From Haladaptatus sp. ZSTT2 (GTDB lineage Archaea > Halobacteriota > Halobacteria > Halobacteriales > Halococcaceae), in assembly GCF_037081775.1 (NCBI RefSeq), contig NZ_JBAMHQ010000001.1:124001-188000 (forward strand): DNA of 64,000 bases, written 5' to 3'. Below, piece by piece: positions 1 through 64,000 of this stretch. Under the pieces are notes generated by a model. The model saw only the letters and a list, made by a program, of their open reading frames with translations. It did not search any database and was not told where the DNA came from. Position 1 is the first letter of the stretch; each line of letters begins with the position of its first letter. The translations under genes were made by a program, and so were the position numbers.

Positions 1-1250
1 GTGTCGCTCTCGCTCGGCCGCTTGCCCGGCTGGTCGCAGCTCGCGGGCGAAAACACCTATCAGAGCTACGGGCAGGTCGGCTTCTCTGCGGCCAGAGACA
101 ACGTCCCCGGCCGGGTCGTCCTCGACATCTCGAACAGCTTTCTCTGGTCGAAATCGAATCTCGATGGGTTGCTCGACCTCGTCTCCCGGTCGTGGCGACC
201 CTTTCAGGAGACTGGCTGGGGAAGCATTGGAACCATTCTCACGTCCGTCCAGATTCGGGAAGCGCTTGCTCGCGGCGTTCTCATCCCGTGGAACAAGTGG
301 GACCCAGAGGGGTTCAAAGACGTGCGCACCCTCCACGCCGCAGACCGCGGCGGGTTCATCTTCGAACCACGGGTCGGCCTCCACGAGAACGTCTACGAGG
401 TGGACTTTGCCTCCCTCTATCCCACCATCATCTGTCGGCACAACATCAGTCCGGAGACGGTGTGTTGTTCTTGCGACCGTGAGCACACAGTCGTTCCTGA
501 ACTCGGCTACGAACTCTGTGACCGCCCGGGCTTTCTCCCGGCGACCCTCCAGCCGATTTTGGACGACCGGGCACAGTTCAAAGCCCGCCTCGCGGCAAAC
601 CCGCCCGAGGCAGAACGCGCCTCGCTTGAAGCGCGTGTCAGCGCGCTCAAGTGGATTCTCGTCACGTGCTTTGGCTATCAGGGCTACCGAAACGCCAAAT
701 TCGGGCGCATCGAGTGCCACGAAGCCATCAAAGCCTACGCCCGCGACATCCTCCTCCGGTCGAAGGTTCACCTCGAAGAGGTCGGGTGGGAAATCGTCCA
801 CGGTATCGTTGATAGCCTCTCCTGCTCGACACGCTCGACAGATACCGCGACGCAGCAACCGTCTGCGACCGCCTCCGTCAGCACCTCCGCGTGCTTCGCC
901 GCGGTGACGTAGACCCGAACTCACTGGTTATCAGAAAGCGCGTCTCGAAGCCCCTCGCGGGCTACAGCCAGCGCACCCACACCGTCTCTGCCCTTCAACG
1001 GTACGCCCAGCACGGGATGACACGAAATCCCGGCCAAGACGTACGCTACGTCGTGGTGAACGACGGCGCGCGCTCAGCAGAGCGCGTTCGCCTGCATTTT
1101 GAGGAATGTGACGATTACGACGCCGACTACTACGAAACGCTTCTCATCCGCGCAGCAGAGAGCGTCGTCTCACCGCTCGGCTGGAATCGAGACCGAATCA
1201 GGCATTACCTTCGGGGCGACCGGCAACTCGGCTTGTCTGCGTTTGACTGA
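1..1250 (+). pseudogene. Family-B DNA polymerase, truncated by window edge, frameshifted and internally deleted
   Basis: The first frame (1-912) carries B-family polymerase palm motifs: motif A (DFASLYP near residue 137), motif B (KWILVTCFGYQGYRNAKFGR) and the start of motif C (HGIVDSL near residue 271). Right after VDSL (about nt 820) this frame drifts into a Ser/Thr-rich nonsense tail and stops at 912. The thumb domain resumes in another frame from about nt 822 (LLDTLDRYRD) and runs to 1250. In intact relatives a stretch of palm, from memory about 80 residues, separates these parts, so I infer an out-of-frame deletion at about 815-822. The exonuclease half lies before the window. The remaining protein should have no polymerase activity. 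Family is certain; deletion size is from memory. Confidence 0.8.
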
Positions 1251-1268
1251 ATCTCTTTCGTAGCCGTG

Positions 1269-1580
1269 TTAGCGCGTTTCGCCGGGATACTCCACGTCTT
1301 CGCCGGCTCCGTCAAGCGCCATATGCAGTGTATCGTCGGTTTCGATCGCTTCGAGGCCGTCTACGCCGGTGATTGCTTGCACGTTCTCGTGGTCTGCGAC
1401 GACCTTGAGCCCACCTGTTGAGAGGCGCTTTACCACGTCGCCGCCCGCGGCTTCGACGGCTGCGGCCACGCGGTCGCCGTCGGACTCGCTTTGCCCATCG
1501 GGAAATCGAAGAATGAGCGTGACGGTCTCGCCAGCGTGTGGTTCCTCGATGATTGCTCGAACGGGGCGCGAGAGGTACAT
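1269..1580 (-). CDS. Small conserved haloarchaeal protein, unknown function
   Basis: This encodes 103 residues with an acidic, haloarchaeal composition and no signal peptide or membrane segment. The middle (about 38-85) alternates short strands and helices, with AVEAAGGDVVKRL followed by LKVVADHENVQAI. That loosely resembles the inhibitor I9 or subtilisin-propeptide fold, but I cannot confirm it. The ATG at 1580 is the only good start. It lies between the broken polymerase and the PEBP lipoprotein gene on the same strand, 42 nt downstream of the latter. Function is unknown. Confidence 0.6.
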   Translation of the reverse strand: MYLSRPVRAIIEEPHAGETVTLILRFPDGQSESDGDRVAAAVEAAGGDVVKRLSTGGLKVVADHENVQAITGVDGLEAIETDDTLHMALDGAGEDVEYPGETR

Positions 1581-1622
1581 GGCTGGGAGTACGCACTCAT
1601 GCGTAATCAGTTCCCCTTTCTC

Positions 1623-2198
1623 TCATGGCGCGTAGGTGCCAGTCAGCAACGACTCTGCGAGGACGTGCCCCTCCATCGCGGATTGCAGGTCGGCTTTCGT
1701 CGCGCCCGCTTCGAGCGAGAGCGTCTTGTCGAGCGCGTAGGCGAAAAACCGGTAGGTGTGTGCTTTGTCCGGTGGACTCGGCCCGCCATAGCCCGACTCG
1801 CCAAAACTGTTCTTTCCTACTGTCGCGCCCGCCTGATTCCACCCCTCCGAAATCTCGGTCATCGTCGGGGCTACGTTCCAGACCACCCAGTGGTCCCACA
1901 CCTTTCTCGCAGGCTCCATCGCGTCCGGGTCGTCCATAACGAGCGCGAGCGACTGTGTCCCCTCGGGCACGCCCGCAATCGAGAGCGGCGGGTTCACATT
2001 TTCTGCTTTGTAGCCGTACTTTCGTGGAATCGGTTCACTATCTGCGAACGCCGAACTGGTCAGTGTAAACGTCGTCATCTCGGTTCCCTCACCCTGTGGC
2101 GCTGCATCGTTTTGTTGCGTACATCCAGCCAGTGTTACCAGTAATACTGTTAAGTAATATCTGCGTGAAACCGCGGTACGCATTGCAGTTCGCCTCAT
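1623..2198 (-). CDS. YbhB/YbcL-type PEBP lipoprotein
   Basis: This is a phosphatidylethanolamine-binding (Raf kinase inhibitor-like) fold protein of 191 residues. The N-terminus has a basic stretch, a short hydrophobic segment and a lipobox (TLAGC, Cys26), so it should be anchored to the outer face of the membrane. PEBP hallmarks are the DPDAM segment, WDHWVVWNVAP and GPSPPDKAHTYRFFAYALD around the ligand pocket. The start at 2198 gives the shortest upstream extension with a convincing signal; an inner ATG at 2183 is equally possible and an upstream one at 2222 less likely. The ligand is unknown. It is divergent from the CapA-like gene. Confidence 0.85.
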   Translation of the reverse strand: MRRTAMRTAVSRRYYLTVLLVTLAGCTQQNDAAPQGEGTEMTTFTLTSSAFADSEPIPRKYGYKAENVNPPLSIAGVPEGTQSLALVMDDPDAMEPARKVWDHWVVWNVAPTMTEISEGWNQAGATVGKNSFGESGYGGPSPPDKAHTYRFFAYALDKTLSLEAGATKADLQSAMEGHVLAESLLTGTYAP

Positions 2199-2272
2199 CT
2201 GAGATTCGCCCGCCGCGAGCAAAAGTGTGTGCGTGTGACGAGGTTTTCTCGGTTCCGGGCGTAGCTATTACC

Positions 2273-3265
2273 ATGGCATCGACTCGTCGGCTTGGGCTTT
2301 TGGGCGACGTCATGCTCGGACGGCTCGTAGACGAGCGCCAGCGGTGGCTGTCGCCGTCCGCCGTGTGGGGCGACCTCTTCTCGCAGCTCACCGACCTAGA
2401 CGGCCTCGTCTGCAACCTCGAATGCTGTCTCTCTACGAACGGGATGCCGTGGTCGAAAACCTACAGGCCGTTCCACTTCCGCGCAGACCCAACGTGGGCG
2501 ATTCCCGCACTCACCGCCGCCGAGGTTTCTGCAGTGAGCCTCGCGAACAACCACATCCTCGACTTCGGCCCCGTTGCGCTTGGAGATACCGTAGACCACC
2601 TCGACCGCGCTCGCATCGCCCACGCCGGGGCGGGCCGCAACCTCGACACGGCGCTCGAACCAGCCATCTTCACCATGCGTGGCGTTCGCGTCGCCATGGT
2701 CTCGCTCACCGACAACACGCCCGAGTACGCCGCAGACCACGACAAGTACGGCACGGCGTGGGTGGACGTAGATCACCGCCACGGCCCGACCCGAGAGCGG
2801 GTTCGTGACATTCTCTCGCGTGCGCGAGAACGCAACCCACAGGTCGTCGTCGCCGCGCTCCACTGGGGGCCGAACATGACGACCGAGCCACCGGCCCACT
2901 TCATCGAGTTCGCTCACTGGCTCGTCGAGGAAGGTGTGGACATCGTGTACGGTCACTCTGCCCACCTGTTCCACGGCGTCGAGGTGTACGAAGGTAGTCT
3001 TATCCTCTACGACACGGGCGATTTCGTGGATGACTACGCGGTGGATACGCACCTCCACAACGACCACTCCTTCCTCTTCGAGGTGACGCTCAGTCCCGAT
3101 GGCGTGGACGAAGTACGACTGACGCCGACCGAAATCTACGACTTCGCGGTCCACCGCGCCCGCCCTGAAGCCGCAGCGTGGTGTCGGGAGACGATGAAAA
3201 ATCGGTCTGCGCCCTTTGGTACTGAGTTTGAGCGCGAGGGAGCTGCGTTGGTGCTCAGAATTTAG
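2273..3265 (+). CDS. CapA-family phosphoesterase-like protein
   Basis: This 330-residue protein is of the poly-gamma-glutamate capsule synthesis (CapA/PgsA) type, a calcineurin-like metallophosphoesterase fold. Metal-site motifs are visible: GDVMLGR at 11-17, NLE, LANNHILDFG near 93-102, LHWG, GHSAH and YDTGDFVDDY. No signal peptide is seen, so it looks cytoplasmic. In haloarchaea, members often lie away from capsule genes and their substrate is unknown. The ATG at 2273 is chosen because the open frame upstream is unlike the family. The 3' end overlaps the convergent yjbQ gene by 4 nt. Confidence 0.85.
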   Translation: MASTRRLGLLGDVMLGRLVDERQRWLSPSAVWGDLFSQLTDLDGLVCNLECCLSTNGMPWSKTYRPFHFRADPTWAIPALTAAEVSAVSLANNHILDFGPVALGDTVDHLDRARIAHAGAGRNLDTALEPAIFTMRGVRVAMVSLTDNTPEYAADHDKYGTAWVDVDHRHGPTRERVRDILSRARERNPQVVVAALHWGPNMTTEPPAHFIEFAHWLVEEGVDIVYGHSAHLFHGVEVYEGSLILYDTGDFVDDYAVDTHLHNDHSFLFEVTLSPDGVDEVRLTPTEIYDFAVHRARPEAAAWCRETMKNRSAPFGTEFEREGAALVLRI

Positions 3266-3645
3266 GTGACGGTGACGAGAACGCTTCGCGTGCGCGGGCC
3301 ATCCAACTCAACGAGGAACACAGACTGCCACGTCCCAAGTTGCAGTTTTCCATCTACCACGGGAATCGAGAGGCTGCTGTCGAGCAAGGCGGCCCGGAGG
3401 TGGGAGTCTGCATTATTGTCTAGTTCGTCGTGGCCGTACCCCCCGCCCGTCGGAACCAGCGATTCCAGCAGTCCGACGAGGTCGCCTTTGAGCCGCGATT
3501 CGTTCTCTTGGATGAGCAAGCCAGCGGAGGTGTGCTGGAGAAAGACGGTACACACACCGGTCTCATCTGGCGAAATTTCACCGGAAATGCGGTCGGTGAG
3601 GTCAACGAGTTCGACGCGGGCTGTGGTTTCGACGCTGAGACGCAT
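3262..3645 (-). CDS. YjbQ/UPF0047 family protein
   Basis: This 127-residue protein matches the YjbQ (UPF0047) family over its full length. Conserved blocks are FLQHTSAGLLIQENE, GGGYGHDELDNNADSHLRAAL and LGTWQSVFLVELDGPR. The conserved His and Asp/Asn residues form a small active site. Some members have weak thiamine-phosphate synthase activity, but the real role is unresolved. The start ATG at 3645 fits the family length. It is convergent with the CapA-like gene and divergent from the NikR-like regulator. Confidence 0.9.
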   Translation of the reverse strand: MRLSVETTARVELVDLTDRISGEISPDETGVCTVFLQHTSAGLLIQENESRLKGDLVGLLESLVPTGGGYGHDELDNNADSHLRAALLDSSLSIPVVDGKLQLGTWQSVFLVELDGPRTRSVLVTVT

Positions 3646-3709
3646 AATTCCTAGTGACGCTGGCGATGGGAAAACGTATGTTCTCCTCTGAAGTTTTGCG
3701 CTGTGTTAC

Positions 3710-3726
3710 TCAATCTTTAATATTGA
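3710..3726 (+). promoter_or_regulatory. Inverted repeat over the TATA region of the NikR-like gene
   Basis: TCAAT, 7 nt, ATTGA forms a perfect 5-bp inverted repeat around a TTTAATA stretch centred about 27 nt before the ATG at 3746. For a leaderless transcript this places the repeat on the TATA box, as expected for autoregulation by a ribbon-helix-helix protein. The binding protein is inferred. Confidence 0.4.
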
Positions 3727-3745
3727 ACTGGCCTTGAATTAATAC

Positions 3746-4174
3746 ATGACTGTTGTCAGCGTCTCCATGCCGGACGAACTGTTAGAGCGAATCGACTCTT
3801 TTTCCGAAGAGCACGGCTACACCGGCCGCAGTGAGGTCATCCGCGAGGCGAGTCGCAACCTGCTCGGCGAGTTCGAGGACAAACGCTTAGAAGACCGCGA
3901 CTTGATGGGCGTCGTCACGGTGTTGTTCAAGTTCCAGACGACGAGCGTCGAAGAGAAGATGATGCGCCTGCGCCACGAACACGAAGAACTCGTCGCCTCC
4001 AATTTCCACAGCCACGTTGGCGACCACTACTGCATGGAACTGTTCATCCTCGAAGGCTCGCTCGCAACCATCTCGACGTTCGTCGGGAAGATTCGCGCCA
4101 CCAAAGACATCCTCACCGTCGATTACTCCGTGATTCCGGTCGATGAGTTCGGCGCGTTTGCGAATCTCGAATAA
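3746..4174 (+). CDS. nikR: NikR-like ribbon-helix-helix metal-responsive regulator
   Basis: This 142-residue protein has an N-terminal ribbon-helix-helix (CopG) DNA-binding domain at about 1-45 ([16 protein letters not shown]). It is followed by an ACT-like NikR metal-binding domain. The high-affinity Ni ligands of NikR are recognisable as HSH, 5 residues, then Cys (HSHVGDHYC), with a further His upstream (RHEHEEL). NikR proteins form tetramers that repress uptake genes when metal-loaded. The convergent znu-type ABC operon ends 2 nt after this gene, so that transporter is a plausible target. Metal identity for this pair (Ni, Zn or Mn) is not settled by sequence. Confidence 0.85.
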
Positions 4175-4175
4175 G

Positions 4176-5114
4176 CTACGCGTGCCGTCGTGTCGCACTG
4201 AGTTTTCCGACGACGACCGTGCCTGCGTACACCGCGATTGCGACGAGCACGATGACCCCGCCTGTGGCGAGGTCGTAAACGTACGAGAGGGTGATGCCGA
4301 CGACCACCGCAAACTCGGCTACGAGAATCGAATACCAGACCGACTGCTTGAAGCTGCGGGCGATTTGTGCGGCGGTTGCGACCGGGACGACGAGCATCGC
4401 GGCGACGAGAATCACGCCCATGAGTTGCATCGCCGCGACGACAACGACCGCGGTGAGCACCACGAGCAGGCGATTGTAGCCACGCACGTTCAGACTGGCT
4501 ACCCGCGCGGCCGTCTCGTCGAACGTGATGAACAGCAGGTGGCGGTAGGTGAGCGCGATGACGGCGCAGACGACGAAACTCAGCGCCACGAGTATCCCAG
4601 TGCTCTCGCGGGTGACCGTCGAGAGACTCCCGAACAGATACTGATTGATGCTCACCGCGATGCCGCCGGTTGCGGTGATGATGACCGTCCCGAGGGCGAA
4701 TCCCCCGGCCAACACGATGGCCATGGACACGTCGCCGTAGGCGTCGGTGTACTCGGAGATGATTTGGATGAGCAACGCCGCAATCACCGCGACAACGAGC
4801 GCGGTCAGATACGGCGAGATGGCGATGGCGAGCGTTGAACTGAGAAACAGGCCGATGGCGACGCCCGCAAACGCGGTGTGTGCGAGGGTTTCACCGATGA
4901 GCGAGAGTTGGCGATGGACGAGAAACGACCCGATGAGCGGCGCGACGACGCCGATTGCGACGCCCGCGATGAATGCCCGCTGCATGAACGGAAGACAGAG
5001 CATCTCGATGCCGAACGGGTCGGTGAGCGCGCACATCCCCTCGCCAACGCCGTCGAGCGTCCAGTTGAGCAGGTCAGTTGCAACCGAGAGTACGACGAGG
5101 GTGCGGAGGGTCAT
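4176..5114 (-). CDS. znuB: Metal ABC transporter permease (ZnuB/MntB family)
   Basis: This 312-residue integral membrane protein has eight or nine hydrophobic segments and the conserved ABC-3 permease elements (GVAIGVVAPLIGSFLVHRQLSLIGETLAHTAFAG, given here only as the region near residues 54-87). It forms the membrane channel of a divalent-metal importer of the Zn/Mn class. Its start codon overlaps the stop of the ATPase gene by 4 nt, so it is the third gene of the operon znuA-znuC-znuB read leftwards. The C-terminus runs to 4176, 2 nt from the convergent NikR-like gene. Confidence 0.9.
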   Translation of the reverse strand: MTLRTLVVLSVATDLLNWTLDGVGEGMCALTDPFGIEMLCLPFMQRAFIAGVAIGVVAPLIGSFLVHRQLSLIGETLAHTAFAGVAIGLFLSSTLAIAISPYLTALVVAVIAALLIQIISEYTDAYGDVSMAIVLAGGFALGTVIITATGGIAVSINQYLFGSLSTVTRESTGILVALSFVVCAVIALTYRHLLFITFDETAARVASLNVRGYNRLLVVLTAVVVVAAMQLMGVILVAAMLVVPVATAAQIARSFKQSVWYSILVAEFAVVVGITLSYVYDLATGGVIVLVAIAVYAGTVVVGKLSATRRHA

Positions 5115-5899
5115 GGCTGGTCACCCGTCTCGTTGTGGTTGGGGTCGTGGTCTGGATGTGCGTGGTCGTGGTGGAGGACGCGCTGGTTCGCGCCGTACGC
5201 CTCTGCGAGCGCGTCGCTCGCGGTGAAGCCCGCAGGCTCACCGTGGAAGAACAGTCGGCGGTTGATGCAGGCGATGTTCGTCGCGTGTTCGGTGACGACG
5301 CCGATGTCGTGTTCAATGAGGATAATCGTGAGGCCGTCGCCGTTGAGCTGCTTGAGCAGGTCGTAGAACGCCTCGCGGGATTCTGCGTCCACGCCGACTG
5401 CAGGCTCGTCGAGCGCGAGCAGGTCGGCTTCCGCGGCGAGCGCGCGGGCGATGAACACGCGCTGGCGCTGCCCGCCAGAGAGGTGGGTGAGTCGCCGCGC
5501 TTCGAGGTGGGCGATGTCTACCGTCTCCATGGCTTCGTTTACGATTCCGCGGTCGCGCGCGGTGAGTCGGCCGAAGCCAACCCGCGGGTAGCGCCCCATC
5601 GTGACCACCTCGCGGACGGTAATCGGCATCTCCTTTGCCGCGCTGGTCACGTCTTGGGCGACGTAGCCGATGCGCTCACCGTGGCTGAATTCCGTCGCGG
5701 GTTCACCGAACAGCGTGATGCGCCCCGAGTCGGGAGCGAGCAGCCCCAACATGAGTTTCAACAGCGTGCTCTTGCCAGAACCGTTCGGCCCGACGAGTCC
5801 GAGAAACTCCCCGGCTTCGACCGTGAGCGACACGTCTTCGACGACGGGACGCGCTCCATAGCCAAACGAGACGTTCTCGACAGCGATGATGGCCGTCAT
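5111..5899 (-). CDS. znuC: Metal ABC transporter ATPase with His-rich tail
   Basis: This 262-residue ATPase energises the metal importer. Visible motifs are Walker A (GPNGSGKS near 37-44), signature (LSGGQRQR), Walker B (LLALDEPAVGVD) and the H-loop (IEHDIG). The last 25 or so residues form a His/Asp-rich tail (HHDHAHPDHDPNHN, seven His) that is not part of the nucleotide-binding fold. It probably buffers or senses the transported metal at the cytoplasmic face. Start and stop each overlap the neighbouring operon genes by 4 nt, indicating translational coupling. Confidence 0.92.
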   Translation of the reverse strand: MTAIIAVENVSFGYGARPVVEDVSLTVEAGEFLGLVGPNGSGKSTLLKLMLGLLAPDSGRITLFGEPATEFSHGERIGYVAQDVTSAAKEMPITVREVVTMGRYPRVGFGRLTARDRGIVNEAMETVDIAHLEARRLTHLSGGQRQRVFIARALAAEADLLALDEPAVGVDAESREAFYDLLKQLNGDGLTIILIEHDIGVVTEHATNIACINRRLFFHGEPAGFTASDALAEAYGANQRVLHHDHAHPDHDPNHNETGDQP

Positions 5900-6849
5900 G
5901 CGCCGAGCGCCTCACGAAGCGTCGGGAGGTTCACCTCGCGCATGATGTCGACATATCCCCAGCCCTGTGCGTCCCACTCTGCGGTCGTCGTCGGAATCGA
6001 GGTGATGGGAAGCACGTCTTTTGCGTCCGTCTCTTCGACCAGTTGTCGGGCAGCGCGGTCTGATTCGAACACCGGCGCGAGGACGTGCTCGATACCGTGT
6101 TCGGCGATGACTGCTTGGGCTTCGCGCACGTCTTGTGGCGTTGGTTCTGTGTCCGGTGAGAGCGACGAGAGCGCGTGCACCTCGAAATCGTAGCGGGCTG
6201 CGAGATATTGAAAGGCGTCGTGGCCGGCGACGAGGACGGTGTCGCGCGTGCGCATCGCGAGCGCCGCTTCGATTTCGGTGTCGAGTTCCGCGAGTGTGGC
6301 TGCGTAGGCAGTCGCACCCTGCCGGTAGGTTTCTGCCTGCGCTGAATCCGCAATGGAAAGCCCCGAAGCGATGGTATCGACCGCTTGCGCGGCGCGTTGT
6401 GGGTCGAGCCAGAAGTGGGGATCTTTCCCTGTCGCTTCGTGGTCGTCTTCGTCGGATTCGTGACCACCCGCATCGAGAAGCGAGATGCCGTGTCGGGCCT
6501 CGATGACGACGAGTTCGGGCGCATCGCGTTCGAGATTTGTGACGACGTTGTCCGCCCACGGCTGGAACCCTTCGCCCATGTAGATGAACGCCGCAGCGTC
6601 GAGAATCGAGGTTTGGATACTCGGCCCCGGTTCCCAGCCGTGGCCGTGTTGCCCAATCGGCACGAGGTTGTCGATTGCAGCGCCATCTTCGACGATGTTG
6701 GTGGCGAAATCAGCGAGCACGAAAAACGATGCCGTCGCCAGTTGCTCACCGGCTGTGTCACTCGGACCGTCCGCTACACACCCCGCGAATGCACTCACTG
6801 CGAGCGCGCCCCCACACTGGAGTACCGACCGGCGCGTAAATCCACTCAT
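5896..6849 (-). CDS. znuA: Metal-binding lipoprotein of the ABC importer (ZnuA family)
   Basis: This 317-residue solute-binding protein starts at the ATG 6849, giving a twin-arginine signal (FTRRSVLQ) and lipobox (SAFAGC). It should be exported folded by Tat and lipid-anchored. Cluster A-I features are visible: a first His in the GQHGHGWEP segment, the family's acidic/His-rich loop (GGHESDEDDHEATGKDPHFWLDP), VAGHDAFQYLA and a late Asp/Glu region. The open frame extends 58 codons further upstream but that part is not family-like and crosses the promoter. It is the first gene of a three-gene operon with 4-nt overlaps. Confidence 0.92.
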   Translation of the reverse strand: MSGFTRRSVLQCGGALAVSAFAGCVADGPSDTAGEQLATASFFVLADFATNIVEDGAAIDNLVPIGQHGHGWEPGPSIQTSILDAAAFIYMGEGFQPWADNVVTNLERDAPELVVIEARHGISLLDAGGHESDEDDHEATGKDPHFWLDPQRAAQAVDTIASGLSIADSAQAETYRQGATAYAATLAELDTEIEAALAMRTRDTVLVAGHDAFQYLAARYDFEVHALSSLSPDTEPTPQDVREAQAVIAEHGIEHVLAPVFESDRAARQLVEETDAKDVLPITSIPTTTAEWDAQGWGYVDIMREVNLPTLREALGA

Positions 6850-7160
6850 TCTGTTATTAGATTTGCACCACAAATTAATAAAATATGTTATCTCGGACGA
6901 CTCAGATGCTAGCACGTTCGATTTGGGACGCCGACGGCCTGTGACACGCTCGTTAGTGTGAATTGCTGGCACATTTCGCCCACCTGCCACGGACAAAACT
7001 ATCTCAAAATCAGAAATAAACAACGGATTATTGCCATCTTATCCTCTTACTCTTTCAAAATCAGCAAACTAATTGGACGTACATAACTCATCTCCGGAAA
7101 CACATATGTTCAACTTATAGCCATTGCACTTATCTGAGGGGACTCGTAAGCGCCGTTGAG
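6850..7160. promoter_or_regulatory. Divergent promoter region, znuA and Bat-like gene
   Basis: This 311-nt AT-rich gap has no gene. On the minus strand a TTTATTAAT box centred near 6878 lies about 29 nt before the znuA ATG, consistent with a leaderless transcript. A perfect inverted repeat ATTTG-CACCA-CAAAT at 6861-6875 sits between TATA box and start codon and is a good repressor-operator candidate. On the plus strand a CTTATAG box near 7115 could serve the Bat-like gene starting at 7161, with a short leader. Confidence 0.5.
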
Positions 7161-10070
7161 ATGACTCGTGCTTCCAGCGGGGACGACCTCCACACCCCGT
7201 TGACTGACGACTGCGATGAGGCGCTGCACGCCTTTGAAACAGTTGTCGAAGTGACGGATGTTGGTTCCATCACGCTCGATGGTGCCGGAACCATCACAAC
7301 CGCAAACGAGCGGTTCTGTGAGTTAGTCGGTCGCGAAGAGCAAGCTGTCGTCGGGACTGCGTTCACGCAGTTGCTCGACGACTCCGCAGTATCGTTCCAG
7401 TCGATATACAGCCAGCTCGACGCCGGTGACCCGTCGACCCAAAGCGTCTCGACTACCCTCTCGAACGCAACCGGCGGGGCTGTCGAGTGCAACCTCCACC
7501 TCCAATCGCTGTCCGGTGACCCCATGTCAGAGACGGTCTTGGTCATCGTCAACCCGACGACCCACCAGCCCGACTCGAACGCTGCTGACCCGACTAAATC
7601 GCCCGCAAACGACGCGCAGGGAGAAGACCTCGAACGCTACAAGACCGTCCTTGAGACCATCCACGACGGCGTCTACGTCGCAAACGAGGACTACGAGTTC
7701 GAGATGGTAAACGACGGCTACGCCTCGATGGTCGGCTCCAACCGCGACGACCTCATCGGCAAACACATTTCGACCGTCGTTAACGACGATGTCGTCGAAA
7801 CGGGCACCGAGCTTCGCCGAGAGCTTCACGACGGCGACCGCAAATCGGGCTCTGTGGTCGTCGACTTAGAACACGCAGACGGCGAGAAAGTCACCGCAGA
7901 GACGCGCTTTGCCCCGCTCCCAACCGACGACGGGTCGTTCAAGGGAACGGTCGGCGTCGTCAGAGATTTAAGCGACCGGAACGACCAAGTTCGCTTCCTC
8001 GAACGGCAGGTGCGCCAACAACGGGCAATCGCTGATTTCGGGCAGCAAGCGCTCGTCGACCGCGATATAGATGCGTTGCTTCAAGCCGCAACCGACCTCG
8101 TCGCAGACGGACTTGACGTTGACTTGAGCAAAGTCTTAGACCTCGACGAAACCACCGGACAATTCCGCCTCAGAGCGGGCGTTGGCTGGGACGACGGCTG
8201 CATCGGAAACGCAACCGTGGCAGCAGATACCAGTACACAAGCGGGATACACGCTTCTCTCTGCAGAGCCAGTCATCGTCGAAGATTTCGAAACGAATACG
8301 CAATTTTCGGCCTCACAGCTCCTCAAAGAACACGATGTCCGGAGTGGTATCAGCGTCATCATCGGCGAACCAGACGACCCGTGGGGCGTGTTCGGCGTAC
8401 ACACTACGACCACCCATGGATTCACAGAACAGGACGTTTCGTTCGTCCAGAGCATCGCGAACATCCTCGCCGCCGCACTCTCTCGCGCCGAACGGGAACG
8501 AGAGCTAGAGCGCTATGAGACAATCGTCGAAACCATCTGGGACGGCGTCTACGCGCTTGACCCGGACGACAACTTTGCGATGGTCAACGACGCCTACTGT
8601 GAGATGACGGGCTACGACCGCGAAGAACTTCTCGGGAACCACGCCACGCTCGTCCACAACGACACAATTCAAGAGCGCGTTCAAAACATGGCCGCAGAGA
8701 TGCGCGGTGGCGACCGAGAGCAGGCCACCATCGAACTTGACTTCCAGAGAAAAGACGGCACCTCGGTTCCGGCCGAGGCACGGTTTGGCCCGTATCCGTA
8801 CGACACCGGGTCAGCCGGTCGGGCGGGCGTGGTCAGAGACATCACCGACCGCCGGGCGTGGGAGCAACAAGTCGAGATGATGAACGACCTAAACGAGGTC
8901 GTCCGCGAAATCACCCACGCCCTCGTCGAATCGAACGCCCGCACGGACATCGAGCGGCTCGTCTGTGAGCGCTTTGGCACCGCAGACCTCTATGAGTTCG
9001 CATGGCTCGGGTCGGTCGCAGACGACGGAACGAGTCTCGAATCCATCGCGGAAGCAGGCGTCACTGACTATTTAGAAGGCGTCACCATCACTGCAGACGA
9101 GAGCGAAACCGGTTGCGGCCCGACCGGCCGTGCCCTGCGCGAGCAAGAACCCGTGTTCATCACGAATGTTCTCGGAAACGACGAGTACGAGCCGTGGCAC
9201 GACGACGCGCGCGAGCGTGGCTACCGGTCGGTGGCCGCCATTCCGCTCACCTACCAGAACATCTCCTACGGTGTGCTTACCATCTACTCTGCGCGCAGCG
9301 ATGCGTTTGGCGAAAACGAACAACGCATTCTCTCGCAGGTTGGCGACGTAATTGGCCACGCCATCAACGCCATCGAACGCAAGGAAGCGCTGATGGCAGA
9401 CCGCATCACGGAAATCACCTTCCGAACGGACGACCTCCCGGACGCGCTCCAAGCGCTCGATGGGGAAATGGGTGTGGTGACCGTAGACCGCGTCGTTCCG
9501 CTCAACGACGGGACGGTGTTGAAGTACCACTCGGTCCGTGAGATGTCCCCAGCGGTGTACAAAGACGCACTCGAAGACGTGCCGTGGGTCACCGATATCC
9601 GGGAGATAAATGCCTCGCCCGACGTGACGCGCTTTGAGGTGGTGACCGAGGAGCCAACGGCGAGTTCGACGCTTGCGACCTACGGTGGTCGCCTCCACTC
9701 GATTACATTCACCCACGACAGCGTCGAAATCGAAGCCGAACTGCCTGCGTCCGTTGACCTGCGGCAGGTGAGCGACGCGCTTTGTGAGCGCTACCCTGGC
9801 CTCGAACTCGTGTCGAGAAACACCATCGACCGCAAGGTTGCGATGCCAGAAGAACTCGCAGAGAGCTTGATTGGGCAGCTCACAGAACGCCAGCGCACCG
9901 CGCTCAAGTCCGCGTACTACGCGGGCTTTTTCGACTGGCCACGCGAGAGCGCCGGGACGGACGTCGCTGCCTCGCTCGACGTGTCACCGGCCACGTTCCA
10001 CGAACACCTGCGCAGAGCGCAACGAAAAATCTTCACGACCCTCTTCGAAGTCAGCCCCACTGCTGACTAA
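7161..10070 (+). CDS. Bat-like multi-sensor regulator (PAS-PAS-GAF-PAS-GAF-HTH_10)
   Basis: This 969-residue soluble protein resembles the bacterio-opsin activator family. Reading along it: PAS at about 25-120, PAS at 155-275, GAF at 290-430, PAS at 445-565, GAF at 580-740, a bacterio-opsin-activator-type domain at about 745-895 and a C-terminal HTH_10 (LTERQRTALKSAYYAGFFDWPRE, about 905-955). PAS2 and PAS3 are clearly homologous (ETIHDGVY and ETIWDGVY), suggesting internal duplication. No kinase domain is present, so sensing should couple directly to DNA binding. No opsin gene lies in the window, and its ligand and targets are unknown. Confidence 0.88.
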   Translation: MTRASSGDDLHTPLTDDCDEALHAFETVVEVTDVGSITLDGAGTITTANERFCELVGREEQAVVGTAFTQLLDDSAVSFQSIYSQLDAGDPSTQSVSTTLSNATGGAVECNLHLQSLSGDPMSETVLVIVNPTTHQPDSNAADPTKSPANDAQGEDLERYKTVLETIHDGVYVANEDYEFEMVNDGYASMVGSNRDDLIGKHISTVVNDDVVETGTELRRELHDGDRKSGSVVVDLEHADGEKVTAETRFAPLPTDDGSFKGTVGVVRDLSDRNDQVRFLERQVRQQRAIADFGQQALVDRDIDALLQAATDLVADGLDVDLSKVLDLDETTGQFRLRAGVGWDDGCIGNATVAADTSTQAGYTLLSAEPVIVEDFETNTQFSASQLLKEHDVRSGISVIIGEPDDPWGVFGVHTTTTHGFTEQDVSFVQSIANILAAALSRAERERELERYETIVETIWDGVYALDPDDNFAMVNDAYCEMTGYDREELLGNHATLVHNDTIQERVQNMAAEMRGGDREQATIELDFQRKDGTSVPAEARFGPYPYDTGSAGRAGVVRDITDRRAWEQQVEMMNDLNEVVREITHALVESNARTDIERLVCERFGTADLYEFAWLGSVADDGTSLESIAEAGVTDYLEGVTITADESETGCGPTGRALREQEPVFITNVLGNDEYEPWHDDARERGYRSVAAIPLTYQNISYGVLTIYSARSDAFGENEQRILSQVGDVIGHAINAIERKEALMADRITEITFRTDDLPDALQALDGEMGVVTVDRVVPLNDGTVLKYHSVREMSPAVYKDALEDVPWVTDIREINASPDVTRFEVVTEEPTASSTLATYGGRLHSITFTHDSVEIEAELPASVDLRQVSDALCERYPGLELVSRNTIDRKVAMPEELAESLIGQLTERQRTALKSAYYAGFFDWPRESAGTDVAASLDVSPATFHEHLRRAQRKIFTTLFEVSPTAD

Positions 10071-10076
10071 CACCAG

Positions 10077-10571
10077 TCAGTCAGACTGAATCTTGTTCTC
10101 TTCTTCGCTCAGCTTTCCCGGCGACTGAGCCGTCATCGGCTCGTCGAAGCCGGTTGGTGCAAGGGTTGGTTCGCAGATGATTTTCTCGCGGCCCAGACGA
10201 AATCGGTTGAGCGATTTTTCGTCTTCCATGTCTTGGAGCAACCGACTCACGGTCGCATCAGACCAGCCAACGAGACTTGCGAGTTCTTTCTGTCGCATTC
10301 GCCCGTCGTTTTCGTTGACCATCTCGAGCACCATCTCTTCTGGCGTCATTCCGGTTTTCACGACAAAATCCGCTTTCGAGTGTTCATAGGTGTAATCGAT
10401 GAACTCCTGTGTTGCGGATTTTTCGGCCCCGGATTCCCCCCCTTCGGTCCCATCCAACTCACTCGCCGCTATACTTCCGTCAGTGTCGTCTGCGCCAATC
10501 CCAAGAACGTCACGCAGACGCACCAGTAACGCCTGCAATGGAGTATCTTCGGATTGTTCCTTCGTATCCAT
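10077..10571 (-). CDS. Winged-helix regulator with DUF7343-type HTH
   Basis: This 164-residue acidic cytoplasmic protein has a low-complexity N-terminal half and a winged-helix domain at about 75-140 (EMVLEMVNENDGRMRQKELASLVGWSDATVSRLLQDMEDE, quoted here as position and family only beyond the key words GRMRQ and GWSDATVS). The same domain forms the cytoplasmic tail of the membrane protein at 23414-24541 (GRMRQ, GWSKSKVS, GREN), so the two regulators are related. The ATG at 10571 starts a clean coding sequence; upstream codons are not coding-like. It converges on the Bat-like gene. I believe the domain is DUF7343, from memory. Confidence 0.75.
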   Translation of the reverse strand: MDTKEQSEDTPLQALLVRLRDVLGIGADDTDGSIAASELDGTEGGESGAEKSATQEFIDYTYEHSKADFVVKTGMTPEEMVLEMVNENDGRMRQKELASLVGWSDATVSRLLQDMEDEKSLNRFRLGREKIICEPTLAPTGFDEPMTAQSPGKLSEEENKIQSD

Positions 10572-10893
10572 CTCAACTCGTGGTATTACATCGACCAAAC
10601 AGATACTCCCTGCCCCTAAACAATTGGGGCGTGGCGGTCGCTTTGGAGGGTGCATCGTGGCACAGTCTGTTGATTTGTGCCCTTTTGCCCCTCACCAATG
10701 AGCATCCCAGTGGGTCACGGCGCGGAATTTATGTCAGATGGATGTATGGATTGGTGTGTTGGAGGGCAGATGGCGCTTGGCCGGAACCAGCCAGCGCCAA
10801 CGCCCACTACTCAGTTATACTCAGAACCAGCACATACGGACATTCCCTAACTGGTCGGGGTTTCTCGAAACACATGGGGAAAGGGGGTGGTCC
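10572..10893. other. Intergenic region with hairpin, no gene seen
   Basis: No convincing coding sequence lies in these 322 nt. They hold the upstream region of the winged-helix regulator (minus strand). The right half holds the 3' flank of the APH-like gene. At 10771-10799 a stem TGGCGCT/AGCGCCA continues with GGC/GCC after one bulged base, around an 8-nt loop. It lies about 95 nt past the APH-like stop codon and may mark transcript end or RNA processing. A small CCCC...GGGG hairpin occurs near 10614-10630. Confidence 0.35.
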
Positions 10894-11829
10894 TCACTCG
10901 GAGAGCACCGCCGCAAGTCTCGCCCGATGAAACGAAACGGCGTCCACACCGGTTCGCTCCGGGAAGCCAGGGCGCGTCACGTCTCCGCGCGAATCGACCG
11001 CCGAGTGGACGATTGCCGCGAGTCGGTACGCAGCGTCCACTGCGGGATACGGCCGCACCGTTTCATACCCCCGCCTGAACGCCGTCCGGAATGGCTCACT
11101 CGACTTGACGTACCAGTCACAGACGAGGTGTTCTGCCTTCGCAACCGAGAGTCCCGGCGCACCAGCGAGTGGGTCGCCCCAGTCGATGAGGGCGGTGACC
11201 GTCCCGTCTTGGACCAGCGCGTTTCCCGGGCGGAAGTCCCACGGATAGAGACACGACGCTGGAGACTCGGGTATCGCTGCATGCACAAACACGTCTCGCA
11301 GTCGCTCGCGGAAATCGTCGAACGCAGCGGGCAGGGTATCAACACCCGCGAGCGCATACACACGGAACCACGACGCCCAGTTGTCGAGTCCGGTGACGCG
11401 AAAGTCGGCTGTCTCACTGTCCCACACCACGTCGCCAAACGCGTCGAACGAACACACCTCGTGGACTTCTGCGAGATACCGCCCGAACGTCGCGGCGAGC
11501 GTCTGTTGGCGTGCAACAGCAAAGCCGGTGAACCGTTCGTGGAGGTCTGCGCCGTCTGTGTGCTCGACCACGACGTACGCACGTGCGTCGAGGGTTCCCT
11601 GTGCCAGTTGTCGAGGCACCGGAACCGACGTTTCAGCCCGAATCCGCTGTGCGAGCACCGACTCGGTGTCGAGCGCGTCTGAGTCGTCGGTGTGTTGGAC
11701 GACGACCGTCGCGCCATCAGTGAACCTGACGATTGCCGTCTCCTTCTGATTCCCACGCGTTGTGGGGGTTACCGACGCGACCTCGCGGTCGGGGAACTCT
11801 TGGGCGACAATGGCTCGGACGGCATCCAT
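10894..11829 (-). CDS. APH-family phosphotransferase
   Basis: This 311-residue protein of the aminoglycoside-phosphotransferase/choline-kinase fold has ATP-binding N-lobe strands (AIVRFTDGATVVVQHT, region 30-45). A catalytic-loop equivalent reads PWDFRPGNAL, where the usual HGD is PWD but the Asp and downstream Asn are kept, and a metal-binding LIDWGDP follows. The substrate is unknown; drug resistance is not implied. The ATG at 11829 fits the family; 67 more open codons upstream would overlap the HAD gene. The gene starts 40 nt after that HAD gene ends on the same strand, so they may be cotranscribed. Confidence 0.8.
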   Translation of the reverse strand: MDAVRAIVAQEFPDREVASVTPTTRGNQKETAIVRFTDGATVVVQHTDDSDALDTESVLAQRIRAETSVPVPRQLAQGTLDARAYVVVEHTDGADLHERFTGFAVARQQTLAATFGRYLAEVHEVCSFDAFGDVVWDSETADFRVTGLDNWASWFRVYALAGVDTLPAAFDDFRERLRDVFVHAAIPESPASCLYPWDFRPGNALVQDGTVTALIDWGDPLAGAPGLSVAKAEHLVCDWYVKSSEPFRTAFRRGYETVRPYPAVDAAYRLAAIVHSAVDSRGDVTRPGFPERTGVDAVSFHRARLAAVLSE

Positions 11830-11869
11830 CACTGGGTGTTCTTGCCGCGAAACGAAAGGTGCACCGCCG

Positions 11870-12553
11870 TTACCGCCCCACGTCCGCAAGAATCGTGTCG
11901 AGGCTGTCGAGTCGATGAAGGATGTAATCGGGGTCGTACCCCGCCACATCGGGCGATTCTGTGTGAGGATACCACGCGGCGAGCAAGCCCGCTCGCTGTG
12001 CTCCAGCCACGTCGTATTCGAGCGAATCACCGACGTGGAGCGCCGCGTCTGGGGGCACGTCGAGGGCAGCGAGCGCCCGGTCGAACGGGTCGCGGTGGGG
12101 CTTTCGGCGGGGCATATCGCCCGCGTACACGATAACGTCGAAGGCGTCTGTGAGGCCGAGCGCCTCGACTTTCACCGCCTGTCGCCGCGACGGACCGTTC
12201 GTCACGAGGCCGACCTGTCCGTGGGCGGTGGCGTCGGCGAGCGCCTGTTTCGCGCCGGGCTGGAACGACACGGCGCTCCAATCGACCGTCTCGGCGAAGC
12301 CACGGGCAAGCGCCGTGGTATCGACCTCTTGCCGCCCGTATTTCGCTGCCACCACGTCGTACCCTGCCGCGAGATACCCAACCTCGTCGTTCGGGTCCGG
12401 CGGCCCGGAGAGCGCGTCCCAGAGGTCGGCTGGCTCGCCAAAGGGCGCGACCCCAGCGACCTCGAACGCACTCGCGTAGATGGCGGCTGTGTCCTGGTCG
12501 TTCCGACAGAGCGTGCCATCTAAATCGAACAGGGTGGCCGAAATCGTGTGCAC
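11870..12553 (-). CDS. HAD-superfamily phosphatase (PGP-like)
   Basis: This 227-residue hydrolase has all HAD motifs: I (FDLDGTL, nucleophile Asp near 9), II (LVTNGPS), III (Lys in PRRKPHRDPF) and IV (HVGDSLEYDVAGAQRAG). A helical cap follows motif I. Small-molecule phosphates such as phosphoglycolate or nucleotides are typical substrates, but none can be assigned. The start is taken as GTG at 12553 (V-H-T-I-S-A-T before motif I), because the open frame beyond it runs into the divergent MATE gene. It probably shares a transcript with the APH-like gene. Confidence 0.85.
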   Translation of the reverse strand: MHTISATLFDLDGTLCRNDQDTAAIYASAFEVAGVAPFGEPADLWDALSGPPDPNDEVGYLAAGYDVVAAKYGRQEVDTTALARGFAETVDWSAVSFQPGAKQALADATAHGQVGLVTNGPSRRQAVKVEALGLTDAFDVIVYAGDMPRRKPHRDPFDRALAALDVPPDAALHVGDSLEYDVAGAQRAGLLAAWYPHTESPDVAGYDPDYILHRLDSLDTILADVGR

Positions 12554-12641
12554 ACCAGCCGTAGGCGTGGCGGCAAGAAAAAGAAGGCGTCGCTGTCTGC
12601 GTTCAGAACCCCTTTCTGCGTGCCTCTCGAACCCGCTCGTA

Positions 12642-14084
12642 GTGGTCCGCGTTCCGAATCCGCTGAGTGCCCTCCTTCTCAGTATTGGTCTCGCCCTCTC
12701 TCGGCTCGGACTCATCACCGAACAGCGTGCGCGCCACACAGCCGACCTCGCGTGGCCGCGCATCGTCACCGGTCTCGCCCGCATGTCGAAAAGCGCCGCT
12801 GACGTGGCGATGGTCGGCGTCGCGCTCGGCCGCGTCGGCATCGCCGGGGTTGGCTTCGCCAGTCCCTACTGGGGGCTCGTGTTCAGCATCGGCGGCGGCC
12901 TCGCCGCTGGCACCATCGCGCTCGTCTCCCAGCGATACGGCGCAGAGCGCTTCGACCAACTCGGCCAAGCCATCCGGTCGAGCGCCGCGCTCGTCGTCGC
13001 CATCACGCTCCCCGTCGCTGCGGTGTTCTATCTGTTCCCCGTCGAACTCATCTCGCTACTGAGTTCCGACGAAACGGTGATTCGCTACGGCGCAGACTAC
13101 CTCCGAATCCTCGCCTTTGGCGTGCCGTTTGGCGCGCTCAACCTCATCGCCAGTCGCGCGCTCATCGGTGCTGACGACGCGTGGACGCCGATGGTGCTGC
13201 GTGCGACGGGTGCGGTCATGAACATCGCGCTCAACGCCGTGCTCATCTTCGGCCTCGGGATGGGCGTCGTCGGCGCGGCGCTCGGCACCGTCCTCTCGAA
13301 CGTCCTCGTCACCTTCGCGTTCGTCGTTGGCCTCTCGCGGGGGCGCTTACCCGGCGTTGGCGACTTGCCCGTCACCGTCTCACCAACTGGTTCGTTCGTC
13401 GATTGGGAGACCATGCGCGACGTGGTGAGCATCGGGCTTCCCGTCGTTGGCCGCAACTCCGTCTGGACGGTTGCGCGCTTTCCCACCCTCGCCTTCCTCG
13501 ATCTGTTCGGCGCGACGGTCGTCGCTGCCTACATCATCACCCGACGGATTTGGGGCCTCATTAACACGCCCGGCTGGGGCTTTGGCCTCGCCGCGAGCAG
13601 TCTCGTCGGGCAGGAACTCGGCCGAGACGACGAAGACGGCGCGGAAGCCTATGGGAGAGAAATCGTCCGCTTCTCGGTTGCGACGTACATCGTCGCCGCC
13701 GCCGCCGTCATCGCCTTTGCTCGCCCTATCGTGACGCTGTTCGTTGACTCCCCGACAGACCCCGCCGTAAAAATCGCGGTGGACATGGTGTACGTCTCCG
13801 CCATCGCCGTCGTCTTCCAAGGTGTCACGAGCAGTATCTCGGGCGCGCTCGACTCGACTGGTGACACGCGCTGGCCGTTTTACAGCTTCGTCATCGGGAT
13901 GTTTGGGTTCTCCATCCCGCTCATCTACCTTGGCGGGACGACGGCGCTCGGGATTTATGGCATCTACCTCGCCTTCTTCGGGGAGACGGTGGTTCCGGCC
14001 GTCATCAACTATTATCGCTTTACGACCGGGAAGTGGAAGGCCATCAGCCGGACGTATCGCCCGGATGCGGTGGCGGACGACTGA
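12642..14084 (+). CDS. MATE-family multidrug/metabolite exporter
   Basis: This 480-residue integral membrane protein has about 12 hydrophobic segments in two repeated halves and the MATE signatures ARMSKSAADVAMVG, SPYWGLVFSIGGG and LVSQRYGAE near the N-terminus. It should export cationic compounds using a Na+ or H+ gradient. The start is taken as GTG 12642 because family members begin with a similar RVPNPL segment; this avoids overlap with the HAD gene, whose start is 88 nt away in the opposite direction. Substrate is unknown. Confidence 0.88.
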   Translation: MVRVPNPLSALLLSIGLALSRLGLITEQRARHTADLAWPRIVTGLARMSKSAADVAMVGVALGRVGIAGVGFASPYWGLVFSIGGGLAAGTIALVSQRYGAERFDQLGQAIRSSAALVVAITLPVAAVFYLFPVELISLLSSDETVIRYGADYLRILAFGVPFGALNLIASRALIGADDAWTPMVLRATGAVMNIALNAVLIFGLGMGVVGAALGTVLSNVLVTFAFVVGLSRGRLPGVGDLPVTVSPTGSFVDWETMRDVVSIGLPVVGRNSVWTVARFPTLAFLDLFGATVVAAYIITRRIWGLINTPGWGFGLAASSLVGQELGRDDEDGAEAYGREIVRFSVATYIVAAAAVIAFARPIVTLFVDSPTDPAVKIAVDMVYVSAIAVVFQGVTSSISGALDSTGDTRWPFYSFVIGMFGFSIPLIYLGGTTALGIYGIYLAFFGETVVPAVINYYRFTTGKWKAISRTYRPDAVADD

Positions 14085-14090
14085 ACCGCG

Positions 14091-14555
14091 TTACTCGTCG
14101 GGGAACGGTTCGCCGGGCGCAATGCCCGTCAAGTCGATGATTTGTGCCATCCACGCGAGTTTGAACGCCATCACCAGCGCGGTTGCGAGGACGGCGTGAA
14201 CTGGCCGCCGCCGGAGCGTCGCCCACCCCAAATAGGCCGTCGCTGGCACGTTGAGGAGATTGAGGACGTTGGGCCACGATAGCCCCACCGTTCCGTTGCC
14301 CTGCGCCAGCCACGCACGCTCTGCGAGCACGCCGCGCGTCATCCACGCATCGGTCGTTTCCGGCGGGCGAAACGCGGCTGGATTGATGATGAGCCACACG
14401 ACCAGCCCCGCCACGAGCCGCCATTTTCGCTGATAGAGCGCGTACACGAGGGCGGGCGTCGTCGCCGCCCGCGTCCACCCGCTCCACGGGTTCGCGTGGC
14501 GCTTCCAGACGCTGTCTGGGAGGATGGTGTGTGCTGAGTCGTTTGCGTCGTCCAT
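14091..14555 (-). CDS. DUF6653-type membrane protein
   Basis: This 154-residue protein has three or four hydrophobic segments (about 30-65 and 92-140). Conserved-looking words are KRHANPWSGWTR, INPAAFRPP and LGWAT. The pattern fits a small haloarchaeal/bacterial membrane family that I recall as DUF6653; the name is from memory. It converges on the MATE gene, with 6 nt between stops. The ATG at 14555 is followed by an acidic cytoplasmic N-terminus. Function is unknown. Confidence 0.7.
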   Translation of the reverse strand: MDDANDSAHTILPDSVWKRHANPWSGWTRAATTPALVYALYQRKWRLVAGLVVWLIINPAAFRPPETTDAWMTRGVLAERAWLAQGNGTVGLSWPNVLNLLNVPATAYLGWATLRRRPVHAVLATALVMAFKLAWMAQIIDLTGIAPGEPFPDE

Positions 14556-14698
14556 ACTTGCAGGTTGTACGCTCGTGAGTAAACTGTATCACCCACCGTC
14601 GCACACTCGGGAGTACAGGAACCTCCGCACGCATGTAAAAACGCGGTGAGCAACGCCCTTGCCCATCTCCCCGTCGAAATTTAACAACGTCAGATAGT

Positions 14699-14734
14699 CA
14701 GTATAATTGTTAATACCAATTTTTAAATATACTG
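14699..14734 (+). promoter_or_regulatory. AT-rich promoter with inverted repeat before the 7TM kinase
   Basis: Inside a very AT-rich stretch, CAGTATA (14699-14705) and TATACTG (14728-14734) form a perfect 7-bp inverted repeat enclosing TTTTTAAATAT, a likely TATA box. It lies about 75 nt before the kinase ATG at 14810, leaving a leader of roughly 45 nt. The regulator is unknown. Confidence 0.35.
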
Positions 14735-14809
14735 CCAACGACTGTCGGTTAAGTAAAATATTCAACTAGTGTACCTGGCTGTTGCGAATATTTGTTCTGC
14801 TTGGAAAAA

Positions 14810-16855
14810 ATGCCGTGGCAATACACACCCTACACGATTCCGCTGCTCCTTATCGCGCTTCTCACCGCGATTATCGGTGGATTTTCGCTACGTGAGAGGT
14901 CTGAGAAAGCGGCATTCGCGTTCGTGCTCTTTTTGGCCGCCATCGTCGAGTGGCAACTTGCGTATATTCTCCAGCTGGCCGCGGTCACCCTCTCTGCGAA
15001 ACTCCTGTGGAACTTCGCGGTGTACGTTGGTGCGGTCATAGTTCCGGGGGCATGGATGGTGTTCGCGCTCCTCTACACCGGGCGACAGCGGTTTGTGACA
15101 CGACGAACGACCGCCGCGCTCACGGTCGTCCCTCTCCTCACACTTGCACTCCTCTGGACGAACGAGAGCCACCACCTCGTGTTCGCCTCCCAGTCGCTCG
15201 ATACAAATGGGTCGTTCGTCGTCTTGACCCAACAGATGGGCACGTGGCACTGGTTCTTGCTCGCGTACCTGTACACGCAAGTGCTCATCGCAATCCTCGC
15301 TATCATCGACCACTTTTCTCAGGGAACAGACGACTTTCGCGGTATCGTCGCCGTTTTTCTCGTCGCCTCGCTGACCCCACTGTTCGCAAACGTGGCGTAC
15401 TTCGCCCACTTGGTTCGCATCAACCCCACGCCGCTCGCGTTCGGGGTGACGGTGGTCGTCCTTTCGATCTCGATGTATCGCTACCAGTTGTTCGACATCG
15501 TCCCCATCGCCCACGACTTGGTCGTCCAACAGATTACCGACCCAATCGTGATTCTCGACACAGACGGGCGTGTCGCTGAGATGAACGACGCGGCAAAAGA
15601 CCTGTTCTCCATCGACGCTGCGTTCACCGGCCGCCACGGCTCCGACCTCTTGGGGGACGTGTATCCCCACATCGCTGCATATGACGGTGAGGACGAACAG
15701 CACTCCAACACTGCCTTCGAACTCGGTGAGTATCGCTACTTCACCATTCGCCTCATGCCGATTGCCGACGACACACAGGAACCAGTCGGCAAAATCGTGA
15801 TTTTCAGAGAAGTTACCGATCGAATGCGGGCGGAAAAACGCTTCGAGCTGCTCATCGAGAACGTGACCGACATCATCACCGTGATCGAAGCCGACGGAAC
15901 CGTCCGATTCCAGAGTCAGGCGTTCGAGCACGTCCTCGGGTACGACCCCGAGACCGTCGTTGGGGACACGGTGTTCCACCTCGTCCACCCCGACGACCTC
16001 GACCACATTGTCGAGGAGTTCGTCGACGACATCGAGGATTTCGGGCGACTCACACAAACCGAGGCGCGATTTCGCCACGCAGATGGGTCGTGGCGAACGC
16101 TCGAACTCCACGGGAAGAACCTCCTCAACCATCCGGTCGTCCGTGGCGTCGTCATCACCGCACGCGACGTGACCGAACGAGAGCAACACGCACAGGAACT
16201 GAAACGCCAGAACGACCGGTTAGCCGAGTTCGCCAACGTCGTTTCCCACGACCTGCGAAATCCACTGACGGTCGCCAAGGGACGACTCGAAATCGCCCAA
16301 GAAACCGGCGACAGTGAGCATTTCGAGGCGATTGCCCGGGCGACGACGCGGATGGAACGCATCATCAACGATGTCCTCACGTTGGCCAAGCAAGGTGACG
16401 CAGTCGGGGAGACCCAACGCCTCTTGGTGGCTACTGTCGCTACGGAGGCGTGGGAGACGGTCGATACCCGCGCCGCGATGCTCACCGTCGAGACAGACCA
16501 GGTTATCGAAGCGGACGAAAGTCGTCTCATCCAACTGTTCGAGAACCTGTTTCGAAACGCCATCGAACACGGTGGCCCTGACGTGACCGTTCGTGTTGGC
16601 TCGCTTGTAGACGAGCAGGGATTCTACGTCGAAGACACCGGCCCAGGCATCCCGGAAGCTGACCGCGTCCGGGTCTTCGAATCCGGCTTCACGACCAACC
16701 AATCGGGAACCGGCTTCGGACTCGCCATCATCGAACAGATTGTCGAGGCACACGGCTGGGTCATTGCAGTCACGGCGGGTTCAGACGGGGGTGCGCGATT
16801 CGAAATCTACGAGAACGTCCGGACTGAGTTGGATGAGACAGAGCACCTCTCCTGA
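14810..16855 (+). CDS. Membrane histidine kinase: 7TM-PAS-PAS-HisKA-HATPase
   Basis: This 681-residue sensor kinase has an N-terminal seven-helix membrane domain (about 1-225, the 7TM histidine-kinase class). It is followed by PAS at about 240-340 and PAS at 345-465, then HisKA with the H-box SHDLRNPLTV, and a HATPase domain with N-box (NLFRNAIEHGG), G1 (DTGPGIP) and G2 (GTGFGLAI). All catalytic motifs look intact. No receiver-domain gene is nearby, so the partner response regulator lies elsewhere or output goes through a shared receiver. The ATG at 14810 precedes the first membrane helix better than one 6 codons upstream. Confidence 0.9.
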   Translation: MPWQYTPYTIPLLLIALLTAIIGGFSLRERSEKAAFAFVLFLAAIVEWQLAYILQLAAVTLSAKLLWNFAVYVGAVIVPGAWMVFALLYTGRQRFVTRRTTAALTVVPLLTLALLWTNESHHLVFASQSLDTNGSFVVLTQQMGTWHWFLLAYLYTQVLIAILAIIDHFSQGTDDFRGIVAVFLVASLTPLFANVAYFAHLVRINPTPLAFGVTVVVLSISMYRYQLFDIVPIAHDLVVQQITDPIVILDTDGRVAEMNDAAKDLFSIDAAFTGRHGSDLLGDVYPHIAAYDGEDEQHSNTAFELGEYRYFTIRLMPIADDTQEPVGKIVIFREVTDRMRAEKRFELLIENVTDIITVIEADGTVRFQSQAFEHVLGYDPETVVGDTVFHLVHPDDLDHIVEEFVDDIEDFGRLTQTEARFRHADGSWRTLELHGKNLLNHPVVRGVVITARDVTEREQHAQELKRQNDRLAEFANVVSHDLRNPLTVAKGRLEIAQETGDSEHFEAIARATTRMERIINDVLTLAKQGDAVGETQRLLVATVATEAWETVDTRAAMLTVETDQVIEADESRLIQLFENLFRNAIEHGGPDVTVRVGSLVDEQGFYVEDTGPGIPEADRVRVFESGFTTNQSGTGFGLAIIEQIVEAHGWVIAVTAGSDGGARFEIYENVRTELDETEHLS

Positions 16856-16901
16856 CTCCTCGTGTGCGGAAGCGCTCACGTGTCGAATCACACACGAGGA
16901 G
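16856..16901 (+). terminator. Stem-loop directly after the 7TM kinase stop codon
   Basis: CTCCTCGTGTG at 16856-16866 and CACACGAGGAG at 16891-16901 are perfect 11-bp complements around a 24-nt loop, starting immediately after the TGA. A second overlapping repeat, CGCTCAC/GTGAGCG (16873-16879/16104 nt further numbering 16904-16910), could form an alternative fold. There is no T-tract, so it may be an RNA-processing or stability element instead of a classical terminator. Confidence 0.45.
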
Positions 16902-17017
16902 CTGTGAGCGTGACGTGGTGGATCTGAACACCAAAAACTCCAACTGATGGCCCCTCACAAAACCACTCTCACCGTCCGCCCGAGAATCTCTATTAGCGTT
17001 CCTCACCAATTGTTACT

Positions 17018-17833
17018 ATGGACTCTGCGATAGACGACATCGAGTTTCTCGCTCGGTCAGCGCACCGAGTCGGCGTGCTCGAAGCATTGGAAACGAGTCC
17101 GCACGACCGCGCCGACCTCCGAGCGGTGACCGGCGCGTCGTCTCCGACGATGGGGAGAATCCTCTCGGATTTCGAGCACAGACGGTGGATTGTCCGCGAG
17201 GGACGCACCTACGAACTGACGCCGCTGGGTGAGTTCGTCGCAGACCGATTTCTGCGCCTTTGTGCGGCGATGGAGACCGAGCACAAACTCCGCGACATCT
17301 GGCAGTGGCTCCCTCGCGAGATGGAGGGCTTTACGGTTGACTTGTTTGCCGACGCGGTGGTCTCCGTTCCCGGCCCCGGCTATCCCTACGAACCCGTCGA
17401 ACGGTTGACGCAGTTGATACAGGGGACGAGTCGGATGCGCGGCTTCGACACGATTGTCCAGAAGTCGATAAACAACGAAGCGGTCTGTGACGCCGTCCTC
17501 TCCGGTATGGAACTCGAATACGTCTTCTCACCAACCGCGCTCGAAGGGACGTATGCGTGGAATCCAGAACGAGTCCAAGAAGTCGCAACCAGCGAGAACT
17601 GTACGGTTCTCGTCCACGACAACCTTCCCGATGGCGACCGCTGTGGCCTCGGCATCGTCGACGACCGCGTGGGCATCTGCTGTCACGATATCGCCACGGG
17701 GGCACTCGTCGCCATCATCGACACCGACGCACCGGCGGCCAGAGCGTGGGCACTCTCCGTCTACGAACGCGTCCGTGCAGACGCAACACCAATCGATGAA
17801 ACCGCGTTCGAGACCTTCATCGAAGCGAGTTAG
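17018..17833 (+). CDS. Winged-helix regulator with FilR1-type C-terminal domain
   Basis: This 271-residue regulator has an N-terminal winged helix (about 5-75, with DRADLRAVTGASSPTMGRIL as recognition region) and a C-terminal ligand-sensing-like domain of the FilR1/DUF1724 type (about 115-265). This is a common haloarchaeal architecture. No membrane segment is present. It precedes a FAD oxidoreductase gene on the same strand. The palindromic site in the 135-nt gap between them is a natural candidate operator. Target and ligand are inferred only from position. Confidence 0.85.
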   Translation: MDSAIDDIEFLARSAHRVGVLEALETSPHDRADLRAVTGASSPTMGRILSDFEHRRWIVREGRTYELTPLGEFVADRFLRLCAAMETEHKLRDIWQWLPREMEGFTVDLFADAVVSVPGPGYPYEPVERLTQLIQGTSRMRGFDTIVQKSINNEAVCDAVLSGMELEYVFSPTALEGTYAWNPERVQEVATSENCTVLVHDNLPDGDRCGLGIVDDRVGICCHDIATGALVAIIDTDAPAARAWALSVYERVRADATPIDETAFETFIEAS

Positions 17834-17899
17834 CCGGTCGGAACCTGGTGGAGGTAAACTGCGTTTCGACACTGTTCGTCACCTCGGCTACCCGCGAAC

Positions 17900-17926
17900 T
17901 TTCACGAGGTGAAATATTTCACGAGG
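17900..17926 (+). promoter_or_regulatory. Palindrome/direct-repeat operator before the FAD oxidoreductase
   Basis: TTTCACGAGG occurs twice in direct orientation (17900-17909 and 17917-17926, 17-nt period). Between them lies GTGAAATATTTCAC (17909-17922), a perfect 14-bp palindrome, so TTTCAC half-sites alternate in orientation. The block lies 43-69 nt before the ATG at 17969, where a TATA/BRE would be expected for a transcript with a short leader. Binding by the adjacent FilR1-type regulator is inferred. Confidence 0.55.
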
Positions 17927-17968
17927 CAGTTAGATGCCGCCTCCAAGCGTAGTGTGTGGTGAGTCTGC

Positions 17969-19414
17969 ATGACACAAACGACGCTCGTGACACGGAGTGG
18001 GTCGACGATAACCCTGCCAGCAGAGACGGTCGAATCGTTCAGCCAGCAACTACGCGGCCCGCTACTTGCACCCGGAGAACCGGGATTCGATGATGCAATC
18101 CGTATCTGGAACGGCATGGTAGAGAAAACGCCCGCACTCGTCGTCCAGCCGACGGGCACCGCAGACGTCGTTGCCGCCGTGAATTTCGCCCGCGAGAACG
18201 ACCTTCTCGTCTCGGTGAAAGGCGGCGGCCACAACATCGGCGGGACGGCACTCGCAGACGGCGGCTTGACCATTGACATGTCGAACCTGCGTGGTGTCAT
18301 CGTTGACGCCGACCGACGGCAAGTCACGGCACAGGCTGGCTGCAAGCTCGGCGATGTCGACAGAGAGACGCAACTCTTTGGCCTCGCCACACCGCTCGGA
18401 TTCATCTCCAAGACGGGGATTGCTGGCCTGACGCTTGGGGGTGGCTTTGGCTACCTGACCCGCCGCTTTGGCTGGGCCGTCGACAACCTGCTCGAGGTCG
18501 AAATCGTCACCGCCGATGGACAGGTTCGTCGGGCTAACAGTGAGGAGAATGCGGACCTGTTCTGGGCGATTCGAGGCGCGGGACACAATTTCGGCATCGT
18601 TACCTCGTTCACCTACCGGCTCCACGAGGTCGGCCCGATCGTCTACGGTGGACTCATCGCCTGGCCGGCCGCACGGGCGGAAGAAGTCCTCGCCACCTAC
18701 AGAGAGCTAACCGCCACGGCACCGCCTGAGTTGACCGTCTTTCAGGTACTCATGCGCGCTCCGCCAGCGCCCTTCGTCCCGCCAGAGGCACACGGCGAAC
18801 GAATCTGCGCATTCGCGGTGTGCTACACTGGCGACCTCGACACGGTCGAAGAAGCCCTCACTCCGATTCGCGCACTTGGCGACCCCGTCGTAGATATGCT
18901 CCAACCACTCCCGTACGCCCAGCTCCAATCCTCTCTGGACGACACCGAGCCAACGGGGCACCACTACTACTGGAAAACCGAGTTCGCGTCCGAACTGACC
19001 CCAGAGTTCCAGGCAACGGTAGCCGAACTGGCCGCAGAATGCCCGATTCCGGGCAGCCAACTCGTTCTCGCCCACATCGGCGGAACCATCAACGACCGAG
19101 CCGACGACGACGGCGCAATCGGCAATCGGGACGTTCGCTTCGTCTACGGCGCAGCAGGGATGTGGGAGCCGGACAACCCCCACGCAGCCGAGTTCCGACA
19201 ATGGGTCAAAGACGCAGGCACCCGGCTCCAGCCGTTTTCGACCGGCGGGAACTACATCAACTTCCAAACCGCAGAAGACGGCGAGGAACGCGTTCGGGCG
19301 ACCTACGGCGCAAACTACGACCGACTCCTCGAACTCAAGCAAAAATACGACCCGGACAACGTGTTCCGGGTAAACCGGAATATTCACCCACAAGCGAGGG
19401 CAGAGCGTCCCTGA
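17969..19414 (+). CDS. FAD-linked oxidoreductase, berberine-bridge-enzyme type
   Basis: This 481-residue oxidase has an N-terminal PCMH FAD-binding domain (about 50-225) and a C-terminal BBE element (YGANYDRLLELKQKYDPDNVF). His88 in GGGHNIGG is the likely 8-alpha-histidyl FAD attachment site. The second, cysteinyl, attachment seen in bicovalent members is absent, because the equivalent segment reads TGIAGLTLGGGFG without Cys. No signal peptide is present. Family members oxidise sugars, alkaloid-like or phenolic compounds with O2; the substrate here is unknown. It is probably controlled by the upstream regulator gene. Confidence 0.88.
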   Translation: MTQTTLVTRSGSTITLPAETVESFSQQLRGPLLAPGEPGFDDAIRIWNGMVEKTPALVVQPTGTADVVAAVNFARENDLLVSVKGGGHNIGGTALADGGLTIDMSNLRGVIVDADRRQVTAQAGCKLGDVDRETQLFGLATPLGFISKTGIAGLTLGGGFGYLTRRFGWAVDNLLEVEIVTADGQVRRANSEENADLFWAIRGAGHNFGIVTSFTYRLHEVGPIVYGGLIAWPAARAEEVLATYRELTATAPPELTVFQVLMRAPPAPFVPPEAHGERICAFAVCYTGDLDTVEEALTPIRALGDPVVDMLQPLPYAQLQSSLDDTEPTGHHYYWKTEFASELTPEFQATVAELAAECPIPGSQLVLAHIGGTINDRADDDGAIGNRDVRFVYGAAGMWEPDNPHAAEFRQWVKDAGTRLQPFSTGGNYINFQTAEDGEERVRATYGANYDRLLELKQKYDPDNVFRVNRNIHPQARAERP

Positions 19415-19873
19415 TAGCCAAACAATCGGGTACTAATTTCTGACTCAGTGACGGCATTTCTCTCGGAAAGGATGCTTCTGCACTACTGCATGTCTCTCAT
19501 CGAAGTCGCTCAGTGATTTGTTTCGTGAAAAGTGCTCCGTCAGGACGTGGATATCGTAGAACGAGAACGCGGGTAGTATCTCAGAGCGTGTGAGCGACGT
19601 TGAGGAGGGGTCATGACGCTCGATACCGTTCAAATTCGACTACTGCGACGTGTTCGCGTGGTCACTCACCGACGATGGCGACGATGCCGTGGATGCAGGC
19701 TAAAAGTGTCACGCCGAACCGCTACGCGAAGGAGCTCCTGTGTTCGGGATCTCGCATACTGAAGATGACTCTTGAACCTCAGAAAATAATCCGTCGCGTC
19801 AAGTGTTCCGTATCACTGCGATGATCAGATATGACACCCTGACTCGATGGTCTGGGAGGTGTGACAGCGATTA
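19415..19873. other. Gene-free boundary region of the putative integrated element
   Basis: These 459 nt contain no gene I can support. Short open frames such as the minus-strand one at 19445-19633 look unlike haloarchaeal proteins and may be degraded coding DNA. The stretch includes the 12-nt copy of the tRNA-Glu 3' end at 19533-19544. Base usage changes from host-like to GATC-rich near 19820. Confidence 0.4.
19533..19544 (+). repeat. Candidate attachment-site copy of tRNA-Glu 3' end
   Basis: TGCTCCGTCAGG here is identical to 23018-23029, the last 12 nt of tRNA-Glu(CTC) read on the other strand, in the same orientation. Similarity extends slightly leftwards (GAAA before both copies, with two extra bases here). 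This is the arrangement left when an element integrates into a tRNA 3' end: the tRNA is restored at one side and a fragment remains at the other. Confidence 0.55.
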
Positions 19874-20704
19874 CTACCTTGCTGGCCCGTCGTACCGGCC
19901 CATTCCTCCGTGGAGCCGCCCATCGACGGAAACCCAGCCTTGCTGGTCATCGGTAAAGACCGCTGGCGTGGTGGTCGCCTCGAACGTGTTGAAACTGTTT
20001 GATAGCCAGAACCCCCACTCATTCCAGCCTTCGAACCGAATCTCCCCCACGGTAACCGTCGCCGTCTGATCCGCCTCGTAGGTCATCCCGATCACGCTCG
20101 TGAACGTGAAACAAGTGTCCGTCTCCGACCATGGATCCTGGCACGGAATGGCTGACACGTCGTTGGTTGGGGCGATGAACGACGCATTGCCGATCGGGTA
20201 GCGTGTCTCGATATCGTGATCGACCGTGATCTGCCAGGCAATCGAGTACGTGGTCGGATCGGGAACGAGTTTCCGATTCGTCATATTGGCTGGAATCTCG
20301 TCTGGGCCGATCTCTTGGCGATCGATCACTGAGCCGTTGGGGGCGTATGTCCAGAGAACGTAGCGATCTTCTCCGACCAACTGGTCAGCGTGCAAGCGCA
20401 TCATCGGCCCGTGGGGAGTCTGGACGACGGCTGCCTCCCAGTCTGTGACCTGGGTTCCGGTGTCGTCGTAGATCCACAGATTCGAACCCAGATCTGACTC
20501 TACGTCTGTTCCGACAGGGACTGGCAAGAACACGGTCGCGTTCTCAATGGTAGTGTTCGTACTGATCGATGTTGTGTAGGCGTACGAAGAGTAGTGACTG
20601 TACATGAAGTCGGGCGGGAAAAGTAACATACCGAGGGCAGTCAACGGAAAAAGAACCACAACCACCGCGACAATGAGAATCAACAGTTGCCTCTTCGATA
20701 CCAT
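19874..20704 (-). CDS. Membrane-anchored extracellular protein, unknown function
   Basis: This 276-residue protein starts at the ATG 20704 with a short basic N-terminus and one strong hydrophobic helix (about 6-30). A long Thr/Asn/Asp-rich ectodomain with several N-glycosylation-like sequons follows. A Cys pair (IPCQDPWSETDTCF) could form a disulfide. I recognise no family. Codon use differs from neighbours: GATC occurs about 12 times in 830 nt, giving many GAT-C and ATC-after-G contexts that the rest of the window avoids, consistent with transfer. It lies inside the putative integrated element. Confidence 0.65.
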   Translation of the reverse strand: MVSKRQLLILIVAVVVVLFPLTALGMLLFPPDFMYSHYSSYAYTTSISTNTTIENATVFLPVPVGTDVESDLGSNLWIYDDTGTQVTDWEAAVVQTPHGPMMRLHADQLVGEDRYVLWTYAPNGSVIDRQEIGPDEIPANMTNRKLVPDPTTYSIAWQITVDHDIETRYPIGNASFIAPTNDVSAIPCQDPWSETDTCFTFTSVIGMTYEADQTATVTVGEIRFEGWNEWGFWLSNSFNTFEATTTPAVFTDDQQGWVSVDGRLHGGMGRYDGPAR

Positions 20705-20964
20705 ACTGTAGTAGACGTTAATATCAAATATATAACTATTGTGCGGAGAGATAGCACAATCCACGTCCAATACACCTTATTCTGTCTGCCACCTGCTAAA
20801 TTTCTCGAACCCACCTGTGAACCCAAGAAAGACGACGGCAAACACGAACCATCGACGGACATCAAAGGTGCCTGTCAAAGCGAGGACGTTGAAAATATCG
20901 TTATAGTAGGACTGGATACGGGGTGAACCTTCAGAGACGACATAAAAGCGGTACCGGAATCCAC

Positions 20965-21417
20965 TCAGAATAGTTGTTTGAGAAACGCAACTGGATTGGG
21001 GCTCGTGTTGCCTGCGTTGTCCACAGAGCGGTTTTCATCATTCGGTGTGGTAGCGTCCGTTCTTGCTGTGGTCTCAGCGTTGGGTTCGGGCTCGTCGTCT
21101 GCGGGCGTTTCGTAGTCTGTTAACTGGACGAGTGCCAGGTCGTAGGCAGCCTGATTCATCGTTTTCGTGGCGAACGACAGGTCGATATCTTGGCTCTTAT
21201 ACTGGTAAGTGCCGTGGTGTTGGACGTCGATGCCGTCAAATGAATCGGCTGTCACCTGATGAGTGCCTCGAAAGTGGGGCGTTTCGACCCGCACGATGTC
21301 GGGGGTCACTTCGACACGAGTGACCGCTTCGTTTCTGAGTATGGCTTTCGCGAGCGTGCGGGCTTGTTCATGGTTTCCCTGCTGATGTAACTCCCGCAGT
21401 CGCTCATCGAATGTCAT
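20965..21417 (-). CDS. Hypothetical acidic protein of the integrated element
   Basis: This 150-residue soluble protein has an N-terminal helical part (MTFDERLRELHQQGNHEQARTLAKAI, first 26 residues, described by position) and a central beta-rich part (about 35-90). It ends in a disordered Thr/Asp/Asn-rich tail and FLKQLF. No family is recognised. The start at 21417 is followed by normal coding sequence, and upstream is AT-rich with no open frame. It is isolated between two gaps in the GATC-rich block. Confidence 0.6.
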   Translation of the reverse strand: MTFDERLRELHQQGNHEQARTLAKAILRNEAVTRVEVTPDIVRVETPHFRGTHQVTADSFDGIDVQHHGTYQYKSQDIDLSFATKTMNQAAYDLALVQLTDYETPADDEPEPNAETTARTDATTPNDENRSVDNAGNTSPNPVAFLKQLF

Positions 21418-21815
21418 TTATTCCTGACTGTCAGTACAAAATAAATACTTTCCGCACATGTTATCTGTATGATAAATATTGTCTGGGTCGTCGGTACTGA
21501 ACTGCCCAGCCTTGCCTGTCCGTCCCTAATATCTTGCTTCGTATACCGAGACACGTTTGCGTACATGGAACGATAGATAAGGGCCTGCCTGCGTGTCACG
21601 CTTCGCCGTTCGCACCGAGTCGCTCGGCACCGACCATCGGGACGTGCTTCGGCTCATCCTCGACGAAATTGAAGACCGGATCGCAGCTCTGTGAGACTCA
21701 TAGATGACTTTTCGCTGAAGGGCGTCAGCTTGCGGACGTTGTCATGCAGAGTCACACGGAATGTTACTAGTGAAAATGCCTACAGAATCGGATTTCAATA
21801 GGTTCGGTGAGTCTG
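21418..21815. other. AT-rich gap with a possible gene remnant
   Basis: This gap of 398 nt holds AT-rich promoter-like sequence next to the hypothetical gene (21418-21480) and a short open stretch at 21581-21694, listed separately. Otherwise I see nothing. Confidence 0.35.
21581..21694 (+). pseudogene. Possible C-terminal remnant of an unknown gene
   Basis: Frame 21581-21694 reads 37 codons from a stop to TGA and ends in a well-formed amphipathic helix (DHRDVLRLILDEIEDRIAAL). The codon use and residue pattern look like the end of a genuine haloarchaeal protein, but no start codon or N-terminal part is present. It is best explained as debris from recombination within the element. It could be chance. 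Confidence 0.3.
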
Positions 21816-22349
21816 CTACTCTGGTTGCTCCGTCGCTTCGTTTTCATCGCTCCCGGTTCCCGCGCCACGGTTACCGAGTTCTTGGTCGATCATAAGGAGC
21901 CCAGGGCCGTCATCGCCGACGTGCCTGAGCTTGTCGATAATGCCCTGTGCAGTCGCCTCTTCTTCGACCTGTTCGGCGACGAACCACTGGAGCATATTCT
22001 CGGTTGCATTGTCGTTCTCCTCACGGGCGAGCGCGACGAGGTCGTCGATCAGCCCCGTGACCATCACTTCGTGGTCGTATGCCGCCTTGAAGGCGGCCTG
22101 CGGACTCTCCCAGGACGATTGCGGGGCGTCGATGCCTTCGAGGCGAACTCGTCCATCCCGGTCGAGGACATAGTCGTAGATGCGCATCGCGTGGGCATGC
22201 TCTTCCTCGGACTGGGCGCGCATCCAGCTCGCGAATCCCGGGAGCCCCTCGTCCTCGAAATACGCGGCCATTGAGAGATAGAGATACTCCGCGCGTAGCT
22301 CCGCATTGATCTGCTCGTTCAACGCCGATTCGAGTGGTTCTTTCAGCAT
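21816..22349 (-). CDS. Ferritin
   Basis: This 177-residue non-haem ferritin would store iron in the cytoplasm as a 24-mer. The four-helix bundle is clear. Ferroxidase ligands are visible: Glu in INAELRAEYLYLSM, EEEHAHAM (Glu and His), and Glu in the fourth-helix AEQVEEEATA. The acidic tail (after about 160) is not part of the fold. The ATG at 22349 gives the standard family N-terminus. It lies in the GATC-rich block, so iron storage appears to be cargo of the putative element. Regulation is not evident from the 159-nt upstream gap. Confidence 0.9.
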   Translation of the reverse strand: MLKEPLESALNEQINAELRAEYLYLSMAAYFEDEGLPGFASWMRAQSEEEHAHAMRIYDYVLDRDGRVRLEGIDAPQSSWESPQAAFKAAYDHEVMVTGLIDDLVALAREENDNATENMLQWFVAEQVEEEATAQGIIDKLRHVGDDGPGLLMIDQELGNRGAGTGSDENEATEQPE

Positions 22350-22508
22350 CGTTCACAGAATCACCAACCAGACAAATAATCGTTGCTGGTCGAGGGCATC
22401 CGAGGCCAAACAACTAGCGGGGCGGAGAAGTTCCAGCACGTTTGGGCCGAATGAAAGAGTAGTCCACCTGATTGGCTGTTCTCAGCCTCACGTTCTACCC
22501 CCTCGTGG

Positions 22509-22965
22509 TCAGATTGTCGTTGAGCGACGTTTGACACGCCCAGCAATTACCACGACGGCGTCTATTGCTTCCAGCCGTCGCACAATCCCCTGTACGTCCG
22601 CTGCAGACCAGTCGAGTTCCTGTTGCAGGCCAGTCACCGATTTCGGTTCGTCAAGCGCGTGCAGCACCTCCAGTTCCTTGTAGACGCGCTCGGTGATCTT
22701 CGCCACGGGGTCGTGCAACGGCGTCGTCACGTTGTGTTGTTCGGTGATCAGTCAACGCTTCGTTCACGTACGTCACGAACAGCTCTTGCTCCAGGAGTTC
22801 GACCTGCGTCTCGAGTTCTGCTTCGACGATGTCGAACTCGAGGCCTGTCTGCAGCAACCAGAACAGATCCTCGATGTCGTCCACCCGACCGGCGACCGCT
22901 TTCAACAGAAAGATATCTTCTGGACTCACGAGCTCGACCACGAGATTTCCCGGGTTGAGATAGCG
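22509..22965 (-). pseudogene. Nucleotidyltransferase-HTH gene, 5'-truncated and frameshifted
   Basis: Two frames on this strand together form the end of one gene. The first (from about 22965) reads YLNPGNLVVELVSPEDIFLLK and continues to NEALTD, the C-terminal part of a DUF6036-like nucleotidyltransferase. The second (from about 22740 to 22509) reads TEQHNVTTPLHDPVAK and continues through a winged-helix motif (GLQQELDWSAADVQGIVRRLE). They join at about 22745 if 2 nt are restored. The catalytic N-terminal domain is missing: the frame closes at 23008, a few nt from tRNA-Glu. Related proteins are thought to act as toxin-antitoxin-like or regulatory factors. Confidence 0.65.
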
Positions 22966-23017
22966 TTCGCTTCGCTCGTCTTCCGTGCTCTCGCTCCGCG
23001 ACTTGCATCAAGAGAAA

Positions 23018-23092
23018 TGCTCCGTCAGGGATTCGAACCCTGGTCCTTGCCGTGAGAGGGCAAGATGATTGGCCGGACTACACCAACGGAGC
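23018..23092 (-). tRNA. tRNA-Glu (anticodon CTC)
   Basis: The reverse strand folds as a 75-nt tRNA. The acceptor stem pairs GCTCCGT with ACGGAGC, with discriminator A. The anticodon arm reads TTGCC-CTCTCAC-GGCAA with CTC at positions 34-36, and the T-loop is GGTTCGAATCC. No intron is present and CCA is not encoded. Its 3' end abuts the putative integrated element and supplies the repeated 12 nt. Confidence 0.95.
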
Positions 23093-23413
23093 CAAACACA
23101 CTGGACTTTCATCACGCGCTCGTTTGCCCGTGACGGGGCGTCCTCACCCGATTCAACGACAGGGTCGTATAAAAATCCCTTGAATCATATTGGCTGTGTA
23201 AACAAGACTCACTCTGTCAATTATCGTTGAGTTGTCTTCCTGATGAGGGGGTATTGCTAATCGATTTTTGGTTGCTGAATATTCCGTATTTAGGTGAGTT
23301 TCTCATACTCATTCAACGACTGAAGGAGATGAACCGTCCCTAACGCACGCAGTGCGTTAGACAGGGTAGTTCATCAGCTCCGTTTTCGGGGTGCGGGACG
23401 GCGATATGGCGTG
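23093..23413. other. Gap upstream of tRNA-Glu
   Basis: No gene is seen in these 321 nt. On the minus strand TTTTTATAC at about 23167-23175 is a likely TATA box for tRNA-Glu, giving a leader of about 50 nt. ATTCAACGAC occurs twice in direct orientation, 160 nt apart (23151-23160 and 23311-23320). A long hairpin follows at 23325-23381, listed separately. Confidence 0.4.
23325..23381. repeat. Long imperfect hairpin between tRNA-Glu and the membrane regulator
   Basis: The inner stem TAACGCAC-GCA-GTGCGTTA (23341-23359) is perfect. It extends outwards with small bulges through CCCT/AGGG, GATGAAC/GTTCATC and GGAG/CTCC. It begins 33 nt after the stop codon of the gene at 23414-24541 (minus strand) and could end its transcript. 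The size and bulged shape also fit a subterminal hairpin of an IS200/IS605-type relic, but no transposase is present. Confidence 0.4.
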
Positions 23414-24541
23414 TCACTTGTCGTCAAGTGACGACTGGGTTGCCTCGGGCTCGTGACCTGAGAGGCTGACGATGTTTTCCCGACCCATCCGGAGCTTGCT
23501 GATGGTTCCATCGTCTTCCATATCCGAGAGGAGCATGCTGACTTTGGACTTAGACCAGCCAGTTTCATCGACGATGTTGACCTGTCGCATCCGGCCGCCG
23601 CTTTCTTCGAGCAGGCGCAACACGCGGTTTTCGTCGGTGAGGAGTTCTTCGTCGGTGACGCCGGTTGTCGCACTGGCGGCTGTCGAGGTACTCTGTGTCG
23701 CTGTCGCGCCAGTCCCGTCGTCATCGTCGTCACGGCCCAAGGTCGGGAGTGCGCCAGACCGGTAGGCAAACGCTCCGGCAGCCAGTGCGAGGAGGAACAC
23801 AACTGCGGCCAGTGGGACGATGGGAAGCCCGCCGCCTTCTGCTGGCCCGCCGTCTGTCGTGGAAGAGCCACCAGAACCGCTGCCGGGCTCTCCGAGGACG
23901 ATGCGTGGCTGTTGGTCTGCAAACTGCCGTTCGCCAAACCACGTCACCGAATCGCTCGACGAGAGATTCTCACCGGAGATTGCATCCGGCTCTGGGTTCG
24001 TATCCGTAAACTGGAGCGGCCCGTCGTGTTTGATGGTGAGCGATTGATTCGGGCCAATATAGAGTCCGCCTTCGAACACATCGCCAACGACGAGCTGGCC
24101 GCCTTCTGGCGCGGCGAAATTCGACCACGTAAACTGCATCTCGACGATGCCTTGGTTGCCGAGTTCGTTCACCGAGGCGCGTTTTGAGAACCCGCTTGCG
24201 CTCATCGAGCGGCCGGTCGCCTGCTCGCCGGATGCGGCGAGTGCTTTCGACTGATTTTGGAACTGGGTGTAGAGTTCAGTCTCGTTTTGGTTGAACTCCG
24301 CTGCGTACTGGTCGAACTGCTGGCGGTCTTCGTCGGTCTCCAGCGTCAGTTTATACGCAAACGTCCACCTCGCAGAGCCGTTTTCGTAGACTTCGATCGT
24401 AAACTCCGTTCGGTCGAAATCCTGGGCGGCGGCGACCGAATCTGTCGAGCCACCGGGGCTGTCGGGCGTGTAAGCGACGGCAGGGGCTGTCGCTGTGAGA
24501 ACGAGAAGGAAGACAAGACACACAGCAGACAGCCGATTCAT
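23414..24541 (-). CDS. Membrane-anchored regulator: secreted domain, TM helix, winged helix
   Basis: This 375-residue type I membrane protein has a signal peptide (about 1-23), an extracellular domain (about 40-215) and a Gly/Ser-rich linker. A single TM helix follows (LPIVPLAAVVFLLALAAGAFAY, about 236-257, region only), then an Asp-rich stretch and a C-terminal winged helix at about 300-355 (GRMRQ, GWSKSKVSMLLSDMED). A DNA-binding domain tethered to the membrane suggests direct envelope-to-gene signalling or proteolytic release. The winged helix is closely related to the soluble regulator at 10077-10571. From memory, the domains correspond to DUF7345 and DUF7343. Ligand and target are unknown. 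Confidence 0.8.
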   Translation of the reverse strand: MNRLSAVCLVFLLVLTATAPAVAYTPDSPGGSTDSVAAAQDFDRTEFTIEVYENGSARWTFAYKLTLETDEDRQQFDQYAAEFNQNETELYTQFQNQSKALAASGEQATGRSMSASGFSKRASVNELGNQGIVEMQFTWSNFAAPEGGQLVVGDVFEGGLYIGPNQSLTIKHDGPLQFTDTNPEPDAISGENLSSSDSVTWFGERQFADQQPRIVLGEPGSGSGGSSTTDGGPAEGGGLPIVPLAAVVFLLALAAGAFAYRSGALPTLGRDDDDDGTGATATQSTSTAASATTGVTDEELLTDENRVLRLLEESGGRMRQVNIVDETGWSKSKVSMLLSDMEDDGTISKLRMGRENIVSLSGHEPEATQSSLDDK

Positions 24542-24763
24542 CTAGTCTATTCCTTACTTGGTCGCTATAAAAGTGCTGTGACTCTTTATATGGCGGGAAA
24601 TAGTCATTTCTGTGTGTATACTCACTCAGCCGACGACGCCGCCAACAGGCGTTGTATCGCATTTGTACATGCGTTCACGTATCGTACCCGACTGTTTCGT
24701 CCGATTTGCCAATAGTCACCGATAGTCATCTTGTTGGGTTCGTGAGGGCGAGCGTGGACCCCA

Positions 24764-24925
24764 CTATTTCGACTTTTCGTATCCCTCGCGTGCGGCTTGC
24801 TCTGCTTCGTCCCGACCCATCACCGGGTTGTCGTCGGTCTCAGACTGGATGATGAAATAGAGCAAAAGCGGACCAGCGAGTGCGAGGAGGAGGAACACGA
24901 AGGCGAATGCGACACCAGCAACCAT
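24764..24925 (-). CDS. Small single-span membrane protein
   Basis: This 53-residue protein begins at the ATG 24925. A strong membrane helix (VAFAFVFLLLALAGPLLLYF, about 4-23) is followed by a charged cytoplasmic or surface tail (GRDEAEQAAREGYEKSK). Such short proteins are common and conserved in haloarchaea but uncharacterised. It is divergent from the DUF2082 gene, with 83 nt between the starts. Confidence 0.6.
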   Translation of the reverse strand: MVAGVAFAFVFLLLALAGPLLLYFIIQSETDDNPVMGRDEAEQAAREGYEKSK

Positions 24926-25008
24926 GCTGTAACTTTGACGACACACAACTGTAATTGTTTCTCACTCACCCGGAGATCTTTATTGACAAAAAACGAACTG
25001 TCGGCTGT

Positions 25009-25221
25009 ATGAGTCCTCCAACCGATGGCGACCGCGGCTGTCTCAAGTGCGGTCACGACGAAGTTTCGACCGATAAAATCGCCACCTCTGGGACGGGTAT
25101 GTCGAAGATGTTCGATATTCAGAATCGGACGTTCCAAACGATTACGTGTACGAACTGCGGCTACACGGAGTTGTATCGCGGCCAGTCAAAAGGCAATATG
25201 CTCGACCTGTTTCTCGGCTAG
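25009..25221 (+). CDS. DUF2082 zinc-ribbon protein
   Basis: This 70-residue protein has two CxxC knuckles (CLKCG near 12 and CTNCG near 51) separated by the family-specific GMSKMFDIQNRTFQTITC core. That fits the DUF2082 'nucleic-acid-binding Zn-ribbon' family. The true substrate is not known. The ATG at 25009 starts an acidic N-terminus; upstream codons are not coding-like. Its stop is directly followed by the convergent thyX stop. Confidence 0.85.
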   Translation: MSPPTDGDRGCLKCGHDEVSTDKIATSGTGMSKMFDIQNRTFQTITCTNCGYTELYRGQSKGNMLDLFLG

Positions 25222-25965
25222 TTACGGCGCGAGGCGGTTCTTTCGTCCCTTCATCTTCTCGTTGTAGTACTCGAAGGTAATCGGACACCACTCTGCAGCG
25301 ATGTCTAACACTTTGTTCGTGAGTTCGCGGATTTCCCACTGGCTGTCTGCGGCCGCGCGCATGTCCGCGACGTGCATGAGCATCCGGACGTTCATCGACA
25401 TTACGAGGTTGACTTCGGTGCCGATGGGCAGGACAAAGCGTGCGTCTTCGGGGGGCATCCCAAGGTCGAGGAGTTCTTGGTAGGTTTCGACGGAGTTCGT
25501 GACCGAGTCGCGGAACAACTGTTCGCGCTTTTCCATCATCTCGTCGGTCACGTCGCCGGTTTTCTGGTTCCGACCGACCCAGTTTTTGTCGGTCGCAGAG
25601 GGTGGCCAGACGACCATTTCGCCGGCGGCAACGTCCTCGATATCCACGTCGTCGAACGCGACGTAGCGCATGGATTGGACGTCGAACGAGACGTGTCGAT
25701 GGCGCGTGAGTTGCGCCATACACGAGCGGCTGATGCCTTTGACGGCGAACGTCGCTTGGACGTGTTCGAACGGACCGAAATGGCCGTGGTTGAGAAGGTG
25801 GCTGATGAGGGTGCGCTGTTTGTCTTCTAAGCTGTCGCCTTTAACCGTGGCCATAATGTCCTCGAAGGCAGTGTCTCCGACGAAATCGGCCATGTAGTCG
25901 TTTCGCGCTGCCTTACAGATGAGTTCCTCAGGGTCGTCCGTGGATTCGAGAAGCCGAACTTGCAT
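25222..25965 (-). CDS. thyX: FAD-dependent thymidylate synthase ThyX
   Basis: This 247-residue enzyme makes dTMP from dUMP using a folate methylene donor and reduced FAD. The ThyX signature RHR-x7-S is present (RHRHVSFDVQS near residues 90-100), as are the flavin/dUMP-binding R and S/N residues near MSMNVRMLMH. The start at ATG 25965 (MQVRLLES) matches the family; codons upstream overlap the divergent cupin promoter. This is the only thymidylate synthase seen in the window. Confidence 0.95.
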   Translation of the reverse strand: MQVRLLESTDDPEELICKAARNDYMADFVGDTAFEDIMATVKGDSLEDKQRTLISHLLNHGHFGPFEHVQATFAVKGISRSCMAQLTRHRHVSFDVQSMRYVAFDDVDIEDVAAGEMVVWPPSATDKNWVGRNQKTGDVTDEMMEKREQLFRDSVTNSVETYQELLDLGMPPEDARFVLPIGTEVNLVMSMNVRMLMHVADMRAAADSQWEIRELTNKVLDIAAEWCPITFEYYNEKMKGRKNRLAP

Positions 25966-26059
25966 ACCTGAAAGCGCGCGGGAAGTACAATAAACGTTGA
26001 TAACCCCTCCACTGCCTCGGCCATGCTGTATTAATTGCCTCGCTCCCAATTCCCGACCA

Positions 26060-26404
26060 ATGGGTTACAAAAAATCGACTCCTGACGACGTAGATTCGTT
26101 GATTCCCGAAGAGTGGGGCGGCATGTGGATGTTCCGCAACTCGCTCGAAAGCGAGGTCGTTGGACTCTCGGTGATGGAACTCGAACCGGGTGGGAAGAAC
26201 AAGCCACACGACCACGAATCGGACGGCGAAGAGGAGGTCTACTGCGTCGTAGACGGTGAAGTGACGATTACCGTCGGCGGGAACGCAATCACGCTCGGTG
26301 AAAACGAGGCACTCCGCGTCGACCCGGGCGAGCACCGCCAAATCGAAAACACCGGCGATGAACGCGCTCGACTCGTCATCGCGGGTGCGGGGCGTCCCGC
26401 GTAG
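26060..26404 (+). CDS. Single-domain cupin protein
   Basis: This 114-residue cupin has motif 1 (KPHDHESDGEEEVYCVVDGEV), with two His and a Glu as probable metal ligands, and motif 2 around VDPGEHRQIEN with the third His. It is a small beta-barrel, probably metal-binding. Substrates of such stand-alone cupins are unknown. The ATG at 26060 is preceded by a 94-nt divergent promoter region shared with thyX. The MBL gene follows 39 nt later on the same strand. Confidence 0.85.
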   Translation: MGYKKSTPDDVDSLIPEEWGGMWMFRNSLESEVVGLSVMELEPGGKNKPHDHESDGEEEVYCVVDGEVTITVGGNAITLGENEALRVDPGEHRQIENTGDERARLVIAGAGRPA

Positions 26405-26443
26405 AGCGACACACCCAAAGCCTCCCCGCCCAATGATTTGGCC

Positions 26444-27025
26444 ATGATATCAAATCTCGCACAGGGCGTCCAAGCCTTCACGAGCAACGTCTTTCTGGTG
26501 ACCGGCGAGCGCACCGTCGTCGTCGACCCGGGAAGTGGCTTCGACGTCGTGGAAAAAATCGAAACCCGAACCGACGACCTCGACGCAATCGTGCTCACGC
26601 ACACGCACCCAGACCACGTCGGCAACGTCACGGCCGTGAAAAACGCCTTTGACGTAGAGGTGTGGGGCTACGACCCGGACTCACCGTTCGTCGACCACGC
26701 CATCGGAGACGAAGCGTCCGTGAAAATTGGTGACGACAGCTACACCGCCCTCCACACACCCGGTCACAAAAACGACCATCTCTGTTTCTACTCGAAAGGC
26801 GCGCGCACCCTCTTCGCGGGCGACCTCGTCTTCCAAAATGGGAGTTTCGGACGCACCGACCTGCCAGAAGGCGACCGCGAGATTCTCATCAGGAGCATCG
26901 AGCGGCTCATTGCAACCGTAGACCCTGACCTCGACGTGATGCACGTCGGCCACGGTCCGAGCATCACGAGCAACCCGTACGACGACATCGAACTCAGCGC
27001 GCGCATGGCGCGGATGACGGGATAG
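26444..27025 (+). CDS. Metallo-beta-lactamase-fold hydrolase
   Basis: This 193-residue MBL-fold protein has the binuclear metal motif THTHPDH (near 52-58), a downstream His (HTPGH), FAGDLVF with the bridging Asp, and a late HVGHGPS. Length and pattern suggest a glyoxalase-II-like or thioester hydrolase. The ATG at 26444 (MISNLAQG) is preferred over a TTG two codons upstream. It converges on the P-loop ATPase gene. Confidence 0.88.
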   Translation: MISNLAQGVQAFTSNVFLVTGERTVVVDPGSGFDVVEKIETRTDDLDAIVLTHTHPDHVGNVTAVKNAFDVEVWGYDPDSPFVDHAIGDEASVKIGDDSYTALHTPGHKNDHLCFYSKGARTLFAGDLVFQNGSFGRTDLPEGDREILIRSIERLIATVDPDLDVMHVGHGPSITSNPYDDIELSARMARMTG

Positions 27026-27027
27026 GG

Positions 27028-27825
27028 TTAGTCGAGCGCGACGCCACAGAGCGCCTCGTAGGCGACTTCGTAGGCGTCACAGACCGCCTCCGGGTCGGTT
27101 CGGGTGGCACCATCGAGTGCCGGAAGCCCGGCGCTCGCCCGCGGTTCGATGAGGTCTACAACCGCATCCACGACTTCTTCTAGCTGGCCTTCGCGCGGGC
27201 TGTTTCCGGCGACTTCGCAGGCTTTCGTGTAGCGACTGCCCTCGTAGATACGCGCTCGTGCTGGCTCCACGACGGCCACCGCGTCCGGCTCAAATTCGCG
27301 AAGCGGCCGGGCAATGTCGGCGTAGGACTCGACCACGACGCGGTCTGTTTTGGTCACTTGCTCTGCACAGGCTTCGAGCGCGGGCAGGTGGTGGCGACTC
27401 ATTGCTTCGTTCAGTTTTTCGACGGTTGAGATTTCGATGGCGTGGGCGAGTTGTTCTCGAACCTCTGGTGGCACGTCGGCGGTCGTATTGACTACCATCG
27501 CGTCTCCGGCACGGTCGCAGACGAACTCGCGGTCGTGACGCCCGAGCAGTCCCGCGCCGCCACCCGGCGCGGGTCGCCACAGCCGGTGGACGGGGTTGAT
27601 AGCTTCTGGTTCAACGTCGGTCGCGCTGGCTTCTGCCAATCGGCGGGCGTCTTTGCCGTAGAGTCGGCCATCACTGACCGCTTTGAGATAGTCGTCGTGG
27701 TCGAACCAGTGGTCGTTGCCCGCTCGTGGTTTGTATCCCACGCCGTCGATGTAGCGCAGCAGGCCGACCGAGAAGGTGGTCTTGCCCGCATCGACTTGGT
27801 CGCTTCCGGCGACGAGGAGCTTCAT
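27028..27825 (-). CDS. P-loop ATPase, uncharacterised
   Basis: This 265-residue protein starts with a modified Walker A loop (GSDQVDAGKTTFS at 7-19) of the type seen in SIMIBI-class NTPases such as dethiobiotin synthetase. Later blocks include TDRVVVESYADIARPL and AVAVVEPARARIYEG. No membrane segment is present. The ATG at 27825 overlaps the TGA of the upstream small acidic gene, so the two are translationally coupled. Role is unknown; ATP- or GTP-dependent ligase or chaperone activity is a guess. Confidence 0.75.
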   Translation of the reverse strand: MKLLVAGSDQVDAGKTTFSVGLLRYIDGVGYKPRAGNDHWFDHDDYLKAVSDGRLYGKDARRLAEASATDVEPEAINPVHRLWRPAPGGGAGLLGRHDREFVCDRAGDAMVVNTTADVPPEVREQLAHAIEISTVEKLNEAMSRHHLPALEACAEQVTKTDRVVVESYADIARPLREFEPDAVAVVEPARARIYEGSRYTKACEVAGNSPREGQLEEVVDAVVDLIEPRASAGLPALDGATRTDPEAVCDAYEVAYEALCGVALD

Positions 27826-28085
27826 CGAAGGCCGTAGAAGCCGGGGTCGTCGTCGGCCATTGGGTCTGCGAATGCGAGGTCGTCTGCGTTCACCATGACC
27901 CACGGGATTGCCCACGAGAGCAGCACGTCTTCGGTGTCGTAATCTAAGTCTGCCTCGGCGTCAAGCCCCTGCAGCAGGCGAGCAATCTCGAAGACGGTGT
28001 ACATCTTGTCCTCGTCTAACACTTCGTCTGGCGAGCGGAAATCGAGCGGTCGAATCGTGTCGAATGCGTCTTTGTCGCGTGGCAT
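27822..28085 (-). CDS. Small acidic protein coupled to the P-loop ATPase
   Basis: This 87-residue, strongly acidic protein (many Asp/Glu, for example near residues 39-52 and 78-81) is predicted soluble and mainly helical. It overlaps the start of the ATPase gene by 4 nt and lies 40 nt from the end of the large FAD/FeS gene, on the same strand. No family is recognised. The ATG at 28085 is the first in frame after non-coding-like sequence. It is probably a partner of the ATPase. Confidence 0.65.
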   Translation of the reverse strand: MPRDKDAFDTIRPLDFRSPDEVLDEDKMYTVFEIARLLQGLDAEADLDYDTEDVLLSWAIPWVMVNADDLAFADPMADDDPGFYGLR

Positions 28086-28125
28086 ACCCGGCGCTTGGCC
28101 CGCGAGTGAATAAAACGTCCCGCTC

Positions 28126-31071
28126 CTAGTCTGCGAGCGCGGCGGCGAGTTTCTCGACTGGGTGTGGCGGCCGGGACTCACCCTCGCGTTCGCCCAGTTG
28201 CGTGCGACACGATGCGCCGGGCGCGACCACCTGTGACGCCTCGCTCGCGTCCACTTTCTCGAACAGCAAGCGGCCGATTGCTTTCGAGAGGTCGTAGTGC
28301 TCTGCCTCATAACCAAAACTCCCGGCCATCCCACAACAGCCCGAATCGAGTGGGTCAACGTCGTACCCTGCGCGGCGGAGGACGCCCACCGCATGGTGGT
28401 CGCGCTTGAGCGCTTTCTGGTTGCAGTGGCCGTGATACGAGATGGTCTCTCCGGGGTCACTGAACGACATATGCTCGTCTACGCGCAAGCGGTCTACGAA
28501 CTCACAGACGCCGTAGGTCGCCCGCGACAGTGCGGTACACGCCTCGTCGTCAGGGAGCAAGTCCAGATACTCGTCTTGGAACATGACGGCGTCAGAGGGT
28601 TCGACGAAGACAACCGACCAGCCGTCGGTTACTTGCGGCGCGAGCGCGCGGACGTTCGTTTTCGCCTGCGTCTTTGCCTTGTCGAGAAAGCCCTTCGAGT
28701 AGGCCGCACGTCCCGTTGCAGTCGTCTCCGTTGGCAGTTTCACGTGACAGCCACCGGCTTCAAGAACGCGCACGGCGGCCTTGCCAATCTCCGGTGAGGC
28801 GTAGTTCATGTACGTGTCCGGAAACAGCAACACGCGGTGAGTGGCATCTTTTTCAGGCACCATCGGCCCGCGACTCGCGTACCAATCACGGAACGATTCG
28901 CGCTCGAAGTGGGGCAGGTCGCGGTCTTTGGCGATGCCGAGGGTTTTCTCCATCACCGTCCGCGCACCCGGCAGCTCGGTGGCCCAGTTCGAAAGCGGCG
29001 CGAGCGCACTCCCGAGCTTCGAGAAGCGGTCGATATCCGCGAACAGCCGTTCGCGCGGCGAGGTCCCTTTCTCTTGGTGCGTCTGGTGTTTCACCTCGGC
29101 TTTCAGTTTCGCCATGTCCACCCCGGTCGGACAGTCGCGCATGCAGCCTTTACAGCCCACACAGAGGTCGAGTACCTCCTCGTGGAATTTTTCTGAATGA
29201 ATCTCGTCCTCGGGGAGGTCGCCGCTGATGGCGGCCCGGAGCATGTTTGCCCGCCCGCGCGTCGTCTGAATCTCCTCTTTCGAGGCGCGCCACGTCGGGC
29301 ACATCGTCGCCGTTTCCGTCTGGCGACACGTCCCACAGCCGTTACAGAGTTCGACGAGGTGCGAAAAGCCACCCTCGTCGGAGAAGTCTTGGGCGGTTTG
29401 TGGCTCTATCGAGCTGTACGACGCCCCGTAGCGCAGGTTGTGACGCATGTCGGTCACCTCGTCGCGGAAGACGACCTTCCCCGGATTCATGAGCCACTCG
29501 GGGTCGAACGCCGTCTTCAGGTCCTGGAACGCGTCCCACAACTGGGGGCCGTACATCTTCGGGTTGAACTCCGTGCGCGCGAGGCCGTCGCCGTGTTCGC
29601 CCGAGAACGACCCGTTTCGCGCGAGCACGAGGTCGGTCACGGCTTCAGCTATCGAGTGCATCGTCTCGATGCCGTCTTCCTCCTTGAGCGAGAGAATCGG
29701 GCGGATGTGGAGCGTCCCACTGCCTGCGTGGGCGAAGTACGCTGCAGAGGTCCCGTGGTCGTCGAGTACCTGCTCGAACTCTTCGACGTACGCTGCAAGT
29801 TCTTCTGGCGGCACCGTCGCGTCCTCGATAAACGGGTAGGGTTTGGCGTCGCCCTGTAGACTCATCAGGAGCGGAATCGCCGCCTTCCGAAGCTTCCAGA
29901 TGTCGGCTTGTGCGTCGTTCGTGTAGGCTTCGAGCGCGTCGAACGCGGTGCCGTTTTTGAGAAATCGCTCGTTGGTTGCCCCGATTGCGGCCTCGAAGTC
30001 GTCGTGACATTCGGAGTCGAACTCCAGCATGAGCGCCGCCTGCGCGCGTTCTGGAATTGCTTCTGCGTACTGAGCGTACTCTTCCGATTCACGGGCGAGG
30101 CGAAACACCTCTGCGTCCATCAACTCGACTGCGCCAGCGTCGTATTCGAGCGCCACGGGCACCGCGCGCATGGCGTCACCGAGCGAGTCGAAGCTGTAGA
30201 GCACGAGCGCCGTCTCCTCAGGTTTCGTCACGAGCGAGAGCGTGGCTTCAACGACGACACCGAGCGTTCCCTCTGAGCCGACGAGGAGTTTCGAGAGGTT
30301 GATGACGTGTTCCCCGTCTTCCTCGCGGATGACCTTGTGTAGATTGTAGCCGCTCACCGAGCGCTTGAGCGTCGGATATCGTTCCTCGATTTCTGCTTCG
30401 TTATCCGCGACGAGCGCACGGACGGTTTCGTAGATGCGCGCTTCGAGCGTATCTTGCTCGACAATCGCGTCCCACTCGGGGCTATCGACGACGACGTCGC
30501 GGGTGTGGATGAGCGAGCCGTCGGCGAGGACAACGTTGCACTCCTCGGTGTAGGCGTCGGTGATGCCGTAGCGAACCGAGTGTGCGCCCGTCGAGTTATT
30601 TCCAATGGACCCGCCCACTGTCGCACGATTCGAGGAGGCCGGGTCAGGCGCGAACTTGAGTCCCCACTGCGACAGGTGCGTGTCGAGGTGGTCTTGGACG
30701 ACACCCGGCTGGACGGTCGCAAGTTTGGCCTCGGGGTCTACATCGAGAATTTCAGCCATGTGCCGAGAGAGGTCGAGGACGACACAGCCGGGGCCGACGG
30801 CCTGTCCGGCGAGCGAGGAGCCGGTTCCCCGCGGGAGGATGGGCGTGTCGTGGGCTGTGGCCGTCCGCACGGCGGCCTGTACGTCCGCGGTGTCCTTGGG
30901 GAACACCACCCCGGCAGGGCGGGCTTTGTAGATGCTGCCGTCGGTGGCGTAGAGCACTTGCGAATATTCGTCGAAACGCACGTCGCCCCGGACTGCCTCG
31001 GAGAGCGCCGCGGCCAGCGCGTCGTGGTCGGCGGGAGACGACACCGAACCCTCAGGATTTTTCGTGGCCAT
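28126..31071 (-). CDS. FAD- and Fe-S-containing 2-hydroxyacid dehydrogenase (GlcD-GlpC fusion)
   Basis: This 981-residue fusion has a GlcD-type FAD (PCMH) domain at about 45-275 (LPRGTGSSLAGQAVG, GGSIGNNSTGAHSVRYG), an FAD-oxidase C domain to about 540, and a GlpC-like iron-sulfur part. It has two 4Fe-4S motifs (CNGCGTCRQTETATMCP near 575 and CVGCKGCMRDCP near 639) and two CCG-type motifs (CHGHCNQ near 880 and GCCGMAG near 912). Such proteins oxidise D-lactate, glycolate or other D-2-hydroxyacids and pass electrons to the quinone pool at the membrane. Substrate is not determinable. A shorter GlcD paralogue lies at 56532-57950. Confidence 0.92.
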   Translation of the reverse strand: MATKNPEGSVSSPADHDALAAALSEAVRGDVRFDEYSQVLYATDGSIYKARPAGVVFPKDTADVQAAVRTATAHDTPILPRGTGSSLAGQAVGPGCVVLDLSRHMAEILDVDPEAKLATVQPGVVQDHLDTHLSQWGLKFAPDPASSNRATVGGSIGNNSTGAHSVRYGITDAYTEECNVVLADGSLIHTRDVVVDSPEWDAIVEQDTLEARIYETVRALVADNEAEIEERYPTLKRSVSGYNLHKVIREEDGEHVINLSKLLVGSEGTLGVVVEATLSLVTKPEETALVLYSFDSLGDAMRAVPVALEYDAGAVELMDAEVFRLARESEEYAQYAEAIPERAQAALMLEFDSECHDDFEAAIGATNERFLKNGTAFDALEAYTNDAQADIWKLRKAAIPLLMSLQGDAKPYPFIEDATVPPEELAAYVEEFEQVLDDHGTSAAYFAHAGSGTLHIRPILSLKEEDGIETMHSIAEAVTDLVLARNGSFSGEHGDGLARTEFNPKMYGPQLWDAFQDLKTAFDPEWLMNPGKVVFRDEVTDMRHNLRYGASYSSIEPQTAQDFSDEGGFSHLVELCNGCGTCRQTETATMCPTWRASKEEIQTTRGRANMLRAAISGDLPEDEIHSEKFHEEVLDLCVGCKGCMRDCPTGVDMAKLKAEVKHQTHQEKGTSPRERLFADIDRFSKLGSALAPLSNWATELPGARTVMEKTLGIAKDRDLPHFERESFRDWYASRGPMVPEKDATHRVLLFPDTYMNYASPEIGKAAVRVLEAGGCHVKLPTETTATGRAAYSKGFLDKAKTQAKTNVRALAPQVTDGWSVVFVEPSDAVMFQDEYLDLLPDDEACTALSRATYGVCEFVDRLRVDEHMSFSDPGETISYHGHCNQKALKRDHHAVGVLRRAGYDVDPLDSGCCGMAGSFGYEAEHYDLSKAIGRLLFEKVDASEASQVVAPGASCRTQLGEREGESRPPHPVEKLAAALAD

Positions 31072-31177
31072 TAGCGTGGCCTACAGACGAGACTGAGATA
31101 AATGCTGTCGTCGCCCACAGTTTTGCGAGCGCCGTCGCTCACGAGACGGGCAGCAATAAAATGGTGAAGGTGTGGAC

Positions 31178-31777
31178 TTACTCGAACAGTTCGACGGCCT
31201 GGTCGTAGCGTGCGGCTGGCTCTTCCCAGTCGACGACGTTGAAGAACGCTTCGACGAAGTCGCCACGGGCTGGGCCGTAGTCGTAGTAGTACGAGTGCTC
31301 CCAGACGTCGAGGGCGAGGATTGGGTGGCTGCCCCAGAGTGCGCCCTGGTCGTGCTTGTCAACGACGACGTTGCGCAGCTGGTTGCTGAACGAGTCGTAG
31401 ACCAGAAGCGCCCAGCCACCGGCGGCGGAGGCAGCGGCTTCGAACTCGCCCTTCCAGGCTTCGTAGGAACCGAAGTCCTGTTCGATGCGGTCTGCGAGGT
31501 CGCCCTCGGGTGCGTCGCCGCCTTCCGGGGACATGTTCTGCCAGAAGAGGTCGTGCAGGATGTGGCCACAGCCGTTGTGGGTCACAGAGCGCAGTGCGCC
31601 GCCCGAGGAACCGAAGTCACCTGACTCACGGTTGCTCTCTAAGGTTTCTTCTGCAGAGTTCCACCCGTTTACGTAGCCCTGGTGGTGGGTGTCGTGGTGC
31701 CACGTGAGCACCTGTTCTGAGATGTGTGGTTCGAGTGCGTCGTAGTCGTACGGAAGTGGTGAAAGTTCGTAGCTCAT
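31178..31777 (-). CDS. sod: Superoxide dismutase (Mn/Fe family)
   Basis: This 199-residue enzyme converts superoxide to peroxide in the cytoplasm. Metal ligands are visible: His in LTWHHDTHHQGYV, His in CGHILHDLFW, and Asp and His in DVWEHSYYYDY. Haloarchaeal members normally use Mn. The start is ATG 31777 (MSYELSPLPYDYD), supported by a GGAGG ribosome-binding site 8 nt upstream; an ATG 8 codons earlier would bury that site in the coding region. It is monocistronic, between a DJ-1 gene and the FAD/FeS gene. Confidence 0.95.
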   Translation of the reverse strand: MSYELSPLPYDYDALEPHISEQVLTWHHDTHHQGYVNGWNSAEETLESNRESGDFGSSGGALRSVTHNGCGHILHDLFWQNMSPEGGDAPEGDLADRIEQDFGSYEAWKGEFEAAASAAGGWALLVYDSFSNQLRNVVVDKHDQGALWGSHPILALDVWEHSYYYDYGPARGDFVEAFFNVVDWEEPAARYDQAVELFE

Positions 31778-31785
31778 GAGATAGT

Positions 31786-31790
31786 CCTCC
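31786..31790 (-). promoter_or_regulatory. Shine-Dalgarno site of sod
   Basis: GGAGG on the minus strand, 8 nt before the ATG at 31777, decides the sod start. Strong SD sequences are uncommon in this window, where many genes look leaderless. Confidence 0.6.
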
Positions 31791-31874
31791 ACGTAATCCA
31801 TGCGTCGGAATCCTGTTAAACCTTAAGGAGTCGATTGCTAGCATTCCACACTGCCCAGCTGCTTGCTAGCGGTC

Positions 31875-32477
31875 TCAATACTCACGCACAGCGTCGCGTC
31901 GCTCGTACTCCAGTTCGGTTGCCACCCGCGTTGCAATCTCTTCATTCGCCTCGCGCTCGACCAGATGGAGCGCGAGGTCGAGGCCCGATGTGACCCCACC
32001 GGCGGTGAGAATATCGCCATCGTCGACGATGCGCGCGTCCACAACCGTTGCGGCCGTCTCTCGCAACTCATCGAGCGCAGAGGCGTGGGTCACCGCCGGT
32101 CGCCCGTCGGTGAGTCCGGCGCGCGCGAGTAACATCCCGCCGGTACACACTGCAGCGACGGTCGCGCCTGCGTCGTGGACGGCGACGAGCGCGGCTGGTA
32201 CCGCTCCTTTTTCCGCCTCTGCCCACGCGCCTTTCTCGCTGCGCGTGTTCCAGCCACCACCGGGCACGACCACGATATCTGCTGGCTGTTCGGTGTCGAG
32301 CACACCATCGATACCGACGCTGAGCCCGTGGCTCGCTGTCACCGTCTCGCGGGCATCGAGCGTCACCAACCGCACGTCGAAGGGCGCGTCGAACGCGGCG
32401 GCTGACTGGAACACCTCGTATGGACCGATGGCGTCGAGTTCGTCGAACCCGTCGTAGCACAGAATATCGATTCGCAT
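31875..32477 (-). CDS. DJ-1/PfpI-family protein
   Basis: This 200-residue protein of the class-I glutamine-amidotransferase-like fold has a conserved Glu near 15 (DGFDELDAIGPYEVF) and the nucleophile-elbow Cys in VAAVCTGGMLLARAGL (near residue 110). Next to it are THASALDEL and GGVTSGLD. The pattern is closest to isonitrile-hydratase or AraC-associated PfpI members. Functions range from deglycase to hydratase, so none is assigned. The ATG at 32477 is used; an ATG two codons upstream is possible. Confidence 0.85.
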   Translation of the reverse strand: MRIDILCYDGFDELDAIGPYEVFQSAAAFDAPFDVRLVTLDARETVTASHGLSVGIDGVLDTEQPADIVVVPGGGWNTRSEKGAWAEAEKGAVPAALVAVHDAGATVAAVCTGGMLLARAGLTDGRPAVTHASALDELRETAATVVDARIVDDGDILTAGGVTSGLDLALHLVEREANEEIATRVATELEYERRDAVREY

Positions 32478-32525
32478 TGGCATACAGTTCCCTCGGCGGG
32501 ATGGCGCAAAGCAATTTCGGGGCGG

Positions 32526-34211
32526 TCACTCGACTTCTGAGCGCGGAATCCGAATCGTCACGACCGTCCCGTGCGGGTCGTTCTCGCAAAACGAGAGGTC
32601 GCCATTGAGGGCTTTGACCGCCCAATTCACGAGCCAGAGGCCAAGCCCGCGACTGTGCATGAGCGACGTTTCTTGGCCCGCGTTTAACACGGCGATCTCG
32701 TTTTCGGGGATGCCAGGGCCGTTATCGGCGACGGAAATCGTGAGCCAATCGGCGTCAACCGTAGCGGAGACGGTGACGGTTGGATGGTCTTCTGGGTTGT
32801 GCTCTGCGGCGTTTTCGAGCAGATTTTCGAGGGTCGGCTCGATGACCCAGCCACAGGTCACCCCTTCGGGAGGGAGTGTCTCTATGGTCACGTCGACCGC
32901 TGGAAATCGCCCTTCGAGCGCGCGGACCGTACTTTCGATGACGCTCGCCACCGAAATCTGTGGCAGGTCGTCGCTGTCTGTCTCGATTATCTCTTGGACG
33001 GCGCGCGCTTTGTTCCCCATATCGACGAGTTGCAGCGACTTCTGTTTGAGCCGTCCCGTGAGCTCTGCGTCTGCGCCCGCCTCTTCGAGGCGGTCTGCAA
33101 AGCCGTAGACGACGTTCATCTCGTTTCTGAGGTTGTGACGAAGGACGCGGTTGAGGACGTCGAGGCGCTGTTGGTAGCGGAAGCGTTCGGTTACGTCGCG
33201 GAATACAAGCACTTGTCCGATGGTACGCTCGTGGTGGTCGCACAGATTCGACCGGCTCACCTCGTAGTGGCGCGTGTCGTTTTTCGACCCGAGCGTGATG
33301 AGTTCCGACTCGTCGTCAACGACGTTGGACAGCTTTTCGTATTCTGGAAACACGGTTTGAACCTGCCTGCCGAGGAGCGAGAGCGCGGGTTCACCGACGA
33401 TAGTCGCCCCACTCCAATTTATGTCCACAATAGTGCCCATTGAGTCGATGACGATGACGCCGTCTGCCATCTCGTCTAAGACGAATGTGCGGGCGAGTTG
33501 ACCCGGGGCGGGACTCGCCTTGAACAGTTTGTACTGCGAAATCGCGCCGAAGCTAGCGACGCCGGAGACAGTGAACGCAACCGGTGTCGGGTCGATGGCG
33601 ACCCACGGAAGTAACTCACCCACAAAGATGAGGTTCCCCACCCACGGGGCGAGCGCGGCGAGCAGGATGGCAACCGACTGTTTGCGGTGGATAACCGGCG
33701 AGTTTTCGAGTAAGTCGATGAACAACAAATCACCCACTAACGCCAGGATGTAGGTGTATCCAATCATGACCCAGAACCACGGGCCGAAACTCTGCGTGAG
33801 GACGACCATGTCGCCCACTTGTTCGATGCCGACCGAGTGGCGGATGAGGTGATGCCAGTCGTTCGTCCAGACGAGTACGAGCGTGATGGCGGGAATGACC
33901 GCGAGCAGCGCGATATTTCGGGGTCGAACGTAGTCGTCGTTGCCGGTGTATTCAAGCGCGAAGACGACCCACGCGACCGACAGGGTCACCGACCCGAACC
34001 ACTGGAGACGCGCGAAGAGCAGTTTGGCTGCGAGCGTCGCCGCATTGAGTTCGAGCATATAGAACAACGACCACCACGACGCCGCCGCCATCAAGATGGC
34101 GAGCGCCGTCGCTCCCGGCTCTGGGCGTTGTCGCCACGCCAGGATGGCGACGATGCCACCAATTATCGTGGCAGTGAGCATAACGACGAGTAAATCGAGT
34201 GGGAGTGACAC
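32526..34211 (-). CDS. Membrane histidine kinase: 7TM-PAS-HisKA-HATPase
   Basis: This 561-residue sensor kinase has an N-terminal 7TM domain (about 1-220) clearly related to that of the kinase at 14810-16855, for example at LVWTNDWHHL versus LLWTNESHHL. One PAS domain follows (about 235-345). The kinase core has H-box LRHNLRNEMNV, N-box NLLENAAEHN, G1 DNGPGIP and a G2 region SRGLGLWLV. All catalytic elements look intact. No receiver gene is adjacent. Two 7TM kinases of the same class in one window suggest paralogues sensing related envelope or small-molecule cues. Confidence 0.9.
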   Translation of the reverse strand: MSLPLDLLVVMLTATIIGGIVAILAWRQRPEPGATALAILMAAASWWSLFYMLELNAATLAAKLLFARLQWFGSVTLSVAWVVFALEYTGNDDYVRPRNIALLAVIPAITLVLVWTNDWHHLIRHSVGIEQVGDMVVLTQSFGPWFWVMIGYTYILALVGDLLFIDLLENSPVIHRKQSVAILLAALAPWVGNLIFVGELLPWVAIDPTPVAFTVSGVASFGAISQYKLFKASPAPGQLARTFVLDEMADGVIVIDSMGTIVDINWSGATIVGEPALSLLGRQVQTVFPEYEKLSNVVDDESELITLGSKNDTRHYEVSRSNLCDHHERTIGQVLVFRDVTERFRYQQRLDVLNRVLRHNLRNEMNVVYGFADRLEEAGADAELTGRLKQKSLQLVDMGNKARAVQEIIETDSDDLPQISVASVIESTVRALEGRFPAVDVTIETLPPEGVTCGWVIEPTLENLLENAAEHNPEDHPTVTVSATVDADWLTISVADNGPGIPENEIAVLNAGQETSLMHSRGLGLWLVNWAVKALNGDLSFCENDPHGTVVTIRIPRSEVE

Positions 34212-34284
34212 GGTGCTTGATTCACCCCTTCGTGCCGAAACGTAATTACATTATGTGCGCGAAATTAGCAAACCTATTCATGTT

Positions 34285-35226
34285 TTAGAAGAAGAAAACC
34301 ACAACAGAGAGTGACAGCGCCATGATGAAATATTCGAAATCACGCACCATCTCTAAGTGAGAGAGAGTCACGTCTGTGCCAAGCGACGTGGTGATGCAAA
34401 GCGAGTAGACGATTGCTGGAATGAGCGCGAGGCAGTGGAGCGGGGAAAACACGCCGAGCATGCTCGCACCGGCGATGAGACACAGCGAAAGGGTGTCGAG
34501 TCCGTAGAGCACCAGCTGCGTGCGTTTGACGCCAACGAGCACCGGAAGCGTCGTGATGCCTTCACGGCGGTCGCCCTCTGCGTCTCGCACGTTCAACACC
34601 TCTCCGGCGATGAACGTACGGATGAAGAAAAAGCCGAACACGAGCAGGCTCGCGGTCGTCATTGCTTTCCCGGCGAATGCGAGGGGGAGATAGGCAACGG
34701 GCACGGCCCACGAAGCGGCCACGAACGACGTATTCACCAAGAAAATATCTTTGAGGCGATCAGCCTCGAAGACGGGAAGCCACGACTCGCTGTACAGAAT
34801 CCCACTCACACCGGGAAAGAGTGTAAGTAAGACTGCCTCAATCCCACCGAAAAACGAGAGGAAAAGTGCGAGGAGGTACGCCCCGGCAGACAACGCGATG
34901 AACAGCCGTTTTTTTGGTTTGATGAACGCGACTCGGTCGGGATTGTTGATCGCATCTTCATTTAAATCTGTCAATTTATTGTGTGAGTAAACGGTAAAAG
35001 AAACGAGAAACGCGATGAGCACGGCGGGGTTCAAGGAGAGCGAAAGGAGGGTTGCAACCACGTAAATTTTCGTCGCCCCGACGAGGCCGAGAAAGAGGGT
35101 CCCGTGGACCACGACATTGTAGAGCTGTGTTTTGGTTTCTCCGTACGATTCTGGTGCCTTGATTGCGGTGCCAACGTTGTGCAATCCGGTGCCAACTTTG
35201 GTCGCCGCGTCGTTTCGAATCGACAT
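34285..35226 (-). CDS. UbiA-family prenyltransferase
   Basis: This 313-residue integral membrane protein has about eight or nine hydrophobic segments and both UbiA aspartate motifs: NKLTDLNED in the first half and NVRDAEGDRREGITTLP in the second. It should transfer an isoprenoid chain from its diphosphate to an acceptor in the membrane (quinone, lipid or chlorin). The gene is less GC-rich than its neighbours and has AT-rich flanks, hinting at transfer. An SD-like GGATGGA lies just before the ATG. The acceptor cannot be deduced, as no quinone or carotenoid genes are adjacent. Confidence 0.87.
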   Translation of the reverse strand: MSIRNDAATKVGTGLHNVGTAIKAPESYGETKTQLYNVVVHGTLFLGLVGATKIYVVATLLSLSLNPAVLIAFLVSFTVYSHNKLTDLNEDAINNPDRVAFIKPKKRLFIALSAGAYLLALFLSFFGGIEAVLLTLFPGVSGILYSESWLPVFEADRLKDIFLVNTSFVAASWAVPVAYLPLAFAGKAMTTASLLVFGFFFIRTFIAGEVLNVRDAEGDRREGITTLPVLVGVKRTQLVLYGLDTLSLCLIAGASMLGVFSPLHCLALIPAIVYSLCITTSLGTDVTLSHLEMVRDFEYFIMALSLSVVVFFF

Positions 35227-35307
35227 TCCATCCTAAGAAACTCCATCGGCTCATTTGTATCTTAGCATACATATTATGTTTGAAATAAAAAATATCACGT
35301 TCTTCGA

Positions 35308-36705
<1,398 letters not shown>

Positions 36706-36781
36706 GGCAGAGCCAACGGACGCCGCGGCCAAAGTATACCGCGTTCGGGGCAGTTAAGGGGAGCGACAGACAGAACCACCC

Positions 36782-37558
36782 ATGGACGCCGTTATGGAGC
36801 AATTCGATTTGACCGGGCGTGTCGCAGTCGTAACGGGCGGGAGCCGCGGAATTGGCCGCGCAATCGCCCTCGGCCTCGCAGACGCGGGCGCGGCCGTCGT
36901 GCCCGCAGCGCGCACCGAAGACGACGTGGCAAACGTGGCCCAGGAAATCAGAGACCGGGGTGGCGAGGCGCTCGCGGCGACGGTCGACGTGACCGACGAA
37001 GCCGACATCCGCGCGCTGATGGAGACGGCCGCAGCCGAGTTCGGCGGCATCGACTGCGTCGTGAACAACGCGGGCGTGAATCCGGGGAGCGCCCTCGGTG
37101 AACCCGAGCACATCGAAGCGGACGGCCTCGATTTCGTCATTGACGTGAACCTCCGCGGCGCGTTTCTCTGTACGAAAGCCGCAGCCGAGTACCTCCACGA
37201 GAGCGACGGCGGGTCCGTCATCAACGTCGCGAGCGTTGGCGGCTTAGTGGGCCTCCCGCGCCAACACCCCTACGTCGCCTCCAAACACGGCCTCGTGGGA
37301 ATCACGAAGAGCATGGCTTTAGACTGGGCACCGACGGTGCGGGTGAACGCCATCGCACCCGGCTACGTCGATACCGACCTCACAGAGGGCGTCACAGGCA
37401 ACGACAAACTCGCCCAATCCATCCGCGACCGAACACCGCTTGACCGATTTGCCGACCCAGAAGAACTGGCAGGGCCGGCCGTGTTCCTCGCCAGTCGCGC
37501 CGCGTCCTACGTGACCGGCGAGTGCCTCGCCGTCGATGGGGGTTGGACGGCGCGATAG
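36782..37558 (+). CDS. Short-chain dehydrogenase/reductase (glucose-1-dehydrogenase/FabG type)
   Basis: This 258-residue classical SDR has the cofactor loop TGGSRGIGRAIA, NNAGVNPG, and the catalytic Ser in VINVASVGG with YVASK (Tyr-x3-Lys). It ends with the family's C-terminal FLASRAASYVTGECLAVDGG block. An alternative start is the ATG at 36794. It lies 51 nt before the enoyl-CoA hydratase gene on the same strand, so a role in acyl-CoA or hydroxy-ketone metabolism is plausible. Substrate is not known. Confidence 0.9.
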   Translation: MDAVMEQFDLTGRVAVVTGGSRGIGRAIALGLADAGAAVVPAARTEDDVANVAQEIRDRGGEALAATVDVTDEADIRALMETAAAEFGGIDCVVNNAGVNPGSALGEPEHIEADGLDFVIDVNLRGAFLCTKAAAEYLHESDGGSVINVASVGGLVGLPRQHPYVASKHGLVGITKSMALDWAPTVRVNAIAPGYVDTDLTEGVTGNDKLAQSIRDRTPLDRFADPEELAGPAVFLASRAASYVTGECLAVDGGWTAR

Positions 37559-37584
37559 ACGGGAGTCGGCGGTAGAATCAAGTG

Positions 37585-37603
37585 CGCACCCCGTCTCGGT
37601 GCG
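37585..37603 (+). other. Short hairpin just before the enoyl-CoA hydratase start
   Basis: CGCACC (37585-37590) and GGTGCG (37598-37603) form a 6-bp stem with a 7-nt loop, ending 6 nt before the ATG at 37610. It could hide the start region in mRNA or act as an operator. There is no further evidence. Confidence 0.3.
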
Positions 37604-37609
37604 GGTATT

Positions 37610-38401
37610 ATGGCGGATGCAGTCTTGCTCGACATCGACGCGGGAATCGCGACCATCACGCTGAATCGCCCCAACGTGCGAAACGCCCTCACGCACGAAG
37701 TTTCTGCGGGGCTTCTCGACGCGCTCTCTGAAATCGAAGACAGCGACGCGCGCTGTGTCATCATCGAAGGCGCGGAGGGTGCGTTCTCCGCGGGCGGCGA
37801 CATCAACGCGATGATGAAGGGGCTCGAAGGCGAGTACTCGCTCCCCGAACGCGAGCAACTCATCGTCCAGCGCACCTCGCGCGCCGTCGTGCGCGTGGCC
37901 GAGTTCCACTTGCCAACAATCGCCAAAATCGATGGCGTGGCGTTCGGCGCGGGCGCGAACCTCGCCATCGCCTGCGATATCTTACTCGCCACCGAGGACT
38001 CGAAGATTAGCTTCGGCTTCCGGCAGGTCGGCCTCACCGTGGACTCTGGCACCTCGTATTTCCTGCCGCGCATCGTCGGGGAAAACACGGCGAAAGAACT
38101 CGTGTTCACCGGCGAACTCGTCGACGCAGCCCGCGCGGAGTCACTTGGCCTGTTCAACCAGGTCTACAGCGAAGACGAATTCGAGGCGGCAGTCGAGCAG
38201 TTCGTTGAGAAAATCGCCACTGGGCCGACGGTCGCCCTGCGCGCCTCCAAACGGCTCATCCGCCAAGGAATGGAGCAGTCGCTCGACCAAGCCGTCACGA
38301 ACGAAGCGTCGGCACAGGTGATGTGTTTCGCCACCGACGACCACGTCGAAGGCGCGACCGCGTTCATGGAAAAGCGCGCCCCCGAATTCACCGGCGAATG
38401 A
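37610..38401 (+). CDS. Enoyl-CoA hydratase/isomerase (PaaG-like)
   Basis: This 263-residue crotonase-fold protein has oxyanion-hole segments (SAGGDINAM and KIDGVAFGAGANLAIACDI). The segment GLTVDSGTSYFLPRIVG is like that of PaaG-type isomerases/hydratases (Asp in place of one of the two hydratase Glu). It acts on CoA-linked enoyl chains in the cytoplasm. Position between SDR and R2lox genes, close to acyl-CoA dehydrogenases, supports a beta-oxidation-type role. The ATG at 37610 is the family start. Confidence 0.9.
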   Translation: MADAVLLDIDAGIATITLNRPNVRNALTHEVSAGLLDALSEIEDSDARCVIIEGAEGAFSAGGDINAMMKGLEGEYSLPEREQLIVQRTSRAVVRVAEFHLPTIAKIDGVAFGAGANLAIACDILLATEDSKISFGFRQVGLTVDSGTSYFLPRIVGENTAKELVFTGELVDAARAESLGLFNQVYSEDEFEAAVEQFVEKIATGPTVALRASKRLIRQGMEQSLDQAVTNEASAQVMCFATDDHVEGATAFMEKRAPEFTGE

Positions 38402-38463
38402 ACTCGATTGGCGTTCGGTAGCGTTGCACAACCTTTTCTCTGCGTCCCAACAGACAGTGCAGT

Positions 38464-39360
38464 ATGCATCTTGATTCGACCCAACCCGCCCTTCTCGACC
38501 GTGAAGCGCGGTCGTTTCGCTACTATCGCAACGCAGTGTCGCGTCATTGGGACCCGTCGGACATCGACCTGATTGCCGACCGCGAAGCGCTCTGTGAGAT
38601 GGAGCCACCGGTGTTCGACAGTCTTCGTGGCGCGCTCGCCAAGTTCGGCGCGGGCGAGCAGGCAGTCACGACCGACCTCGCCCCACTCGCGGTCGTCCTC
38701 AAACGACCGGAAGACCAGGCGTTCATCACGACCCAGCTCTACGAAGAAGCAAAGCACACCGACTTTTTCGACCGCTACTGGCGCGAAGTGGTGAACGAGG
38801 CAGAGGCAGAACGCGGTGAACCGCAAACCTCGCCACAGGCAGACCGCTGGTACGTCCCCGAATACATCGAACTGTTCGACCGCACCGAAGCGGCGATGAC
38901 ACGCCTCCTCTCAGAAGATACGCTTGAGACGCGGGCGAACGCCTACTGTCACTACCATCTCGTCGTGGAGGGTATCCTCGCACAGACCGCCTACTACGGT
39001 CTCCAGCAAGCCTACGGGCCGGACACCTACGCTGCCCTGCCGACTCTCCCGGGACTCACCACTGGCCTTGCCAAAATCCGCGGCGACGAAGGCCGCCACG
39101 TCGGGTTCGGGATGGCGAAGCTGAAAGCCCTCGTCACAGAGGGGGTCGCCCCATCGTTCCTCCACGAGACGGTCGGCGACCTCTTGCCGCTCGTAAACGC
39201 CATCACGACCGACGGGCTTCGGAGTCGAGAAGGCCTTCCCGGACCGGACAGCGCAGACCTCACCGCATATGCCGCGCGCAAACACACAGAGCGCATGACT
39301 CAAATCGTCGATGGCGACCACGAGATTCCGGACGTTGAGACGTTGACCGCACTCGACTAA
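38464..39360 (+). CDS. R2-like ligand-binding oxidase (R2lox-type)
   Basis: This 298-residue ferritin-like di-metal protein is related to ribonucleotide reductase R2. Six ligands are placed as Glu65, Glu95, His98, Glu169, Glu209 and His212 (EEAKH and GDEGRH words). Val68 lies three residues after Glu65, and Tyr164 lies five before Glu169. These are the spacings of the Val-Tyr pair that forms the ether cross-link in R2lox, as I recall Val71/Tyr162 of the mycobacterial enzyme. R2lox binds a long-chain acid and assembles a Mn/Fe site. No large ribonucleotide reductase subunit is nearby. The true substrate is unknown; neighbours suggest acyl-chain oxidation. Confidence 0.87.
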   Translation: MHLDSTQPALLDREARSFRYYRNAVSRHWDPSDIDLIADREALCEMEPPVFDSLRGALAKFGAGEQAVTTDLAPLAVVLKRPEDQAFITTQLYEEAKHTDFFDRYWREVVNEAEAERGEPQTSPQADRWYVPEYIELFDRTEAAMTRLLSEDTLETRANAYCHYHLVVEGILAQTAYYGLQQAYGPDTYAALPTLPGLTTGLAKIRGDEGRHVGFGMAKLKALVTEGVAPSFLHETVGDLLPLVNAITTDGLRSREGLPGPDSADLTAYAARKHTERMTQIVDGDHEIPDVETLTALD

Positions 39361-39388
39361 ACTGCAAGGCTGTCGGACGAAGCTATTT

Positions 39389-39408
39389 GACTCGTGCTAG
39401 CATGAGTC
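39389..39408 (+). promoter_or_regulatory. 20-bp near-palindrome before acyl-CoA dehydrogenase
   Basis: GACTCGTGCTAGCATGAGTC is palindromic except for one base pair. It ends 4 nt before the ATG at 39413, just downstream of a CTATTT TATA-like box. For a leaderless transcript it covers the transcription start, a classical repressor position. Confidence 0.5.
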
Positions 39409-39412
39409 TACT

Positions 39413-40552
39413 ATGTCCTTCAGTCTCACCGCAGAGCAAGAGGCAATCCGACAGGCGGTACGCGAGTTTGGCGAGGCAGAAATCCGCCCCGTCGCCCGCG
39501 AATACGACGAGTCGCGCGAGTATCCCGCGGCCATCCGTAAGAAAGCCGCGGCGTACGATTTCGTCGCGCCGAACATCCCCGAAACGTACGGCGGTGCAGG
39601 CCTCGATTTACTCGCTGTCGCCGTCATCACCGAAGAACTCTGGCGAGCCGACGCCGGAATCGGGAGCGCCATCTCCAGTGCCGGATTCGGCACGTCCATG
39701 CTCATCAAATACGGCGACGAGTGGATGAAAGAGGAGTGGCTCCCGAAAATCGCCGCCGGAGAGGCGGTCTCTGCGAGCGCCATCTCCGAGCCAGCCCACG
39801 GCTCGAACGTCGCCGGGATGGAGACACAAGCCGTCCAAGAAGGCGACGAGTGGGTTATCAATGGCACCAAGATGTGGATTACGAACGGGAACGTCGCGGA
39901 CGTGGCAATCGTGATGGCGAAAACCGACCCCGACGCGGGCCATCGCGGCATCACCGCCTTCCTCGTCCCCACCGATTCGCCGGGTTTAACGGCGCACAAA
40001 ATCGACAACAAACTCGGTATCCACGCCTCAGACCTCGCCGAACTCACCTTCGACGACCTGCGGATTCCGGAAGCGAACGTCGTCGGTGAGGTGGACAAGG
40101 GCTTCTACCAGCTCATGAACTTCTTCGCCCACGGGCGCGTCAGCGTCGCTTCGCAGGCGCTTGGCGTCGCACAAGCCGCGGTCGATGAAGCCATCTCCTA
40201 CGCCGGAGAGCGCGAACAGTTCGGCAAGCCAATCGCGGAGTTCCAAGCGATTCGCCACAAGATTGCAGACATGGCGACGAACGTCGAAGCCGCGCGGTCG
40301 CTCAACTATCGCGCGGCGACTGCGGTCGAATCGGGCGACGACGACCTCGCCGCGAAGTTCGCATCGATGGCGAAACTGTTCGCAAGCGAGCAGGCGGTTC
40401 GCGTCGCAGACGAGGGCTTGCAGGTCCACGGCGGGGCTGGCTTCGTCACCGACCACCCTGCAGAGCGCTTCTACCGCGACGCACGGATTACGAAAATCTA
40501 CGAAGGCACCTCGGAGATTCAGAAAAACATCATCGCAGACCGACTGCTCTGA
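39413..40552 (+). CDS. Acyl-CoA dehydrogenase
   Basis: This 379-residue flavoenzyme introduces the 2,3-double bond of acyl-CoA. The N-terminal helical domain starts FSLTAEQEAIRQAVREFG. The FAD-contacting segments are SASAISEPAHGSN and MWITNGNVADV. The catalytic Glu lies in KIYEGTSEIQ near the C-terminus. It is full length and intact. A palindromic operator candidate precedes it, and it converges on the 3-hydroxyacyl-CoA dehydrogenase gene, with 10 nt between stops. Chain-length preference is unknown. Confidence 0.93.
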   Translation: MSFSLTAEQEAIRQAVREFGEAEIRPVAREYDESREYPAAIRKKAAAYDFVAPNIPETYGGAGLDLLAVAVITEELWRADAGIGSAISSAGFGTSMLIKYGDEWMKEEWLPKIAAGEAVSASAISEPAHGSNVAGMETQAVQEGDEWVINGTKMWITNGNVADVAIVMAKTDPDAGHRGITAFLVPTDSPGLTAHKIDNKLGIHASDLAELTFDDLRIPEANVVGEVDKGFYQLMNFFAHGRVSVASQALGVAQAAVDEAISYAGEREQFGKPIAEFQAIRHKIADMATNVEAARSLNYRAATAVESGDDDLAAKFASMAKLFASEQAVRVADEGLQVHGGAGFVTDHPAERFYRDARITKIYEGTSEIQKNIIADRLL

Positions 40553-40562
40553 GCCGGTCGAG

Positions 40563-41738
40563 TCAGTCGTAGGTGTAGAAGCCTTCGCCGGCGGCTTTGC
40601 CGGTCTTTCCGTCTTCGACGAGCGAGACGAGATACGGGCTTGGCTCAAAGCGATCTGCGTCCGTGCGCTCGTAGTGGTCGCGAAGCGAATCGAGCACCAC
40701 GTCGAGGCCGATTTCGTCGGCTCTGGCACACGGTCCTTCGGGGAAGCCCGCACCGAGTTTCATCCCCGTATCAATCTCGTTTGGGATGGAGACGGCTTGG
40801 TCTACGAGTTTCGCCGCCTCGTTTATCATCCGCGCTTCGATGCGCAGAGTGTCCACGTCGCCAGACACGTCGTCTTCGGTGTAGTCTGCGCCGCCGTTCT
40901 CGTAGTCGTACCAGCCCTTCCCTGATTTTCTGCCGTACTCCTCTGCGTCCACGCGTTCTTGCATGGCCGGAGCGATTGGCTTCCCCGCTTCCTCTCGCAC
41001 GCTATGGGAAATGTCGATGCCGGTCATATCAGAGAGTTCGAACGGTCCCATCGGGTAGCCCCGCTCGTACACCATCGTCGCGTCGATGTCGCGGACGGTT
41101 CCCGCATCCTCTGAGACCATCCACGCAGGTTCGTCGAGAAACGGCCCGAGTACGGAGTTCACGACGAAGCCGTTCACGTCCTTACGAACGTAGATGGGCG
41201 TCTTGTCGATAGATTCGACAAAGTCGGCGGCCGCGGTCGCGGTGTCCTCGCTCGTCTCCTCGCCGTAGATAACCTCCACGAGCGGCATTTTCACCGGTGG
41301 GTTGAAAAAGTGTAAACCGACCACTCGTGAGGGATTGTCGACCACCTTCGCAATCTGCGTAATCGACAGCGACGAGGTGTTCGTTGCCAGAATCGCGTCG
41401 GCTGGCGCGTACTCGGTGAGGTCTGTAAAGATATCTTCCTTTATCGACAGCCGCTCCGGTGCGGCTTCGATGACGAGGTCTGCCTCTGCGACGGCTTTCT
41501 CGATATCGACGGCGAGGTCGATGCGGTCGAGAATGTCTGCGGCTGATTCGTCGAGTTTCCCCTTCGATTCGAGCTTTTCGAGGCTCCACTGAATCTGGCC
41601 GTGGCCCTTCTCTACGTACTCGCGCTCGATGTCGCGGAGCGTCACGTCGTAACCCGCGATGGCCGTCACCTCCGCGATGCCGTGGCCCATGTTTCCTGCG
41701 CCAAGCACTGTCACTCGCTGTATCCCATCTACGGTCAT
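40563..41738 (-). CDS. 3-hydroxyacyl-CoA dehydrogenase
   Basis: This 391-residue enzyme oxidises 3-hydroxyacyl-CoA with NAD. The Rossmann loop is GAGNMGHGIAEV, the catalytic His lies in VGLHFFNPPVKMPLVEV, and NGFVVNSVLGPFL begins the helical domain. A second C-terminal helical repeat (about 295-391, INEAAKLVDQAV and GPCARADEIGLD) gives the longer form without a fused hydratase. The start ATG at 41738 is 17 nt after a GTTAACTAGTTTGC site resembling the operator at 52384-52399. It is divergent in orientation from the acyl-CoA dehydrogenase, within the acyl-CoA district. Confidence 0.93.
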   Translation of the reverse strand: MTVDGIQRVTVLGAGNMGHGIAEVTAIAGYDVTLRDIEREYVEKGHGQIQWSLEKLESKGKLDESAADILDRIDLAVDIEKAVAEADLVIEAAPERLSIKEDIFTDLTEYAPADAILATNTSSLSITQIAKVVDNPSRVVGLHFFNPPVKMPLVEVIYGEETSEDTATAAADFVESIDKTPIYVRKDVNGFVVNSVLGPFLDEPAWMVSEDAGTVRDIDATMVYERGYPMGPFELSDMTGIDISHSVREEAGKPIAPAMQERVDAEEYGRKSGKGWYDYENGGADYTEDDVSGDVDTLRIEARMINEAAKLVDQAVSIPNEIDTGMKLGAGFPEGPCARADEIGLDVVLDSLRDHYERTDADRFEPSPYLVSLVEDGKTGKAAGEGFYTYD

Positions 41739-41754
41739 GGCTAATCCGCTGTCA

Positions 41755-41768
41755 GCAAACTAGTTAAC
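41755..41768 (-). promoter_or_regulatory. Candidate TetR-type half-palindrome before 3-hydroxyacyl-CoA dehydrogenase
   Basis: Minus-strand GTTAACTAGTTTGC matches 11 of 14 positions of GTAAACTGGTTTAC at 52385-52398, itself a perfect palindrome. It lies 17-30 nt upstream of the start codon. A shared regulator for both promoters is inferred. Confidence 0.4.
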
Positions 41769-41812
41769 TCCACCGCCGACGGTGGCCGGTTTTCACCGGA
41801 AAAGCGGTGTGT

Positions 41813-42883
41813 TCAGAGCGACTCTTTGCCGTCGATGATGCGCTGGGCGCGGTCGGTTAACTGTTGCACCTGCGTCTCCATCTGTGGGTAGAGGTCGTCG
41901 TCGCTGTTGCCTTCGAGATAGCGCCGATAGAACATCTCACCAAGCCCGATGAGTTTGAACACCGCGAGCGTCCGGTAGAAGCGCTCGTGGACGAACTCAC
42001 GGCCTGTCTGTTCCTCGTAGCGGTCAACGAGGTCTTGGCGACTCGGGTAGCCCTCGCGCTCCATGAACCGCGCCATCAGGTCGGGGACGGCAGGCGGTTC
42101 GTCGTCTACGTCGCGCCAGTAGGCGAGCATCCAGCCGAGGTCACAGAGCGGGTCACCGAGCGTCGAGAGTTCCCAGTCGAACACACCGACGATTTCGGGA
42201 GGCGTCCCCGGCCCAAACATGACGTTGTCGAGTTTGTAGTCGCCGTGGACGAGCGTGTGTTCGTGGCTCTCGGGCGTGTTCTCGACCAGCCAGTCGTACA
42301 CTGCTTCGACGCCTTCGACAGTGCGCTCTTCTTCCGTGACTTCGCTCGCCCAGTCGAACTGCTTTTTCCAGCGGCTGACCTGCCGCTCGGTGTAGCCCTC
42401 CGGATAGCCGAACTCACCGAGACCGACGGCCTCGTAGTCCGTCTCGTGAATCTCTGCGAGCGCATCGACGAGCTGGATACCGATTTGCTCGCGCATTTCG
42501 GGGGTGGCAAATCGCTCGGGTTCGTCTCGGCGCAGTACGTCTCCCGCCTCTTTTTCCATCACGTAGAAGTCACAGCCGAGAATCGAGTGGTCGTCCGTGC
42601 CGAGGATGGTGCGTGGCACGCGGACGGGCGTGTCCTGCAGGGCGTTCATCACCTTGTACTCCCGGAGCACGTCGTGTGCTGACTCTGCAGTTTCACCCGG
42701 TGGCGGGCGTCGGATGACGAGTTCTAAGTCCCCCCACGTCACGAACAGCGTCTCGTTCGAGTGGCCCTCTTTGTGATGGCGGACGTCGTACTCATCTGCC
42801 GCGCCCAACTCGGCTTCAAGGAAGGCTGCGAGTTTCTCCTCGTCTACGATACGCGAGAAGTACTCCTCTGAATGGTCGCTCAC
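41813..42883 (-). CDS. ACAD10/11- or LvaA-like acyl kinase (APH fold)
   Basis: This protein of about 356 residues has the APH kinase fold and strongly resembles the kinase part of ACAD10/ACAD11 and bacterial LvaA. Signature words are EGHSNETLFV, LVIRRPPPGETAESAHDVLREYKVM (region 57-81), the catalytic HGDYKLDNVMF and the metal-binding FDWELSTLGDPLCDLGW. The family phosphorylates the 4-hydroxy group of hydroxyacyl-CoA. The start is taken as GTG 42883, preceded by GAGGTG at 6 nt; a GTG three codons earlier is possible. The gene for its usual partner, an acyl-CoA dehydrogenase with the ADGPDEVH motif, is not in this window. Confidence 0.85.
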   Translation of the reverse strand: MSDHSEEYFSRIVDEEKLAAFLEAELGAADEYDVRHHKEGHSNETLFVTWGDLELVIRRPPPGETAESAHDVLREYKVMNALQDTPVRVPRTILGTDDHSILGCDFYVMEKEAGDVLRRDEPERFATPEMREQIGIQLVDALAEIHETDYEAVGLGEFGYPEGYTERQVSRWKKQFDWASEVTEEERTVEGVEAVYDWLVENTPESHEHTLVHGDYKLDNVMFGPGTPPEIVGVFDWELSTLGDPLCDLGWMLAYWRDVDDEPPAVPDLMARFMEREGYPSRQDLVDRYEEQTGREFVHERFYRTLAVFKLIGLGEMFYRRYLEGNSDDDLYPQMETQVQQLTDRAQRIIDGKESL

Positions 42884-43018
42884 AGTGCCCACCTCAGAAA
42901 GCTAATCTCTAACATGGTCGCGGCTACAACCTCCGGCTACGAAAACCTGCGGGTATCGGCGGCTGTTGACGTACACAAATCGGGATACGCCTTTTGTCTC
43001 GCACGACAAAGTGACCCC

Positions 43019-43771
43019 ATGGACGAGGCACTCTCGCAGGCGGCCACCGCGCTCAGCGAGGCAGACTCAGTCGTCGCGCTCACGGGCGCAGGCGTCAGTA
43101 CCGCCTCCGGCATCCCCGACTTTCGCAGCGAAGGCGGCCTCTGGGAGAAACACGACCCACAGAGTTTCCACTTCAGCCGATTTCGCACAGACCCCGAAGG
43201 CTTCTGGCGCGACCGGCTTTCGATGTTCGAAGACATCTACGCCGGGGGCGATATCGCGCCCAACGACGCCCACCACGCGCTCGCAGAACTCGAATCGGCG
43301 GGCCACCTCGACACACTCATCACGCAAAATATCGATGGCCTGCACCGCGAGGCGGGCACAGCGAATCTCATCGAACTCCACGGCACGGGCGCAGAGGTCG
43401 TCTGCATGGACTGTGGAAACCGCGCCGACGCAGCCCCGGCGTGGGACGCGGTCAAAGCCGGAAACGCCCCGCCGCGCTGTGCGTCGTGTGACGGTATCGT
43501 GAAACCTGCCGTCGTGTTGTTCGGAGAATCCATGCCAGAGGTGGCGATGTCGCGGGCGCACTCGCTCGCCAAATCATGTGACGTGTTTCTCGTCGCCGGG
43601 TCGTCGCTCTCGGTCGAGCCGGCCGCCTCGCTCCCGCACGTCGCGGCGAGACACGGTGCGACCACTATCTACGTGAATCTGGATGACACCGGCTTCGACG
43701 CAGACTACACGTTCGACGCGGACGTGACCGACGTGCTTCCGCGACTCGCCGCTGCTGTCCGCAAGCCCTAG
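43019..43771 (+). CDS. Sir2-type NAD-dependent protein deacylase
   Basis: This 250-residue sirtuin removes acyl groups from lysines using NAD. Motifs in order are GAGVSTASGIPDFR (23-36), QNIDGLHREAG, the catalytic His in IELHGTG, a zinc ribbon (CMDC and CASC), VLFGESMP and VAGSSLSVEP. It is complete and intact. The ATG at 43019 is preferred; upstream open codons cover the divergent promoter with the kinase gene. Placement among acyl-CoA genes suggests control of lysine acylation in that metabolism, which is inference. Confidence 0.92.
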   Translation: MDEALSQAATALSEADSVVALTGAGVSTASGIPDFRSEGGLWEKHDPQSFHFSRFRTDPEGFWRDRLSMFEDIYAGGDIAPNDAHHALAELESAGHLDTLITQNIDGLHREAGTANLIELHGTGAEVVCMDCGNRADAAPAWDAVKAGNAPPRCASCDGIVKPAVVLFGESMPEVAMSRAHSLAKSCDVFLVAGSSLSVEPAASLPHVAARHGATTIYVNLDDTGFDADYTFDADVTDVLPRLAAAVRKP

Positions 43772-43805
43772 TGTTTTGGGAGCGTGTACCGTGAGCTATG
43801 GTGCG

Positions 43806-44204
43806 ATGGACTACGGCGTTGCCCACACCAAAGACGTGCCCGTGACCGACCTCTCTGAAATCGACGAACTCCCCCCGGACCTCAACATCCGCTCGCTCGA
43901 CGACGTGTTGGGGTTAGAGAAGATGAACGCCAAACTCTGGTATCTCGAACCCGGCGAGCAAATCGGCTACCACGCCCACTCGGAACAAGAGGAGTTCTAC
44001 TACGTCATCGAAGGCACCTTCTCGCTGAAACTCGGGCGGTCTGGCGAGGAAGAAGTCCGTGAAGTCGGGCCTGGGACGTTTTTCTCGGCTGGCCCGGAAA
44101 TCGGCCACGGCTACCGGAACGTCGGTGACGAGCGCGGCGTCGTGTTGGCGATTGGAACGCCGCCGGTACACGACCCCGGCTTAGACCCACACGCGCTTGA
44201 TTAG
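43806..44204 (+). CDS. Cupin-domain protein
   Basis: This 132-residue cupin has motif 1 (IGYHAHSEQEEFYYVIEGT) carrying His, His and Glu metal ligands, and motif 2 (GPGTFFSAGPEIGHGYRNVG) with the last His. Such small cupins often bind Fe, Mn or Zn and act on unknown small molecules. The ATG at 43806 is used. It starts 34 nt after the sirtuin gene, so they may be cotranscribed. It overlaps the convergent glutaredoxin gene by 4 nt. Confidence 0.87.
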   Translation: MDYGVAHTKDVPVTDLSEIDELPPDLNIRSLDDVLGLEKMNAKLWYLEPGEQIGYHAHSEQEEFYYVIEGTFSLKLGRSGEEEVREVGPGTFFSAGPEIGHGYRNVGDERGVVLAIGTPPVHDPGLDPHALD

Positions 44205-44440
44205 GCGTAGGAGGCGGAGAGATACTCGTTTATTTTCGCGGACTCGGCCATAGTCACGCCGTACTCGTCATCGACGAGGACGGGGACGCCCCGCTGGCCG
44301 GAGACCCGTTTCACCTCGTTACGCTTCGAGTGCAGGGCTTCGACCCAGACGCTCTCGAACTCTACGTCGAGTTCGTCAAGTTTGTCCACCACGAGTTCAC
44401 ACCACGGACAGCCTTCGAGTCGGTAGAGGGTGAGGCTCAT
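44201..44440 (-). CDS. Glutaredoxin-like protein
   Basis: This 79-residue thioredoxin-fold protein has an intact CPWC active site (residues 11-14), GVPVLVDDEY with the cis-Pro and a C-terminal helix. Haloarchaea use gamma-glutamylcysteine instead of glutathione, so the thiol partner would differ. The ATG at 44440 gives a compact family-length protein. It is divergent from the redoxin-like gene. Confidence 0.9.
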   Translation of the reverse strand: MSLTLYRLEGCPWCELVVDKLDELDVEFESVWVEALHSKRNEVKRVSGQRGVPVLVDDEYGVTMAESAKINEYLSASYA

Positions 44441-44518
44441 AGCACGCAGAAGCACCCACACGAATAAAAGCGTGGTGTGGCCCGGAGGATTTTGGTACTC
44501 CCGCACCTCGTGACGGCT

Positions 44519-44995
44519 ATGCCACCAGCCACAGGCGAGCGCGCGCCCACCTTTACGGCGTTGTACTGTGACGGCCAAACCTTCCGCGAAGCCAGCCTCG
44601 ATGCCGTCCTCGGTGAGCGCGGCGGCGTGCTCGTGTTCTCTGGGTTTTCGGGCAGCGCCATCACGCACAACTGGTGGACGCGCTACGCCACTGCTGGTTG
44701 GGACGAGTTCGAGGGACTGACCGTCACCGGCGTCACCCGCGATGGCCCGTATGCGCAAAACGCCTTCCTGCGAGACCTCGACAGCCCGTTTTCACTGTTC
44801 GCGGACGTAGACGCCCGCGCTATCGACGCATACGACGTGCGGTGTGAACGCGACGGAATGGCCGGGGTTTCGACGGCACGGCGAGCCATCTTTGTGCTCG
44901 ATGCAGACCGCATCGTCCAGTATCGGTGGCTCGCGGATGACTGGATTTCACCGGTTCCCCGAGAAGAAATCGAAACCGCGGTTTTCGAGTGTTGA
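44519..44995 (+). CDS. Peroxiredoxin-like protein lacking the peroxidatic cysteine
   Basis: This 158-residue thioredoxin-fold protein is of the AhpC/TSA-like redoxin type. Where active members read TPVCT, this one reads GFSGSAITHNW, so the peroxidatic Cys is absent. Remaining Cys (near 17, 112 and the last residue) are not in family positions. It probably has a binding or structural role, or a different chemistry. The ATG at 44519 follows a GGAG-like site about 30 nt upstream. It is divergent from the glutaredoxin gene, whose CPWC is intact, which suggests a functional pair. Confidence 0.75.
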   Translation: MPPATGERAPTFTALYCDGQTFREASLDAVLGERGGVLVFSGFSGSAITHNWWTRYATAGWDEFEGLTVTGVTRDGPYAQNAFLRDLDSPFSLFADVDARAIDAYDVRCERDGMAGVSTARRAIFVLDADRIVQYRWLADDWISPVPREEIETAVFEC

Positions 44996-45040
44996 CTCAG
45001 TCCTGCGGTTTATCTTCGTAGACCACGAATATTCTGTCAT

Positions 45041-45472
45041 ATGCGTTCGTCTATCCACGTCGTCGAGTCCGACGCGGAGTATGAAGATGCTCTCTCCGTT
45101 CGATTCCGGGTTTTCGTAGAGGAGCAAGGTGTACCAGAAGAGTTGGAGGTTGACGAGTACGAAAACGATTGCGTCCACTTCGTCGCCTATATCGACGATG
45201 ACGCCGTCGGGGCTGCGCGGCTTCGCCCGCTCGACGATGAACGGGCGAAAATAGAGCGCGTGGCCGTGCTCGAACCGTATCGCGGTAACGGACTCGGCTT
45301 CGAACTCATGGCGTGTGTCGAGTCGGAGGCACACGCACGCGGCTACGACCACCTCATTCTCAACTCGCAAGTACACGCGAAGTCGTTCTACGAGCGGCTT
45401 GGCTACCTTCAACAGGGAGACGAGTTCGAAGAGGCGGGCATCCCGCACGTCACGATGGACAAGCTGTTTTAG
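45041..45472 (+). CDS. GNAT-family N-acetyltransferase (ElaA-like)
   Basis: This 143-residue acetyltransferase has the acetyl-CoA pyrophosphate-binding loop EPYRGNGLGFELM, preceded by IERVAVL. A C-terminal YERLGYLQQGDEFEEAGIPHVTM resembles ElaA/YjcF-type GNATs. Substrate is unknown. A TTTATC box about 27 nt before the ATG suggests a leaderless transcript. The stop overlaps the convergent acyl-CoA dehydrogenase stop by 4 nt. Confidence 0.9.
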   Translation: MRSSIHVVESDAEYEDALSVRFRVFVEEQGVPEELEVDEYENDCVHFVAYIDDDAVGAARLRPLDDERAKIERVAVLEPYRGNGLGFELMACVESEAHARGYDHLILNSQVHAKSFYERLGYLQQGDEFEEAGIPHVTMDKLF

Positions 45473-46686
45473 ACGCCGAGTTGCTTCGCAATCGTATTTA
45501 GCTGAATTTCGTCAGTGCCTTCCACGATGCGAAGGATGCGCGCGAGATGGAGGTGGTCCATGAACGGATTTTCCTCCGCGACGCCGTTGCCGCCGTGTAT
45601 CTGCACCGTGTCGTCTGCGAGTTGCCAGTAGGCGTCGGTGGCGAGCCACTTGAACGCAGACGACGCCTGTATCGCATCCTCTCCACTGTCCATCAGCCAC
45701 GCACACCGGAGACCTGCCGCGTCTGCAGCATCGACCCGCGCCTTTCCGCGGGCGATTTTCCCAGAGATTTGCTGAAACTTCCCGATGGGTTGGCCGAACG
45801 CTTCGCGCTGGTTCGCGTAGGACACGCACTCGTCTACGAGTTGTTCTGCATAACCCACGGCCTCTGCACCCAATTCGAGACGACCGAGTGAGAGAAAGTC
45901 CATCGCGGAGTAGAACGCTGCATCCACCTCGCCAAGCACGCGCGAGTCGGGGACGCGAACCTCATCGAAGACGAGTTCTGCCTGCATCCCCTCCATGCCG
46001 ACGGCGTTGTTCATCGCGCCGAGTTCGTACTCGTCGGCTTCTACGATGAAACACGTAATGCCGCCGTAGCGGCCCGCTTTTTCTTGCGGCGTCGTGCGAG
46101 CGAACACCTGCACGAAATCTGCGTACGGCGCGTTCGTAATCCACTGCTTTCGCCCGGTAATCACCCACTCGTCACCCTCCTTTCGCGCCGTCGTCTGCAT
46201 GTTCGGGGAATCAGAGCCTGCACCGGGTTCGGTCTGGGCGAACGCCGTCGATTGCTCGCCGCGGACGACGGGTTTCAGGTAGGTCTCGGTCTGCTCCGTA
46301 TTCGCCTGCAACAAGAGCGGTTTTGGCCCCTCCGGCCCGGCAAGGATGTGGCGTGTGAGGCCGGTTCCTTTGGCCGCGACGTGCGTTTTCGCGCGATACC
46401 ACGTCACCGTCGAGACACCCTCTCCGCCGACGCCCTCGGGCATGTTCATGGCGTAAAAGCCCGCGTCTGCACTCTTCTTACGGATTTTCTCAATAGCGTC
46501 GAGCACGTCGGAAACGAACCGGCCATCCGTTTCGTGCCGCAGCCGTGGATTCTCCAACACCTCGCCCAACTCGGCTTCGAGCGGTCTGACTTCGCGTTCG
46601 ACAAACTGGTCGAGACTCTGGCGGATGAGCCGTGTCTCTTCGCCCACCCCAAATGAAACCCCGCCGTGGTTGTTTTCTGCAGGCAT
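45469..46686 (-). CDS. Acyl-CoA dehydrogenase (second paralogue)
   Basis: This 405-residue flavoenzyme has the segments FAQTEPGAGSDSPNM and QWITNAPYADF, with a catalytic Glu in LRIVEGTDEIQLN. It is somewhat longer at the N-terminus than the dehydrogenase at 39413 and only moderately similar, so the two should differ in acyl substrate. The C-terminal motif is EGTDEIQ, not the ADGPDEVH typical of ACAD10/11 and LvaC, so it is not the obvious partner of the nearby kinase. The ATG at 46686 is used. It is divergent from the CaiB-like gene. Confidence 0.92.
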   Translation of the reverse strand: MPAENNHGGVSFGVGEETRLIRQSLDQFVEREVRPLEAELGEVLENPRLRHETDGRFVSDVLDAIEKIRKKSADAGFYAMNMPEGVGGEGVSTVTWYRAKTHVAAKGTGLTRHILAGPEGPKPLLLQANTEQTETYLKPVVRGEQSTAFAQTEPGAGSDSPNMQTTARKEGDEWVITGRKQWITNAPYADFVQVFARTTPQEKAGRYGGITCFIVEADEYELGAMNNAVGMEGMQAELVFDEVRVPDSRVLGEVDAAFYSAMDFLSLGRLELGAEAVGYAEQLVDECVSYANQREAFGQPIGKFQQISGKIARGKARVDAADAAGLRCAWLMDSGEDAIQASSAFKWLATDAYWQLADDTVQIHGGNGVAEENPFMDHLHLARILRIVEGTDEIQLNTIAKQLGV

Positions 46687-46765
46687 GACGCTACCAACAC
46701 CGGTCAAGAGGTTAACGTTCGGGGTCAGCATCGAACATTAAGTAGCCGCCGTGTGAGATGCGACC

Positions 46766-47926
46766 ATGAATCTCTCTGGTATCCGCGTCCTCGATTTGAC
46801 TCGGTTGCTTCCCGGTCCCTACGCCACGCAGCTCCTCGCTGATCTCGGTGCGGATGTCATCAAAGTCGAAGACACCGGCGCGGGAGACTACGCGCGAGCC
46901 ATGCCGCCGCTCACCGACGAGGGCATCGGCGCGGTGTTCGACGGCGTGAATCGCGGCAAGCGAAGCGTCGCCATCAACCTGAAAGCGGACGCCGGGCGGG
47001 AGGCGTTTTACAAACTCGTCGAACACGCGGATGTGGTGTTCGAGAGCTTTCGCCCGGGCGTCACAGACCGGTTAGGTATCGACTACGACACGCTCACCGA
47101 GTACAATCCGAAACTCGTCTACTGCTCGCTCTCTGGCTTCGGGCAGACCGGCCCGCTCGCCGACGCGGTTGGCCACGACCTGAACTATATCGGCCTCGCG
47201 GGCCTGCTCGACATGACTCGCGAAGACGAGACTGCAAAGCCTCAAATTCCGGGCTATCCGACCGCAGACATGGCCGGCGGCCTCTTCTGTGCGTTCTCCA
47301 TCGTGAGCGGCTTGCTCTCACGAGAACTCGGCAGCGGCGGGAGCTACGTCGACGTGTCGATGACCGACGTCGTCCTCTCGTTTTCCCACGCGCTCGCCGC
47401 GCCCGCCTTCGACGGCGAGACGCCGCGCCCGGGTGAAACGTCGCTCACCGGTGTGTATCCGTGGTACGACGTGTACGCCGCGAAAGACGGCTACGTGACG
47501 CTCGCCGCCCTCGAACCGAAGTTCTGGGAAGCCTTCTGTGAAGCCGTCGGTAGACCAGACCTCGTTGCTGTTCACGGCACCACCGACCCGGCAGAACGCG
47601 ACGCCCTGCGCGAGGAACTCTCGAACCTCTTTGCCGGGAAGACGCGCGACGAGTGGGTGGAGGAACTCGCGGACGTGGACGCCGCCTTCGGCGGGGTGTA
47701 CACGCTCTCAGAAGCTCTTGACCACCCGCAACTCGCGTCTCGCGGCATCATCCGACGACCCGAGGATGGTCGCCCGCGCATCGGCTTTCCGGCGGTCACC
47801 GACCGCACCCGAGACACGGACGAATCGCTCCCAGAACAGGGCGAACACACCGAAGCTGTGTTGCGAGACGTGGGTCTCTCGCCGTTCAACATCGACACCC
47901 TGCGCCGCGACGGCGTCATCGACTGA
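46766..47926 (+). CDS. CaiB/BaiF-family protein, alpha-methylacyl-CoA racemase-like
   Basis: This 386-residue type III CoA-transferase-fold protein begins LSGIRVLDLTRLLPGPYATQLLADLGADVIKVE (residues 3-35, described by position). The segment GHDLNYIGLAGLL and the Asp in PTADMAGGLF match the catalytic His and Asp regions of alpha-methylacyl-CoA racemase better than formyl-CoA transferase. It would then epimerise 2-methyl-branched acyl-CoA so that dehydrogenases can act. It shares a divergent promoter region with an acyl-CoA dehydrogenase gene. A CoA-transferase role is not excluded. Confidence 0.87.
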   Translation: MNLSGIRVLDLTRLLPGPYATQLLADLGADVIKVEDTGAGDYARAMPPLTDEGIGAVFDGVNRGKRSVAINLKADAGREAFYKLVEHADVVFESFRPGVTDRLGIDYDTLTEYNPKLVYCSLSGFGQTGPLADAVGHDLNYIGLAGLLDMTREDETAKPQIPGYPTADMAGGLFCAFSIVSGLLSRELGSGGSYVDVSMTDVVLSFSHALAAPAFDGETPRPGETSLTGVYPWYDVYAAKDGYVTLAALEPKFWEAFCEAVGRPDLVAVHGTTDPAERDALREELSNLFAGKTRDEWVEELADVDAAFGGVYTLSEALDHPQLASRGIIRRPEDGRPRIGFPAVTDRTRDTDESLPEQGEHTEAVLRDVGLSPFNIDTLRRDGVID

Positions 47927-47968
47927 CTGCCCACCAAGAGTTATTTGCCCGGCGCGTGGAGTGCAACC

Positions 47969-48952
47969 ATGCGACTTGGCCTGTTACTCCCGCACATCGG
48001 CACCGTCAATCCGACAGAACTCGCGGCTCGCGCAGAGGACTTGGGGTATGGCTCCGTCTGGCTCGGAGAACTCTGGGGGTCTGACTCGACGATTCAGCTC
48101 ACCGCTATCGCCGGGGAAACGGAGAATATCGAGATTGGGACGGCGATTCTCAACGTCTTCTCGCGCTCGCCCGCCGTCCTCGCCATGACCGCCGCGACGT
48201 TAGACCGCGTCTCCGATGGCCGGTTCACCCTCGGCCTCGGGACGAGTACGCCAAAGGCAATCGAAGACCTCCACGGGATGCCTTTCGACCGTCCCGTGCG
48301 CCGTTCGCACGAAACCATCGAACTCGTCAAACAGTTCCTCGGTGGCGGCGATGAGCGCGTGGATTACGATGGTGAGCTGTTCGAAACGAAGGACTTCCCG
48401 CCGCTCGATGCCGACGTGGAAGTGTACCATGCTGCGCTCGGCCCCGCAAATCGTCGCGTCGTCGCCCGCCTCGCAGACGGCTGGATTCCCCACAACATCC
48501 CGTTCCCGCACTTAGAAGAGGCGTTCGAGTACGTCGCAGAACACGCCACAAAGGCGGGCCGCGACCCAGCCGACATCACCGTCGCGCCCTACATTCCGTC
48601 TGCAGTCAGCGACGACGAGGCGGAAGCCCACGACGCGATTCGCGGCCACATTGCCTACTACGTCGGCAGCGGGAAGGGCTACCAGCGCGCGGTCGCCCAG
48701 ATGTTCCCCGAGGAGGCCGACGCCGTCGCAGACGCGTGGCGCGGCGGCGACCGCAAAGGCGCGGCCGCTGCAGTCACAGACGAGATGGTGGCAGCCCTCG
48801 GCGTCTCCGGGACGCCAGAACAGGCCCGCGACCGCCTCCACGACGTAATCGAAAATCCCGCCATCGACCGGCCGCTCATCACCATTCCAAATCAGACGGC
48901 TGAAAAGTTAGCCGAACAGACGATTGAGGCGCTATCGCCGTCGCATCTCTGA
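47969..48952 (+). CDS. LLM-class (probably F420-dependent) oxidoreductase
   Basis: This 327-residue luciferase-like TIM-barrel protein contains RLGLLLPHIG, LGYGSVWLGELWG, IGTAILNVFSRSPAVLAM and VSDGRFTLGLGTS. This subgroup includes methylenetetrahydromethanopterin reductase and F420-dependent alcohol or sugar dehydrogenases. Haloarchaea make F420, so F420 is likelier than FMN. It starts 42 nt after the CaiB-like gene on the same strand. A paralogue is at 53199-54215. Confidence 0.88.
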   Translation: MRLGLLLPHIGTVNPTELAARAEDLGYGSVWLGELWGSDSTIQLTAIAGETENIEIGTAILNVFSRSPAVLAMTAATLDRVSDGRFTLGLGTSTPKAIEDLHGMPFDRPVRRSHETIELVKQFLGGGDERVDYDGELFETKDFPPLDADVEVYHAALGPANRRVVARLADGWIPHNIPFPHLEEAFEYVAEHATKAGRDPADITVAPYIPSAVSDDEAEAHDAIRGHIAYYVGSGKGYQRAVAQMFPEEADAVADAWRGGDRKGAAAAVTDEMVAALGVSGTPEQARDRLHDVIENPAIDRPLITIPNQTAEKLAEQTIEALSPSHL

Positions 48953-49038
48953 ATTATAGATAGTCATCTTTTCTGATTAATCACCCCTTAGACCCTGATT
49001 TACGGAGTGCATAGGAAAGGGGATAGCCCGATTTTTCC

Positions 49039-49713
49039 ATGATGATGACGAAGAAAACCCGCCGCCGGTTCCTCCAAGTGACAGGCAGTGCAATCGCAGT
49101 CGGCCTCGCTGGCTGTTCTAGCAACAGCGGCGATGGCGAGACCACGGAGAACGGCACGACCACGGAAGGTGACACGACCACCACGGAAGGCGACATGACC
49201 ACCACCGAGAACGCCACCACCACCGAGGCCGCGATGGACGGCCCCGGCGCAGAAGACGGTGACCACTGGCACGGTGCGATGTACCTCGAAGTCGATGGCG
49301 AGCGTATGAACCTCTCGACCGAGACGTTCGTCGACGACGACAACTTACAGCCGTTCCACTTCCACACGGAGAAAAACAACAACAACAAGTGGCACCTCTC
49401 AGAGGAAGCTGTCACGCTCGGACAGGGGCTCAACCAAGTTCCGAACATCAGCTACCAGAAGATGGGCGAGAACACGACGCTCACCGTGGACGGCGAAACG
49501 TACAACTCAGGTGACTTCAACACGAACATTGCCATCCAGCAGCGCGACGTGACCGTCGACCCGACCCAGTATATGGTCAAAGACGGCGACATCTTCTGGG
49601 TAATGATTTCGACCGACGGCAGCGAACCAACGCCCAACTTAGAAGGTGGCGTCGAGGAAGACAACTCCACCGACAACTCGACTGAGACCACGACGACGGA
49701 GATGAACAGCTAA
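49039..49713 (+). CDS. Tat-exported lipoprotein, unknown function
   Basis: This protein of about 224 residues starts with a twin-arginine signal (KKTRRRFLQVTG) and lipobox (VGLAGC). A Thr/Glu/Gly-rich tether with repeated TTTEGD-like units (about 32-65) probably carries O-glycans. The globular part (about 70-200) contains FHFHTEKNNNN and is followed by another Thr/Asn-rich tail. Three consecutive ATG codons make the exact start uncertain. No catalytic family is recognised; the His-containing segment might bind metal. It is followed by a good terminator. Confidence 0.75.
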   Translation: MMMTKKTRRRFLQVTGSAIAVGLAGCSSNSGDGETTENGTTTEGDTTTTEGDMTTTENATTTEAAMDGPGAEDGDHWHGAMYLEVDGERMNLSTETFVDDDNLQPFHFHTEKNNNNKWHLSEEAVTLGQGLNQVPNISYQKMGENTTLTVDGETYNSGDFNTNIAIQQRDVTVDPTQYMVKDGDIFWVMISTDGSEPTPNLEGGVEEDNSTDNSTETTTTEMNS

Positions 49714-49729
49714 CGCCCCACGACTAAAT

Positions 49730-49750
49730 CCCTGTGCCCTCCAGGGTTTT
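49730..49750 (+). terminator. Stem-loop with T-run after the Tat lipoprotein gene
   Basis: CCCTG (49730-49734) and CAGGG (49742-49746) form a 5-bp stem with a 7-nt loop, followed directly by TTTT. It lies 17 nt past the stop codon and fits an archaeal terminator. Confidence 0.5.
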
Positions 49751-49781
49751 CACACCCCTTGAACCGACCGTGAGCCGTGGC

Positions 49782-50558
49782 TCAGAACGAAAACAGGTCG
49801 ATACCGCCTGTGACACCGATGACCTGTCCCGTGATGTAACTCGCTTGCTCGCTCGACAGGTAGGCAATCAGATTCGACACGTCGCGTTCACGGCCGAGTT
49901 TCTGCATCGGCGTTGCCTTCCGAATACGCTCGAACATCGGGTTTGTCGCGGCTAACTCCTCAGATGAGAGGTCTGCGAGCGCGTCCATCACGATGTTCGG
50001 CGTGATGATGTTGCAGGTGACGCCGTTTCGCGCTCCTTCGAGCGCCATCGTTTTCCCAAACCCGATGAGCGCAGCCTTCGTCGCGGCGTAGGAAGCCTGT
50101 CCGAAGCCGCCGTACCACCCGGCCATCGAGGACATGTTGATAACCCGCCCCCACCCGCGCTCGCACATCGCCGGGAACACCTCGCGCGAGATGTTGTACG
50201 CGCCGGTCAGGTTCACGTCAACGTCCAAATCCCACTTCTCGTCGTCGTAGTCTTTGAGCTGGCTCTGGGCGTCTACGAGGCCGGCGTTGTTCACGAGAAT
50301 GTCGATGCCGCCGGTTTCCTCGCGGAGCGCAGAGACTGTGTCTTTCACATCGCCCCGGTCGGTCAGGTCGCAGGTGACGGCATGGGCAGTCCCACCCGAT
50401 TCCCGAATCTCGTCTGCCACCGTCTCCGCGGCCTCGGCTTCCAAATCGAGGACGACGACGGTTGCACCTTCTGCAGCGAGCACGCGACAGTCTTCGCTTC
50501 CGATACGGCCTGCGCCCCCGGTGACGAGGGCGGTTTTCTCAGCAAGTCCGAAATCCAT
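49782..50558 (-). CDS. Short-chain dehydrogenase (FabG/acetoacetyl-CoA reductase-like)
   Basis: This 258-residue SDR has TGGAGRIGSEDC, NNAGLV, the catalytic Ser in VINMSSMAGWYGG and Tyr/Lys in SYAATK. The C-terminus is YITGQVIGVTGG. The NNAG and dimer regions resemble 3-oxoacyl reductases. The ATG at 50558 (MDFGLAEKTALVTGG) is used; further open codons upstream overlap the HAD gene. It lies 43 nt after that gene on the same strand. Confidence 0.88.
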   Translation of the reverse strand: MDFGLAEKTALVTGGAGRIGSEDCRVLAAEGATVVVLDLEAEAAETVADEIRESGGTAHAVTCDLTDRGDVKDTVSALREETGGIDILVNNAGLVDAQSQLKDYDDEKWDLDVDVNLTGAYNISREVFPAMCERGWGRVINMSSMAGWYGGFGQASYAATKAALIGFGKTMALEGARNGVTCNIITPNIVMDALADLSSEELAATNPMFERIRKATPMQKLGRERDVSNLIAYLSSEQASYITGQVIGVTGGIDLFSF

Positions 50559-50601
50559 ACCCGGCGGTTCACCGGACTGTGTGTTAATCGTTTGCCACGA
50601 C

Positions 50602-51285
50602 TCAGTCGCGAACCCCGACGATACGGAGGATTTCACGCAGGTCGTCGATGACGTAATCGACCGCTGGGCCGTCCGACGCGCCGTAAGCAACGGTCGTAAG
50701 CCCCGCCTCACGGCCGCCGACCATGTCGTGGCTGTAGCGGTCGCCAATCATCATCCCTGCGCCTGGGGAGACACCAGCGCGCTCTAAGGCCGTCTGAAAC
50801 ATCGCTTGGTCGGGCTTTTTCTTCCCGACTTCTTCGGACGTGGTGACGTGGTCGAAGTGGGTGAGGACGCCAAGTGTGTCGAGAATTTTACGGCCTTCGT
50901 GGTCGTCTACGTCGCTGATGACGCCGAGATAGAGGCCAGCTTCGTCAAGAACTTCGAGGGTCTCTTTCGCGCCGTCGTGGGGGCGAATCGTGCCGTAGGT
51001 CGCCTCTTCGAAAAGGGGTTTCCACTCGGATTCTGGAACCGTTCGGCCGAGGAGTTCATCGACGGCGTACTGATAGCCCGCGGCGGCAGGCCGGTAGTTC
51101 GTGCCGTCTGTCCCGCTGAAATAGTCGCCAAGCGCGCCTCGCCACGTCGCTTTCGCGGCCTCGTGGTCTGTGAGGTCCTGGGCTGCGACGAGGCGGCGAA
51201 TGAACTCATCGTGGCCCGCTCTGACCGACGAGAGGTCAAGGAGGACACCGCCGATATCGAAGAACACCGCGTCAAATTCGCTCAT
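50602..51285 (-). CDS. HAD-family hydrolase
   Basis: This 227-residue protein of the haloacid-dehalogenase/epoxide-hydrolase-N-like HAD group has motif I variant FFDIGGVLLD (nucleophile Asp, then G-G-V). Motif II lies in GVISDVDDHEG, the Lys in GKKKPDQAMF, and the acidic motif in MIGDRYSHDMVGGREAG. A helical cap lies between I and II. Substrate is unknown. It lies 50 nt after the MBL gene and 43 nt before the SDR gene, all on one strand, suggesting an operon of MBL-HAD-SDR. Confidence 0.87.
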   Translation of the reverse strand: MSEFDAVFFDIGGVLLDLSSVRAGHDEFIRRLVAAQDLTDHEAAKATWRGALGDYFSGTDGTNYRPAAAGYQYAVDELLGRTVPESEWKPLFEEATYGTIRPHDGAKETLEVLDEAGLYLGVISDVDDHEGRKILDTLGVLTHFDHVTTSEEVGKKKPDQAMFQTALERAGVSPGAGMMIGDRYSHDMVGGREAGLTTVAYGASDGPAVDYVIDDLREILRIVGVRD

Positions 51286-51335
51286 TGGTCGCAGAGAAGA
51301 AATCCGGGTACAAATGCGTGTGGCTCTCGGCAGGG

Positions 51336-52295
51336 TCAGGGTGCGGGGCGAAATCGCCGAACGCCGTCCGTCATTGTTGACGTGGCAACGCCCTGCTGTT
51401 CCAGCCACAGCAACATCCCATAGGACTCGGGCAGGAACGAATCGTTCTCGCGGTCTGTTCTCGCTCGCTCGGCGGCAACTGCGGCTCCAGTCTCGATGCC
51501 AGAATCGAGCATCTCGGTGACCCACTCACCGAGATTGTCCAGACTTCGACGTGACTGGACTATCGAGGCGTCAAATTCGTCGTGAACCGGCCCATGGCCC
51601 GGATACACGCGGTCTATGTCGAGTGTTGAAAGGCGGTCAAGCCCCTCGTAGAACGCCGGAATCGTCTCCGCAACGCCGTTGTCAAGGCCGACGTGGAGGC
51701 CGACCGAGCGGAACGGTTCGATGGCCATGTCACCGGAGAAGAGAACGCGCGTCTCGTCAAAAGCGGTCGCATAGCACAGATGGTCTGCCTGATGGCCGCC
51801 TGCGTGGACGGCGGTGTAGTCAAAGCCGCCAATCGAAACCGTCTCACTCGGCTCAATCCAGTGAGAGACGGCATCAGGTGGGAGGAGGCGACGATTTCGC
51901 GTGAGCGAGCGAACCGACATCTCGACGGCGGATTCTTCGTCGTCTACGCCAGCCGCCCGTGCGTTCGTTTCGACGACGGCCGCGAGGTCGGCTTCGTCGC
52001 GGGCGAATCGCTGTTCGACGCTCGCAGGGACATAGAGGCGCGGCGACCCGGCATCGAGGAGCGTCTGCACCTGCCCGATGTGATCTACGTGCGGGTGGGT
52101 GATGACGAGGTGGTCGATGTCCGCGGGGGTGAAGCCAACCGCGCTGAGGCCAGCGCGCAGCTTCTCACGGGCGTCTTCGCCGGGCGTTCCAGCGTCGAAC
52201 AGTACCGTTTCTGGGCCATCGACGAGATAGGCTGCAACGTGGCCCGGCTCCCAATCGACGGGAAATTCGATACGGTGGACGGCGGGGGCAGTCAT
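51336..52295 (-). CDS. Metallo-beta-lactamase-fold hydrolase
   Basis: This 319-residue MBL-fold protein has the metal motif THPHVDH (near 65-71), AGGHQADHLCY, FSGDMAIEP with the bridging Asp and YPGHGPVHDEF. A C-terminal helical extension (about 245-319) includes LDNLGEWVTEML, typical of MBL proteins related to lactonases or thioesterases. It is the first gene of a probable MBL-HAD-SDR operon and is divergent from the SDR-LLM operon. Substrate is unknown; a thioester or lactone of the surrounding acyl pathway is a guess. Confidence 0.88.
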   Translation of the reverse strand: MTAPAVHRIEFPVDWEPGHVAAYLVDGPETVLFDAGTPGEDAREKLRAGLSAVGFTPADIDHLVITHPHVDHIGQVQTLLDAGSPRLYVPASVEQRFARDEADLAAVVETNARAAGVDDEESAVEMSVRSLTRNRRLLPPDAVSHWIEPSETVSIGGFDYTAVHAGGHQADHLCYATAFDETRVLFSGDMAIEPFRSVGLHVGLDNGVAETIPAFYEGLDRLSTLDIDRVYPGHGPVHDEFDASIVQSRRSLDNLGEWVTEMLDSGIETGAAVAAERARTDRENDSFLPESYGMLLWLEQQGVATSTMTDGVRRFRPAP

Positions 52296-52379
52296 TGTCC
52301 GAAGGCTTGCTCGTCGCGCCGAAAAGGGTTCGGCTTTCGGTGGCTTCTGCCGAACCCAAGTTTATTGCACCAGAACTGC

Positions 52380-52399
52380 AACCAGTAAACTGGTTTACT
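52380..52399 (+). promoter_or_regulatory. Two overlapping perfect palindromes upstream of the SDR-LLM operon
   Basis: AACCAGT-AA-ACTGGTT (52380-52395) and AGTAAAC-TG-GTTTACT (52384-52399) are both perfect inverted repeats and overlap. They lie about 33-52 nt before the ATG at 52432, just after a TTTATTG TATA-like box at 52361-52367, that is, at the expected transcription start. This looks like a TetR-type operator. A related site precedes the 3-hydroxyacyl-CoA dehydrogenase gene. No TetR gene is in the window. Confidence 0.6.
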
Positions 52400-52431
52400 A
52401 TGGTACGCGACCACACAACGAGGCAAGCTCG

Positions 52432-53202
52432 ATGACGAGCCAGTTCAGCGTTTCCGGCCAAACAGCGCTCATCACGGGCGCTTCGAGCGGTATCGGGAAG
52501 GTAATCGCAGAGCAGTTCGCCGCAGACGGGGCGAACGTCGTCATCTGCTCGCGCGAACGCGACAACGTCCAGCCCGTCGCAGACGGCATCACCGACGCGG
52601 GCGGCGAGGCGCTCGCCGTCGAATGCGACGTGACCGACCGCGAGGCGGTAAACGCCGTCGTCGCGGCGACAGTCGAGACGTTCGGCGGCGTGAACACGCT
52701 CGTGAACAATGCCGGAGCCTCGTTCATGGCCGACTTCGAGGATATCTCCGAAAACGGCTGGAAGACGATTGTGGACATCAATCTTCATGGAACCTACCAC
52801 TGCTCGCAGGCCGCAGGTGCGGTCATGCGCGAGCGCGGCGGCGGGTCGATTGTCAACATCGCAAGCGTCGCTGGCCAGCAAGGATCGCCCTACATGAGCC
52901 ACTACGGCGCATCGAAAGCGGCCGTTATCAACCTCACCAAGTCGCTCTCGTTCGAGTGGGCCGACGACGACGTACGCGTGAACGGCATCGCTCCCGGCTT
53001 CGTCGCCACCCCTGGCGTCGAAAGCCAGATGGGCGTCACCGGCGAGAACATCGACCGAACCGAGGTCAAACGCCGGATTGGCGTGAGCGAAGAAATCGCG
53101 GATATCGCCCAGTTCCTCGCAAGTCCCGCCTCGTCGTACATCGTCGGCGAAACGATTACCGCACAGGGCGTCCCACGGATTCTAGAGAGTCCCGAGTTAT
53201 GA
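52432..53202 (+). CDS. Short-chain dehydrogenase/reductase
   Basis: This 256-residue SDR has TGASSGIGKVIA, NNAGASF, the catalytic Ser in VNIASVAGQ and Tyr-x3-Lys in HYGASK. The C-terminal ASPASSYIVGETITAQG ends the fold. Its stop overlaps the ATG of the LLM gene (ATGA), so the two are coupled and probably act on the same carbonyl or alcohol. A palindromic operator lies upstream. Substrate is unknown. Confidence 0.9.
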   Translation: MTSQFSVSGQTALITGASSGIGKVIAEQFAADGANVVICSRERDNVQPVADGITDAGGEALAVECDVTDREAVNAVVAATVETFGGVNTLVNNAGASFMADFEDISENGWKTIVDINLHGTYHCSQAAGAVMRERGGGSIVNIASVAGQQGSPYMSHYGASKAAVINLTKSLSFEWADDDVRVNGIAPGFVATPGVESQMGVTGENIDRTEVKRRIGVSEEIADIAQFLASPASSYIVGETITAQGVPRILESPEL

Positions 53203-54215
53203 ATGACGTTGCCTACGACGTGTTCCTCCCGGTTGCCGCACAGCCAAGCGTGAAGTCGCTCGTCGCCCAGACACAGCGCGCAGAAGACCTCGGCTACGAG
53301 ATGGCGTGGCTCCCCGAGACGTGGGGCAGAGACGCCGTCACGACGCTCGCCACGATTGCCCACGAGACGGTCGAGATTGGCATCGGGACGAGCATCATGC
53401 CCGTCTACTCACGCTCGCCCGCCTTGATTGGCCAGACCGCAGCCACTCTCCAAGAGGTCTCAGACGGCCGCTTCCGTCTCGGCCTCGGCCCGAGTGGTCC
53501 AATCGTCATCGAAGGCTGGCACGGCCAGTCGTTCGACCGGCCACTTCGCCACACACGCGAGACCATCGACATCGTCAAACTCGTTCTTTCGGGGGAGACA
53601 GTGGACTACGACGGCGATATCTTCAACCTCGGCGGGTTCAGACTGCGCTGTGACCCACCCGAAGTGCCACCGGGCATCGACGCCGCGGGCATGGGGCCGA
53701 AATCCGTTGAACTCGCCGGTCGCTTCGCAGACGGCTGGCACGCCCTGATGCTGACCGAACAGGGCCTCAAAGACCGCCTCGAAGACCTCAGACGCGGCGC
53801 GGAACTCGCGGGTAGAGACCCAGACGACCTCCGCGTCAATGTCGGTCTCGGCTGCTGTGTTCTCGACGACGCAGAACACGCCCGCGACCTTGCCCGCCAG
53901 CACCTCGCGTTCTACATCGGCGGCATGGGCACGTTCTACCGCGACTCACTCGCCCGACAGGGCTGGGAAGACGTGGCCATGACCGTCTCTGAAGAGTGGT
54001 CGAACCGCAACCGTGAGGCCGCACTTGACGCGATTCCGGACGAGTTGCTCGACCAGATGTCTGCTGCGGGCACCAAAGAACAGGCAAAGGAGAGCATCGA
54101 GCGCTTCGCCAATATCGACGGCGTGGATGCGATTAGTGTCTCGTTCCCACGCGGGGCAGAGCAAGAAGAAATCAACGCGACACTCGACGCGCTTGCGCCG
54201 GATTCTACTGCGTAA
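53199..54215 (+). CDS. LLM-class (probably F420-dependent) oxidoreductase
   Basis: This 338-residue luciferase-like protein contains LGYEMAWLPETWGRDAV, IGIGTSIMPVYSRSPALIG, VSDGRFRLGLGPS and GMGPKSVELAGRFADGW. The pattern fits methylene-tetrahydromethanopterin-reductase-like F420 enzymes. The start is ATG 53199, overlapping the SDR stop by 4 nt; the frame stays open much further upstream but only as a shadow of the SDR. Its 3' end overlaps the convergent msrA gene by 11 nt. It is similar to the LLM protein at 47969-48952. Confidence 0.9.
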   Translation: MNDVAYDVFLPVAAQPSVKSLVAQTQRAEDLGYEMAWLPETWGRDAVTTLATIAHETVEIGIGTSIMPVYSRSPALIGQTAATLQEVSDGRFRLGLGPSGPIVIEGWHGQSFDRPLRHTRETIDIVKLVLSGETVDYDGDIFNLGGFRLRCDPPEVPPGIDAAGMGPKSVELAGRFADGWHALMLTEQGLKDRLEDLRRGAELAGRDPDDLRVNVGLGCCVLDDAEHARDLARQHLAFYIGGMGTFYRDSLARQGWEDVAMTVSEEWSNRNREAALDAIPDELLDQMSAAGTKEQAKESIERFANIDGVDAISVSFPRGAEQEEINATLDALAPDSTA

Positions 54216-54747
54216 CGAGTTCGCCGAACTGCTTTCGCACCTTGTCGAGTTTCGGCGGAATCGTCACCGCACAGTAGCCCTGATTCGGGTTTTTCTCGTA
54301 GAAGTCCTGGTGGTACTCCTCTGCGTCGTAGAACGTCCCGAGCGCCGAGAGTTCGGTGACGATTGGGTCGTCGTAGGTTCCTGACGCTTCGAGTTCGTCG
54401 ATGACGGCTTGGGCGCGCTCGTGTTGCTCCTCGTCGTGGTAGAAGATGGCCGAGCGATACTGCGTGCCAACGTCGTTGCCCTGTCGGTTGAGCGTCGTCG
54501 GGTCGTGGACGGTGAAGAACACGCGAAGGAGGTCGATGTAGGTGAGTTCGTCGGTGTCGTAGGTGACCTGAATCGCCTCTGCGTGGCCAGTGTTGCCAGA
54601 GCAAATCTGCTCGTAGGTCGGATTTTCCGTCTCGCCGCCGGTGTACCCGGAGGTCACGTCGGTCACGCCGCGCAGTTCTTTGAACGCCGCTTCAACACAC
54701 CAGAAACAGCCACCAGCGAACGTCGCTGTGGCCAGTGAGTCGGACAT
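54205..54747 (-). CDS. msrA: Peptide-methionine (S)-S-oxide reductase MsrA
   Basis: This 180-residue enzyme repairs oxidised methionine. The catalytic Cys lies in FAGGCFWCVEAAF (near residue 14), with SGYTGGETENPTYEQICSGNTGHAEA and the aromatic QYRSAIFYH segments. A C-terminal Cys (NQGYCAV) may resolve the disulfide. The ATG at 54747 is the family start. It shares a divergent promoter region with the TPP-enzyme gene. An MsrB gene is not nearby. Confidence 0.95.
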   Translation of the reverse strand: MSDSLATATFAGGCFWCVEAAFKELRGVTDVTSGYTGGETENPTYEQICSGNTGHAEAIQVTYDTDELTYIDLLRVFFTVHDPTTLNRQGNDVGTQYRSAIFYHDEEQHERAQAVIDELEASGTYDDPIVTELSALGTFYDAEEYHQDFYEKNPNQGYCAVTIPPKLDKVRKQFGELVTQ

Positions 54748-54830
54748 GGGGGTAGGTAAGTGCTCCTGACGTAAGAACGCAAGGCCTCGGTGAGAGCGCT
54801 TAAGGTCGCGCCGTCGGAACCTGCGTGCAA

Positions 54831-56525
54831 ATGAGTGACACAACTACGGGAGCCGACCTCTTCGTCGAAGCGCTCTCCCAATACGGCGTCACGCACCTGT
54901 TTGGCAACCCCGGCACCACCGAACTCCCCATCATGGACGCGCTCGCGGGCGGTGACCTTGAGTACGTCCTCGGCATCCACGAAGACGTGGCGGTCGGAAT
55001 GGCCGCAGGCTACGCGAGCACGCGACGGTATCATTCTCACCACGACGACTCAGTCAACCCGCTCGGCGTCGTAAACCTCCACGTCACGCCCGGCCTCGCC
55101 CACGGCCTCGGGAACCTCTACGACGCCAAAATGACCGGCGCTCCCCTCCTCGTCACCGCGGGCAATCACGAACGCGACTTCCGCCACGAGGAGCCGATTC
55201 TGACCGGCGACCTCACCACGCTCGCAGACCAGTTCTGTAAGTGGTCTGCGGAAGTCCTGTCAGTGGACGCCCTGCCGACGATGCTCCGGCGCGCGGTTCG
55301 TGTCGCACTCACGCCGCCGACCGGCCCCGTCTTCCTCGCGCTTCCGGCCGACGTGATGATGGCAGAAACCGACAAGGAGCCGGAGCGACTCGGCCCGATT
55401 CCGAACGCGGGCGGCGGCGACCCGGCGCAGGTCGAGCGCGCCGCAGACCTGCTCGTCGAGGCCGACAGCCCGGTGCTCGTCCTTGGCGACCACGTCGCGC
55501 GAGCGGGCGAGCAGGCCGTCGACGCGGCCGTCAAGCTTGCCGAAGCGTCCGGCGCGCGCGTCCACGGCGAGATGCTCGGCTGTGAGGTGAACTACCCCAC
55601 CGACCACGACCAGTGGGTGTCGTTCCTCCCGCCGCGCGAAGACCTCGGGAAGATGCTCATGCAAACCGACACACTCGTCTTCGTGGGCTGTTCGACCAAC
55701 ACGACGCTCATGCACCACGACACGCCGCTCGTGGACGCAGAGACGACGTGCATACACATCAGCCAAGACGCCTGGCAGGTCGGGAAAAATCAGACGGCGG
55801 ATGCAGCCGTCGTCGGCGACCCCGGCCTCGTGATGGACGCCATCGCAGACCACCTCAGTGAAAGCCTCGATGCGGACGTTCGAGACGCTCGCAGAGAGCA
55901 AGTCTCGACGCTCAAGCAGTCGCTCGCAAGCACCATGGAGCAGATGGGCAATGACCCGAAGGCAGAGGGCGAAACCCGCTCTTCGAAAGCAGAACTCGTC
56001 GATACCATCCACGCGGTCGCTCCGGACGCCTACTTCGTAGACGAGGGGGTCACCTCAAAGTACGCCTTCCTCACGCGCGTCCCGCTCGAAGCAGAACAGT
56101 TCATCTCGAACAAAGGTGGCGGCCTTGGCTACGGCCTGCCCGCGTCCGTCGGCGCGGCGATGGCAGAGTCGATGCAGGAGAATCCGCGACAGGTCATCGG
56201 CTTCGTCGGTGACGGGTCGTATCTCTACTACCCGCACTCGATTTACTCGGCGGCGCGCTACGACGTAGACCTGACCGTCGTCGTCTCAGACAACCGCAAC
56301 TACCGCATCCTCAAAGACAACACCGTCAGAATGCTCGGTGGCGACTACGCCGACCACGCGTTCATCGGGATGGATTTCGAACCCGCGGTGGATATTCCGA
56401 AAAACGCAGAGAGCCACGGCGCGCGCGGCCATCTCGTCTCGACGCCCGACGAAATCGAGGAAGTGCTCTCAAAAGCCCTCGACACTGCAGGCACGGACGT
56501 CATCGACGTGCTCGTCCACGATTAG
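54831..56525 (+). CDS. TPP-dependent decarboxylase/lyase-like enzyme
   Basis: This 564-residue thiamine-diphosphate enzyme is of the acetolactate-synthase/benzoylformate-decarboxylase family. The pyrimidine domain has GNPGTTELPIMDAL and the catalytic Glu in GIHEDVAVGMAAGYA. A middle domain follows at about 185-345. The PP domain has the GDG...N cofactor motif (VGDGSYLYYPHS to DNRNYRIL). Possible reactions include decarboxylation of an aryl- or alkyl-glyoxylate, or 2-hydroxyacyl-CoA cleavage. It converges on a GlcD-type 2-hydroxyacid oxidase gene, which could supply its 2-oxoacid. The exact reaction is unknown. Confidence 0.87.
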   Translation: MSDTTTGADLFVEALSQYGVTHLFGNPGTTELPIMDALAGGDLEYVLGIHEDVAVGMAAGYASTRRYHSHHDDSVNPLGVVNLHVTPGLAHGLGNLYDAKMTGAPLLVTAGNHERDFRHEEPILTGDLTTLADQFCKWSAEVLSVDALPTMLRRAVRVALTPPTGPVFLALPADVMMAETDKEPERLGPIPNAGGGDPAQVERAADLLVEADSPVLVLGDHVARAGEQAVDAAVKLAEASGARVHGEMLGCEVNYPTDHDQWVSFLPPREDLGKMLMQTDTLVFVGCSTNTTLMHHDTPLVDAETTCIHISQDAWQVGKNQTADAAVVGDPGLVMDAIADHLSESLDADVRDARREQVSTLKQSLASTMEQMGNDPKAEGETRSSKAELVDTIHAVAPDAYFVDEGVTSKYAFLTRVPLEAEQFISNKGGGLGYGLPASVGAAMAESMQENPRQVIGFVGDGSYLYYPHSIYSAARYDVDLTVVVSDNRNYRILKDNTVRMLGGDYADHAFIGMDFEPAVDIPKNAESHGARGHLVSTPDEIEEVLSKALDTAGTDVIDVLVHD

Positions 56526-56531
56526 TGGCGC

Positions 56532-57950
56532 TTAGTTCCGTTCGAGGCGAACGCGCTTTCCCTCTGCGGTTTCGGGGAATATCTTTCCCGGATTCAGCGT
56601 GTCGGTCGGGTCGAGCGCCCGTTTCACCGCGCGCATCGCTTCGACGGTTCCTGCGCCGTGTTCAAATTCAAGGTACTCGCGTTTCCCCCAGCCGATGCCG
56701 TGTTCGCCCGTCGCGGTGCCACCCATCTCGATGGCTCGTTTGACGACGTCCGAATAGATTCGGTCCCCGAGTTCGACTTCTTGGTCGTCCGATACATCGA
56801 CCATGACTGAGTAGTGGACGTTGCCGTCGCCCGCGTGGCCAAAGCACGGGACGAGCAGGTCGTGTTCGGCCGCGAGCCCTTTTGCGAAGGCGATGATTTC
56901 GGGGTACTTGCTGATGGGAACCGTGATGTCACCCGATTTGTTCGGCGTCAGATTCTCGTCCCACGATTGGAGCGCGAAGGCCATGTCCTTGCGCGCTTCC
57001 CATAGCTTCGCCATCTCAGCCTCGTCTGCGGCCATCTCGAAGCGCGTGACGTCGTGGGATTCAAAGATGGATTTACAGAAGTTGATTTCTCTCTCGATGC
57101 CGTGGTTCGCGTGGAATTCGAGAAACACCATCGGCGCATCGGGGAGGGAAGAGCCGGTGTAGGCGTTCGCAATCATCGCGCTCTCTGCGTCCATGAGTTC
57201 GATGGTCGCTACGTCCACGCCCGAGCGGATGGTGTCCGCGATGGCCGAAGTTGCGTCTTCCAGATTCTCGAAAATCGCCCGCCCGCCGCGAATCTGCTCG
57301 GGGATTCCCGCGAGTCTAAGCGTCGCACGGGTCACGACGGCGAGCGTACCCTCGCTCCCGATGATGAGGTCTTTCAGGTTGTACCCGCTCGACGTTTTAA
57401 CCGCCTTGCTCCCGGCGGTGATGACCGTGCCGTCTGCGAGGACGGCTTCGAGTTCGAGCACCCAGTCTGCAACTTCGCCGTATTTGACCGTCTTCATCCC
57501 GCTTGCATCGTTCGCAATCATCCCACCGATGGTCGAAATCTCCCCCGAGGAGGGGAGCGGCGGGAAAAACAGCCCGTGTTTCGCGGCGGACTCGTCTACT
57601 TTCCCACCGAACACGCCGGGTTCGACATCGATTTGGAAGTCGTCGGGGCGCACGTCGAGCACCGCGTTCATCCGCGTCATGTCCATGCTGATGCCTGCGA
57701 ATGCGGGCGTCGCGTTCCCCTCAAGGCTCGTCCCGGCAGCGTAGGGCGTCACCGGCACGTCGTGGGCGGTCGCGGCTTCGAGCACCGCAGACACGTCCTC
57801 GGTCGATTCGGGGAACACTACGGCGTCTGGGGTTACCTTCTGGTCGTCGCGCGTCCCCCAGTCGCCTGCGTGACTTGCCCGCACCGAATCGCCAACGGAG
57901 ACTTGTGAATCCGGGAGCACAGCGGAGAGAAATGAACAATCGTGTGGCAT
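56532..57950 (-). CDS. GlcD-type FAD-linked 2-hydroxyacid oxidase
   Basis: This 472-residue enzyme has an N-terminal PCMH FAD domain (PYAAGTSLEGNA, GGMIANDASGMKTVKYGEV) and a C-terminal FAD-oxidase domain with PCFGHAGDGNVHYS, GEHGIGWGKREYL and LNPGKIFPE. It resembles D-lactate/glycolate dehydrogenases and D-2-hydroxyglutarate dehydrogenase. Unlike the 981-residue paralogue at 28126 it has no iron-sulfur domain, so its electron acceptor must be a separate protein. The ATG at 57950 is used. It ends 6 nt from the TPP enzyme gene, in convergent orientation. Confidence 0.92.
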   Translation of the reverse strand: MPHDCSFLSAVLPDSQVSVGDSVRASHAGDWGTRDDQKVTPDAVVFPESTEDVSAVLEAATAHDVPVTPYAAGTSLEGNATPAFAGISMDMTRMNAVLDVRPDDFQIDVEPGVFGGKVDESAAKHGLFFPPLPSSGEISTIGGMIANDASGMKTVKYGEVADWVLELEAVLADGTVITAGSKAVKTSSGYNLKDLIIGSEGTLAVVTRATLRLAGIPEQIRGGRAIFENLEDATSAIADTIRSGVDVATIELMDAESAMIANAYTGSSLPDAPMVFLEFHANHGIEREINFCKSIFESHDVTRFEMAADEAEMAKLWEARKDMAFALQSWDENLTPNKSGDITVPISKYPEIIAFAKGLAAEHDLLVPCFGHAGDGNVHYSVMVDVSDDQEVELGDRIYSDVVKRAIEMGGTATGEHGIGWGKREYLEFEHGAGTVEAMRAVKRALDPTDTLNPGKIFPETAEGKRVRLERN

Positions 57951-57983
57951 AGGGGAACATACCACGGTGCGCCACCTTAAGCG

Positions 57984-58673
57984 TTACAGGGGAAGCGCGC
58001 TCGTGTCGATAGCATCGCGCCGTCCGTCGAGGATGGAAAATCGCTCGCTACGGCGCCGTTCGAGCCAGTAAAGCAGTCGTTCTGCCCACGCGAGTTTTTT
58101 TGCTTTCATCGACCCGACGCTCGGGTCGTCGAAATCCCAGCCGAGAAAGGTCAACTCGCGTGCGCCGAAGTGGTCTGCGAGGAACGCCGCACGGTCGCCG
58201 TCGGTGAACCCTCCAAAGTTCTCGACGGGTGGCGTTGGCTCTGCCTGCGTGGTCGGGAGGACGTTTTCTCTCATGAAGGTGGGCACTTCACGGCGAATTG
58301 CGGGGATGTTGTCGCCGTGTGCGTGCACCGCGACAGGGGTGCCCTCGCGGGTGAGGGTGCGAATCGTCTCGGGATTTTTGTCGATGTCCGTAACCATCAG
58401 GGCAACGTCGATGCCAGCCTCACGGAGCGTGTCCGTGGCCGTCGAGGCGGCGAGGACGGCGTCTGCGTCGCCTGCGACGTCGAATTCGGCTTCGAGCGAC
58501 GGGCCAGCCCCGGCGATGGCGACGCGCGCACCGGAGAGAAACGAAAGCCTCGTGTGGTCGAACGGCACAGTGCGCGCTGCGAGCTCGTCGCGCGCGGTCT
58601 CATCTGCTCCTCGCGGGAAGCCAAAGTCTCTGAGGATGGCTGCATAAACGGGAGACCAGGAGCTATAGTCCAT
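57984..58673 (-). CDS. mptE: 6-hydroxymethylpterin diphosphokinase MptE
   Basis: This 228-residue archaeal pyrophosphokinase (DUF115 type) activates 6-hydroxymethylpterin for folate or methanopterin synthesis. Key segments are WSPVYAAILRDFGFP, VAIAGAGPSLE, MVTDIDKNPETI, AVHAHGDNIPA and TFLGWDFDDPSVGSMKAKKLAWAERL. It is complete. The ATG at 58673 is preceded by a GGAG-like site. It lies downstream of folP on the same strand after a structured 122-nt gap, which matches the order of reactions: activated pterin then pteroate synthesis. Confidence 0.92.
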   Translation of the reverse strand: MDYSSWSPVYAAILRDFGFPRGADETARDELAARTVPFDHTRLSFLSGARVAIAGAGPSLEAEFDVAGDADAVLAASTATDTLREAGIDVALMVTDIDKNPETIRTLTREGTPVAVHAHGDNIPAIRREVPTFMRENVLPTTQAEPTPPVENFGGFTDGDRAAFLADHFGARELTFLGWDFDDPSVGSMKAKKLAWAERLLYWLERRRSERFSILDGRRDAIDTSALPL

Positions 58674-58700
58674 TGTGTCTCCACTCGATAAATCGTATTG

Positions 58701-58749
58701 AGCCGGAATGGCGCATACGTGTACCCCTACCCGTAGGGCCCTTCCGGCT
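58701..58749 (-). other. Nested stem-loop between folP and mptE
   Basis: AGCCGGAA (58701-58708) and TTCCGGCT (58742-58749) form an 8-bp outer stem. Inside it CCCTAC-CC-GTAGGG (58725-58738) forms a second hairpin. On the minus strand the structure lies about 47 nt after the folP stop and 28 nt before the mptE start. It could be a folP terminator or an mptE leader. No known riboswitch consensus is recognised. Confidence 0.4.
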
Positions 58750-58795
58750 ACCAATCTCTAGTTCTAAATCCTTCGGCATAAGTTTTCTCTTACCC

Positions 58796-59926
58796 TTATA
58801 ATTCAGATAATTCAACGAATACGGCGGTGAGCCGGTCAAATTCGGGCGGAATGGCCTGTGCTATCTGCTCGAATGCCCCGTGTGTCCCAATCACCAGCGT
58901 CGCCCCCATTTCACCCGTTACGATCGCCCCGGCATTCCCCGCTGCGGTGGTCAATTCTGTGTATTCGATTTCTGACAAATTCCTGAGTTCGACCACTCTC
59001 TTGACCGCTTCGTCGGCGTGGTCGGTATCGCCACCGACGCGCTCTAAGTGGCGTTTCGCGTCCCCTCGTGTGGTCACGTCGAGTTCGCTGACGCCGAGTT
59101 TGTCGTCGCGCACGCGCCGCCGGGAGAACGCTTTGCCAATCAGGGCGGCATCCCGCGTTTCTGCCACGTCGTGGGTGCGGATGACGTGTGCGCCGCGTTC
59201 GACAGCCATCGAGGTGGCGGCGAGACTCACGGGTAGGGCGGCGTCTGTCGAGCGCCCGGCCACGTCGCGCAAGAAGTTTTTCCGGTTGATAGAGACCAGA
59301 ATCGGTTGGCCAAGTCCCCGAAACTCGCGCAGCCGGTGGAAGGTTTCGCGGTCGTCTTCGAGCGTCTTTTCTGCAGACCACCCGCCAAAGGCCGGGTCGA
59401 CGATGGTCTTGTCCGTGAGCCCGTTCATCTTCAGGGCTTCGTAGATGTCGTCTACGTCCTCAACTGCACCCGGTCGCGTCAGATCTGGTGGACTTGCCAT
59501 CTTCGCCACGGCCACGTCGTACTCCTCGCAAACCTCGGGCATCTGTGGGTCGGCGAAGCCACAGATGTCGTTGACCATGTCGAAACCGTTCTGGAGGGCT
59601 TTTTCCGCGACTTCGTGATAGCGCGTCTCGATGGAGAACACCGCATCGCCCGAAACGGAGGCGATGGATTCGATAGCGGTGTCGAGGCGGTCGAGTTCCT
59701 GCTCCGCAGAGAGCACGTCAAAGCGTTTGTTCGCGGATTCGAGGCCGACATCCACGATGTCTGCGCCTTGGTCAATGAGTTCTCGGTCTACGTAGGCGGC
59801 GGCGTCCGCCGGGTCGTCGAACACGCTTGGCTTGTACGGCGACTCTTCGCTCACGTTCAGGACGCCCATGATTCGCGGCGGGTGGTCGTCTCCGATTCCA
59901 AGGCCGGCGGCGTAGACCGTTCGCAT
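58796..59926 (-). CDS. folP: Dihydropteroate synthase with C-terminal extension
   Basis: This 376-residue enzyme is a TIM-barrel dihydropteroate synthase condensing pterin diphosphate with p-aminobenzoate. Motifs are IMGVLNVSEESPY, DIVDVGLESANKRF, MVNDICGFADPQM, PILVSINRKNFLRD (Lys of the active site) and VIRTHDVAETRDA. About 100 residues after the barrel (from about 275) form an extra domain (GAIVTGEMGATLVIGTHGAFEQIA) seen in haloarchaeal members. The metabolic partner mptE follows. The ATG at 59926 is used; codons upstream lack family similarity. Confidence 0.9.
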   Translation of the reverse strand: MRTVYAAGLGIGDDHPPRIMGVLNVSEESPYKPSVFDDPADAAAYVDRELIDQGADIVDVGLESANKRFDVLSAEQELDRLDTAIESIASVSGDAVFSIETRYHEVAEKALQNGFDMVNDICGFADPQMPEVCEEYDVAVAKMASPPDLTRPGAVEDVDDIYEALKMNGLTDKTIVDPAFGGWSAEKTLEDDRETFHRLREFRGLGQPILVSINRKNFLRDVAGRSTDAALPVSLAATSMAVERGAHVIRTHDVAETRDAALIGKAFSRRRVRDDKLGVSELDVTTRGDAKRHLERVGGDTDHADEAVKRVVELRNLSEIEYTELTTAAGNAGAIVTGEMGATLVIGTHGAFEQIAQAIPPEFDRLTAVFVELSEL

Positions 59927-60014
59927 GCCCGGAAAAATGGCTGCCGTGGCTAAAAGCACCGCGCCATCGCCGCCAGACACGCTCTTTTTATTCACCTATC
60001 TGCTACCCCCGCGT

Positions 60015-60548
60015 ATGGCTAAGGTCAGCATCGGCGTCCGCGGGTGGCGCTTCGATGAAGACGAAGTGTTCGACGACGAGGGGAACCTCAAACCACTGGT
60101 AGAGATGCCAGAAGATACGCGCAGACAGGTGCTCAGACTCACCGAGATCGTTGGGACGCCGTGCGATGCGTGCTGGTTAACCCACGGCGACGAAAACATC
60201 CAACGCTGCCGGGTCACGCAGGTCGTCTACGGCGAGCCGCTCGGTGAGGTGCTCCTTTGCAACCAACACGAAGCTGACTTCCTCTACTGGTGGCGCGAAG
60301 ACGGCGGTGAGGAACATGCGGGGGCACTCGACATGGACGACCACTTCCACGAATGGTTCTTAGACGGCGGGCGCGCACCGGAGGGCTACGGCCCGGACGA
60401 ACACGTCGATACCGACCCCGAAAGCCTCCCGGAAACGCCGTCGAACGACCAGAAACTCCCGTCACTCGAAGAGGAACTCGGCGTCGAGAGCATCGACGAA
60501 CTCGACATGGACGACCTCGACCTCGGCGCGGACTACCCACAAAAATGA
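60015..60548 (+). CDS. Zinc-binding hypothetical protein coupled to trmJ
   Basis: This 177-residue acidic protein has a probable metal site formed by CDAC (near residue 50), Cys near 66 and CNQHE near 87. Aromatic-rich segments (DFLYWWRED, FHEWFLD) and an Asp/Glu-rich C-terminal tail follow. The ATG at 60015 is preceded by a TTTTTATT box 20-30 nt upstream, suggesting a leaderless message. Its stop overlaps the trmJ start (ATGA), so it may assist RNA modification. No family is recognised. Confidence 0.7.
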   Translation: MAKVSIGVRGWRFDEDEVFDDEGNLKPLVEMPEDTRRQVLRLTEIVGTPCDACWLTHGDENIQRCRVTQVVYGEPLGEVLLCNQHEADFLYWWREDGGEEHAGALDMDDHFHEWFLDGGRAPEGYGPDEHVDTDPESLPETPSNDQKLPSLEEELGVESIDELDMDDLDLGADYPQK

Positions 60549-61282
60549 GCGACATCGTCGTCGCCGTCGTGGACGCGAAAACCCCGGGGAATGTCGGTAC
60601 CATCGCTCGCGGGATGAAAAATTTCGGGCTTTCAGACCTCTATCTCGTCAATCCACCGTATCTCGGCCGTGACAGCGAGGCCTACGGCTTCGCCGGCCAC
60701 GCCCGCGACGACGTGCTCCCGAACGCGACGGAAGTCTCCTTTGACTACCTCATCGAGAACTACCACACCGTCGGGACGACGGCCGTCACGAACGAAGACG
60801 AGACCAAACACATGCGCTGGCCGTTCAAAACGCCGGTCGAACTCAAAGAAAGTCTCGCGAAAGTCGAGACCGACACCGCGCTCCTCTTCGGCCGCGAAGG
60901 CGTCGGCCTCACCAACGAGGAACTCTCGCGCGTGGACGAAATTTGCTCGATTCCCGCGAGTTCCGAGTACCCCGTCCTCAACCTCGGACAGGCTGCGACC
61001 ATCGTTCTCTACGAACTGCGCAACCTCTCGGTCGAACGCTCTCAACTGCCAACGGCCGTCCACGAACGCGCTTGCGAAGACGAAATCGAGGGCTTTTACG
61101 GTCACTTCGACTCGTTTCTCGACTTCATCAACTACCCCGCAGAGAAACGAAAGAAGACCCAGCGCATGATGCGGCGTATCCTCGGCCGTGCCCACCCGAC
61201 CGGCCGCGAAATCTCGACGCTACACGGCATCCTCCGCCACGCAGAACAGCGCGCAGAGCATCCAGAGCGCGCAGACGACTGA
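60545..61282 (+). CDS. trmJ: tRNA 2'-O-methyltransferase TrmJ (SpoU/SPOUT family)
   Basis: This 245-residue SPOUT methyltransferase has N-terminal motif DAKTPGNVGTIARGMKNFG, LFGREGVGLTNEEL and the knot motif IPASSEYPVLNLGQAATIVLYEL. The C-terminal part (about 170-245) is the TrmJ dimer/tRNA-binding tail. In archaea TrmJ methylates the 2'-O of nucleotide 32 in the tRNA anticodon loop. Its start overlaps the stop of the zinc-binding hypothetical gene. Confidence 0.92.
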   Translation: MSDIVVAVVDAKTPGNVGTIARGMKNFGLSDLYLVNPPYLGRDSEAYGFAGHARDDVLPNATEVSFDYLIENYHTVGTTAVTNEDETKHMRWPFKTPVELKESLAKVETDTALLFGREGVGLTNEELSRVDEICSIPASSEYPVLNLGQAATIVLYELRNLSVERSQLPTAVHERACEDEIEGFYGHFDSFLDFINYPAEKRKKTQRMMRRILGRAHPTGREISTLHGILRHAEQRAEHPERADD

Positions 61283-61324
61283 CCGCGTGCGAGCAGTTAT
61301 CCTGATAGACCACTAAAATTTTGT

Positions 61325-61762
61325 ATGGCGTCTTCGCCAGCACAGTCAGCGAGCCACGAACTGAACCAAGACCACGCACTCTTCGTTGGCCTCGCCGTCG
61401 GCATCGGTGTGCTCTCGCTTTTTCTCCTCGTGGGTGTGTTGTTCGCAGCGTGGAGTCTCACTGACGCACTCAGCCACGCATCGCTCAGTACCGTTGGGTT
61501 CCTCTTCATTGGTGGTGCATTCATCGTTGCTGTGTTCGCCGTTCCCGTTACCGCATATTTGGGGTGGAAACTCGTCGTTCCCGCCGTGTTGTTCGCAATC
61601 GTCGCCATCTTTTGGGGTGCGCTCGCACTCTCTGTTCCCGTCATCAACGCCTCAACCGTGACGGGAATGGTTGCGTTCGCCCTGTTATACAGCCCAGTGT
61701 ATCTGATTCTCTACGCCCTCGGTGGTGGACTTGAACACTACGTCCACACGCGAAGTGCCTGA
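61325..61762 (+). CDS. Four-helix membrane protein, unknown
   Basis: This 145-residue protein has four clear hydrophobic segments (about 20-42, 55-80, 83-105 and 112-135), with short loops and polar ends. No catalytic residues or family signature are recognised. It lies between trmJ (42 nt upstream) and the coiled-coil gene on the same strand. A TTTTGT/AAAATT stretch just before the ATG may be promoter. Confidence 0.7.
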   Translation: MASSPAQSASHELNQDHALFVGLAVGIGVLSLFLLVGVLFAAWSLTDALSHASLSTVGFLFIGGAFIVAVFAVPVTAYLGWKLVVPAVLFAIVAIFWGALALSVPVINASTVTGMVAFALLYSPVYLILYALGGGLEHYVHTRSA

Positions 61763-61885
61763 GTCTATTCGCGGCAGGGTTCGGCCGATACCCAAGCCAA
61801 CAATCCTTTTGACGTTCGCAACCGAGTGAGTGCAAGCGATGGCCACACGTCAGCGACCACCACGGACGGACGAGAGGGCGGACTG

Positions 61886-63016
61886 ATGGACGCGCCAGCG
61901 GCGCAACTCAAGCGCGCAGACGCGGAGTTACAGGACATTGACGAGCGCATCGCAGCGATTGGGAGAGACAATCTCAATGACGTAGCCGACGCCTACACGG
62001 AGTTCTCGTCGGTGCTCGACCGCTACGAAGACCGGGCGACCGACCGCGACGACTTACAAGGCTACATCGAGTTCCGCGAGCAGATGGCGGAGGTGCTCAG
62101 CTCCGTTTCTGAGGACCTGCCACACTACGACGCCTTCACCGCCGCGGACGACGAACTCACGACCAGCGTCACGTCGGTGCTCAAACACGCGAACTTCGAC
62201 CGAGCGCGCTCGCAGCTCGAACCAGCACGAGAATACGCGGAGCTTCGCAGCCGCGAACAGGACGTACGAGACACGTACCGCACCGCGCGAAACGAACTCC
62301 AGAAACAACAGCGAACACTCGAAACCCAACTCGACGACCTTGAGCGTATCAAACGGCTGGGCGAGGCGGATTTAGACGCGCCCGTCTCGCTCTTGCGTGA
62401 GCCAATCGAGGCGTACAACGACGCGGTGGCCGAGGCATTCACCTCGTTTAAACAAACTGCCTCTGCGCGCGCCGTCCTCCAGTTGGTGGCCGAAACGACG
62501 GCGTACCCGTTGGTCGAGTACCGGCCGCCGCCGGAGAACTTACACGACTACGTCCACGAATCGGCAGTTGGCGAGGAGTCGCTGAATCGCTTGCTCGACC
62601 TCGCGGGCTACTCTCCGTCGAAACTCGACCACTACGTCGATACTCCACAAGCGTTTCGCTCGAACGTTGCGACGAATCAGTCGTATCTCCGCAGCCTTTC
62701 TGCAACCCCACTCCAAGTGTCGTGGCCGCCGGTCTCTGCGGACGCACTCGGCTGGCACATGCGCGAACGAATCGCTGTCGTCGGTCGGTTTGCGTCAGAC
62801 GAGGTGGTGGCACGCGCCCGCGCCGTTCGTGACCTCGGCCACCGCGACGATTACGAGCAGTTGCGCACGAGCGCGTCGGCACGCGAAGAATTGTCTGCGG
62901 AAGAACGCACTCGACTGCAGGACGGCGCTGTCGAACGCGACTGCAAGGAACATCGTGCGTCGCTCGACGCCCTCCGCGAAACGCTCGCAGCGTACCCGCC
63001 GCTTGGTCGCAGATAG
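61886..63016 (+). CDS. Coiled-coil protein (DUF7118-like)
   Basis: This 376-residue soluble acidic protein is dominated by helices with heptad-like spacing at about 5-60, 110-170 and 320-365. A central part (about 185-290) contains YRPPPENLHDYVHESAVG and LDLAGYSPSKLDHYV. I recall a haloarchaeal family DUF7118 of this kind, but the assignment is from memory. The start is ATG 61886; a GTG 20 codons upstream (61826) is possible. Function is unknown. Confidence 0.65.
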   Translation: MDAPAAQLKRADAELQDIDERIAAIGRDNLNDVADAYTEFSSVLDRYEDRATDRDDLQGYIEFREQMAEVLSSVSEDLPHYDAFTAADDELTTSVTSVLKHANFDRARSQLEPAREYAELRSREQDVRDTYRTARNELQKQQRTLETQLDDLERIKRLGEADLDAPVSLLREPIEAYNDAVAEAFTSFKQTASARAVLQLVAETTAYPLVEYRPPPENLHDYVHESAVGEESLNRLLDLAGYSPSKLDHYVDTPQAFRSNVATNQSYLRSLSATPLQVSWPPVSADALGWHMRERIAVVGRFASDEVVARARAVRDLGHRDDYEQLRTSASAREELSAEERTRLQDGAVERDCKEHRASLDALRETLAAYPPLGRR

Positions 63017-63092
63017 TTGGCAGCCAACACACTCTGTAGTCCCAACGCGTCAAACCCCAACCAGTCAACAAACTCACACTATTGGGGTGGCT

Positions 63093-63139
63093 GTGGGAAA
63101 TCACGGAAGAAATCGGGTTAAGCGCCGTGATTTCCCCAC
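63093..63139. repeat. Inverted repeat and GTGGGAAA repeats before the asparagine-synthase-like gene
   Basis: GTGGGAAATCACGG (63093-63106) pairs with CCGTGATTTCCCCAC (63125-63139), 14 bp with one bulged base and an 18-nt loop. A further TTTCCCACAA follows at 63142-63151, so three TTTCCC(C)ACA-type units occur in 60 nt. It lies 77 nt after the coiled-coil gene and 160 nt before the next start, and may end the former transcript or regulate the latter. Confidence 0.4.
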
Positions 63140-63299
63140 AATTTCCCACAATCACTCTGTGTGGTGGCACTTCGCACGACGGCCGAAGCGCACTTCTATA
63201 TGAACGGCTATCTGTCAACGAAGACAGTGTCAGCGCAATCTCACGGGCCTCTCAAATCGGTGTGGTTGGGCCACGACCGACGGTTGGAGACGAACTAGA

Positions 63300-64000
63300 A
63301 TGGTTGGATTAACTGGCGTACTTGGAACCGGCTCGCTCTCGGACGAGATGCGAGCGACGGCTACGTGGCGCGCAGAAGAGGTGACGTTCGCCGCGTCGGC
63401 TCCGCGTTTCGACCTCGCCTTCTCTGTCCACGAACTGCTCGCGGGCGACCAGCCGGTCGCGTGTGGCGACGAGCGCCGCCTGTGGCTCTGGGGCGACGTG
63501 TACGGCCGTGGTGGCTTGGGCGACTACACGCCGCGAGAAGACGACGTCGACGCCCCGACGTACGTTGCGTCGCTGCTTGACGCACACGGCGAGTCGATTC
63601 TCTCCGAGTTGAACGGCGAGTTCCTCATCGTCATCCACGACGAGCGCACAGACGAACTCAAACTCATCACCGACCGGTTTGCGACGCGGACGCTCCATTA
63701 TACACGCCCCACGGACGACTCACTCATCTTCTCGTCGTGTATCCAAGGGCTTGCGGCCGCCCCCGAGTTCGAACCGGAGTTCGACCTTCCGCACCTGTAC
63801 GAGTACCTCGAACTGCGCCGAGTGTTCGGTGTCGAAACCGCGCTCACAGGCGTTTCTGAACTCCAGCCGGGTGCGGTGACGACCATCGACCTCACCGACC
63901 TCTCACTTTCGGTCGAGTCGTACTGGCGGCCACACTACGACCCGGTCGACAAGCCATTTTCGTACTTCGTCGATACCCTTGCAGACACCCTCGAAGACCT
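63300..64000 (+). CDS. Asparagine synthase-like protein, cut by the window end
   Basis: The 5' part (about 233 codons) encodes an N-terminal class-II glutamine-amidotransferase-like domain: MVGLTGVLG at the start, LNGEFLIVIHDERTDELKLITDRFATRTLHY, and an asparagine-synthase-type YEYLELRRVFG to PGAVTTIDL transition. The amidotransferase nucleophile Cys2 is replaced by Val, so glutamine hydrolysis is unlikely. Such proteins usually use free ammonia or have other amide-forming roles. The synthetase domain lies beyond the window. A GGAG ribosome-binding-like site lies about 13 nt before the ATG. Confidence 0.8.
   Translation, partial: MVGLTGVLGTGSLSDEMRATATWRAEEVTFAASAPRFDLAFSVHELLAGDQPVACGDERRLWLWGDVYGRGGLGDYTPREDDVDAPTYVASLLDAHGESILSELNGEFLIVIHDERTDELKLITDRFATRTLHYTRPTDDSLIFSSCIQGLAAAPEFEPEFDLPHLYEYLELRRVFGVETALTGVSELQPGAVTTIDLTDLSLSVESYWRPHYDPVDKPFSYFVDTLADTLED

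Follow-up and report, generated by a model that had tools for sequence, protein, structure and literature searches.

The R2-like ligand-binding oxidases (R2lox) bind long-chain fatty acids and are capable of two-electron oxidations. One member of the family, GkR2loxI of Geobacillus kaustophilus, was reported in 2024 to be an alkane hydroxylase encoded in a cluster with beta-oxidation genes (PMC10867098). The evidence for an alkane role is modest, because the assay followed substrate loss in crude lysate and a ligand double mutant retained most of the activity (PMC10867098). As cited in the same paper, an R2lox gene of the haloarchaeon Halorientalis is induced by hexadecane. An earlier reading of the locus described here, made from the sequence only, had held that R2lox proteins have no established substrate; that statement needs updating in light of the GkR2loxI report, with its crude-lysate, substrate-loss data. 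Haloarchaea hold numerous copies of R2lox, and the gene contexts of these copies fall into several distinct kinds. The presence of R2lox in haloarchaea is itself not new, having been reported for Natronomonas pharaonis in 2013 (PMC3824934).

Several plasmid-borne R2lox genes have informative neighbors. A Rhodococcus plasmid copy adjoins genes for a ferredoxin, an FAD reductase and an alcohol dehydrogenase, with an aldehyde dehydrogenase and an acyl-CoA ligase near, and a Mycobacterium plasmid copy adjoins an alcohol dehydrogenase and an acyl-CoA ligase. On plasmid pHME505 of Haloferax mediterranei (L139, 7980-13602), the R2lox gene E6P09_RS15840 is followed by genes for a quinone oxidoreductase, an acyl carrier protein (ACP), a beta-ketoacyl-ACP synthase, a holo-ACP synthase, a malonyltransferase and FabG, with phaC upstream. 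From its gene content, this haloarchaeal locus is predicted to be a fatty-acid or polyketide cluster of bacterial type. The H. mediterranei protein has G and F at two of the positions that are diagnostic for R2lox (see below).

The window analyzed here is a stretch of 64 kb from Haladaptatus sp. ZSTT2, and the gene of interest is the R2lox gene listed in Table 1. The only Pfam match to its product was Ribonuc_red_sm, slightly below the cut-off. Five NCBIfam models matched, all named R2-like ligand-binding oxidase (best E 1e-37), and no other NCBIfam model did; all five hits scored below the curated cut-offs. The score against NF006200 was 130.1 bits, compared to a curated cut-off of 194, and the NCBIfam R2lox cut-offs are naming thresholds for subgroups rather than a family-defining property. 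The closest solved structures by sequence were the GkR2loxI entries (PDB 4hr0, E 6e-26), followed by the R2lox proteins of Sulfolobus, Saccharopolyspora and Mycobacterium tuberculosis.

The sequence-only reading had proposed an R2lox-type oxidase with all six di-metal ligands and with Val68 and Tyr164 at the spacing of the ether cross-link, and alignment to structurally known R2lox proteins bore out each of these points. The six ligands, the first of which is Glu and not Asp, align respectively with E69, E102, H105, E167, E202 and H205 of GkR2loxI, while V68 and Y164 fall on the cross-link positions V72 and Y162. The spacing is that published for GkR2loxI: V68 lies three residues beyond E65 (as V72 does from E69), and E169 lies five beyond Y164 (as E167 does from Y162). 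R2lox proteins are further distinguished by a specific set of Gly, Pro, Lys, Ala, Tyr and Arg residues (PMC3824934), and all six are found in the window protein as G64, P74, K97, A173, Y177 and R211. An AlphaFold model built from a 36-sequence alignment (pLDDT 87, pTM 0.86) matched solved R2lox chains with Z scores of 28.5-31.4, and the best true R2 with a Z of 26.0. On every defining feature of sequence and fold tested, the family membership is secure: the reading frame encodes a genuine R2lox, a new member of an already known family that is common in haloarchaea. A recent foreign origin of the gene was rejected, because its composition (GC 62%, GC3 73%) resembles that of its neighbors.

Of 391 Halobacteria genomes, 136 carry R2lox homologs, and multiple copies per genome are frequent. 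The six ligands and the Val/Tyr pair are invariant columns of the 36-sequence alignment, and the eight residues read E-V-E-H-Y-E-E-H in all full-length homologs from about 100 haloarchaeal loci, so the match in the window protein is not a matter of chance. The haloarchaeal proteins, including the H. mediterranei copy, group in a single clade that excludes the actinobacterial proteins and both of those from Geobacillus; an R2lox encoded on a Halocatena salina plasmid lies outside this clade, beside GkR2loxII. In one Halobacteriales metagenome-assembled genome (L097, 9962-10927) the R2lox reading frame is in two pieces, representing either a broken copy or an assembly error. A second, weaker R2-like match is present in genome G355 (L134).

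Table 1. Genes at and around the R2lox locus (window coordinates)
Feature	Coordinates	Strand	Remarks
SDR oxidoreductase (FabG-like)	36782..37558	+	collinear in G070 and G355
PaaG-like crotonase	37610..38401	+	N117 and Q139 at the crotonase Glu positions; PaaG-type Asp D145 kept
R2lox (R2-like ligand-binding oxidase)	38464..39360	+	298 aa; ligands E65, E95, H98, E169, E209, H212; cross-link pair V68/Y164
acyl-CoA dehydrogenase	39413..40552	+	canonical catalytic Glu in IYEGTSEIQ
3-hydroxyacyl-CoA dehydrogenase (HCDH)	40563..41738	-	convergent with the acyl-CoA dehydrogenase
APH-fold kinase, related to the ACAD11 kinase domain (4-hydroxyacyl-CoA kinase type)	41813..42892	-	PDB 8v3v, E 5e-47; 9o56, E 3e-67
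second acyl-CoA dehydrogenase	45469..46731	-	37% identical to the first
family III CoA-transferase (CaiB/BaiF)	46766..47926	+	same family as the gene adjoining R2lox in the Natrinema clade

The window R2lox gene lies after the SDR and crotonase genes and before an acyl-CoA dehydrogenase gene, all on the forward strand, with the HCDH and kinase genes following on the reverse strand (Table 1). The position between a crotonase and an acyl-CoA dehydrogenase is as originally described, but the label of enoyl-CoA hydratase given to the crotonase does not hold. Both hydratase glutamates are absent from this protein, at positions that we take from established knowledge of crotonases, and the PaaG-type aspartate is retained; the same is true of the aligned crotonases of the window's clade. 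The original description also placed a PaaG-like enzyme and an HCDH nearby. The HCDH is indeed there, on the opposite strand, but the PaaG-like gene is not a separate one: it is the supposed hydratase itself, the sole crotonase found in the 64-kb window. No ferredoxin or reductase gene adjoins the window R2lox. The crotonase, R2lox and dehydrogenase genes each have their own conserved TATA-like element upstream and so do not demonstrably form a single operon. The idea of one conserved operon is unsupported for this reason and because, as described below, the block exists without R2lox in a related genome.

Mapping of gene neighborhoods across haloarchaea revealed that the acyl-CoA setting of R2lox is real and partly conserved, but not obligatory. 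The R2lox genes of the window's clade show a clade-wide linkage to the PaaG-like crotonase, which lies at most a few genes upstream in at least 12 loci. An acyl-CoA dehydrogenase gene directly follows R2lox in seven loci (the window, G355, G374, two in Halorarius and two in Halomarina). Within three genes of haloarchaeal R2lox, 21 of 589 genes encode crotonases, compared to 3 of 689 at a distance of six or more; after collapsing at 70% R2lox identity, the counts are 7 of 180 near and 0 of 241 far (p 0.002). In the Natrinema clade, R2lox occurs with a true enoyl-CoA hydratase that retains both glutamates, a family III CoA-transferase and another acyl-CoA dehydrogenase, and this association is independent of the one in the window's clade. 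The proposed link with acyl-CoA genes is thus upheld in part, by the crotonase enrichment and by these two clades, but it is limited: an acyl-CoA gene of any kind occurs within three genes of R2lox at no more than 13 of the 30 de-replicated loci, and the crotonase-dehydrogenase pair also occurs without R2lox. R2lox genes of other clades lack acyl-CoA neighbors and adjoin CDC48 and a GHMP kinase, histidine biosynthesis genes, Bat-type regulators or a PhaC-like hydrolase. A Bat-type HTH_10 regulator gene directly adjoins R2lox in 13 loci (including L109, 261-908, L035 and L039). The order in Halococcus is a Bat-type HTH_10 regulator, then R2lox, then a PhaC-like alpha/beta hydrolase.

A direct comparison with and without R2lox is provided by a genome of the same genus, G070. 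The SDR, crotonase, dehydrogenase, HCDH, kinase, Sir2, cupin and second dehydrogenase genes are collinear there with those of the window, at 86-97% identity (91-97% for the first five), and only R2lox is missing. At the empty site, the crotonase and dehydrogenase genes are separated by about 100 bp (L141, 8941-9042). No R2lox remnant was found in this gap, where alignment is limited to the stretch immediately ahead of the dehydrogenase start. R2lox is not required by the block, which is otherwise intact in G070. The absence is more simply explained by gene loss in G070, since more distant relatives carry R2lox in the same slot; alternatively, R2lox may have inserted repeatedly into the slot between crotonase and dehydrogenase. 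By coordinates, at least 11 genomes, G070 included, have the crotonase-dehydrogenase pair no more than 150 bp apart and lack R2lox there, and five of these were read directly. Three further loci (L142, L144 and L145) have a gap of about 1-2.5 kb between crotonase and dehydrogenase, with no R2lox match among those listed in these genomes. In G355, a relative from the same genus, the gap between crotonase and R2lox is about 450 bp (L111, about 10360-10817) versus 62 bp in the window, and possibly contains the remnant of an insertion element.

What might the window protein do? The reading with a somewhat better than even chance of being right is that this authentic R2lox is an O2-dependent oxidase of an aliphatic chain, with a product that enters the adjacent beta-oxidation enzymes. 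The ferritin-fold protein would use a two-metal site, either Mn/Fe or Fe/Fe, to activate O2, and the V68-Y164 ether link would be expected to form. A long-chain carboxylate-type ligand would be bound, and the aliphatic substrate, for example a fatty acid, an alkane or an acyl derivative, would undergo a two-electron, O2-dependent oxidation such as hydroxylation. The oxidized chain could then pass to the neighboring beta-oxidation enzymes; both this direction of the pathway and a hand-over to the crotonase are presumed. Oxidation of an aliphatic chain by O2 is favored by the combination of the ligand and chemistry known for R2lox, the GkR2loxI report, the hexadecane induction and the plasmid R2lox contexts. 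The crotonase and dehydrogenase linkages in the window's clade and the separate association in the Natrinema clade also speak for this reading. Against it stand the R2lox-free block of G070, the other crotonase-dehydrogenase pairs that lack R2lox, the separate TATA-like elements, the clades with no acyl-CoA neighbors, the lack of an adjoining ferredoxin or reductase gene and the weaknesses of the published alkane assay. The suggestion that the chain is isoprenoid in this organism found no such footing, in that no conserved isoprenoid gene was found near R2lox in the haloarchaeal loci. One candidate, a UbiA-type gene at 34285-35226, was rejected; it is collinear within the genus, lies beyond a photolyase gene and is present in G070, where R2lox is absent.

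The empty site in G070 and the 11 or more genomes with an uninterrupted crotonase-dehydrogenase pair are also what one would expect if R2lox were simply inserted into (or lost from) a conserved acyl-CoA pair, having a different substrate or a role in stress or metal metabolism. The separate TATA-like elements argue in the same direction, as do the unrelated contexts of R2lox in other clades, among them the 13 loci with Bat-type regulators. The linkage to crotonase, however, has been maintained over several genera of the window's clade and is enriched overall, and we consider a function unrelated to the neighbors a real possibility but a doubtful one.

Two more specific schemes would tie R2lox to particular neighbors, either as an oxidize-then-isomerize system with the PaaG-like crotonase acting on acyl-CoA or as a source of 4-hydroxylated chains that are handled by the ACAD11-type kinase; taken together, they are unlikely to be correct, but if true they would give R2lox a CoA-ester substrate and open a new way into beta-oxidation. 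The former would have R2lox epoxidize or hydroxylate an acyl-CoA and the PaaG-like neighbor isomerize the product. PaaA is likewise a ferritin-fold di-metal oxygenase, and the crotonases of the window's clade show the PaaG-type pattern, lacking both hydratase glutamates and keeping the aspartate in all aligned members. Nevertheless, PaaG-like enzymes also serve as delta3,delta2-enoyl-CoA isomerases, R2lox is not known to accept CoA esters, and the crotonase-dehydrogenase pair occurs without R2lox. In addition, a PaaA is encoded at another site of the window genome, and the 8 kb around it hold no crotonase gene, so the window crotonase could serve the PaaA pathway. On these grounds the epoxidize-and-isomerize scheme is improbable, and the narrower idea that the window R2lox is itself a phenylacetyl-CoA epoxidase was rejected given the separate PaaA.

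In the second scheme, R2lox would make 4-hydroxyacyl chains, and the kinase would phosphorylate them prior to elimination to the enoyl-CoA. The window kinase does resemble the ACAD11 kinase domain, which acts on 4-hydroxyacyl-CoA in a route known from mammals and Pseudomonas (PMC11342911). However, its gene is on the opposite strand and is kept in G070 without R2lox, and its linkage to R2lox was seen only within the genus (in G355), making this scheme very improbable. As a separate observation, the kinase gene of the window is close to two acyl-CoA dehydrogenase genes, which suggests 4-hydroxy acid catabolism in haloarchaea.

Finally, the gene almost certainly does not encode the R2 subunit of a class I ribonucleotide reductase: it is the sole PF00268 match in a genome where a single R1-type gene has a long open frame and R2 is otherwise absent, and the families are distantly related, but this identity is rejected by the full set of R2lox-specific residues and by the better scores of R2lox over R2 structures, and the gene is missing from G070.

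The window strain and G070 constitute a natural pair, in which a collinear acyl-CoA block differs by R2lox, and this pair is a useful new piece. Together with the tractable H. mediterranei R2lox beside fatty-acid synthesis genes, it opens the question of the R2lox substrate to genetics.

Among known systems, GkR2loxI shares with the window protein the ligands, the Val/Tyr pair, the diagnostic residues, the fold (PDB 4hr0, Z 30.6) and a location in a beta-oxidation gene cluster. It differs in belonging to a separate clade, with about 29% identity, and its cluster includes alcohol and aldehyde dehydrogenase genes, neither of which adjoins the window R2lox. The M. tuberculosis protein Rv0233 (PDB 3ee4 and 4ac8) has the same fold as the window model (Z 30.6-31.4), but is only 24-25% identical and falls in the bacterial clade. 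The PaaABCE epoxidase with its PaaG isomerase also combines a di-metal ferritin-fold oxygenase with a PaaG-type crotonase; the resemblance to the window pair is one of analogy only, because the oxygenases are of different families and the window genome has a separate PaaA. The R2lox of Natronomonas and its relatives are haloarchaeal proteins like that of the window, in gene contexts that differ by clade.
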